From a virus: 26,128 nucleotides of DNA. Positions 1 through 26,128 of the stretch are shown in pieces (position 1 is the first letter of the stretch; the number at the start of each line of letters is the position of its first letter). The stretch is from positions 1-26,128 of the IMG/VR virus record IMGVR_UViG_3300047548_001480; one strand, given 5' to 3'. A model generated the notes under the pieces. The model did not search any database. It was not told where the DNA came from and was given only the letters and a program-made list of their open reading frames with translations. The position numbers were made by a program, and so were the translations under genes.

Positions 1-41
1 CCCTGGGAGGACCCAGAGCAGGGGGTGGAGACCGCGCTCAT
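1..41 (-). CDS. 5' end of a leftward phage gene, cut by the window edge
   Basis: An ATG at 41 on the minus strand overlaps the TGA of the upstream gene (ATGA), the coupling seen throughout this operon. Only 13 codons are present (it begins MSAVSTPCSG), so no function can be given. Its position after a morphogenesis-type gene suggests a head or tail gene. Confidence 0.45.
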   Translation of the reverse strand, partial: MSAVSTPCSGSSQ

Positions 42-796
42 GCTCCGCGGCCCCTGGACTGCAGCCGGGCCAGCGACTCAGCCAGCGCCCGGCCAATTTC
101 CTCGGTCGCAAAGGTGTTGCCCACCTGCTGGCCACGCTCGACCAATGACAGGCGCTTGGCGTAGGTCACGTCCCTGCGGTACAGGAAGACCGCCTTAAGC
201 GATCCGTCCGACATGCGCTCGTAGATGCCAGGACTGACCCGGGTTGCCGTTGGCTTGACTACGATGTAGCGCTTGCCACGCTTGGCCTGCGAAGCCAAGC
301 GTTTGCTGGCGTTCTTGCTGATGACTTGCTGGTAGCCGGGCGAGAAGTCCTTGCCCAGCTGCGAGATGACGGCAATGATCAGCGAGCGCGAGACGTTGCC
401 GTAGCTGTCAAGCAGGGCATGCTTGCCAGGCACGGTGATGTAGCCGCGAGGCATGGCGCCAGAGGCGATCAGTGAACGCTCGAACTTCTTCACCAGTCGG
501 CTGCCCGCAACCTCGTGCGGCGCCAGGTAGACGGCCGGAGCAAGGCCTGCCATCTGGTCCTTGAGCTTGACCTGCGCCTCCAGGCTGTTGGCTGTCGCAC
601 CTCTGAACATCGAGGCCGACCTGGTGCGAGCCACTGGCCTGTCGATTCCGCTATTGATCTGACCCTGCCAGTCTTGCGAGATCCGCTTGGCCGCGCGCGT
701 CAGGCCCGTGGCCAGCGCGGCGCTCATGCGCCGCTGGCTGAAGTCCCTGAATTGCGCCTGCAGCTCCTTGATCCCGGTCACCTTGATCTCGATCAT
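38..796 (-). CDS. phage minor tail/neck-type protein
   Basis: A 252-residue protein beginning MIEIKVTGIKELQAQFRDF. The start is fixed by a strong GGAGGTGA ribosome-binding site 4-5 bases upstream; a longer reading frame has no such site. The N-terminal layout, a short beta segment (IEIKVTGIKEL) followed by a helix with ALATGLTRAAKRI, resembles HK97-gp10/lambda gpZ-like tail completion or minor tail proteins. The middle is basic and rich in Lys/Arg. No transmembrane segment or signal is visible. It is the last complete gene of the leftward operon in view and marks the passage from replication to morphogenesis genes. The family assignment rests on resemblance only; that it is a structural phage protein is more certain than its exact role. 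Confidence 0.6.
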   Translation of the reverse strand: MIEIKVTGIKELQAQFRDFSQRRMSAALATGLTRAAKRISQDWQGQINSGIDRPVARTRSASMFRGATANSLEAQVKLKDQMAGLAPAVYLAPHEVAGSRLVKKFERSLIASGAMPRGYITVPGKHALLDSYGNVSRSLIIAVISQLGKDFSPGYQQVISKNASKRLASQAKRGKRYIVVKPTATRVSPGIYERMSDGSLKAVFLYRRDVTYAKRLSLVERGQQVGNTFATEEIGRALAESLARLQSRGRGA

Positions 797-800
797 GCTG

Positions 801-1061
801 TCACCTCCCACGCCAGCGCGGTGACACTGGCAATACGGCGGGCGCGATCCACCATTCGCGCATCTCGTCCGGGTGCGGCCGGTAGCCCGCCGCCTTGATG
901 CGCTGGCCGACCGCCTCGCGCAGGCCCTGCCAGTGCTGGCCGTGGTCCGGATCCTGCTCCATGCAGGTCACCTGCTGCCGGGCGTACTGCCACCAGCCGG
1001 GCGTCATGGCCAGCCGGGCGTAGTGCCCGGCGACCTGGTCGAAGGTCTCGGTCCATGTCAA
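801..1061 (-). CDS. small conserved-type phage protein, TTG start
   Basis: An 86-residue protein with TTG as the probable start. The TTG overlaps the TGA of the preceding gene (TTGA), so reinitiation is likely. The frame starts MTWTETFDQVAGHYARLA and is rich in Trp, His and Gln; I recognise no domain, and no membrane segment is visible. The ATG at 1056 lies in another frame, giving an Arg/Gly/Pro-rich product typical of a shadow frame, so the TTG is preferred. It sits between replication-type genes and the first morphogenesis gene. Function unknown. Confidence 0.6.
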   Translation of the reverse strand: MTWTETFDQVAGHYARLAMTPGWWQYARQQVTCMEQDPDHGQHWQGLREAVGQRIKAAGYRPHPDEMREWWIAPAVLPVSPRWRGR

Positions 1062-1210
1062 GCGCTTTCCTGGGACTGGCGCACGACGGCACGAGCACGC
1101 TTGAGGTCATCGGGGTTGACCTTGACCCCTTGTTCAGCCAGCCTGACGATGCGCCTGGCCCAGTCCAGCAGGAAGGCCGGGTCGTGACGGAGTTGTCGGA
1201 CACCGTTCAT
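1058..1210 (-). CDS. 50-residue hypothetical phage protein
   Basis: A short minus-strand ORF starts with ATG at 1210 inside the stop of the upstream gene (ATGA) and ends at 1058, overlapping the TTG of the next gene. The product is predicted to be largely alpha-helical and basic, with segments such as FLLDWARRIVRLAEQG and DDLKRARAVVRQ. The tight coupling on both sides and the protein-like composition support it as a real gene. Function unknown; small helical proteins here may be replication accessory factors, but nothing in the sequence proves that. Confidence 0.65.
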   Translation of the reverse strand: MNGVRQLRHDPAFLLDWARRIVRLAEQGVKVNPDDLKRARAVVRQSQESA

Positions 1211-1872
1211 GCTGCCTCCTGAGTCGCGCCGCCGATCACGATGCGGCCTGCCTCGATGGCCTGCAGCGCCTGGAAGCTGACGGCAGTCTTGCCAGTCAGG
1301 TTGCCAGTGCGGTAGACCTCGCGCGCCTTGAGCAGATGGCCCACGATGGCCGGCCCGGGTGGCGGCAGGCCGCGGCGCGAGTACATCTCGTCCGAGGCGC
1401 GGTCGCCGATCAGCTTGCGCGGGTACTCGATGCCCTCCCGGCCAGCGTAGGCCCGGTACGACTCAGTGAAGCGGTGCTGCAGGTAGCTCAGCTCCGACAG
1501 CTCGCCCCGGCAGAACTTGGGCCAGCCGCCCAGGTCGTCGATCACGGCATGGATGACCGGATCGTCGAACACCACGTCCTGATAGGCGCCGACACGCTGC
1601 ATGGCCTCGCAGGCCTTTCCCCAGGCGATCTGCGCCCGGTCGGTCGCGGTACCGGCCAGCATGCGCACCAGGTCGGCCGGCTTGGGCGCGAACTGGCCGC
1701 GCTCGGGGTCCAGGGCATGGCGAGTCAGCGCCCGGCTGACCTGCTCGAAGTCGAAGCGCTCGCAGGCCTGCCACCAGACGTTGAGCGCGAAGGGCGAGAC
1801 GTCCTTGCCGTAGAAGGCCATGGCGTCGGTGATGAGGACGGCAAAGCGCGGACGATCGACGGCGGGGTTCAT
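1207..1872 (-). CDS. phage replication-region protein (DUF6475-like)
   Basis: A 221-residue protein starting MNPAVDRPRFAVLITDAMAF. The ATG at 1872 overlaps the stop of the DUF1376 gene (ATGA). The helical N-terminus, with YGKDVSPFALNVWWQACERFDF and then a PKPADLVRML segment, matches the general look of phage proteins encoded just after the replication initiator, in the place of lambda P. That suggests a helicase-loader-like or replisome-partner role. This is inference from gene order and composition. No Walker motif is visible, so it is not itself an ATPase. The frame continues upstream of 1872, but that part is Arg/Gly-rich and antisense-like. Confidence 0.6.
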   Translation of the reverse strand: MNPAVDRPRFAVLITDAMAFYGKDVSPFALNVWWQACERFDFEQVSRALTRHALDPERGQFAPKPADLVRMLAGTATDRAQIAWGKACEAMQRVGAYQDVVFDDPVIHAVIDDLGGWPKFCRGELSELSYLQHRFTESYRAYAGREGIEYPRKLIGDRASDEMYSRRGLPPPGPAIVGHLLKAREVYRTGNLTGKTAVSFQALQAIEAGRIVIGGATQEAA

Positions 1873-2855
1873 GCTGCGGCTCCTTGCTGGGCCAGCCACT
1901 CGTCGGCGACGGCCCGATTGCGCTGCTCGAGCGCGATTTGCTTGTTGACGGGTTGGCGCTGGCCGGCCGAGCGCTGGCAGCAGGCCTTGAGGTACTCGAC
2001 CGGGTCGGCAGGCTGGGCCGCGACAGCGGACCGGACCGCGTCCACCACCACGGCCTCGCCGTAGTCCTTGACCAGCTTGCCGACGAAGCTGCCGCACTGC
2101 GCCTTGGGCAGCCCGGCCTGCTCGAGCAGGGACTTGCCGGCCGACCAGAGTTCGGCTTTGGTCATGTCGGCAACGGCTGACGGGGTTGCCGCCATGTCGG
2201 GCAAGGGCGGGAAGGCTGCAGCGGGTTGGCTGACGGCCCCGCCGTCCGTAGCTTCAGCTACGGAATAAATATCTCTCTCTCCCTCTCCCTCTCTCTTGCG
2301 ATCGCCAGAGGAATCGGGGGGCGATGATTTTTTGATCGGGGGGCGATCGCTTTTGGATGGGGTGGCGATGCTGACAACCTGCTTTTTCTTGAGCACTGGC
2401 GATCGGGGGGCGATCGCGCGGAGACGCTGAATAGCGTCCAGCAGCTTCGCCTCCTGATCACGGGTGTCGACCTCGATGGCCCAGCGCTTGGCGTTGCCTG
2501 CAGCCCCAGATATCGAGGTCAGCAGCTTCTCGATCCAGGCGGCCAGCGCCTTTTCGGCCACCACGGGGTGGTAGAGCCTGCCGTCGCCACCATCGACCCA
2601 GCCGCGCAGGGCGTGCTGCTTGACCTTGCCCCACTTGACGCCCGCCTGCGACAGGTGGGCGAGCATGCGGTCGTTGTTGGGTACGCTGGCGGCCGGCACC
2701 TGGTGCCAGCATTCGAGCCAGAGCGTGATGGCAGCCGAGCGCTCGTCGCCCGTGCCCATGATCCAGGTCTCGCTGGTCAGGAGCCGACGAACGTCGATGG
2801 GCTGGAAGGCAAAGTCGCGCAGATCGCAGTCTGCGGGGGTTAGCGGGGCTGTCAT
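1869..2855 (-). CDS. DUF1376-type phage replication protein
   Basis: A 328-residue protein. Residues about 15-110 have the DUF1376/YdaU pattern: an early Phe-Gln-Pro, a TLWLECWHQVPAASVPNND segment, a helical LAHLSQAGVKWGKVK and a final GRLYHPVVAEKAL. In other phages this family sits at the lambda O position and acts in replication initiation. Residues about 146-190 form a Lys/Ser/Pro/Glu-rich linker encoded by DNA with iteron-like repeats. The C-terminal part (about 230-320) is a second helical domain (SAGKSLLEQAGLPKAQCG). This two-domain layout with repeats in the linker copies lambda O, whose origin lies inside its gene. Start ATG 2855 with an AAAAGGGG site upstream; its TGA overlaps the next gene. 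Confidence 0.75.
   Translation of the reverse strand: MTAPLTPADCDLRDFAFQPIDVRRLLTSETWIMGTGDERSAAITLWLECWHQVPAASVPNNDRMLAHLSQAGVKWGKVKQHALRGWVDGGDGRLYHPVVAEKALAAWIEKLLTSISGAAGNAKRWAIEVDTRDQEAKLLDAIQRLRAIAPRSPVLKKKQVVSIATPSKSDRPPIKKSSPPDSSGDRKREGEGERDIYSVAEATDGGAVSQPAAAFPPLPDMAATPSAVADMTKAELWSAGKSLLEQAGLPKAQCGSFVGKLVKDYGEAVVVDAVRSAVAAQPADPVEYLKACCQRSAGQRQPVNKQIALEQRNRAVADEWLAQQGAAA
2289..2417. repeat. iteron-like array inside the replication gene (candidate phage origin)
   Basis: Four related 14-17-bp units built on GATCGGGGGGCGATCGC lie at 2312-2325, 2334-2350, 2356-2369 (degenerate) and 2401-2417. A half unit (GCGATCGC) lies at 2298-2305. Unit starts are 22, 22 and 45 bases apart, so a single 22-bp register is kept with one slot empty. 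Short T/A runs separate the units and a pyrimidine tract (2270-2297) flanks them. Because 22 is not a multiple of three, the repeat is selected at the DNA rather than the protein level. The arrangement matches origins embedded in initiator genes. Confidence 0.6.
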
Positions 2856-2977
2856 TGCAACCCCTTTTCTTGCTGAACCATGGTCGTCCTTTTCATGGCG
2901 TCCGGTTGGGGGGTGCCAGCGGCAGGCAGGGGACGAATCTGCTTTTCGGGAGCTACCCTAGCCGTGGCGAAACACAT
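2852..2977 (-). CDS. possible 41-residue leader-type protein before the replication gene
   Basis: A small ORF starts at 2977 (MCFATARVAPEKQ) and ends at 2852, its stop overlapping the ATG of the DUF1376 gene (ATGA). The product is basic and Pro-rich. It fills the gap between two accepted genes, and the coupling suggests it could feed ribosomes into the replication gene. No clear ribosome-binding site is seen, so it may be untranslated leader. Confidence 0.4.
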   Translation of the reverse strand: MCFATARVAPEKQIRPLPAAGTPQPDAMKRTTMVQQEKGLQ

Positions 2978-2991
2978 GGATATCGAGCCGA

Positions 2992-3327
2992 TCAGATGGA
3001 AAGACCGGTCTGCTTGGCCACCACGTAGACGGGCTGCTGCGGCGCCTGGGTGACGCTGCAGGGTCGACGGGCGGCGCGGGCCAGGTGGCCGCCTGCCACC
3101 AGCGAGGTGACGCGACCGCTGATCTGGTTGGAGCTGACGCGGCGGCCCAGCTGCTCCTCCATGAGCAGGCAGATCTCGGTCAGGCTCAGGTCGGCCTGGC
3201 CGCGGGCATGGCCCAGGCGCACGGCGTGCAGCACGCGCTGCTCGGCCTCGGACAGCTTGCGAGCGGTCAGCGCCTTGAAGTTGTCGGACTGGATGCCGCG
3301 GCTGGCGGCATGGGTCGATGTGCTCAT
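2992..3327 (-). CDS. winged-helix-like early phage regulator
   Basis: A 111-residue protein whose ATG at 3327 has GGAG seven bases upstream; the ATG at 3339 lacks spacing to a site. After a Ser/Thr-rich N-terminus (about 1-20), residues about 25-90 look like a winged helix: SEAEQRVLHAVRLGHARGQ, then LSLTEICLLMEEQLGR as a helix-turn-helix and VSSNQISGRVTSLVAGGHL as recognition helix and wing. It probably binds DNA in early transcription or replication. It is encoded in the leftward early operon just before the replication genes. The exact target is unknown. Confidence 0.6.
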   Translation of the reverse strand: MSTSTHAASRGIQSDNFKALTARKLSEAEQRVLHAVRLGHARGQADLSLTEICLLMEEQLGRRVSSNQISGRVTSLVAGGHLARAARRPCSVTQAPQQPVYVVAKQTGLSI

Positions 3328-3344
3328 GCAAGTCTCCATCGGGA

Positions 3345-3539
3345 CTATTCGTCACCACGATTCGAGGTGACAGCGCAGCGCGACATGCCGACACTTCCGT
3401 ACAAGGAGCGACGCACGATGAACCGCACAAACTCGCCAGCCTTCATGTCCATGCGATCAGCCTCGCGGCAGACGTCCAGGAACTCGCGCTCGGTCAGGTT
3501 GACCGGGACGCGCTCGGTGTGCTTGTTGTCGTCAGCCAT
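3345..3539 (-). CDS. small DNA-binding-type protein (ribbon-helix-helix-like)
   Basis: A 64-residue protein starting MADDNKHTERVPVNLTEREF, with AGGAG at the right distance before ATG 3539. A short strand (RVPVNLT) followed by two helices (EREFLDVCREADRMD and KAGEFVRFIVRRSLYG) matches the ribbon-helix-helix pattern of Arc/MetJ-like repressors and of plasmid and phage copy regulators. It lies 86 bp from the divergent gene at 3626 and could regulate that gap. Family assignment is by pattern only. Confidence 0.6.
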   Translation of the reverse strand: MADDNKHTERVPVNLTEREFLDVCREADRMDMKAGEFVRFIVRRSLYGSVGMSRCAVTSNRGDE

Positions 3540-3625
3540 GGCTGATCTCCTGGGGGTGGGCGAGCCGTTCCAGTCGGCTACGATGGGAGTTCTCACGCTG
3601 ACCATCAACCAAAAAGGAACGACTC

Positions 3626-3823
3626 ATGACAATCAAAACCATCAGCGGCGCCGAGCTCAAGCTCCTGCTGCAAAACTTCATCAACACGCTGGAAGACGAC
3701 GCGCAGGTGTCTTTCGGCAGTGGCGACTTGACCCTGTTTCGGGTCAACGAGAAAGGTCCTGTCAATGGGCCGCGCATGGTGCAGATCGAGTTCAATCAGG
3801 CTTACAAGGTGACCATGGACTGA
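3626..3823 (+). CDS. 65-residue hypothetical protein, opposite to the surrounding operon
   Basis: Starts MTIKTISGAELKLLLQNFIN with a good AAAAAGGAAC ribosome-binding site 5-6 bases before ATG 3626. The protein is acidic, with a helical N-terminus and beta-strand-like C-terminus. No known domain is recognised. It is on the plus strand inside an otherwise leftward operon, and its last 22 bases overlap the end of the convergent gene at 3802. Transcription from this strand would be antisense to the early leftward mRNA, so it may need a promoter in the 3540-3625 gap. Confidence 0.6.
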   Translation: MTIKTISGAELKLLLQNFINTLEDDAQVSFGSGDLTLFRVNEKGPVNGPRMVQIEFNQAYKVTMD

Positions 3824-4299
3824 ACGCGAGCTCGCGTTTCCTCCATCGTCTCGTTACGGCCCAGAGCGGCCTCGATGCGCAGCTCGGCCAGCCAGTCGCC
3901 GATGTGCTGCTGCACTTCGGCGTCGGTGCGAAAGTGGCCAGTGAAGGCGTGGCCAAATGGGTGACTGGCCTTGACGAGCCAGCCACCCAGCTCGCTCAGG
4001 GTGATTTCCAGCCTGGTTTCGGCCTGAACAGGGAGACTGGTGCGGACGCTGATGCGATCCCGCTGGACATCAGCGCCGCCAAAGGCCTGCTGACAAGCCT
4101 GGCTCAAGGCGGCGATATGGGATGCGCACTGCTCGCGGTCCAGCGTGAACACGACCGACTCACGGCCTGTCTCGACATAGGCCAGCGTGACGGCTCCGTC
4201 GCAGGCGCCAACCTGAATGGACTGGAAATGCGGCGTAACGCGATCGACGCGCCCGTCGCCCACCTCGACCACGCCAAACACAGGAAAAAGATCAGCCAT
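3802..4299 (-). CDS. 165-residue hypothetical early phage protein
   Basis: Starts MADLFPVFGVVEVGDGRVDR at ATG 4299, with AAAGG about nine bases upstream. The middle is amphipathic (a helix around IAALSQACQQAFGG) and the C-terminus has KASHPFGHAFTGHFRTDAEV. The protein looks globular and soluble with no membrane segment. No family is recognised. The start codon overlaps that of the divergent zinc-ribbon gene within the palindrome CCATGG, so each gene's ribosome-binding site lies in the other's coding region. It is on the same strand as cro-like and replication genes and probably belongs to that early operon. Confidence 0.55.
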   Translation of the reverse strand: MADLFPVFGVVEVGDGRVDRVTPHFQSIQVGACDGAVTLAYVETGRESVVFTLDREQCASHIAALSQACQQAFGGADVQRDRISVRTSLPVQAETRLEITLSELGGWLVKASHPFGHAFTGHFRTDAEVQQHIGDWLAELRIEAALGRNETMEETRARVQSMVTL

Positions 4300-4573
4300 G
4301 GCAATCAACCTTTTGGACAGCCTGAAGAAACTGGCGGAGTGGCAGCGCGTGGTCGCCGTGGCGGACAAGGTGCCCGAGCTCGAGCGGCGCATCGCCCTGC
4401 TCGAAAGCCGGATCGGCGGAGCCCCGAAGTTCGAGACCTGCCCGAGCTGCGGGATCGGCCGCTGGCACAAGGTCAAGAGCCAGCCCAACAGGACCTTTGG
4501 CAAGGTGGGCGGACTGGATGTGACCTACGGCTGCAACCACTGCAACTACACCGAGGTCAAGGTGGAGACCTGA
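4298..4573 (+). CDS. small zinc-ribbon protein
   Basis: A 91-residue protein starting MAINLLDSLKKLAEWQRV. Residues about 25-45 form a coiled-coil-like helix (VPELERRIALLESRIG). The C-terminal half has CPSCGIG and CNHC, a CxxC...CxxC zinc ribbon typical of small phage and nucleic-acid-binding proteins. The start has GGAAAAAG upstream. It is divergent from the gene at 4299 with overlapping start codons, and convergent with the cro-like gene six bases downstream. Likely function: a zinc-stabilised nucleic-acid or protein-binding factor; the partner is unknown. Confidence 0.65.
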   Translation: MAINLLDSLKKLAEWQRVVAVADKVPELERRIALLESRIGGAPKFETCPSCGIGRWHKVKSQPNRTFGKVGGLDVTYGCNHCNYTEVKVET

Positions 4574-4578
4574 CGGCA

Positions 4579-4854
4579 TCACACCCCCTGCCCGGCCGCA
4601 GCCGGTTCGATATCGACACGGGCCGGCGTGGTGGCCGGGACGGTGCCGCGCAGGTAGCCGAGCTTGTCGGCCAGGTCGGGGCGGAGCTCCTCGCAGGTGA
4701 CGGCGCCGGCGGTGTGGCGCTCGATCTCGATGGCGCGCTCGAGCGGGATGCGCGTGAGGCCCGCCGACCACTGATGGACCGCGCCCTGCGTGACCCCCAG
4801 CGCGCGCGCCAGGTCCGCTTGCTTGTGGTCTGCGAAGTAAGCCTTGAGGTTCAT
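4579..4854 (-). CDS. Cro/YdaS-like phage regulator
   Basis: A 91-residue protein starting MNLKAYFADHKQADLARALG. Residues about 12-45 form a helix-turn-helix (QADLARALGVTQGAVHQWSAG) of the Cro/YdaS type, followed by IPLERAIEIERHTAGAVTCEELRPDL, usual in YdaS-family phage Cro proteins. It is the first gene of the leftward early operon and opposes the S24 repressor gene. The ATG lies only seven bases after a TAAAGT -10 box that overlaps an operator, so the mRNA would be essentially leaderless. It probably favours lytic development by competing at the shared operators. Confidence 0.8.
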   Translation of the reverse strand: MNLKAYFADHKQADLARALGVTQGAVHQWSAGLTRIPLERAIEIERHTAGAVTCEELRPDLADKLGYLRGTVPATTPARVDIEPAAAGQGV

Positions 4855-4861
4855 AGGCAAT

Positions 4862-4922
4862 ACTTTAGCACAGCTCAAAGATTATTCAAGCCATGCTAAA
4901 ACCAACAATATATAGCATTGCT
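4862..4922. promoter_or_regulatory. immunity switch: three operators and divergent promoters
   Basis: Three dyads with the core AGCNNNGCT are centred at 4871, 4893 and 4918 (4867-4875, 4889-4897, 4914-4922), about two helical turns apart. The outer right one is extended to TATAGC-ATT-GCTATA. Leftward promoter: -35 TTGAAT (4884-4889 complement), 16-bp spacer, -10 TAAAGT (4862-4867 complement). Rightward promoter: TTCAAG (4885-4890), 18-bp spacer, TATATA (4909-4914). The -35 boxes overlap, so bound repressor would control both directions. Operators were seen directly; promoter calls are by consensus. Confidence 0.7.
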
Positions 4923-4924
4923 AT

Positions 4925-5683
4925 ATGCAAGACATGACGCAGGCACAACGTGAGGGGGCCAACCTCGCTGCCAAATTCAAGAAGCTCAAAGAAGAAACCG
5001 GAGTCACCAAAGCCGAGTTTGCGAGGCGCTACAAAGTGCCCGGTGGGCCATCAATGATCAGCCAGCACATTTCCGGGCACCGGCCGATCGGGCTTGAGCA
5101 CGCATCTGCCTACATGCTCGGTTTTGGATGCTCAATTGAAGAAATCAGCCCTAGCCTGGCAGTAAAGCTGCCTGCCTCAGTACCAACGCCTTCCTCCGGT
5201 AGTGCGGTGGTACCCGCGCCAGTTGAGCTAACGGGACCGCCGGACGGCTACATCCGGCTGGAACACCTGTCGCCCGAGCCGTCCATGGGTCACGGTGCCG
5301 TGGCGGACGGCCTGGAGCAGGTGGTGCAGCACCTCGACGTGCTGGAGCGCTGGGTGCGCGAGGAAGTGGGCAGCGTGGACGCGCAGCGCATCAAGGTGCT
5401 GACGGCCAAGGGCCGCAGCATGTGGCCGGCGATCAACCACCGCGACCTGGTGTTCGTGGACGTGGCGCAGCGGTCGATCGACGCGCCCGGCATCTACGTG
5501 GTCGACGTGGCCGGGCGGCTGCTGCTCAAGAAGGCGCTGATCCTGAGCAACGGCACGCTGGTGCTGCGCAGCGAGAACCAGACCGAGTTCCCCGACGAGG
5601 AGCGCTACGACCTGGCGCGCGAGGGCGACAGCATCACCATCTGCGGCAAGGTGCTGGCGTGGTGGTCGCTGCGCAAGGGGTGA
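4925..5683 (+). CDS. CI-type repressor, HTH plus S24/LexA-like domain
   Basis: A 252-residue protein. The N-terminal helix-turn-helix (about 25-60) includes TKAEFARRYKVPGGPSMISQH. A linker follows at about 78-105. The C-terminal S24 (LexA/CI-like) fold has GRSMWPAINHRDLVFVD with the nucleophile-type Ser and a Lys in GRLLLKKAL. A canonical Ala-Gly cleavage pair is not obvious (the candidate region reads MGHGAVADG), so it may not self-cleave and may instead be inactivated by the antirepressor encoded at 12495. The start is ATG 4925 or 4934; neither has a good ribosome-binding site, in keeping with a short or leaderless transcript from the rightward promoter. It keeps lysogeny and probably drives the downstream accessory genes by read-through. 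Confidence 0.85.
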   Translation: MQDMTQAQREGANLAAKFKKLKEETGVTKAEFARRYKVPGGPSMISQHISGHRPIGLEHASAYMLGFGCSIEEISPSLAVKLPASVPTPSSGSAVVPAPVELTGPPDGYIRLEHLSPEPSMGHGAVADGLEQVVQHLDVLERWVREEVGSVDAQRIKVLTAKGRSMWPAINHRDLVFVDVAQRSIDAPGIYVVDVAGRLLLKKALILSNGTLVLRSENQTEFPDEERYDLAREGDSITICGKVLAWWSLRKG

Positions 5684-5686
5684 GCG

Positions 5687-6406
5687 ATGACCCAACTGAG
5701 CTGGTTGCCTGAAAAGATTGCCCGAGTTGAGCCAAACCCCGTGCAATCGGCCGACAGTCCCGGGATTGGCGTGGCCAGGAGCCATCAGCGCTACGTCCTG
5801 AAGGTGGCGTATCCCGGCCATCCGTATCTGCCAGCATCCGAATGGGCCAGCCACGCGCTGGCGTTTGCGCTGGGACTGCCGGTGCCGCACTGGTGCTTGT
5901 GCGAGCTGCCGGATGGCCGGCACTGCTTCGGATCGCGCATTGAAGGCGCGGTGCTCGGCACCCAAGTGTTGCCCGTAGACTTGTCCGCCTTCGCCAACCC
6001 GGAGGTCATGGGCGGCGCCTTCGTTCTGGACTTGCTGCTGGGCAATGATGACCGCCACCCCGGGAACTGGCTGGTGACCGGCACGGGAGGCGCCGTTCTG
6101 CTACGGCCGATCGACTTCTCACGCGCCCTGCTCTGGCGCTGGCCGCCCAACGCAGTGCCGCCCTGGTCGGCCGACAGCAACAGCACCCGTTACTACACTC
6201 TGGCCTGGACTGCCGGGCAATGCCAACCCAGCGACGGGCGCGCCATGTTCCAGCAGATTCACACCCTGGAAAAATCAGTCTGGGCTAATATCGTGGAGTC
6301 GGTTCCGCCTGACTGGCTGGCGGAACCCTTGAGGAGGGAGCTGATCAACTGGTGGTGGTCACCCATCTGGTGGACCCGCATGAAATGGATCGAGAGTCAA
6401 CTATGA
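5687..6406 (+). CDS. HipA-like kinase domain protein (HipA_2 type)
   Basis: A 239-residue protein starting three bases after the repressor stop, with AAGGGG upstream. It has a compact kinase core: YVLKV with a probable ATP-binding Lys39, then LGNDDRHPGNW (residues about 118-128) matching the catalytic NxDRHxxN of HipA kinases, and PIDFSRAL with a metal-binding Asp143. It lacks the HipA N-terminal domain and is half the length of classical HipA, as in the HipA_2 family. The next gene (DUF3037) overlaps by ATGA, a pairing seen in bacterial genomes. It is encoded in the repressor transcript and so is expected to be expressed in the lysogen, possibly as a toxin, defence or modifying kinase. Confidence 0.75.
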   Translation: MTQLSWLPEKIARVEPNPVQSADSPGIGVARSHQRYVLKVAYPGHPYLPASEWASHALAFALGLPVPHWCLCELPDGRHCFGSRIEGAVLGTQVLPVDLSAFANPEVMGGAFVLDLLLGNDDRHPGNWLVTGTGGAVLLRPIDFSRALLWRWPPNAVPPWSADSNSTRYYTLAWTAGQCQPSDGRAMFQQIHTLEKSVWANIVESVPPDWLAEPLRRELINWWWSPIWWTRMKWIESQL

Positions 6407-7245
6407 ACAAGGCGCTGCAATACAGTCTGGTGCGTTACCAGCCCCATGTCACGCGGCATGAGGTGGTCAACATCGGCGTGGTGCTGTTCACGCCGCAAGG
6501 CCCGGAGCTTCACCTGGCGTCGCAGTTGAACAAGTTGACGGCGCTGGACCCCAACCTGTCGCTGCAGCAGGTACATGACCAGGTCGAATCGATGCGCGAG
6601 ACCCTGACCCTTTTGCATCGCAGCGGCATGGAGCCCGAACAGGCCACCGCCTTCTTGTCCAAGGGAATGGCCGGGCCGTCCTGCATGCCATGCGGCATGC
6701 TGGATCCAGAAGGTCGCAGCCTGGATGATCTGGCGCAGGAGCTGCTGCAGGAACTGGTGCTGCCGCCCACACGCAAGCGAGTGACGGTCAGCAAGACATC
6801 CAGCAGCCGCCTGCATACCGAACTGCGTCAGCTGTTCCAGAGGGCCGGCATGCTGGGCAAGGAGCCGTCTGACATTGCCCGCCACAAGGTGGTGCCGCAT
6901 TTCCCGATTGATCCGGATGTCGGACTGTTTGCCGAATTCGCCTTGCGCAACGGTCGGCTGCATGTGACCGAGACGGTGGATTTCACAGTCAAGGATGTGG
7001 CGGCCAAGAAGCGAGAAGCGGAATCGAAGACCCTGGTGCTGCTGCAGGCCCTGGAAACCGTGGGCCAGAGCGATCTGCGACGCCATGTGGTGGTCAGCGG
7101 CGCACAAGTGAAAGCGGCGCAAGCCAGCATTGCGCTGCTGAGTCGCCACGCCGACGACGTGTTCGTGCGCGAAAGCCAGGCAGACTGGAGGCGCTACATG
7201 GACCTGATGTCAGAAGCCGCCCAGCACCGGGAGGTTGCGGCGTAA
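6403..7245 (+). CDS. DUF3037-family protein, partner of the HipA-like kinase
   Basis: A 280-residue protein starting MNKALQYSLVRYQPHVTRHE. Its N-terminus (YSLVRYQP...EVVNIGVVLFTPQG) is the hallmark of DUF3037. The middle (about 60-150) is helical, and the C-terminal half has a further alpha/beta segment ending near SQADWRRYMDLMSEAAQ. The ATG at 6403 overlaps the kinase stop (ATGA), so the two are made together. No enzyme motif is visible. Known association of DUF3037 with HipA_2 kinases suggests it regulates, or is a substrate of, the kinase; this is inference. Expression should follow the repressor. Confidence 0.75.
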   Translation: MNKALQYSLVRYQPHVTRHEVVNIGVVLFTPQGPELHLASQLNKLTALDPNLSLQQVHDQVESMRETLTLLHRSGMEPEQATAFLSKGMAGPSCMPCGMLDPEGRSLDDLAQELLQELVLPPTRKRVTVSKTSSSRLHTELRQLFQRAGMLGKEPSDIARHKVVPHFPIDPDVGLFAEFALRNGRLHVTETVDFTVKDVAAKKREAESKTLVLLQALETVGQSDLRRHVVVSGAQVKAAQASIALLSRHADDVFVRESQADWRRYMDLMSEAAQHREVAA

Positions 7246-7315
7246 AGCTTTGCGGGTGCTGAGAGTCGTGTAGATGGGCTGGTTTATTAGAAAAGCTATA
7301 CACTATTCCACGACC

Positions 7316-7504
7316 ATGAACCATCTACGCAACATCCTGGACGGCTTTGCCCTGGCCATCAACTGGGGGGCGCCGCAGCGCAGCTACCAGCTGTCGCGCG
7401 GCGGCTTCCGGCACGACCAGGAAAAGCTGCGCAACGACGTCAGGCGCGTGGGCCAAAACCTGCGTCAAGCCACCCAGCGCCATGGCAAAGTCACTGAAGG
7501 CTGA
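7316..7504 (+). CDS. 62-residue hypothetical protein upstream of DUF2335
   Basis: Starts MNHLRNILDGFALAINWG with ATG 7316; an alternative in-frame ATG is at 7274. The N-terminal half is hydrophobic-amphipathic, followed by SRGGFRHDQEKLRNDVRRVGQNLRQ, a charged helical tail. The gene ends inside the start of the DUF2335 gene (22-base overlap), so they are translated together. It may associate with the membrane protein encoded next. No family recognised. Confidence 0.55.
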   Translation: MNHLRNILDGFALAINWGAPQRSYQLSRGGFRHDQEKLRNDVRRVGQNLRQATQRHGKVTEG

Positions 7505-7868
7505 GGCCCGGAACAGCCAGGGCGACCAGCTGACGGTCCACGCCCACGACAACGATGCCTTGATCCTGCCCGTGGCGCAGCTGGAGGCGCTCCATGCCTT
7601 TCGCCCCGATCTGGTGGATCTGGTGGTCAGCGAAACCCGCCAGGAAGCTGCACACCGCCGCCAGCAGGAGTCGCGCCTCAACCTGTTCATCTTCATCGAG
7701 CGGCTGATGGGGCAGATCTCGGCCATCGTGCTGGCCGTCATGGGTATTGCAGGCGGTATCTATGCCGGCCTGCATGGACAGCCCTGGCTGGGCGGCGTGA
7801 TCGTGAGCGTGACGATTGGCACGCTGGCCGTGACATTCCTGAAGCGCAACGCCACCGCCAAGGGCTGA
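7482..7868 (+). CDS. DUF2335-type membrane protein
   Basis: A 128-residue protein starting MAKSLKAEARNSQGDQ. An acidic/helical N-terminal region (about 20-65, including LEALHAFRPDLVDLVVSETRQEA) is followed by two transmembrane helices at about 80-97 (ISAIVLAVMGIAGGIYAGL) and 104-120 (GGVIVSVTIGTLAVTFL), ending in Lys/Arg. This is the layout of DUF2335, predicted inner-membrane proteins often found in prophages. It forms a unit with the overlapping upstream gene and is convergent with the HATPase gene 14 bases away. Role unknown; superinfection exclusion is one possibility, not shown by the sequence. Confidence 0.65.
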   Translation: MAKSLKAEARNSQGDQLTVHAHDNDALILPVAQLEALHAFRPDLVDLVVSETRQEAAHRRQQESRLNLFIFIERLMGQISAIVLAVMGIAGGIYAGLHGQPWLGGVIVSVTIGTLAVTFLKRNATAKG

Positions 7869-7882
7869 TCAGGTCGTAGTGC

Positions 7883-8914
7883 TCAGGCCCTGGGCGCAAT
7901 CGCCCGCAGGTACATGCGCTCGACCTGATGCGTCATGTTGACGGGCACCAGGTCGACGCCCGGCTTGGCGCTGGCGTAGACCCTGAAGATCTCGTCCGCA
8001 AAGGCCTGCCCGATCTCCTCGATCTGGGCAAAGTCGAGCACCACGGTGCGGAAGCGGTCAAAGCGGGCAATGATGCGCTTGGCCTGCGAGCGGGAGACCA
8101 GCAGGTCCTGCCCGTACTGGGCCATGCGCATCGGCACCACCGTCTTCGAGAAGTCGAAGTCCTCCGGCTGGTTGGTGAACTGCTCGTAGACGTCGTTCGT
8201 GGTCCGTGCACTGTCCAGCGCCATCGTCATGAAGACGGTGGTGCCGTTGTCGAAGGTTCCCTCGTCCTCGATCAGGATGTCGGGGCTGCCATCGGAGTCG
8301 TGGTTGAACTTGAGGCCGTTGGCCTGGATCTCGAACGAGTCGAACATCCTGGAGGTGAAGAAGATCCCCTCGCCCGAGTGGTTGCTGGGGTCGGTGGTGA
8401 ACTTGCCCTTGGCCAGCTCCAGCAGGGACTGCCGCGGGTCGGCCAGCCCCATGGCGCGCGTGATCTTGTCGAAGATGCCCACGCCGTCGTCCGACACCAC
8501 CAGCGTCAGGGTGGCTTCGTCCTGCTGCGCCCAGACAAACACGTTGTTGCCGCTGGAATGGTCGATGGCGTTGTTGAGCATCTCGGTGAAGCCGTGCATG
8601 GCGATGCCGCGCACATTCGGCTTCAGGTCCAGGAACTGGGCAAACTTGAGCGACCAGACCTCGTCCTCGCGCAAGCCGTCCAGGCGGAACAGCCCCGACA
8701 CCCGGCGCCGGGCGCCGAGCTCAAACCGGGGGCGGGTCTTCGATCCCGTGCGGCGCAGCCAGCCGTCGGCCTCGAGGCGCCGGATGTAGCCCGCCGCCGT
8801 CGAGCGCGAGACGCCATGCTTGGCGGCCAGATGGCCGGCCAGGTCATCCGGGTGGCTCGCCACATCGGCGGTGATCGTCCTGAGCAGGTCCGTCGGCTTG
8901 ATCTTGGCAGTCAT
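7883..8914 (-). CDS. HTH - GHKL ATPase - DUF4325 (STAS-like) regulator
   Basis: A 343-residue three-part protein. Residues about 5-60 are a winged helix (LAAKHGVSRSTAAGYIRRLEADGWL). About 85-225 is a GHKL/histidine-kinase-type ATPase: N box EMLNNAIDHSSG (E111, N115), G1 box DDGVGI (142-147) and an SGEGIF lid. About 260-340 is DUF4325, a STAS-like domain, with VVLDFAQIEEIGQAFADEIFRV. No phospho-acceptor His domain or receiver is present, so the ATPase probably acts as a nucleotide-controlled switch of the attached HTH, as in anti-sigma-like modules. A 13-bp palindrome in its upstream region suggests autoregulation. It is divergent from the early-region operators. Confidence 0.8.
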   Translation of the reverse strand: MTAKIKPTDLLRTITADVASHPDDLAGHLAAKHGVSRSTAAGYIRRLEADGWLRRTGSKTRPRFELGARRRVSGLFRLDGLREDEVWSLKFAQFLDLKPNVRGIAMHGFTEMLNNAIDHSSGNNVFVWAQQDEATLTLVVSDDGVGIFDKITRAMGLADPRQSLLELAKGKFTTDPSNHSGEGIFFTSRMFDSFEIQANGLKFNHDSDGSPDILIEDEGTFDNGTTVFMTMALDSARTTNDVYEQFTNQPEDFDFSKTVVPMRMAQYGQDLLVSRSQAKRIIARFDRFRTVVLDFAQIEEIGQAFADEIFRVYASAKPGVDLVPVNMTHQVERMYLRAIAPRA

Positions 8915-8940
8915 GGTGCGCTTCTTTGCAATTCCTGATC

Positions 8941-8995
8941 CTGCACTGTGCAGAATCTTGCCTGCATTGTAGCGAAAACCAAGTCTTACCGTGCA
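8941..8995. promoter_or_regulatory. palindromic operator and promoter of the HTH-ATPase gene
   Basis: CTGCACTGTGCAG (8941-8953) is a perfect 13-bp dyad. A related half (CTGCATTGTAG, 8962-8972) and another GTGCAG at 8990-8995 follow. A minus-strand -10-like TACAAT lies between these sites, just after TTCGC. The sites sit 27-80 bases upstream of the start at 8914, right for autoregulation by its N-terminal HTH. The palindrome is seen directly; the binding protein is inferred. Confidence 0.5.
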
Positions 8996-9146
8996 GGACA
9001 GGCCGAGACGGCCGCGCTGACCTCATCCCAGCAGGGACGCCCGGCTTCCCGCAGGCCAGCCTCGCCCGTATCGCAGGGCGGCCACCCTGCCCGCCCGCTG
9101 CCACCCGGCCGCTTGCCTGAGCCTGATCGGGTCGGTGCGTGAAAAT

Positions 9147-9188
9147 ACTTTAGCTTTGCTTTTCTTTTTTATTGAGCTGTGCTAAAGT
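9147..9188 (+). promoter_or_regulatory. second repressor operator pair with rightward promoter
   Basis: ACTTTAGC-TTT-GCT (9147-9160) and TTGAGCTGTGCTAAAGT (9172-9188) both carry the AGCNNNGCT core, with centres 23 bp apart. The second is an exact 17/17 reverse-complement match to the cro-side operator at 4862-4878. As at cro, TAAAGT (9183-9188) can be a -10 box, seven bases before an ATG; the -35 (TTTCTT, 9161-9166) is poor. This is probably a lytic promoter silenced in the lysogen. Confidence 0.65.
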
Positions 9189-9195
9189 TTGATCC

Positions 9196-9276
9196 ATGCC
9201 AGCACGAAAGCGCAGGCAAGGGCCGACGGATCGACGTGCAGCCCGCAGGCCAGGACCGGCACCACAGGCAATGTGA
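9196..9276 (+). CDS. possible leaderless 26-residue Arg-rich peptide
   Basis: ATG 9196 lies seven bases after the TAAAGT box of the operator-controlled promoter, the same geometry as the cro-like gene. The ORF encodes 26 residues with an Arg-rich stretch, RKRRQGPTDRRAARR, then Pro/Ala. Arg-rich motifs of this kind occur in phage N-type antiterminators and other RNA-binding peptides, but this peptide is much shorter than lambda N and lacks its other regions. It might be the remnant of a longer gene or a chance ORF at the head of an untranslated RNA. Confidence 0.35.
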   Translation: MPARKRRQGPTDRRAARRPGPAPQAM

Positions 9277-9599
9277 AGGCGCCGGATTCGTCCGAGCAGC
9301 ACCGCAAGCCAGGTGCCCGGACCGCCCGCCAGGATCGTTCACAACCCAGCGGATACCCCAGGCGTCACTTAGTAGAAAACGCCCTGCACCATCGGCCCCT
9401 GCAGAACAGGAAGCGGGTCAAGCCTGGTCCTCCCTGCACCCAGCTCGCCACGGTGGCGCGCGCAGAAGTCACAGGGCCAGTCTGCCGGGATTCGTCCTGG
9501 CGGCGCCTACCTGTCGTGGCGCGGTAACGACGGGCACAGGCTTGGCAGGTCGCACCGGGTAGGCGCTGATGGGCGCCGAAGGGCTGAAACCGCCAGGCC
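9277..9599 (+). other. non-coding stretch, probably a structured transcript
   Basis: No convincing protein is found on either strand; the open frames here are Arg/Pro/Gly-rich artefacts. Visible structure includes GCGCCTACC (9503-9511) with its complement GGTAGGCGC (9558-9566), an alternative ACCTG/CAGGT pairing inside it, and GGCGT...ACGCC around 9361-9383. With an operator-controlled promoter at its start and a strong hairpin at its end, it could be a discrete phage RNA of about 440 bases. Confidence 0.4.
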
Positions 9600-9641
9600 G
9601 AAAACCCGAGCGTCCTGGGCAGCTAGGGCGCTCGGGTTTTC
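9600..9641. terminator. strong bidirectional terminator hairpin
   Basis: GAAAACCCGAGCG (9600-9612) pairs perfectly with CGCTCGGGTTTTC (9629-9641), a 13-bp stem with a 16-base loop. A-run and T-run at the two outer ends let it work in both directions. It would end the RNA begun near 9190 and the leftward gene at 9696-10169. Confidence 0.7.
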
Positions 9642-9695
9642 AATCAGGAGGTTTGCATGCGATGGTTTTACGCCTTGCGGCGAAAGATTCGGGCG

Positions 9696-10169
9696 CTACT
9701 GCCACTGGGAACCTGCCAGGCTAAGGTGGTCTTTTTTGAAGAAGGCTCGTCCGCCGCAAAATTCGAGGCCGCACGCCGTCAGGACATAGGCGCACTCGAC
9801 CTGATCCCAAGGCACCTGATCACCTGCCCCAAGATGATGGATTGCTGTCAGCGCTGTGCGGGGTTTCAGGCATATCGGCAGGTTTTCACCGCTTGTCAGC
9901 AGCGGGCGAAAGATCTGGCAGTGGCGCTGGCGGCCCAGCAGGTGAAATCCGATGTGCGTGACGGTCAGGTCAAAGGTGCTGAGGTTGACTGCGTTGACCA
10001 GCAAGGCCCGATCGTTGCCGATAAGGCCCTCCCCACACGAAACGCCAACCCGCAAGCGAACGCGGTCCTGTGACCAGGAGCGCCAGGTATTCAACACGCC
10101 CAATCCAGCGCCCAGCACAGCGACACCTGGCGTGACGTAATCGAGCACGGCCTTGATGTTCGGATCCAT
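9696..10169 (-). CDS. membrane-anchored hypothetical protein
   Basis: A 157-residue protein starting MDPNIKAVLDYVTPGVAVLG, with AAAGGA six bases before ATG 10169. One hydrophobic helix at about 12-25 (TPGVAVLGAGLGVLNTW) is followed by RSWSQDRVRLRVGVS and a beta-rich domain containing VNAVNLSTFDLTVTHIGFHL. N-terminal membrane-anchored proteins with this type of beta domain are common prophage accessory genes of unknown role. It stands alone on the minus strand between plus-strand early regions, with its own promoter candidate (10200-10228) and a terminator on each side, so it is probably an independently expressed lysogenic (moron) gene. Confidence 0.65.
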   Translation of the reverse strand: MDPNIKAVLDYVTPGVAVLGAGLGVLNTWRSWSQDRVRLRVGVSCGEGLIGNDRALLVNAVNLSTFDLTVTHIGFHLLGRQRHCQIFRPLLTSGENLPICLKPRTALTAIHHLGAGDQVPWDQVECAYVLTACGLEFCGGRAFFKKDHLSLAGSQWQ

Positions 10170-10199
10170 GGAAATCCTTTCAGTTGTGACAAACCGAAG

Positions 10200-10228
10200 G
10201 ATACAGCGCACCCCTGGAAGCGCTTGAA
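10200..10228 (-). promoter_or_regulatory. candidate promoter of the membrane-anchored gene
   Basis: On the minus strand, TTCAAG and TGTATC are separated by 17 bases, about 30 bases upstream of ATG 10169. The match to sigma-70 consensus is moderate. Confidence 0.35.
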
Positions 10229-10257
10229 AGACGGGTGGCAGCCCGGAACAGACGGGC

Positions 10258-10296
10258 AAAACCTGAGCACCTTCGTGTCGAAGGTGCTGAGGTTTT
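10258..10296. terminator. bidirectional hairpin before the early gene run
   Basis: AAAACCT-G-AGCACCTTC pairs with GAAGGTGCT-G-AGGTTTT around a five-base loop: 16 pairs with one G/G mismatch. It has the AAAACC...GGTTTTCAA outer pattern of the hairpin at 9600-9641. It lies 25 bases upstream of ATG 10321, so read-through or antitermination may control the following genes. Confidence 0.6.
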
Positions 10297-10320
10297 CAAC
10301 CACCAGAGAGTGCTGCACGA

Positions 10321-10530
10321 ATGAGCAATTTTTCTTTTGACCTGAGCCAGGCTGTCGAGATCAAGGCATCTGGCGAACGCGGCCATGTCGTTGGCCGTGC
10401 CGAATACACCAACTGCATCAACCACTATCAGGTGCGCTACAAAAGTGCCGACGGGCGCGCGACTGAGCAATGGTGGACCGAAGACGCGCTGGACCCGCTT
10501 GTCGGCGATGACAAGGAGGAGCACGTATGA
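10321..10530 (+). CDS. 69-residue hypothetical early protein
   Basis: Starts MSNFSFDLSQAVEIKASGER just after a strong hairpin. The pattern EIKASGERGHVVGRAEYTNCINHYQVRYKS looks like a small SH3-type beta barrel, a fold frequent in phage accessory proteins that fit a substrate surface. It ends in an acidic DDKEEHV tail. ATGA-type overlap (10527-10530) couples it to the next gene. No specific function can be given. Confidence 0.65.
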   Translation: MSNFSFDLSQAVEIKASGERGHVVGRAEYTNCINHYQVRYKSADGRATEQWWTEDALDPLVGDDKEEHV

Positions 10531-10736
10531 GTCAGCGCATCTATCTGGTCACCGACCGTGACACCCAGGCCAAGCGCCTGATCCGCGCCGGCACGCAGGC
10601 GCAGGCCATCCGGCACGCTGCGGCGTCGCGATTCGCCATCGAGGTGGCCGGGCAGGATGACCTGGTCGAGTTGCTGGGCAGCGGACAGGTTGTTGAAGTC
10701 GTCGCGCAGACCGGCGAGGCCGAGTCCGACAACTGA
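10527..10736 (+). CDS. 69-residue hypothetical early protein
   Basis: Starts MSQRIYLVTDRDTQAKRLIR, overlapping the stop of the upstream gene. The layout YLVTDRDTQAKRLIRAGTQAQAIRHAA...FAIEVAGQDDLVELL suggests a small alpha/beta protein. It is followed by 358 bases without a gene, which look like the structured leader of the next operon. Function unknown. Confidence 0.65.
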   Translation: MSQRIYLVTDRDTQAKRLIRAGTQAQAIRHAAASRFAIEVAGQDDLVELLGSGQVVEVVAQTGEAESDN

Positions 10737-11094
10737 GATCGGTGGTCAAGCGGCGCAGGCCGCAGGGCTGGGGGCTCCCGGCTGTCACCTGACACCCCGG
10801 AAAGACGGGGACCCTCAAGTCAGCGCCCTGCAGCGACCAACCGGATCGGCCGGGCGGCGCAGTTTGCAGTGTTCACACAGGGCGCTGATTTGAGCGTCAA
10901 GCCGGCCAGGTCTTAGCCGCCTGGAACCGTCAACACAGCAGGCCCCTCTGCTGCATTTCCGGGGTGTTTGAAAACGCTGCTTCATGCGAGCGGTTTGGCG
11001 CTCTCCCATTCCTCCCTGCCCTGCTTGCTTGCCGGGGCCTTGCCTGCCGGTGCGTCGCGTGACGCCCGGCGGGCTTTTTTTTGGAGCTTCCACC
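10737..11094 (+). ncRNA. long structured untranslated leader or RNA
   Basis: No protein-like frame is present. CTCAAGTCAGCGCCCTG (10814-10830) pairs with CAGGGCGCTGATTTGAG (10878-10894): 17 pairs, one of them G-U, closing a 47-base loop with smaller internal pairings (CTGC/GCAG, CCGG/CCGG). Downstream are the repeated hairpin GTGTTTGAAAACGC (10964-10977) and a terminator that ends 12 bases before the next ATG. This could be a small RNA, an attenuator or an antitermination site. Confidence 0.45.
11064..11082 (+). terminator. terminator-like hairpin abutting a ribosome-binding site
   Basis: GCCC-GGC-GGGC followed by eight T residues, then GGAG and the ATG at 11095. An alternative stem, GCGTC/GACGC (11052-11065), overlaps its 5' arm, so the two are mutually exclusive. 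This is the layout expected of an attenuator, though the terminator stem is short. Confidence 0.45.
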
Positions 11095-11352
11095 ATGGCA
11101 TTGAACCTGAACCTGTCGCTGGCCACCGTCGGCCTGGCTGCGCTGCTGGGCGCCTCGCACCTGCTGGACGGCGGCCCGAGCGAAGCCGAGCTGGCCACCG
11201 CCACCGCGGCCGACCTGAACGACGCCATCGCCCAGGCCCGCGCCGAGGCGCCCAAGGTGCGCGTGGAGCTGGCACGCATCGAGGCCGAGGACGCCCAGCC
11301 GACGCCGGGCCAGCTGGTGCAGCGCTATGCCGCCCTGGTGGAGCGCAAATGA
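11095..11352 (+). CDS. 85-residue hypothetical early protein
   Basis: Starts MALNLNLSLATVGLAALLGA with GGAG eight bases upstream. The N-terminal hydrophobic stretch LATVGLAALLGASHLL could be a weak membrane segment or a helix. Residues 30-85 are a charged helix (AELATATAADLNDAIAQARAEAPKVRVELARIEAEDAQ). The following gene overlaps by ATGA. No family recognised; the start lies right behind a terminator-like hairpin. Confidence 0.6.
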   Translation: MALNLNLSLATVGLAALLGASHLLDGGPSEAELATATAADLNDAIAQARAEAPKVRVELARIEAEDAQPTPGQLVQRYAALVERK

Positions 11353-11576
11353 GCACTGGCAAAAACGGGGGGCCCGCTTTTCCGGTAGTCGGCCAGATGT
11401 ACGGCGAAAAGCTGGGTGGGCAACTTGCGCACGGCATGACCCTGCGCGACTACTTCGCGGCCAAGGCGATGCAGGCATACCTCACGCACAAAATCATTGC
11501 CGATATGGCCGACGTGATCGTGGCAGAGTGGGCATACAGCACCGCCGACGCCATGCTGAAAGCGAGGCAAGCATGA
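11349..11576 (+). CDS. 75-residue conserved-type phage protein
   Basis: Starts MSTGKNGGPAFPVVGQMYGE, overlapping the previous stop. The signature GGPAFPV...GMTLRDYFAAKAMQAYLTH and a final helix, YSTADAMLKAR, are typical of a small phage protein widespread in lambdoid and related genomes, of unknown function. Coupled on both sides by ATGA overlaps. Confidence 0.75.
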   Translation: MSTGKNGGPAFPVVGQMYGEKLGGQLAHGMTLRDYFAAKAMQAYLTHKIIADMADVIVAEWAYSTADAMLKARQA

Positions 11577-11725
11577 CTACCAGCGACCGCAACTATGCCG
11601 ACCTGCTGGTGCGGCTGGCCGCCATCCCAGCCCAGCAGCCGCAGCGCCCGAGCCTGACGCAGGCCCAGCAGCGCGAGCACCTGGTCGAGGATCTGCTGGC
11701 CGCCAACGGGGAGGCACCGTGGTGA
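11573..11725 (+). CDS. 50-residue hypothetical protein
   Basis: Starts MTTSDRNYADLLVRLAAIPA, overlapping the preceding stop (ATGA). It is Gln/Pro-rich in the middle, ending with a short helix (REHLVEDLLAANGEAPW). The coupling on both sides supports translation; function unknown. Confidence 0.55.
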   Translation: MTTSDRNYADLLVRLAAIPAQQPQRPSLTQAQQREHLVEDLLAANGEAPW

Positions 11726-12033
11726 TGGACCCGCGATTTCAGGACCCGATGTGGCTGGCCGGCAACCGCGATGTCGAGATCCCGTTCGAGCGCGCCTGCG
11801 CTGTCGCGCTGCGCCGCCAGCAGGAGCGGATCAACGTCCTGCAGGATGCGCTGGGCCTGGTCGAGCTTTGGATGCAGCGCGAGCGCGAGGTGCTGGTGGC
11901 CTGCTGCCGGAATCATGACGGATCGATGGCACCAGACGACACCGAAACGATCGAGGAACACGACAGCCGGCTGCGCCTGGTCATGACTGCGCTCCAGCTG
12001 TCGCGCGCACCGGTACCGGAGGTGGCGCGATGA
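11725..12033 (+). CDS. 102-residue hypothetical protein
   Basis: Starts MDPRFQDPMWLAGNRDVEIP at ATG 11725 (TGATG overlap). In-frame GTG codons at 11719 and 11722 stand closer to the GGGGAGG site and could be used. A long helical stretch (RACAVALRRQQERINVLQDALGLVELWMQREREVL) predicts a coiled coil. It ends by ATGA overlap with the next gene. No family recognised. Confidence 0.6.
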   Translation: MDPRFQDPMWLAGNRDVEIPFERACAVALRRQQERINVLQDALGLVELWMQREREVLVACCRNHDGSMAPDDTETIEEHDSRLRLVMTALQLSRAPVPEVAR

Positions 12034-12287
12034 GCCGGCCCGAACCCATCCACCGCTACGCGCTGCGGCTGGCCTTTGCCGACCTGGCCGCGCGCGACGC
12101 CAGCCTGCTGCCCATGTCCCTCGAGGTCGCGCTGGCGCATCCGCATTGGGGGCTGGTGCTGAGGGTGCATGCGAGGAAGTTTGCGCACCGAGACACCAGG
12201 CCCATTGTCATCAATGGGCTTCCCAAACCACTGAGACCCATCATGCGCTACACTCTGCCCCAGGTGCTTGAAAACACCTGTAGCTAG
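12030..12287 (+). CDS. 85-residue hypothetical protein running into a regulatory RNA
   Basis: Starts MSRPEPIHRYALRLAFADLA, overlapping the previous stop. Basic, with a helical N-terminus. Its last codons lie inside the hairpin and C4-like element at 12261-12316, so ribosomes ending here could affect folding of the antirepressor leader. Function unknown. Confidence 0.5.
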   Translation: MSRPEPIHRYALRLAFADLAARDASLLPMSLEVALAHPHWGLVLRVHARKFAHRDTRPIVINGLPKPLRPIMRYTLPQVLENTCS

Positions 12288-12316
12288 CGGTTGAGCCGCC
12301 CCGTCAGTGCGGCTTT
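12261..12316 (+). ncRNA. candidate C4-like antisense RNA before the antirepressor
   Basis: The hairpin CAGGTG-CTTGAAAA-CACCTG (12261-12280) is followed by GTAGCTAGC and GCGG-TTGAG-CCGC, then GCCGC/GCGGC with a short T run. TTGAAAAC (12268-12275) and GTAGCTAGC (12280-12288) are complementary, in order, to GTTTTCAA (12415-12422) and GCTAGCTAC (12404-12412) in the same leader. P1/P7/P22 c4 RNAs control ant genes through just this kind of split complementarity. Assigned by architecture, not by a covariance search. Confidence 0.5.
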
Positions 12317-12403
12317 GTCATGTCCGAATGCTTTCCGGCGCAGCGCCTGCTGCGTCGAGTCTGGTTTCGGGCAGATGGGGCCATCCGCGAGGACGCCCGC
12401 CCG

Positions 12404-12422
12404 GCTAGCTACGGGTTTTCAA
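12404..12422 (+). promoter_or_regulatory. complementary target of the C4-like element
   Basis: GCTAGCTAC-GG-GTTTTCAA can form 19 pairs with 12268-12288, counting CC 12277-12278 with GG 12413-12414, leaving two single-base bulges. It lies about 70 bases upstream of the antirepressor start. A second copy of TTGAAAAC at 12447-12454, in a CGCGT/ACGCG hairpin, could compete for the same target. Confidence 0.5.
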
Positions 12423-12494
12423 CATCTGCCCACCCGTTCCGCGTGCTTGAAAACGCGCGGCCCGGATCAACCAGTCTCAGCTAGGAGCATGACC

Positions 12495-13262
12495 ATGGCA
12501 CACGCCAACACCCCGGGCAGCAACGCCCTCACCTTCCAATCCACCAGCCTGGATGTCGTCATGCGCGACGGCCAGCCGTGGCTAAGGGGCGCGCAGATTG
12601 CGCTAGCCCTGGGCTACCAAAACCCGGCTAATGCGATCAAGGACCTATACAACCGCAACCAGGACGAGTTCACCGACCGCATGACCACCGTGGTCAAGCT
12701 CGACACCGCCGGCGGCGCGCAGGACACGCGCATCTTTAGCCTGCGCGGCGCGCACCTGCTGGCCATGTTCGCCCGCACCGCCAAGGCCGCCGAGTTCCGG
12801 CGCTGGGTGCTCGACGTGCTGGACCACGAAGTCGAGCAACCGGCCGCCTTGAAAGCCACCCCGGCACCGGAGACCCGACTGGCGCTGACCGGCGCCGCCC
12901 AGCTCGGCGCCGAGGTGCAGGCCGAGGCCCTGGCCCAGCTGGCCCACGACGAATGGCTCGAAGGCAGCCGCTGGCTGCTGAGCTTCGTGAACGACGAATA
13001 CAGCCCTGGCGAATACCGCCCCCACGTCAAGCGCGTGGAGTCCGGCACCTTCATCACCACCTGGCGAAGGCTGGTCGACAACATCAGCGACCCCGCCATG
13101 ATGCTGAACGCCGACGAGCTGGGCCTGATGGCCCGCGCCTGCCTGGCCGAGCTGGAGCGCCGCGCCGCCTACGCCCGCCAGCTCGAGATGGCAGCCCACC
13201 GGGCCAAGACGGCGCCCAGCGCCAAGCCCAGCCCGCTGCCGCAACAACCGCGACTGGCCTGA
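12495..13262 (+). CDS. BRO-N domain antirepressor
   Basis: A 255-residue protein beginning MAHANTPGSNALTFQSTSLD. TAGGAG is seven bases before ATG 12495; the ATG at 12489 is too close. Residues about 12-110 form a BRO-N domain: VVMRDGQPWLRGAQIALALGYQNPANAIKDLY, then FSLRGAHLLAMFARTAKAAEFRRWVLDVLD. The C-terminal half (about 125-240) is helical with many Ala and Arg. Proteins of this type in temperate phages bind and inactivate CI-like repressors, opening lytic growth. The leader holds a C4-like complementary pair, which would explain how the gene is kept silent in the lysogen. Confidence 0.8.
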   Translation: MAHANTPGSNALTFQSTSLDVVMRDGQPWLRGAQIALALGYQNPANAIKDLYNRNQDEFTDRMTTVVKLDTAGGAQDTRIFSLRGAHLLAMFARTAKAAEFRRWVLDVLDHEVEQPAALKATPAPETRLALTGAAQLGAEVQAEALAQLAHDEWLEGSRWLLSFVNDEYSPGEYRPHVKRVESGTFITTWRRLVDNISDPAMMLNADELGLMARACLAELERRAAYARQLEMAAHRAKTAPSAKPSPLPQQPRLA

Positions 13263-13306
13263 CCGGACGGAAACCACTTTGCATCTGCTTGGAGTAAATT
13301 CACACC

Positions 13307-13546
13307 ATGGCACCCACCGTTTTCCGCGAAGGCCGCTTCCGCTTTTTCTTCTTCTCCCGCGAGGAGTCGCGCATCCATGTGCATGTCTCGCACCCGGACG
13401 GCGAAGCGAAGTTCTGGCTGACACCCACGGTCCATCTGGCGACCTCGACCGGGCTGGACCCGCGACAGTTGCGCGAGGCGCTGGAGCTCATCGAAACCCA
13501 CCTGACGGAGATCAACCATGCCTGGCACAGTCATTTCGGCGCCTGA
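13307..13546 (+). CDS. DUF4160 protein
   Basis: A 79-residue protein starting MAPTVFREGRFRFFFFSREE. RFRFFFFSREESRIHVHVSHPDGEAKFWL, then an LREALELIETHLTEINHAWH helix, is the DUF4160 signature. DUF4160 genes are very often followed by DUF2442, as here with a 29-base overlap, and the pair has been suggested to be a toxin-antitoxin-like unit. A GGAG lies about 12 bases before the ATG. The 44-base gap after the antirepressor has no clear promoter. Confidence 0.8.
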   Translation: MAPTVFREGRFRFFFFSREESRIHVHVSHPDGEAKFWLTPTVHLATSTGLDPRQLREALELIETHLTEINHAWHSHFGA

Positions 13547-13769
13547 AGTCACAAACATCTCCCGGCACGGCCTCTGGCTGCTGCGCGAGGATGAAGAGTT
13601 GTTCCTGCCGTTCGAGCAGTTCCCCTGGTTCCGTCAGGCCACCGTTGAGCAGATCGCCCATGTCGAGGCGCCCGGGCCGGATCACCTCTACTGGCCCGAG
13701 CTCGACATCGACCTCTCCGTCGAGTCCATCCGACACCCCGAGGCGTTCCCGCTGATCAGCCACGGCTGA
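13518..13769 (+). CDS. DUF2442 protein
   Basis: An 83-residue protein starting MPGTVISAPEVTNISRHGLW. The signature elements are LWLLREDEELFLPFEQFPWFRQATVEQI and the closing HLYWPELDIDLSVESI, which match DUF2442. It overlaps the DUF4160 gene and is followed by two terminators, so the pair ends this transcript segment. Probable small DNA- or protein-binding partner of the DUF4160 protein; role unproven. Confidence 0.8.
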   Translation: MPGTVISAPEVTNISRHGLWLLREDEELFLPFEQFPWFRQATVEQIAHVEAPGPDHLYWPELDIDLSVESIRHPEAFPLISHG

Positions 13770-13795
13770 CGCCAGCGCCCTACAAGCTCTCACAT

Positions 13796-13819
13796 ACCCG
13801 GCCCCGCGCCGGGTTTTTT
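13796..13819 (+). terminator. Rho-independent terminator
   Basis: CCCGGC-CCCGC-GCCGGG followed by six T residues, 27 bases after the DUF2442 stop. Confidence 0.75.
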
Positions 13820-13821
13820 GT

Positions 13822-13849
13822 GCCCGCCCGGCCACCGCGCGGGCTTTTT
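13822..13849 (+). terminator. second tandem terminator
   Basis: GCCCGC (13822-13827) pairs with GCGGGC (13839-13844) and is followed by five T residues. It lies directly behind the first terminator and only 12 bases before the dNMP kinase start, so the following run of genes needs read-through, antitermination or its own promoter. Confidence 0.65.
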
Positions 13850-13861
13850 CACGCCCACCCC

Positions 13862-14479
13862 ATGACAGACATCATTCAGCAACCTGCGCTCATCATCGGC
13901 CTAACCGGCCTGGCCGGCAGCGGCAAGGACACCGTGGCCAACCTCCTGTGCGACAGCTGGGAGGCCAGCGGCAGCAAGTCGGTGATCACCGCGTTTGCCC
14001 AGCCGATCCGCGCCATGTGCCGCGACTTCCTGCTGCATGCCGGCGTGCAGGACCCCGACCGCTACCTGTTCGACCGCCAGCTGAAGGAGACCGTCATCCC
14101 CGAAGTCGGCGTGAGCTACCGCCACCTGGCGCAGACGCTGGGCACCGAGTGGGGTCAGCAGTGCATCGGGCGCGACGTGTGGATCCGGCTGCTGGACCAG
14201 CGCCTGAAGGCTTTCTGCCGCGATTGGAAGATGACGCACTTCGTCATCCCTGACGTGCGATTCAAGGTCGAGGCCGACTGGGTGCGCAGACAGGGTGGCG
14301 TGATCTGGCGCGTCGAGCGGCCAGGCGTGGCGCCGGTGCGCGAGCATGTGAGCGAGCAGGGCACGATCTACGTCAAGTCGGACCGGGTGATCGAGAACAC
14401 CGGCACGCTCGACGAGCTGCACAGCCAGGTCGGCGCCGAGCTGGCCCGGCTCCACTACGATCGGGGGCTGCTGGCATGA
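13862..14479 (+). CDS. deoxynucleoside monophosphate kinase
   Basis: A 205-residue protein with a P-loop near the N-terminus (IIGLTGLAGSGKDTVANLL, Lys in GSGKDT), LID-type Arg residues in the middle and an IPDVRFKVEADWVRR segment typical of the phage dNMP kinase family (T4 gp1-like). It phosphorylates dNMPs to dNDPs to supply phage DNA synthesis. The in-frame extension upstream to 13820 runs through terminator DNA, so ATG 13862 is chosen although its ribosome-binding site is weak. The next gene overlaps by ATGA. Confidence 0.8.
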   Translation: MTDIIQQPALIIGLTGLAGSGKDTVANLLCDSWEASGSKSVITAFAQPIRAMCRDFLLHAGVQDPDRYLFDRQLKETVIPEVGVSYRHLAQTLGTEWGQQCIGRDVWIRLLDQRLKAFCRDWKMTHFVIPDVRFKVEADWVRRQGGVIWRVERPGVAPVREHVSEQGTIYVKSDRVIENTGTLDELHSQVGAELARLHYDRGLLA

Positions 14480-14985
14480 GTGAACAGCATGACACCACCC
14501 TGCGCGGCAGGCTGCACCGCCTGGTGCACGACAAGCCGGGCAGGGGCATGAGCCTGGACTTCATCTGCGGCGAGATGCCGGGCTTCAGCCGGCAGCAGGT
14601 GCGTGACTCGCTCAAGCACCTGGTCAAGACGGGCCAGCTGATCCGCCACGGCACGATCCGCTACCCGCTCTACCAGAGCCTGGCGCCCAACGGGTCGCTG
14701 GGCGTGAGCCTGCAGATCCAGACGGCGGCCTCGTTGCCGGCGCCGCCGGCCGGCAAGGCGCCGGCCAGGGTGGCCGAGGTGATCTGGCCGGACGGGCTCA
14801 AGGTGCAGTGCGGCGTCACGCCGGCACGGCTGCGCGGCCAGTGGCAGGGCGTCGACTGGAGCCATTCGGTGGCGCGGCCGGGTTGCCAGGACTTCCTGCA
14901 GATTCCGTCGCGCCGGGGTGACAAGTGGGTGGCGCATCGGCCGGCAGCCGGCATGCGCAGTCGCGCTCGAAATGGGATGCCATGA
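14476..14985 (+). CDS. winged-helix-type phage protein
   Basis: A 169-residue protein, MSEQHDTTLRGRLHRLVHDK at the start. Residues about 10-65 resemble a winged helix: SLDFICGEMPGFSRQQVRDSLKHLVKTGQLIRHGTIRYPLY. A Pro/Ala linker (about 85-98) leads to a second part with VIWPDGLKVQCGVTPARLRGQWQ and a basic tail. Probable DNA-binding regulator or replication accessory. It overlaps the neighbours at both ends; the next gene's ATGATG lies at its stop. Confidence 0.6.
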   Translation: MSEQHDTTLRGRLHRLVHDKPGRGMSLDFICGEMPGFSRQQVRDSLKHLVKTGQLIRHGTIRYPLYQSLAPNGSLGVSLQIQTAASLPAPPAGKAPARVAEVIWPDGLKVQCGVTPARLRGQWQGVDWSHSVARPGCQDFLQIPSRRGDKWVAHRPAAGMRSRARNGMP

Positions 14986-15743
14986 TGTCGAGGCTTGAGA
15001 CCATGCCCCTGACGCGCCAGAACGTGCTGTCGGCGATCAGCACGGCGCCGGTGCGACTATTGGACCTGTCGCCGAGCCGTCACTGGAAAAACGCGCGCCG
15101 CGTCGAAGCCCGCCAGCAGCTGAAGGCGCTGGCCGATGAAGGGTTGATCCGCATGATCTACCTGTGCGGCCAGCAGCGCTATGTCATGGCCGACTGGCAG
15201 CCGACGGCCGACGACATCCGGCTGCACCTGGACGGCTACATCAAGCCGGTCGACGGCTGCATGGAGTGGACTGGCGGGGTATCTGAAACCGGGGCACCGA
15301 CCTTCAAGATGCCGGGTGACACCAAGCGTCAGGTGCATGTGCGGCGCTGGTTGTACCAGCAGCTGCATGGCGAGCAAGCGCTGTCGGCCAGCATCCAGCT
15401 GCTGCCGACGTGCGGAAATGATCGATGCGTCGAATTGAGTCACCTGCGCAAGCGCAAGCAGAACCAGTGGCAGCGCGGCAAGGTGCTGACGCTGGTCCAG
15501 CGTTCCGCAATCGCACGTGGGACGCGCCGGGGGCGTGGCAATTTTGCCTGGGATGACATCGTCGCGATTCGCGCCAGCGATGAGACGAATGCCGAGCTGG
15601 GCGCCTGGTACGGCTGCAGCGCAGCCCTGATCGGCCAGATCAAGCGTCACGAGATCTGGCGCGAATACGTCGCAGGACCGTTCACGGGCTTGCTGCAGGC
15701 GGCTGCGAATGACAAGCCAGCATCGAGTAGGAGGACGGGATGA
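14982..15743 (+). CDS. composite HTH - degenerate HNH nuclease-like protein
   Basis: A 253-residue protein (ATG 14982 or 14985). Residues about 10-65 look like another winged helix (KALADEGLIRMIYLCGQQRYVM). About 70-160 follow the HNH_3-type phage endonuclease layout: DGCMEWTGGVSETGAPTF, VHVRRWLYQQLHG, then LLPTCGNDRCVELSHL with the two Cys and the final His. The usual first catalytic His before the Cys is replaced (LPTC), so activity is doubtful. The C-terminal part (about 195-235, NAELGAWYGCSAALIGQIKRHEIW) is a further HTH of the type found in HNH homing proteins. It could be a DNA-binding protein derived from a homing nuclease. Confidence 0.6.
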   Translation: MMSRLETMPLTRQNVLSAISTAPVRLLDLSPSRHWKNARRVEARQQLKALADEGLIRMIYLCGQQRYVMADWQPTADDIRLHLDGYIKPVDGCMEWTGGVSETGAPTFKMPGDTKRQVHVRRWLYQQLHGEQALSASIQLLPTCGNDRCVELSHLRKRKQNQWQRGKVLTLVQRSAIARGTRRGRGNFAWDDIVAIRASDETNAELGAWYGCSAALIGQIKRHEIWREYVAGPFTGLLQAAANDKPASSRRTG

Positions 15744-16195
15744 ACCTGCAGGCTTTTCTGAACCGGGGCGTGCGCCTGACCGGTGGCACGGAGCTGGAAC
15801 AACGAACGGAAGAACAGCGCAAGAAGTGGCTCGACGCCCTGCTGGTGGACGAAACGCGCGCCTGGCTGAACCTGGGCCAGTCCGACCGGTCGGCCCTGGT
15901 CGGATTCCAGACCCTGCTGACGCTGGCCGTGATGGCTCATCTGCATGACCAGCAGAAAGCGCACGCCCAGCCGGCCGTGCGCGTGATCCGCGGTGGCCTG
16001 AGCGCAATCGAGGATTGCGTGGCCGAGCAGTCGGTCATTACGCCGCAGCATGCGCGATCGCTGCAGATTGCAGCGGCGGCTGCGCGGGAAATGCTGCAGC
16101 AGGCCAGCCAGCGCGGCATTCAGGCGGCAGCCGAAAAGCTGCCCAGATTGGTACATCAAGCCAGGAAGGACGAAAGCCATGCAATGTTGCGATGA
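15740..16195 (+). CDS. 151-residue hypothetical protein
   Basis: Starts MNLQAFLNRGVRLTGGTELE with GGAGGAC five to six bases upstream and an ATGA overlap. Mostly alpha-helical, with an Ala/Gln-rich C-terminal half (SLQIAAAAAREMLQQASQRG) that may form a coiled coil. No domain recognised. The following gene starts inside its last 17 bases. Confidence 0.6.
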   Translation: MNLQAFLNRGVRLTGGTELEQRTEEQRKKWLDALLVDETRAWLNLGQSDRSALVGFQTLLTLAVMAHLHDQQKAHAQPAVRVIRGGLSAIEDCVAEQSVITPQHARSLQIAAAAAREMLQQASQRGIQAAAEKLPRLVHQARKDESHAMLR

Positions 16196-16418
16196 ATGGG
16201 GCGACTGCCGCCAGGGACGTGACTGCCCGGTGCGCCGCCAGGCCGCCTACCCCAAGACCCTGCCGCCTGAGTTGCCGCTGTGGCCGCAGTCGGCCTCGAG
16301 GCCAGACTGGCGGGATCGGCTGGCCAACGTGGCGGCCGTGGCCGGCTATGCCGCCGTGATCATGCTGGCCGCCGGGGCTGCAGTGCTGATGGCCGCGACA
16401 GCGTGGAGGCTGGCATGA
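16179..16418 (+). CDS. small single-pass membrane protein with Cys-rich N-terminus
   Basis: A 79-residue protein starting MQCCDEWGDCRQGRDCPVRR with GGAAGGA upstream. Four Cys in the first 16 residues could bind metal. One hydrophobic helix at about 53-75 (AVAGYAAVIMLAAGAAVLMAA) predicts an inner-membrane segment. ATGA overlap with the next gene. The short length and membrane helix are typical of early-region phage accessory genes; role unknown. Confidence 0.6.
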   Translation: MQCCDEWGDCRQGRDCPVRRQAAYPKTLPPELPLWPQSASRPDWRDRLANVAAVAGYAAVIMLAAGAAVLMAATAWRLA

Positions 16419-16759
16419 GCGCATTGACCTGTGCTGCCAACGACGAGGACAGCGACACCATCGACCAGCTGCGCGCCGAAAACGCCCGGCTGCGCCAGGC
16501 GCTGCTGGCCCTGCACGACACGATGGAGATGACGGCCAGGGCAGGTGCTGCGCACGCCCGTGCCGCCGCAGAGATGGCTCGAGTCCTGAGGCCGGCACGC
16601 ATCCGTCTGGCCGAAAGCCTGCGCTCCATGGTCGAGGTTGAAACCAGCCCCGACAGCGGGCTGGTCGATGACCTCGAGGCGCTGCTGCTGATCGAGTCCG
16701 AGCAGGATCTGCTGGACCAGATTGACGAAGCGCTGGGGCGATCGGGAGAGGCGATATGA
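16415..16759 (+). CDS. 114-residue coiled-coil-type hypothetical protein
   Basis: Starts MSALTCAANDEDSDTIDQLR. Residues about 14-40 form a leucine-zipper-like coil (IDQLRAENARLRQALLALHDTME). The rest is acidic and helical (DDLEALLLIESEQDLLDQIDEALG). Overlaps both neighbours by four bases. No family recognised. Confidence 0.6.
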   Translation: MSALTCAANDEDSDTIDQLRAENARLRQALLALHDTMEMTARAGAAHARAAAEMARVLRPARIRLAESLRSMVEVETSPDSGLVDDLEALLLIESEQDLLDQIDEALGRSGEAI

Positions 16760-16992
16760 GCAATCAACCCGAAGCCCTGCGCCTGGCCGACGCGATCCAC
16801 TGCGGCGATGACCATTGCGAATGCTCGAGCAATCTGGCCGCAGCCGAGCTGCGCCGACTGTACGAGCAGGGCGTACAGATGAAGGCCGTGCTGATGAAGC
16901 ACATCGCGCTCTACCGAGTGGACGATGACGCCTACGACCCGCGCGCTGAAGCCCAGCGCATCTACGGACTGGAGATGGGGGTGCACGCATGA
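16756..16992 (+). CDS. 78-residue hypothetical protein
   Basis: Starts MSNQPEALRLADAIHCGDDH. It carries HCGDDHCECSSNLAAAELRRLYEQ, a pattern resembling small phage proteins of the LADAL...AAELRRLH type, often found in early regions. Function unknown. ATGA overlaps at both ends. Confidence 0.6.
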   Translation: MSNQPEALRLADAIHCGDDHCECSSNLAAAELRRLYEQGVQMKAVLMKHIALYRVDDDAYDPRAEAQRIYGLEMGVHA

Positions 16993-17069
16993 GCACGCTG
17001 AGACAGGCCGCCCAGCAGGCGCTGGCGGCAATCATCGAGCTGGAGTATTCCAGCAACGGCAGTGGGTAA
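16989..17069 (+). CDS. 26-residue ORF, probably the remnant of a longer gene
   Basis: Starts MSTLRQAAQQALAAIIELEY by ATGA overlap and stops after SSNGSG. The opening resembles longer phage proteins that begin LREAAQQALEAL, so this may be a gene cut by deletion, or a short coupling ORF that leads into the next start. Confidence 0.35.
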   Translation: MSTLRQAAQQALAAIIELEYSSNGSG

Positions 17070-17073
17070 CAGG

Positions 17074-17358
17074 ATGGCGCGAGAAGCCAAGCAAGCCCTG
17101 CGCCAAGCCCTGGAGGCCGAGCAAAAGCCGCTGTCCGCGCAGCACATCCAGGAGCTGGCCGACGAAGGCGTCTTCCACGGCAACATCTTCGAGATCGTGC
17201 GCCGGATCGAGGAGGAGCATGGGACTTTCAAGACCAGGCCGCTGACGGATGAGCAGATTGACGTTTTGGCGCTGGATGCAGACGGGCTACCGAATAGCCA
17301 TCTTGAGTTCGCCCGCGCCATCGAGCGCGCTCACGGCATCACAGGAGAAGCGAAATGA
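17074..17358 (+). CDS. 94-residue hypothetical protein
   Basis: ATG 17074 (MAREAKQALRQALEAEQKPL) is chosen; an in-frame GTG at 17062 is possible. Helical N-terminus, then LADEGVFHGNIFEIVRRIEEEHG and LTDEQIDVLALDADGLPNSHLEFARAIERAHGI, the latter resembling a small phage protein motif with a C-terminal FARAIER helix. Overlaps the next gene by ATGA. Function unknown. Confidence 0.6.
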   Translation: MAREAKQALRQALEAEQKPLSAQHIQELADEGVFHGNIFEIVRRIEEEHGTFKTRPLTDEQIDVLALDADGLPNSHLEFARAIERAHGITGEAK

Positions 17359-17651
17359 GCAACACACAACACACGCCGGGGCCGTGGCGATATGACTATG
17401 AGCTTGACTACTGCGGGGAAATAATTGCCTCAAATGGCACTTCAATTTGCAGTTTTACAGACGAGCCATCCACCAATGACGCCCGCTTAATCGCCGCCGC
17501 GCCTGATCTGCTGGCGGTGCTGCAAGAGCTTGAAGAATCGGTTGACTACTGGAGCGAGTACGACGTGCCGCTGGGCATCGTGGATCGCATCCGAGCGGCC
17601 ATTGCCAAGGCCACCGGGGAGGCTGGGCTGCTTGACCACCGAGACGACTGA
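17355..17651 (+). CDS. conserved phage early protein (HTPGPW type)
   Basis: A 98-residue protein starting MSNTQHTPGPWRYDYELDYC. The combination HTPGPW near the start and NDARLIAAAPDLLAVLQELEES in the middle marks a small protein widespread in phages, of unknown function. Its 5' half is noticeably A+T-richer than the neighbours, which may point to separate acquisition. Confidence 0.75.
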   Translation: MSNTQHTPGPWRYDYELDYCGEIIASNGTSICSFTDEPSTNDARLIAAAPDLLAVLQELEESVDYWSEYDVPLGIVDRIRAAIAKATGEAGLLDHRDD

Positions 17652-17657
17652 AGCAGC

Positions 17658-17885
17658 GTGCCGGGCGAATACATCGAAGCCATTGAGTTTGCCTTTGGCC
17701 TGGCGGTAGCAGCCGAGCGCAAAGCCTGCGCCGAGCACTACCTCGGCATCATGCGCGAGGCCATCAAGGAGGAGCGCGAGGCGTGCGCCATCCTGCTGGA
17801 GAACTACGCCGTCCAGTACGACGCGCCCGTCTGGGCCATCAAGATCGCCGAGGCCATCCGAGCAAGGGGTCGGACATGCCAGTGA
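17658..17885 (+). CDS. 75-residue hypothetical protein, GTG start
   Basis: The frame opens at GTG 17658 (MPGEYIEAIEFAFGLAVAAE). Two helices with repeated ERKACAEHYL / EEREACAILLENYA patterns are similar to small Cys-containing phage proteins of the EREACA type. It overlaps the next gene by ten bases. No known function. Confidence 0.6.
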   Translation: MPGEYIEAIEFAFGLAVAAERKACAEHYLGIMREAIKEEREACAILLENYAVQYDAPVWAIKIAEAIRARGRTCQ

Positions 17886-18127
17886 TTGATCACCCGGTCC
17901 ACGCCCACGGCGTGCGCGACGCCGAGCAGCGCTACGGCTGCCACAACAGGCCAGCGTTCAAGGAAATCGTGGCAATCAACAGTTGGTCCTACTGGCCCTT
18001 CCGCATGTCCCGCGAGTGCCGCTACGACCGCAGCCTTTCCGACAGCGCCTGTGCCGGCTGCTGCCACGCCGGCAGCGGAGAGCGCTATGTCGCCGAGCAA
18101 GAGCAACGAATGAAGGAGCCATCATGA
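17876..18127 (+). CDS. 83-residue Cys-rich hypothetical protein
   Basis: Starts MPVIDHPVHAHGVRDAEQRY with AAGGGG upstream. Contains several aromatic residues and Cys residues (YGCHNR, SRECRYDRSLSDSACAGCCHAG) that could bind a metal. Similar short proteins with a C-terminal CxGC segment occur in early phage regions. Coupled by ATGA to the next gene. Confidence 0.6.
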   Translation: MPVIDHPVHAHGVRDAEQRYGCHNRPAFKEIVAINSWSYWPFRMSRECRYDRSLSDSACAGCCHAGSGERYVAEQEQRMKEPS

Positions 18128-18372
18128 TCGGAACCCAACCCACAGGCGCCATCGAGGGCGTCGTGATCACCGCCGTGGCCCATGAAGGCCTGACCGTGCT
18201 GGCCAACGGCAAGCCGGCCCGCCTAGCCATCATCGACGAGGACGGCAACGTGCTGGCCGCTGGCGTCGACGTGGCGCGCGAGGCCGAAGCGGTCGCGCTG
18301 AACTGCTACCGCAACTTCCTGAAGGGCAACGGCCATCTGCGCGTCTACAAAGGCGTGCCGCCCACTCACTGA
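18124..18372 (+). CDS. 82-residue hypothetical protein, last of the rightward run
   Basis: Starts MIGTQPTGAIEGVVITAVAH, overlapping the preceding stop. A beta-rich first half (AIEGVVITAVAHEGLTVLANGKPARLAIIDEDGN) is followed by a helix (REAEAVALNCYRNFL). Its stop is 16 bases before a strong terminator, closing the transcript. Function unknown. Confidence 0.6.
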   Translation: MIGTQPTGAIEGVVITAVAHEGLTVLANGKPARLAIIDEDGNVLAAGVDVAREAEAVALNCYRNFLKGNGHLRVYKGVPPTH

Positions 18373-18388
18373 CCTACCGTGAAGCAAC

Positions 18389-18416
18389 AACCCGCCCTTT
18401 TGGGCGGGTTTTTTTT
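18389..18416 (+). terminator. strong Rho-independent terminator
   Basis: AACCCGCCC-TTTT-GGGCGGGTT followed by a run of T residues: seven G-C pairs plus two A-T pairs. Ends the rightward early transcript before the recombinase gene. Confidence 0.85.
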
Positions 18417-18439
18417 CGTCCGTTTGCGCTGTATACGTT

Positions 18440-18491
18440 GACTATCTTACGGGCACCCGAGCGATACCATACCTATACGCGGGATATAGTC
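18440..18491. promoter_or_regulatory. recombinase promoter and candidate attP region
   Basis: TTGACT (18438-18443) could be a -35 box, with GATACC about 19 bases on as a weak -10. GACTAT (18440-18445) and ATAGTC (18486-18491) are inverted and 40 bases apart, spanning about 52 bp, the size of a serine-integrase attP site, directly upstream of the gene. A+T content is raised. Neither role is proven. Confidence 0.3.
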
Positions 18492-18522
18492 TGTCTTTTC
18501 AGTCGTAGTCATGGGGTGAATT

Positions 18523-20130
18523 GTGACAGGTCGGGTCTATTCCTACATGCGGTTCAGCGATCCGCGCCAGGCCAGCGGGCACAGCAGCGAGCGGCAGATG
18601 ACCTATGCGCGGCGCTGGGCGCAGGAGCACGGACTGGCGCTAGACGAGTCGCTGACGCTGCGCGACGAGGGCTTGTCAGCCTACCATCAGCACCACATCA
18701 AGTCGGGCGCGCTGGGCGTCTTTCTGGCGGCGGTCGAGCAGGGCAAGATCGCGCCAGGGTCGGTCCTGGTCGTCGAGGGCCTGGACCGGCTGTCGCGCGC
18801 CGAGCCGATCCAGGCGCAGGCCCAGCTCGCGCAGATCATCAATGCCGGCATCAGCGTCGTGACCGCCAGCGACGGAAAGGTCTACAGCCGCGAGCGCCTA
18901 AAGTCAAACCCGATGGACTTGGTCTACAGCCTGCTGGTGATGATCCGAGCCCATGAGGAATCCGACACAAAGTCTAAGCGCGTGCTGGCCAGCATCCGGC
19001 GCCAGTGCCAGGGCTGGCTGGCCGGCACCTACCGCGGGTTGATCCGCAACGGCAAGGATCCGGTCTGGGTGCGTCGCATGGATGACGCCTGGGAGCTGAT
19101 CCCCGAGCGGGTCGAGGCCGTGCATGAGGGCCTGCGGCTCTACCGGATCGGCTACGGCGCCAAGCGGATCATTGAGTCGCTACAGGAGAAGGGCTTGTCG
19201 CTGACCGGGCGCGGCCCGCAGGCGCTGCAGATCTACCGGCTGATCCGGCAGCGCGCGCTGCTGGGGGAGAAGGAGATCGAGGTCGATGGCGAATCGTTCA
19301 GGCTGCCCGGCTACTACCCTGCCCTGCTGACGCCCGCCGAGTGGGAAGACCTGCAGGTGTTGGCCAGCGGGCGCGGGCGGCGCAAGGCGTCAGGCCCGGT
19401 GCCGCACATCCTGACCGGCATGGGAATCACGGTCTGCGGCTACTGCGGCCGGGCCATGGTGGGCCAGAACATCGGCACCCGGCGCCGCGACGAGGCTGGA
19501 CGCATCCACGACGGCAACCGGCGCCTGCACTGCACCAGTTACGCGCACGGCGGCTGCACGGTGTCGGGCTCGACATCGGTGGCGCCTTTCGAGCGCGCGC
19601 TGCTGCACTACTGCAGCGACCTGGTCAACCTGCAGGCGCTCTATGGCCAGGACCGAGGCGCCGCACCACGCGCCATGCTGGCCAAAGCCCGTCAGCAGCT
19701 GCAGGAGGTCGAGGCCAAGCTGCGGCGCCTGACCGACGCCATGCTGGCAGCCGAGGATGATGGCGTGCCGATGGTATTTGCCCGCAAGGCGCGCGAGCTC
19801 GAGACAGAGCAGCAGCAGCTGATCGAGACCATAGAGGCCGCCGAGCGCGAGCTGGCCGCCACGGTGCGCGCGGATCTGACGGGCGTCGACCAGAAGTGGC
19901 GCGAGCTGGCCGAGCTCGTCGAGGCGCAGGACGTCGAGGCACGCCTGCAGGCCCGCCAGCTGGTGGCCGACACCTTCGAGCGCATCGTGATCTATCACAG
20001 AGGCATCCGGCCACCAGCCGATGATCACAAGGGGCCGATGGACATGATGCTGGTGGCCAAGGGCGGCAACGGCCGCGTCTTGCGCCTGAGCCGTGCGGGC
20101 GACCTGGTCGATGCCGAGGATGTGGAGTGA
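18523..20130 (+). CDS. large serine recombinase (phage integrase)
   Basis: A 535-residue protein starting at GTG 18523 with GGGGTGA just upstream. The N-terminal resolvase domain (about 5-150) has YMRFSDPRQ with catalytic Ser12 and EGLDRLSRAEP with its conserved Arg. A recombinase domain follows (about 170-290), then a zinc ribbon (CGYCGRAM ... HCTSYAHGGC, about 305-350) and a long coiled coil (about 385-450, AKARQQLQEVEAKLRRLTDAML, LETEQQQLIETIEAAERELAA). This is the order of large serine integrases such as phiC31 and Bxb1. It would integrate and, with a directionality factor, excise the phage. Phage genes flank it on both sides. Confidence 0.9.
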   Translation: MTGRVYSYMRFSDPRQASGHSSERQMTYARRWAQEHGLALDESLTLRDEGLSAYHQHHIKSGALGVFLAAVEQGKIAPGSVLVVEGLDRLSRAEPIQAQAQLAQIINAGISVVTASDGKVYSRERLKSNPMDLVYSLLVMIRAHEESDTKSKRVLASIRRQCQGWLAGTYRGLIRNGKDPVWVRRMDDAWELIPERVEAVHEGLRLYRIGYGAKRIIESLQEKGLSLTGRGPQALQIYRLIRQRALLGEKEIEVDGESFRLPGYYPALLTPAEWEDLQVLASGRGRRKASGPVPHILTGMGITVCGYCGRAMVGQNIGTRRRDEAGRIHDGNRRLHCTSYAHGGCTVSGSTSVAPFERALLHYCSDLVNLQALYGQDRGAAPRAMLAKARQQLQEVEAKLRRLTDAMLAAEDDGVPMVFARKARELETEQQQLIETIEAAERELAATVRADLTGVDQKWRELAELVEAQDVEARLQARQLVADTFERIVIYHRGIRPPADDHKGPMDMMLVAKGGNGRVLRLSRAGDLVDAEDVE

Positions 20131-20143
20131 AGACCGTCACGCC

Positions 20144-20305
20144 TCACATCCACCGCGGTGCCGGCTCCCTGTCGTCGATCTGTCGTTCGTCGTAGCGCCT
20201 GAGCAGATCCTGCTGCTCCTGGCGCCGCAGGCGGGTCAGCTTTTCGCGCAGGCGCTTGGGCAGCGATGCAGCGCCGGACGACGGGCGCTTACGGGATCGG
20301 GTCAC
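20144..20305 (-). CDS. 53-residue basic protein, GTG start
   Basis: Starts at GTG 20305, overlapping the TGA of the Rz gene (GTGA). Very basic with a charged helix (LPKRLREKLTRLRRQEQQDLLRRYDERQ). An ATG at 20344 is in the same frame, but the coupled GTG fits better. It is the last gene of the lysis cassette and convergent with the recombinase 13 bases away. Function unknown. Confidence 0.5.
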   Translation of the reverse strand: MTRSRKRPSSGAASLPKRLREKLTRLRRQEQQDLLRRYDERQIDDREPAPRWM

Positions 20306-20793
20306 GGGGTAGGCTGGCTGGCCGCGTCGTAGGCGTTGCGGCACTCGGTCAAGGCTGCTCGGACTTGGTCGGCATCGGCAGCGAGCCCGACAAGAGCTGT
20401 CGCATCCTCTCGATAAAGCTGGTCTGCGCTGCAGCTGGCGGCGGCGACAGGGCTGGCAGCCTGGGCGGCTTGGGGCAGGTATCCGGCGGGACGCTCGGGA
20501 CGGCGGCGCAGCTGGTGCACCAGATCGTCACGCTCAGCAGCCAGGCGTTGCAGTGTCTCATGGTGTTCCCTCTTGAGTCGATCAATCGTGGACTGCAGGA
20601 CCAGCTCTTGCTGGCGCAACCTGAGCAGCGCAGCCGCCTTGGCTTTCGATTGCTCGATACGCTCGGAATTCCACCGCGCCAGCATCTCATCCTGGCCGGC
20701 ATCGTAACCATCGCGCCAGGTCAGCCACAGTGCCATTGCAGCCGCGCAGGTCAGCGCCACCAGGCGCAGGATTATCTTGGGCAGCATCTCCAT
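20302..20793 (-). CDS. Rz: Rz-type inner-membrane spanin
   Basis: A 163-residue protein starting MEMLPKIILRLVALTCAAAM. The N-terminal transmembrane helix (about 7-25) has its body in the periplasm; residues about 30-100 form a Glu/Arg/Gln-rich coiled coil (KAAALLRLRQQELVLQSTIDRLKREHHETLQRL). This is the layout of lambda Rz, the i-spanin that fuses inner and outer membranes in the last step of lysis. GGGAGG lies upstream. A second frame inside it encodes the Rz1 partner. It follows the endolysin by one base. Confidence 0.75.
   Translation of the reverse strand: MEMLPKIILRLVALTCAAAMALWLTWRDGYDAGQDEMLARWNSERIEQSKAKAAALLRLRQQELVLQSTIDRLKREHHETLQRLAAERDDLVHQLRRRPERPAGYLPQAAQAASPVAAASCSADQLYREDATALVGLAADADQVRAALTECRNAYDAASQPTP
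20349..20561 (-). CDS. Rz1: Rz1-like outer-membrane spanin, nested in Rz
   Basis: A 70-residue protein in another frame inside Rz, starting MRHCNAWLLSVTIWCTSCAA with GAGGGAA upstream. The N-terminus is a short hydrophobic signal ending near Cys residues in an imperfect lipobox. The body is proline-rich (VPSVPPDTCPKPPRLPALSPPPAAA), as in Rz1 lipoproteins. The nested position is the classic lambda arrangement, so although the lipobox is not ideal, a real o-spanin is likely. Confidence 0.65.
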   Translation of the reverse strand: MRHCNAWLLSVTIWCTSCAAVPSVPPDTCPKPPRLPALSPPPAAAQTSFIERMRQLLSGSLPMPTKSEQP

Positions 20794-20794
20794 G

Positions 20795-21259
20795 TCAGCC
20801 TCCCATGCACTGCTGGTATTCGGCCTGGCGGCGCCGGGTCAACCCGGCCAGGCGCTTGCCGGCCTGGTAGTCCCACTTGAGCAGCTCGGCGCAGGCGCCG
20901 GAGTAGTCTGGCGGACTGGCGCGCAGCTTGCGCACCAGGGTCGATCGACAAGCCGCGCTGGATCCGATGTTGTAGGACCAGGACACATAGGCATCCCATT
21001 CGTGTTGGTGCAGCGGAACATCTCCAGTGCAGGCCTTCAGCTGGCGCTCGTGGCGCTGCGCATCGGCCAGCAGCCGGACCAGGGCACGGTCTGGTGTAGT
21101 CCGGTCCCCTGGCTGGACGCCATCCGTGGCGCCCCACCCGATCGTTGGCACATCCTGCGGCGTCGGCAGATAGGCCTCGCCGCGGTACCGCTCCCAGCCG
21201 GCGATGCCGACCAGGGCGGAAGCACTCAGCGTCATCGCTGCAATCAAGGTGCGGTTCAT
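20795..21259 (-). CDS. SAR endolysin (phage lysozyme, GH24)
   Basis: A 154-residue protein starting MNRTLIAAMTLSASALVGIA at ATG 21259; a GTG at 21265 has better spacing to a GGAGG site. The weakly hydrophobic, Ala/Gly/Ser-rich N-terminus (about 4-21) is a signal-anchor-release type. E23 with D36 and T39 in QDVPTIGWGATDGV gives the GH24 catalytic set. HQHEWDAYVSWSYNIGSSAACRSTLV and GACAELLKWDYQAGKRLAGLTRRRQAE are hallmarks of the R21/K1F-type endolysins. It cleaves peptidoglycan after release by holin-mediated membrane depolarisation. Confidence 0.88.
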   Translation of the reverse strand: MNRTLIAAMTLSASALVGIAGWERYRGEAYLPTPQDVPTIGWGATDGVQPGDRTTPDRALVRLLADAQRHERQLKACTGDVPLHQHEWDAYVSWSYNIGSSAACRSTLVRKLRASPPDYSGACAELLKWDYQAGKRLAGLTRRRQAEYQQCMGG

Positions 21260-21311
21260 GGCCACAGCGCCATCCTCCAGAGAATCAGTGGCAGCAACCA
21301 CAGCAGCGCAC

Positions 21312-21578
21312 TCACTCGTACATCCCCATGCGCGCCCTGTGCTCGGCCGCCTCGCGCTTGTCGCGCTCGACCATGATGCGGATCTCGGCCCTCGTGAGCT
21401 TGTGACGGTAGTACCAGTTGACGACAAAGCCGGCCACGCCGAGCATCATGCCGACCAGCACGGCAAATTCCGAGCTGAGCATCCAGCCAGTGATCGTGAC
21501 ACCACTGCCCGCGTAGGTGGCCTTGCTGCCGGCGGCAGCAATGGCGGCATCCACCGTCTGCGTGGTTGCGTGGTTCAT
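21312..21578 (-). CDS. holin, small membrane protein
   Basis: An 88-residue protein starting MNHATTQTVDAAIAAAGSKA at ATG 21578 (a TTG at 21581 touches the upstream stop). A Gly/Ala-rich N-terminal stretch is followed by one clear transmembrane helix (about 34-55, SEFAVLVGMMLGVAGFVVNWYY) and a charged tail (RHKLTRAEIRIMVERDKREAAE). Size, topology and position directly before the endolysin fit the HP1/P21-type holin families. It would form small pores that activate the SAR endolysin. Confidence 0.75.
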   Translation of the reverse strand: MNHATTQTVDAAIAAAGSKATYAGSGVTITGWMLSSEFAVLVGMMLGVAGFVVNWYYRHKLTRAEIRIMVERDKREAAEHRARMGMYE

Positions 21579-21581
21579 CAA

Positions 21582-22007
21582 TCAGAGCCCCAGCTTGGCC
21601 TTTTCGGCACGACCCCAGGCGCGGCAGTCCTCGACGTAGTCGTTCCAGGCGCCGGTCTCGCTACTGGGCGCCAGGCGCAGCAGCTTGATCTCGTCGTCGA
21701 TCGAGTAACGGGCGCGGATCTGCTCCACGACTTGGCGATCGATCAATCGCACCTGCGGGCTGGCGGAGCGGATGGCGTCGCGCAGATCATTCGGCAGCGG
21801 ATCCGGCAGGGTCTCGATGGAGGCCTGGATTTCCTCGTGCTGATCCTCAGGCAGATCATGACCATCGTCGATCACGACCACGGTGCGGCCATCCGCCAGG
21901 CTGGCCAGCTCCTGGCCGGCGCGCTGGCCGGCAGAAGCCTCAGGCAGCCGCAGCTCGCGTGTATGGATGGTGTCGATATGCTTGCGGTAGGCGATCAAAG
22001 ACGGCAT
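21582..22007 (-). CDS. 141-residue hypothetical protein overlapping the RT gene end
   Basis: Starts MPSLIAYRKHIDTIHTRELR with AAAGGA nine bases before ATG 22007, inside the last 68 bases of the reverse transcriptase gene in another frame. The C-terminal part (VRLIDRQVVEQIRARYSIDDEIKLLRL and a WNDYVEDCRAWGRAEKAKLGL end) is like proteins encoded behind tail-fibre genes, some of which assist tail assembly. No enzymatic motif. Gene order (adhesin, DGR, this gene, holin) puts it at the tail/lysis boundary. Confidence 0.65.
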   Translation of the reverse strand: MPSLIAYRKHIDTIHTRELRLPEASAGQRAGQELASLADGRTVVVIDDGHDLPEDQHEEIQASIETLPDPLPNDLRDAIRSASPQVRLIDRQVVEQIRARYSIDDEIKLLRLAPSSETGAWNDYVEDCRAWGRAEKAKLGL

Positions 22008-22959
22008 GGTGATGTCCTTTCAGGTAGGTCAGAAGAGGGTTGAGTGAGCAGGTGCGCCGAGCGCAGCCCAGGCGCGACACCAGTGCATCGAGGCGGCCGT
22101 GACGGGCATCGGAGCGGATGGCGGAAATCAGCGATGGCCGAACGAAGCGTCCGCGCGACCAGGTCCGGTAGCCAACGAAGTTGACGCCGCGCTGGATGGG
22201 TTGCAGGCTGTAGTGGCTGATCTCCAGGCCCAGCAGCACCAGGTGCTGCGTGATGCGCTCCAGCCACAGCAGGCCGGTCTGGCGATCGGGCGCGATCATG
22301 ATGCTGTCGTCCATGTAGCGCGCGTAGTGGGCCACCTTGAGCTCGCGCTTGCAGAAGTGGTCCAGGGAATTGAGGTAGACGTTGGCAAAGGTCTGACTCA
22401 GCAGGTTGCCGATCGGAACGCCGCGCGCCTCTGGGCGCTGGGCAAACAGCATCATCAGGCCAATCGTGCGCTCGCACTTGATCACGCGGCGCAGCAGCGC
22501 CTCCAGCACGGACCGATCGATGCTGTAGAAGAACTTTCGCACATCCACATGCAGCACCCAGGCGGTACGCGGTGCGCGACGCATGATGCGCTGCATCCAG
22601 TCGGCGGCCTTGTGCGTGCCCTTCCCGATGCGGCAGGCAAAGCTGGTGTCGACGTAGCGGCGCTCCAGCAGGGGCGCCACGACGGCGTAGATGGCGTGCT
22701 GCACGACGAGGTCGCGAAACGCCGGGGCCTCGATCAGGCGAGCCTTCTTGCGCTCGTTGACGACGAAGCGGTTGCAGGGGTGTGGACGGTAGCGGCCCGA
22801 CTGCAGCTCATCGAGCAGGCGGCCGATCTGTCCGCCCAGGTTGCGCGCGAATTGGAACGTCGAGCGGTGGGAGCGCTTGTTGCGCGAGGCCTGGGCAAAG
22901 GCGGCCAGCAGCGCGCCCTCGCTGACGATCTGGTCGAACAGGCGGCCGGCGCGCCTCAT
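21940..22959 (-). CDS. DGR reverse transcriptase
   Basis: A 339-residue protein starting MRRAGRLFDQIVSEGALLAA at ATG 22959, with AGGGGG upstream; a further upstream start lacks this. Conserved motifs: a catalytic Asp in HVDVRKFFYSID (about 139), IGNLLSQ (183-189, the DGR-specific IGxxxSQ form rather than the QG of other RTs), YARYMDDS (YMDD about 215-218) and a C-terminal thumb-like region with FVGYRTW. Short DGR RTs of 330-390 residues lack an RNase H or maturase domain, as here. It makes cDNA from the template-repeat RNA with errors at adenines and, together with Avd, transfers it into the variable repeat. Confidence 0.93.
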   Translation of the reverse strand: MRRAGRLFDQIVSEGALLAAFAQASRNKRSHRSTFQFARNLGGQIGRLLDELQSGRYRPHPCNRFVVNERKKARLIEAPAFRDLVVQHAIYAVVAPLLERRYVDTSFACRIGKGTHKAADWMQRIMRRAPRTAWVLHVDVRKFFYSIDRSVLEALLRRVIKCERTIGLMMLFAQRPEARGVPIGNLLSQTFANVYLNSLDHFCKRELKVAHYARYMDDSIMIAPDRQTGLLWLERITQHLVLLGLEISHYSLQPIQRGVNFVGYRTWSRGRFVRPSLISAIRSDARHGRLDALVSRLGCARRTCSLNPLLTYLKGHHHAVFDRLPQAYRHHPYTRAAAA

Positions 22960-23243
22960 GCGTCCCCCTGTGGCAATTGCGCTGCTGCGCCAGTTTTCGC
23001 TCGGACGGCTGCAAGGCCGACGCCGGCTACCAAAGGGCGCAGCTGCAAAACATTTCGGCACCAGCCGCGACGGTGGCTCCCTCTTTGCCGGACGGCCGTT
23101 GCCGCATGGGGCGTGGCAGGCAAAGAGTCGGCGCGGAACCCCACGTTGTTGTTCGAGTTGCCGCGTACGTTGTTCAGATTCAGCGCCCAGACCCCGGCAT
23201 TGCTGCCGTTGTTCCAGTTGCCGCCCGAGATCACACAGAGCAT
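22956..23243 (-). other. open frame through the template repeat, coupled to avd and RT
   Basis: A 95-codon frame begins at ATG 23243, one base after the avd stop (TGA-C-ATG), has GGGAG six bases upstream, reads through the template repeat in the same frame as the variable repeat, and ends with TGA overlapping the RT start (ATGA). The first 40 codons are the N-rich template; the rest is Arg/Ala-rich. It may be translated as a coupling ORF; the template function does not need it. Confidence 0.3.
23125..23241 (-). repeat. DGR template repeat (TR)
   Basis: A 117-bp sequence matching the variable repeat with 103 identities. All 14 differences are at T of the plus strand, that is, at A of the coding-strand TR; of 26 adenines, 14 differ. 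It contains many AAC codons that would read Asn in the frame of the target, at positions where the target has Ser, Tyr, Gly, Asp, His and Ala. It lies between avd (three bases away) and RT (165-base spacer). Confidence 0.95.
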
Positions 23244-23244
23244 G

Positions 23245-23706
23245 TCAAGCTCCCGCCGCACCGACAGCCGCAGGGCTGACGGATTCAGTTGCCGCACCTG
23301 CCTGGGCCGGTGCGCGCAGTTCGCTGTTGAGCCAGCCGCCGATCATGCGGCCGAGCTCGTCGACCATCTTGCTGATGGTCAGGAATCGGTGATCGCCGGG
23401 TGCGGTCGCGTCTCGCCGGCCACCACTGCAATCAAACAAGCCCAGCTCATACGCCAGGTTCAGCAGCATGCGCAGCTGCTCGTGGCGGATGTCGAGCTGG
23501 GTCAGCGTGGTCTTCTTGTGATAGCGCTTTTGCGCCTCGGTCACCAGGTTGTAGACGTCGACGAACGCCACCCGGATCTGCTGGGTCAGCGCGTAGCGGT
23601 GGCAGTTGGGGAAATGCGCCAGATAGCCCTCCAGTTGCACGGCAAACAGCACCAGCTTGCGGTGCAGGCTGGCCTCGGCATGGATGTGCTGGCTGGTGTG
23701 GCTCAT
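23245..23706 (-). CDS. avd: Avd-type accessory variability protein of the DGR
   Basis: A 153-residue protein starting MSHTSQHIHAEASLHRKLVL with AGGGA seven bases upstream. Helical four-bundle pattern: LHRKLVLFAVQLEGYLAHF, ALTQQIRVAFVDVYNLVTEAQ, LTQLDIRHEQLRMLLNLAYE and FLTISKMVDELGRMIGGWLN, with the basic residues typical of Avd, which forms a pentamer and binds RT and nucleic acid. The C-terminal 25 residues are Ala/Pro-rich. Position between target and TR is that of BPP-1 avd. It is required for mutagenic retrohoming in characterised DGRs. Confidence 0.85.
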   Translation of the reverse strand: MSHTSQHIHAEASLHRKLVLFAVQLEGYLAHFPNCHRYALTQQIRVAFVDVYNLVTEAQKRYHKKTTLTQLDIRHEQLRMLLNLAYELGLFDCSGGRRDATAPGDHRFLTISKMVDELGRMIGGWLNSELRAPAQAGAATESVSPAAVGAAGA

Positions 23707-23737
23707 GACTCAGTCCCTATCGCTGCCGCTCAGGGCC

Positions 23738-25141
23738 TCAAAGATACGAGGCGGCGCGGAACCCCACGGCGTGGTCCGAGTCGCCGCGGACGTCGTTCAG
23801 ATACAGCGCCCAGACCCCGGCACCGCTGCCGTAGCTCCAGCTGCCGCCCGAGATCACACAGAGCTCATTGGGCCGGTAGTCCCACAGGCCGTCGTTGCCG
23901 AAAAGGTTGGATCCGCCCGTGCCGCCGACCAGCGGAATGCCGGCGCCCGCTGCCGCCCAGGCGTTTCCGCTGACGGCCTGGCTCAGCACCTGAGAGGCGC
24001 TGCCGATGGTCTTGTAGGAGTTGCTGGCCGTCATCGACTCGTAGGTCGCGCCCAGGCTGTCGTACAGGGCCGCGATGCCAGTGGCGCCCCAGCCATCGGT
24101 CGCCAGCGTGTTGCCACCCGTAATGGCGGCAGCGTCGGCGGCCGTCTTGAGCAGGTAGTAGTTGCTGCCGTCACTGGTCAGGCCGGTGTTGATCTCCCAC
24201 AGCAGGCCGTTGAGGTCGGCCACGCCGCAGGCCTGTCCGTTGTGGGTCGTGCGCGAGAACAGGCTGGCACTGCCCGTCTTGCCGCACGGATAGGTGCCGT
24301 TGCCGTCCGACGTGTAGGCAATGGCCGCGTCGTTGGCATCGCCCAGCGCGTTGTTGTTGCAGCCCTTGGGGAAGTTGGTCGAGCCGCTGCTGTACCAGGC
24401 ACAGAATGCCGCACTGGTCGAGGCCTGGCCATGCGCGACCGACAGCAGGGCCAGGGCTGCGAAGATGAAGCGGGTATTGCAGAAGAAGCGGCTGCCGCGC
24501 GTCTTGGCGGCCGCCAGGGCGCCGCCGTAGTTGTTGGCTGGCGCGCCGTTGAGTGCCGAGAAGACTGCCGTTGAGAGCGAGCCGCGCTGCGCGCTCGAAA
24601 GCGGGACGCCGTTCTTGATCGAGCTGGCCACGCCAGCGTTGTTGCTGGCCAGGTACTTGTCGACGAAGAATCCCTGGCGGATCTGGCCGGCGTTGTAGAA
24701 GGCGCGGTGCAACGCGTAGCCGGCGCCGTTGGCATCCGACACGGTGGCAAAGGCGCCGAACGGCTTGACATCGACCACGTTGACCGCCAGGCCGTTGGAC
24801 CCGGTGCCGACCTTGTAGAAGAAGGCCGGCACGTAGACCATTACCGAGCCGTCGGCATAGGTGTAGTTGCCGTAGTTCTCGCTGGTCGGGTCCTCGGTGC
24901 CCGACATGCGGAAGAAGCCGCTGGGCAGGCTGGGGGCGATGCCCACGCCAAAACCCTGAGCGCCCGGCGCGCCGATGCTCAGCGCATCGACGCCATAGCG
25001 CGCCGCGCGGATCGAGGCGCGCTTGGTGGTGCCGCTGGACGACATGGTGGTATCCGACACGTCGACCACCACGATCTGGTCGTCGAGTGAGATCTCGGAG
25101 TCAGCCAGCACGGAAAGTGCCGTGATTTTCTTGTCTGCCAT
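23738..25141 (-). CDS. DGR target: tail receptor-binding protein with variable C-type lectin-fold C-terminus
   Basis: A 467-residue protein starting MADKKITALSVLADSEISLD, with GGAG upstream. The N-terminal part (about 1-60, KKITALSVLADSEISLDDQIVVVDVSDTT...TTKRASI) is a tail-attachment type seen in phage tail proteins. The long middle is beta-rich. The C-terminal about 150 residues carry the formylglycine-generating-enzyme/C-type-lectin pattern (LNGLLWEINTG ... DYRPNELCVISGG ... GVWALYLNDVRG ... AVGFRAA) shared by DGR adhesins such as Mtd. It binds the host receptor at the tail tip; VR changes would alter host range. Confidence 0.9.
   Translation of the reverse strand: MADKKITALSVLADSEISLDDQIVVVDVSDTTMSSSGTTKRASIRAARYGVDALSIGAPGAQGFGVGIAPSLPSGFFRMSGTEDPTSENYGNYTYADGSVMVYVPAFFYKVGTGSNGLAVNVVDVKPFGAFATVSDANGAGYALHRAFYNAGQIRQGFFVDKYLASNNAGVASSIKNGVPLSSAQRGSLSTAVFSALNGAPANNYGGALAAAKTRGSRFFCNTRFIFAALALLSVAHGQASTSAAFCAWYSSGSTNFPKGCNNNALGDANDAAIAYTSDGNGTYPCGKTGSASLFSRTTHNGQACGVADLNGLLWEINTGLTSDGSNYYLLKTAADAAAITGGNTLATDGWGATGIAALYDSLGATYESMTASNSYKTIGSASQVLSQAVSGNAWAAAGAGIPLVGGTGGSNLFGNDGLWDYRPNELCVISGGSWSYGSGAGVWALYLNDVRGDSDHAVGFRAASYL
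23748..23864 (-). repeat. DGR variable repeat (VR) in the adhesin gene
   Basis: The 3' end of the target gene, offset from the TR by exactly 623 bp. The coding strand ends with a G+C-rich unchanged part (GTGGGGTTCCGCGCCG) in the IMH (initiation of mutagenic homing) position. Residues changed relative to the template are surface-type in a C-type lectin fold. The frame ends 12 bases after the repeat (stop 23738), so all diversity is at the C-terminus. Confidence 0.93.
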
Positions 25142-25142
25142 T

Positions 25143-25277
25143 TCAATACTCCAACAAAATGAACCCGCCGTCCTCGGACATCAGGTTGAAACCGTCCTCG
25201 GCCTCGATGCCGTCTGTGTTGACGTCCCTGCCGCCACCCCTGGCCAGCAGGCCCAGGCCGCCAAATACAAACATCAT
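25143..25277 (-). CDS. 44-residue small tail-region protein
   Basis: A short ORF from ATG 25277 (another ATG follows at 25274) to 25143, with a strong GGAGGTCGAC site. It opens MMFVFGGLGLLARGGG and ends EDGGFILLEY, a Gly-rich opening and acidic end resembling the C-termini of small phage tail proteins. Its stop is one base before the ATG of the adhesin gene. Probably a minor tail component. Confidence 0.65.
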   Translation of the reverse strand: MMFVFGGLGLLARGGGRDVNTDGIEAEDGFNLMSEDGGFILLEY

Positions 25278-25287
25278 GTCGACCTCC

Positions 25288-25587
25288 TCACGCGGACAGC
25301 ACGACGGCCAGCTTGTCGCCAGGCGTCACGCCGAAATATTCGGTCTGGCCGGCGATCAGCTTGACGTGGCCGCCGCTTGCCACCGGGTCTGATCCGGCCT
25401 GGATGTGGCAATCCGAGTCGGTGTGGACGCGGATGAAGCGCGTCTTTTCTGCGAATGCCGCGCTCTGCGTCGAGGTCGAATAGGTGACGACCTGGTCGAC
25501 CAGGCCCGGCAGTTTGGCCAGTTGCGGAGTGGCCAGATTCAGGTCGATCGGAAGCGCAGAGAATTCTGTGATGTATAGCTTTGCCAT
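25288..25587 (-). CDS. 99-residue phage tail-region protein
   Basis: Starts MAKLYITEFSALPIDLNLAT. Beta-strand pattern with KTRFIRVHTDSDCHIQAGSDP and a closing LIAGQTEYFGVTPGDKLAVVL, similar to small capsid/tail-decoration proteins in podovirus-like genomes. GGACATC lies before the start. Ten bases separate it from the downstream small gene; 65 bases separate it from the upstream glycine-rich gene, and that gap is A+T-rich. Specific role unknown. Confidence 0.7.
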   Translation of the reverse strand: MAKLYITEFSALPIDLNLATPQLAKLPGLVDQVVTYSTSTQSAAFAEKTRFIRVHTDSDCHIQAGSDPVASGGHVKLIAGQTEYFGVTPGDKLAVVLSA

Positions 25588-25652
25588 GATCAGATGTCCT
25601 TTCTGTGGCGTGTTGAATAAATGTCAATATTGAATCAAAATCACGATGTCAG

Positions 25653-26128
25653 TCACCACTCTATTAGCACCAGGCCACCGACACCACCGGCGGCATTGCT
25701 GCCAGCTGGGCCGAACTCACCTTGGCCTCCTGATCCAGGGTAATTAGTGCCAGTGCTAGAGTAGGACACAGCAGCGGTCGAGCTTGTGGCGCGCGATCTG
25801 ACCGTCTGGATGTATTGGGAGCTTCCAAATCCAATCCCGCTAGTAGACACCGTCCCGTTTGCTCCAGAGGCGCCGGGCGACGTGGTGGCGCCTATCCCGC
25901 CTGATCCGCCGCCGGCCTGAAACCCGCCAAATGACGAGGCCTGTCCGGCAGAGCCGTTGCCTGTATTGCTTCCTGCACCACCAGGACCAACGGTGACGGA
26001 CATTGAAGCACCAGGCGTGACGTCAACGTATCCTACCCACTGTCCGCCAGATCCACCAGACCCGCCTGCATATTGGTAATATGTATCTACAACCCAAACC
26101 ACCCCGCCCATTACCCCGCCGCCACCAC
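25653..26128 (-). CDS. glycine-rich tail protein, cut by the right window edge
   Basis: The frame stays open through 26128, so an ATG at 26111 is not necessarily the start. At least 157 residues: Gly/Ser-rich blocks (AGGSGGSGGQWVGYVDVTPGASMSVTVGPGGAG ... GGFQAGGGSGGIGATTSPGA, GGLVLIEW at the end) of the glycine-rich phage tail-fibre type. The protein probably forms or tips a fibre upstream of the variable adhesin. The DNA is A+T-richer than the rest of the late region, and a gap of 65 bases follows, hinting at separate acquisition. Confidence 0.75.
   Translation of the reverse strand, partial: GGGGVMGGVVWVVDTYYQYAGGSGGSGGQWVGYVDVTPGASMSVTVGPGGAGSNTGNGSAGQASSFGGFQAGGGSGGIGATTSPGASGANGTVSTSGIGFGSSQYIQTVRSRATSSTAAVSYSSTGTNYPGSGGQGEFGPAGSNAAGGVGGLVLIEW

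Follow-up and report, generated by a model that had tools for sequence, protein, structure and literature searches.

The leader of the antirepressor gene in the analysed stretch of viral DNA (26,128 nucleotides, positions 1 to 26,128 of IMG/VR record IMGVR_UViG_3300047548_001480; hereafter the window) very likely carries an immunity module of the C4 type, in which an antisense RNA would block translation of the antirepressor. By every feature that could be tested, the module appears to work like C4. It is a new, divergent representative of this kind, and by score it belongs neither to the Rfam C4 family nor to sRNA-Xcc1. In dozens of relatives the letters differ and yet still match, and we therefore consider a C4-like RNA switch, of the sort known from phage P1, very probable.

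Three units in the leader of the antirepressor gene

A preceding sequence-only reading had paired two halves of this leader, and the complementarity was recovered in full: TTGAAAAC (12268-12275) and GTAGCTAGC (12280-12288) on one side face GCTAGCTAC (12404-12412) and GTTTTCAA (12415-12422) on the other, and GCTAGCTACAGGTGTTTTCAA, the reverse complement of 12268-12288, aligned with GCTAGCTACGGGTTTTCAA (12404-12422) gives 19 pairs interrupted by two one-base bulges, as reported. For 12369-12440 paired with 12258-12316 the predicted duplex energy is -57.0 kcal/mol, compared with -39.7 +/- 4.5 kcal/mol for dinucleotide shuffles, none of which was as good (0/2000). The surroundings were also correctly described as the end of an upstream gene and a BRO-N antirepressor: the stop codon TAG (12285-12287) of ORF 12030-12287 lies inside the element, and the downstream product is assigned to Bro-N by Pfam (1.9e-14) and to the anti-repressors by PHROG (3.6e-45). 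No family was recognised for the 85-aa product of the upstream ORF. Absent from the earlier description is the target a2/b2, a third copy in which TTGAAAAC occupies 12447-12454 and AGCTAG, within the Shine-Dalgarno region, occupies 12479-12484. The features of the leader are as follows.

12030-12287, plus strand: upstream ORF, 85 aa, with its stop in b1
12249-12254, plus strand: possible -10 box TACACT (weak), read from the sequence; similar hexamers there in relatives
12261-12280, plus strand: a1 hairpin CAGGTG-CTTGAAAA-CACCTG, perfect 6-pair stem (predicted fold); same position in relatives
12268-12275, plus strand: a1, TTGAAAAC, mostly within the hairpin loop
12281-12288, plus strand: b1, TAGCTAGC, single-stranded and fully complementary to the loop of antisense hairpin 2
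12295-12319, plus strand: terminator-like hairpin GCCGC-CCCGTCAGT-GCGGC, then TTTGTC (short T run)
12336-12357, plus strand: further hairpin between first and second units; relatives have a hairpin too, in other letters
12369-12435, plus strand: putative C4-like antisense RNA (predicted fold; sRNA-Xcc1 match of 33.9 bits; model R1 and its matches)
12369-12377/12423-12431, plus strand: outer stem (predicted fold)
12378-12398, plus strand: hairpin 1 (predicted fold)
12399-12416, plus strand: hairpin 2 with an 8-base loop (predicted fold)
12404-12411, plus strand: b', the hairpin-2 loop GCTAGCTA, partner of b1 and b2
12415-12422, plus strand: a', GTTTTCAA, covering the 3' end of hairpin 2 and the bases behind it, partner of a1 and a2
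up to 12422, plus strand: unpaired strand TTTTCAA after hairpin 2 (predicted fold)
12432-12434, plus strand: ACC directly after the outer stem, resembling an RNase P substrate (sequence sign)
12439-12460, plus strand: a2 hairpin, loop CTTGAAAA as in a1; a2 itself at 12447-12454
12479-12484, plus strand: b2, AGCTAG, complement of the loop core, overlapping the Shine-Dalgarno AGGAG (12483-12487)
12495-13262, plus strand: antirepressor gene with Bro-N domain, 255 aa (Pfam, PHROG)

Folded alone (12369-12440), the second unit reaches a predicted minimum energy of -36.1 kcal/mol and forms an outer stem within which lie two hairpins and an unpaired stretch, the arrangement that characterises C4. It follows from this anatomy that the loop a1 faces the single strand a' and that the single strand b1 faces the loop b'. 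As expected for C4, the RNA lies on the same strand as the Bro-N gene at 12495 and just upstream of it, and its loop and single strand are complementary both to a1/b1 and to a2/b2 at the antirepressor start, the matched bases amounting to 8/8 for each of a1, b1 and a2 and to 6/8 for b2. The start itself is most likely ATG 12495, with AGGAG 12483-12487. Because pairing of the antisense with just the a2/b2 leader is energetically no better than in shuffles (753/2000 as good), the a2/b2 target is argued from its position and from the relatives.

A 54-aa ORF (12320-12484), which recalls short coupled ORFs such as orf45 of Gifsy, runs across the antisense unit, and its stop codon falls in the Shine-Dalgarno of ant; no ribosome site was seen for it and it may be due to chance. 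A simple consensus scan of the window leader found no full sigma-70 site. Directly 3' of the antirepressor gene, a DUF4160 and a DUF2442 gene form an overlapping pair (13307-13769). Elsewhere in the window, an int-alpA RNA (RF02996) was detected on the minus strand at 2902-2968 (42.3 bits, above the cut-off), and L105 also carries one at the same locus as a module; the segment 18613-19028, inside ORF 18523-20130, shares 76.7% identity with the serine recombinase from Burkholderia phage JC1.

Polarity of the module and comparison with C4 loci

Neither the Rfam C4 model (RF01695, threshold 45 bits) nor c4-2 matches in the window, and C4 gives no match in 12150-12560 even at E<=10; the low C4 score that had been named in advance as speaking against a C4-like element was thus obtained. 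The models c4-a1b1 (RF03163) and isrK (RF01394) likewise match nowhere in 12150-12560. With sRNA-Xcc1 (RF02221) the second unit scores 33.9 bits (E 2.8e-4 for 411 bases), which is below the gathering threshold of 53 bits, and under the same model near relatives score 33.9-39.0 bits and the loci L117 and L118 65-68 bits. Nothing was returned by a DNA search of a phage collection with 12200-12540, by the exact 17-base pattern in viral contigs or by a plasmid search with a module relative.

Five Bro-N relatives with Rfam C4 loci (pRA2, Aaphi23, Vibrio O395, PhiR26_1 and a Thalassospira plasmid) contain c4-a1b1/isrK, then a C4 above the cut-off and then the gene, in the same order as the window, where the hairpin 12295-12319 closes the a1/b1 unit just where C4 loci have the isrK terminator. 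In these C4 RNAs both the loop of hairpin 2 and the single strand behind it find a match upstream and in most cases downstream, with b2 at the Shine-Dalgarno in several, as in the C4 locus L016 (loop TCCGATAGAG, b2 CTCTATCGGAGG at the Shine-Dalgarno). Like C4 of P1 and P7 (RF01695, clan CL00128), the window RNA stands upstream of ant on the same strand, combines an outer stem with two hairpins and a single strand, has its b' and a' matched by an upstream and a ribosome-site copy, and shows RCC after the outer stem; unlike C4, it is missed by the C4 model, its outer stem has 9 instead of about 17 pairs, the loop has eight bases and the a/b letters are others. With sRNA-Xcc1 (RF02221, no clan), its best Rfam match, it shares the three-way fold and the a1-b1 / RNA / a2-b2 order of the family loci, but it lacks the long hairpin 1 (AATACAA...GGGGAATA) and scores under the cut-off. 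At the level of architecture, to which the comparison was confined, it also resembles P4 CI with seqA and seqC and IsrK / STnc1160 / orf45-anrP of Gifsy-1, with one match upstream and one downstream; in both systems a processed RNA matches sequences on both sides of itself in the immunity or antirepressor leader (PMC4825925). P4 differs from the window in acting via transcription termination of replication genes.

As to kind, the C4-like proposal of the sequence-only reading, a split antisense control of the antirepressor, is upheld, but the polarity has to be turned around on account of the fold, the order and the Rfam-recognised C4 loci. It had taken 12255-12330 as a short antisense RNA that silences a target at 12404-12422. 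Because the second unit holds the C4 place and the C4 fold and the first unit holds the a1b1/isrK place, we assign the antisense RNA to 12369-12435 and regard 12261-12319 as the a1/b1 target. Although the pairing is symmetric and IsrK, the Gifsy-1 RNA at the first-unit place, does act in trans as an sRNA (PMC4825925), the original polarity is very unlikely and was rejected on fold, order and comparison with C4 loci: it is the second unit that folds like C4, ends in an RNase-P-like tail and shows similarity to Rfam families, the loop that is matched at the ribosome site sits there as well, and what the first unit looks like is the a2/b2 target and not its complement.

Covariation among window-type relatives

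The sRNA-Xcc1 search gave matches in 57 of 398 genomes of one phylum, and three of these matches (L050-L052), exactly of the window's length, align with it across the whole module. A covariance model (R1) made from these three sequences and the window was run on 250 genomes of one bacterial family and matched at 51 places, spread over 30 of the genomes. It also matches sRNA-Xcc1 loci, the c4-2-like locus L015 (29.4 bits) and the genuine Rfam C4 of L140 (22.1 bits, E 0.001, at the same place as a 45.3-bit C4 match), so that the window type is connected with sRNA-Xcc1 as well as with the C4 clan.

In 43 of 50 window-type modules, whose sequences are related so that all counts represent non-independent events, the downstream leader of the module contains an exact complement to the six-base core of its b loop, whereas on swapping between modules with different cores this holds for 52 of 2414 pairs; upstream, the figures are 37/50 and 58/2414. 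The a' core is matched upstream in 46/50 modules versus 31/2074 swapped, and downstream in 41/50 versus 34/2074. All but one of the matched b2 cores (42/43) end in AG or CG of (A/C)GGA, i.e. at the ribosome site, and RCC follows the outer stem in 47 of the 50 relatives as well as in the window. Matched examples are the L090 loop CCTGCGTG with CACGCAGGAA and the L091 loop GCTACGTA with CACGTAGGAG. Where a genome has many copies, as in two cases, most loops fit their own leader only (cross matches 3/72 and 4/30). The 50 modules contain 36 distinct b loop cores, which points to many independent changes, the kinship of the sequences notwithstanding. Compensatory change in the relatives is therefore strongly indicated, and the loss of complementarity that had been put forward as a counter-sign was not seen.

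These patterns also bear on two other explanations. An inverted repeat acting as DNA (an operator), or complementarity that arose by chance because the sequence is GC-rich, would accord with the high GC and with TAGCTAGC, itself a near-palindrome, but none of the 2000 shuffles was as good and the letters vary freely among relatives while pairing is kept in 36 different cores; on shuffles and covariation, chance repeat and DNA operator were rejected as extremely improbable. A cis attenuator would do without a separate antisense RNA, the halves pairing inside a single leader transcript and thereby switching a terminator or the ribosome site; it would agree with their position on the same strand and transcript and with the strong predicted pairing. 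However, it needs neither a third copy a2/b2 at the Shine-Dalgarno that co-varies with the loop in 43/50 modules nor an RNase-P-like stem and tail, and C4 is known to act in trans, P4 CI being a processed RNA factor (PMC12197685, PMC4825925); we give it little chance compared with a C4-type module.

Concerning the gene context, the nearest modules are for the most part followed by small uncharacterised ORFs and not by antirepressors; in the alignment A6 (e.g. L090, L102, L106, L112, L131), which covers window-type modules of one bacterial family, they mostly stand before a protein family of ~70 aa with ..DPIQLHADAHNALSMALHYL..GARRKAVQALAAL... The nearest Bro-N relatives in the family searched with R1 are without a window-type module and show canonical C4, sRNA-Xcc1 or no recognised module, and Bro-N relatives from viral and genome contigs are mostly too distant for the same leader. 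Lone antisense units with no clear a1/b1 or a2/b2 nearby were seen at L121 (993-1069, plus strand) and L128 (2128-2202, minus strand), ~600 bases from an intact module; they may be remnants or candidate trans-acting orphans. In a Desulfovibrio MAG (L004, 4594-4665), a C4-like module with no Rfam match lies directly before a Bro-N gene, with targets at about 4454-4480 and 4680-4697 and a separate sRNA-Xcc1 copy ~500 bases upstream.

Proposed mechanism and reach of the C4 type

While anatomy, predicted fold, complementarity, covariation and ribosome-site position were computed here, we infer that the module is transcribed and processed by RNase P, in which direction it acts and what a1/b1 does by analogy with C4 of P1/P7 (PMC12197685) and with P4 CI and IsrK (PMC4825925). 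The leader transcript would start near 12261, the a1/b1 unit would be made first, and much of the transcription should stop at the hairpin 12295-12319. Transcripts that read through would carry the folded RNA 12369-12435. C4 is a substrate of RNase P, and in the window this enzyme would free the end of the RNA at 12368/12369. The freed RNA would present b' in a loop and a' as a single strand and pair with a2 and b2 in the ant leader; with b2 covering the Shine-Dalgarno, ant translation would be blocked, and the untranslated message may then end early, as in P1 and P4. The upstream a1/b1, mimicking the target, may aid termination when paired, like seqA of P4, or soak up the antisense, like IsrK, and would thereby tune the tightness of ant repression in the lysogen.

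sRNA-Xcc1 was described in 2010 (PMC2996969). Located upstream of symE, it forms with this gene the integron cassette reported as most widespread in Xanthomonas, an arrangement described as "suggesting a divergent regulatory mechanism" (PMC12444791), and in Xylella sRNA-Xcc1, isrK and C4 occur side by side (PMC12189769). Judged from its sequences, this functional orphan is very probably of the C4 type. Across 64 non-redundant loci, nearly all of them sRNA-Xcc1 matches and the window included, the hairpin-2 block scores on average 9.16 against its own upstream flank (swapped 6.87) and 7.57 against its own downstream flank (swapped 6.43), values reached by 0/5000 permutations in either case. Among 51 scanned genes directly downstream are seven Bro-N (including the window), five SymE toxins, three Rha and one each of P22_AR_N, KilA-N, HSDR_N and AlpA. 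The loop complement is clear at the symE Shine-Dalgarno of L020, L061 and L040, and weak or missing at the ribosome site of L055, L068 and L163. For a C4-type RNA serving several kinds of genes, symE among them, the complementarity is well supported, and the function is predicted. A link between sRNA-Xcc1 and C4 was not found in the literature searched; a 2011 paper on sRNA-Xcc1 lay outside this search, so novelty is unproven.

Besides, at L075, which precedes a type I restriction subunit, the sRNA-Xcc1 loop partly matches the Shine-Dalgarno of the HSDR_N gene. One genome has three tandem, near-identical sRNA-Xcc1 modules ~280 bases apart (L161, L174, L177), an array resembling one reported in Xylella.

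With moderate confidence, we propose a C4 superfamily that would comprise C4, the window type and all sRNA-Xcc1: portable same-strand antisense RNAs with a hypervariable, always-matched ribosome-site loop, which would reach beyond antirepressors to SymE, as an antitoxin RNA (including the Xanthomonas integron cassette), and to restriction genes. C4-type control would then be far wider than the Rfam C4 family, and sRNA-Xcc1 would receive a testable role, its loop masking the Shine-Dalgarno of the downstream gene. Specificity loops that change fast and yet stay matched would make related elements distinct in immunity, as P1 and P7 are.

Follow-up and report, generated by a model that had tools for sequence, protein, structure and literature searches.

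Introduction

Diversity-generating retroelements (DGRs) of phages are by now a well populated class, more than 30,000 examples of the system type being known according to the parts of the survey by Roux et al. (2021; PMC8144416) covered here, in which virus DGR clades 1, 4 and 6 appear as active, phage-borne elements with a tail target and a C-terminal VR. The element of phage BPP-1 (mtd-avd-TR-brt) relies on adenine mutagenesis of a lectin-fold tail protein; its 3′ TR/VR mismatches distinguish IMH* from IMH (PMC3240598), and its spacer folds and recruits RT–Avd (PMC12875486), in a study for which the element was moved into a laboratory E. coli strain. A hairpin with a GRNA loop and 7–10 contiguous base pairs follows VR in BPP-1 and in other phage DGRs (PMC3240598), the stem of BPP-1 itself having 8 contiguous base pairs. 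Overlap between the RT gene and the next gene has precedents in BPP-1, where brt and bbp4 share 20 nt, and in VP58.5, where the RT overlaps gp21 by 77 nt. Among GenBank phages, Pseudomonas phage Bise carries the RT closest to the one described here (43% identity).

The window analysed in this work is the whole of IMG/VR virus record IMGVR_UViG_3300047548_001480, a stretch of 26,128 nucleotides. Its DGR shares with that of BPP-1 the gene order and strand, an Avd protein, adenine mutagenesis, a lectin-fold tail target, an IMH, a spacer RNA and a GRNA-loop hairpin after VR, as well as an IGxxxSQ/YMDD-type RT (38% identity). It differs from BPP-1 in having a target closer to TaqVP than to Mtd, a hairpin stem broken by tandem G·A, and a next gene without a sequence relative among GenBank phage proteins. 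Bise has similar spacer motifs in its TR–RT region, but has an adenine methylase after its RT in place of the 141-aa partner gene; neither a partner gene nor a hairpin variant of this kind figures in the covered passages of Roux et al. (2021).

Results

Organization of the cassette

From 25141 to 21582 on the minus strand, the window carries a target, VR, hairpin, avd, TR, spacer, RT and an overlapping small gene (Table 1). The initial annotation, made from the letters alone, had proposed a complete DGR of the BPP-1 type, with a lectin-fold target containing VR, avd, TR and RT in that order on a single strand. All of its coordinates proved correct, and the claim of completeness is borne out by the agreement of the TR/VR comparison, RT phylogeny, Avd and the lectin-fold model, to which the spacer RNA, the hairpin and the VRs of relatives can be added. 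The matching gene order and strand, RT motifs, Avd and adenine mutagenesis likewise uphold the assignment to the BPP-1 type, and the element is a standard phage DGR with nothing new as a system. A 624-aa plus-strand open reading frame (22099–23973), antisense to the whole cassette, belongs to no family and was taken as a probable artefact of GC-rich codon usage.

Table 1. Features of the DGR locus, in window coordinates.
Feature	Position	Strand	Description
Target, putative tail adhesin with C-terminal C-type-lectin fold	23738..25141	(-)	467 aa
VR, C-terminus of target	23748..23864	(-)	117 nt
Post-VR hairpin (predicted)	23715..23735	(-)	CCCT-GA-GC-GGCA-GC-GA-T-AGGG
Avd accessory protein	23245..23706	(-)	153 aa
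TR	23125..23241	(-)	117 nt, 26 adenines
IMH*-like 3′ end of TR	23125..23140	(-)	...GCCGACTC; A at 23128 corresponds to fixed C in VR (23751)
TR–RT spacer, structured RNA	22960..23124	(-)	165 nt; four covarying helices
DGR RT	21940..22959	(-)	339 aa; PIGNLLSQ, RYMDD
Partner gene	21582..22007	(-)	141 aa; overlaps RT 3′ end by 68 nt (21940-22007)

Template and variable repeats

TR and VR align without gaps at 88% identity and differ at 14 of 117 positions, every one of which is an adenine in TR (eight A>G, four A>C and two A>T; hypergeometric P = 2.1e-11 for 14/14, given the 26 adenines available). The 3′-most mismatch, an A>C change that turns GACT into GCCT, recurs unaltered in some 130 of the 138 related loci (counts here and throughout are of loci and not of independent phages, several being overlapping pieces of a single contig), and it is constant also in contigs whose remaining VR sites differ freely. 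Since this change is fixed across loci, it is read, as in BPP-1, as marking IMH* versus IMH rather than a mutagenesis event, so that 13 differences, not 14, are attributable to mutagenesis; all 13 lie at adenines (P = 9e-11). Distinct IMH* and IMH sequences, one of the criteria by which a DGR is recognized, are thus present at the 3′ ends of TR and VR.

Read in frame, 15 of the 38 TR codons contain adenine, 11 of them being AAC or AAT, each of which can yield 15 residues and no stop. This TR/VR pair is the sole one, a search of the 26,128-base record having revealed neither a second pair nor a remote VR.

Reverse transcriptase and Avd

The short RT with IGNLLSQ and YMDD motifs noted in the initial annotation was confirmed by its matches to Pfam RVT_1 (2.3e-15) and PHROG 1423 (1.1e-91), and its PIGNLLSQ conforms to the (I/L/V)GxxxSQ motif of DGR-clade RTs. 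The best solved relative is 8ub7, entered as 'Reverse transcriptase' (4e-50), which we take to be the BPP-1 DGR RT, and group II intron RTs match at 6e-11 to 3e-16. In a tree of 31 rows, two of them very long and with some of the deep DGR branching uncertain, the window RT lies among phage DGR RTs (BPP-1, YPCBV-1, VP58.5, Bise and members of its own lineage). A separate clade, supported at 100/99, unites four RTs of group II introns with two others that carry PQGG motifs of the group II type. One further row, RT_Dulem, has the DGR motif and falls outside the group II RT clade. The placement outside the DGR clade that would have spoken against the annotation did not occur. A longer RT starting from GTG 23061 was rejected: the homology of relatives begins at ATG 22959, and the extension would overlap the structured spacer.

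The call of an Avd-type protein also stood, being supported by Pfam and PHROGs; matches were obtained to bAvd (2.3e-13), 'Avd protein of DGR' (8.9e-20), PHROG 3206 and, at a score below its strict cut-off, NF033474.

Variation among related loci

A repeat pair is found upstream of the RT in 131 of 137 related loci, and in 124 of these 131 pairs, which were picked regardless of mismatch type, at least 75% of the mismatches fall at an A of the RT-proximal copy; over 136 pairs, partly selected by their adenine share, 95% of mismatches face an adenine. Six contigs (L016, L017, L018, L022, L024 and L027) show no differences across approximately 3 kb of flanks (1.3 kb on each side plus avd and TR), and most of their VR pairs differ at 10–18 of 23 TR-adenine sites and at 0–1 of 90 others, exact copies such as L016/L022 being exceptions. 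L021/L023/L025 and L064/L068/L069 display a like pattern, with up to three non-adenine sites, and L193/L194 are identical over the target flank (0/173) and the avd flank (0/540) and differ at 13 of 24 TR adenines. As these relatives with identical flanks reveal, the DGR lineage is active. Another relative, L088, is a prophage of Halopseudomonas formosensis. The population check put forward in the initial annotation, run on the relatives, found variation limited to TR adenines, and the off-adenine pattern that would have contradicted it did not appear.

Spacer RNA

The motifs AGGGA, AAAT and GTAG of the TR–RT spacer are invariant, and near-invariant across 45 diverse members. Its outermost helix pairs 23036–23041 with 22986–22991, and compensatory changes occur at all 14 pairs of the predicted structure. 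The covariation score of 0.759 compares with 0.199 for shuffles and with a maximum of 0.155 when partners were slid; scoring used the very alignment from which the structure had been predicted, which favours it, but the margin is large. An Rfam search of the DGR region gave no match of note.

A hairpin with tandem G·A

The predicted hairpin after VR consists of a GRNA loop (GGCA), a 2-bp inner stem, a tandem G·A (GA facing GA), a bulged T and a 4-bp outer stem. Compared with the published definition, the GRNA loop is present but the contiguous 7–10 bp stem is absent. Tandem G·A pairs can stack like base pairs, which would bring the stem to about eight steps, close to the BPP-1 optimum.

The pattern GA-NN-GRNA-N′N′-GA occurs once in the whole window. 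Of 138 loci, 89 have it no more than 49 nt from the end of VR, where its density would predict 0.27; 28 further loci have the uninterrupted kind of hairpin. The outer arms covary with a score of 0.367 (shuffled, 0.162; slid, 0.129 or less), the inner pairs covary in a few loci, where GC/GC has become AC/GT or GT/AC, and GA/GA is constant. By these sequence comparisons, the predicted tandem G·A variant is conserved in the lineage, and the invariant G·A, which takes the place of part of the GC stem, may perhaps be recognized by a distinct nuclease, from the host or the DGR.

Target protein

No Pfam domain was found in the target. Its AlphaFold model (pLDDT 86) resembles DGR proteins, in agreement with the lectin-fold target of the initial annotation: the best structural match is Thermus aquaticus TaqVP (5vf4; E 2.6e-15), with five Mtd variants next (E between 2e-3 and 3e-2). 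Identity to TaqVP is 18%, and the first 55 residues are of low confidence and unmatched. The record stops 1 kb beyond the target, cutting off the tail module of the window phage itself. Holin, endolysin and spanin genes come after the target in the window. In L119, a relative, the target is immediately preceded by genes for a tape-measure protein, a member of PHROG 6278 and a tail-fibre-like protein, and followed by one for an endolysin. A tail-protein target, as claimed in the initial annotation, is thereby supported; its role as an adhesin that binds receptors is one that we infer from fold, position and relatives.

The gene overlapping the RT

The initial annotation had singled out the overlap between the RT and the next gene as unusual. 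The overlap is real, but it is not unusual, being conserved in most of the lineage and present also in BPP-1 and VP58.5. The gene, here termed the partner gene, directly follows the RT in 128 of 157 RT loci, with an overlap of commonly 40–70 nt, and of 80 loci found via the partner gene alone 76 have an RT just upstream. The remaining four loci are RT-less and retain the partner beside a lectin-fold adhesin, and three of them show avd and/or RT remnants: L227 has the adhesin, the initial avd codons and then the final RT codons and the partner; L266 has the first 26 avd codons and then the partner; in L219, foreign sequence separates half of avd from the RT 3′ end. The fourth, L258, has the adhesin and the partner with no DGR remnant. 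DGR loci with another target type (L064, L065 and L067–L069; approximately 24–39% identity, in the C-terminal part only) carry a different gene after the RT.

The partner model is of high confidence (pLDDT 96.6), and no PDB match was found for its fold at 0.001; it does match a viral model, A0A516LIE3 (E 3.9e-5). Searches for homologues returned no Pfam family, none among GenBank phages at 0.01 and nothing solid in PHROGs. PHROG 11820, 'tail assembly chaperone', gave a weak match in three of 63 partner members (best E 0.001); no Pfam hit was obtained for the window protein, and homology to a known tail assembly chaperone is not supported.

In several other DGR loci, from Campylobacterota and others (L095, L096, L102, L105, L106, L110 and L186), genes of 120–185 aa occupy the partner position; they have a similar N-terminal pattern, M-x-KY..., and are possibly remote relatives of the partner.

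Other features of the window

A large serine integrase is encoded at 18523–20130 (+), in keeping with the description of the phage as one with a serine recombinase; its DNA is 76.7% identical over 416 nt to the serine recombinase of Burkholderia phage JC1. A search with the first 25 kb of the window identified no close GenBank phage, this stretch of JC1 being the only near match. Among the other genes, that at 7883–8914 (-) encodes an unusual phage cargo, a protein in which a MarR-like helix-turn-helix is fused with a histidine-kinase-type ATPase domain and a STAS-like DUF4325 domain. A gene pair at 5687–7245 (+), directly after a CI-like repressor gene, has a weak kinase-like match (PF00454, under cut-off) and a DUF3037, and resembles mobile two-gene cassettes. 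An intergenic inverted repeat at 9587–9654 has 30-nt arms, 8 nt spacing and 80% complementarity.

Discussion

The locus is best explained as a functional DGR that follows the BPP-1 retrohoming scheme and is accompanied by an adhesin partner, a reading which, taken whole, we hold with a probability of about 0.93. The DGR of the window phage is very probably functional, a judgement based on its intact parts and active relatives because no near-identical record is available. That it only looks intact, its VR having been fixed long ago, would fit the loss of DGRs elsewhere in the lineage, where L219, L227 and L266 retain scars alone, and the population evidence indeed comes from relatives and not from the window phage. 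Such long-standing inactivity is nevertheless improbable: every frame, the spacer RNA motifs, the IMH and the hairpin are intact, all 13 differences outside the IMH* site are at adenines, the other TR/VR positions showing no drift, and the nearest relatives with population data, such as L193/L194, are active. That the RT belongs to a group II intron or retron, with repeats that are incidental, has a negligible probability. The RT fold is common to both and the protein partially matches a group II intron maturase model, but at 109 bits, well short of the cut-off of 300; it has IGNLLSQ/YMDD instead of PQGGxxSP/YADD and no maturase domain, and the separate group II clade in the tree, together with the adenine-only differences between the repeats, rules out this reading.

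The role of the 141-aa gene is a closer question. Its position after the RT in most RT loci, and the RT upstream of it in nearly all loci recovered from the gene alone, are what would be expected of a new DGR accessory factor comparable to Avd. On the other hand, the RT-less loci keep the gene next to the target, three of them with remnants of the lost element, and the DGRs with other targets have a different next gene, which makes an accessory role unlikely. Retention with the adhesin after DGR loss, and its replacement in loci with other kinds of target, tie the gene to the adhesin, and most likely it serves the adhesin and not the retroelement; judging by gene neighbourhood only, a chaperone or structural adaptor is a somewhat favoured identity. 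No description of the partner gene or of the G·A hairpin variant was found in the literature searched, the DGR survey of Wu et al. (2018) lying outside that search; both appear to be undescribed, and the partner appears to constitute a new family, with an apparently new fold.

To the anatomy, homologies, conserved RNA and DNA structures and adenine-only variation of relatives observed here, BPP-1 biology adds by analogy a scheme of priming, retrohoming and receptor switching. Transcription of the minus strand would cover the target–avd–TR–RT segment, and the conserved fold of the post-TR spacer would recruit RT and Avd. TR would then be copied into cDNA, with random bases placed opposite adenines, and the cDNA would substitute for VR, with guidance from the IMH, the GC-rich 3′ end common to both repeats, and from the hairpin directly after VR. 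As a result, as many as 13 residues, the IMH* codon not counted, could vary on the C-terminal lectin fold of the tail adhesin, most of them encoded by AAY codons, which are incapable of turning into stops; the receptors open to the phage would change accordingly. The next gene, starting inside the RT frame, would act as an adhesin partner rather than as a retroelement factor.

Taken jointly, these observations outline a large lineage of mainly proteobacterial phages in which the DGR may be a removable cassette within a two-gene adhesin–partner unit, with a G·A hairpin as its recognition site, a proposal to which we give even odds. The hairpin offers a naturally occurring form of the DNA structure that marks DGR targets, one backed by covariation and useful as a handle on the factor that recognizes or cuts it. 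The deletion scars are natural instances in which the cassette was lost while adhesin and partner persisted. If the proposal is true, the partner must work with every VR variant, as a general assembly or attachment factor would, and a gene that outlives the DGR could reveal how phages assemble a tail tip protein with an ever-changing end.
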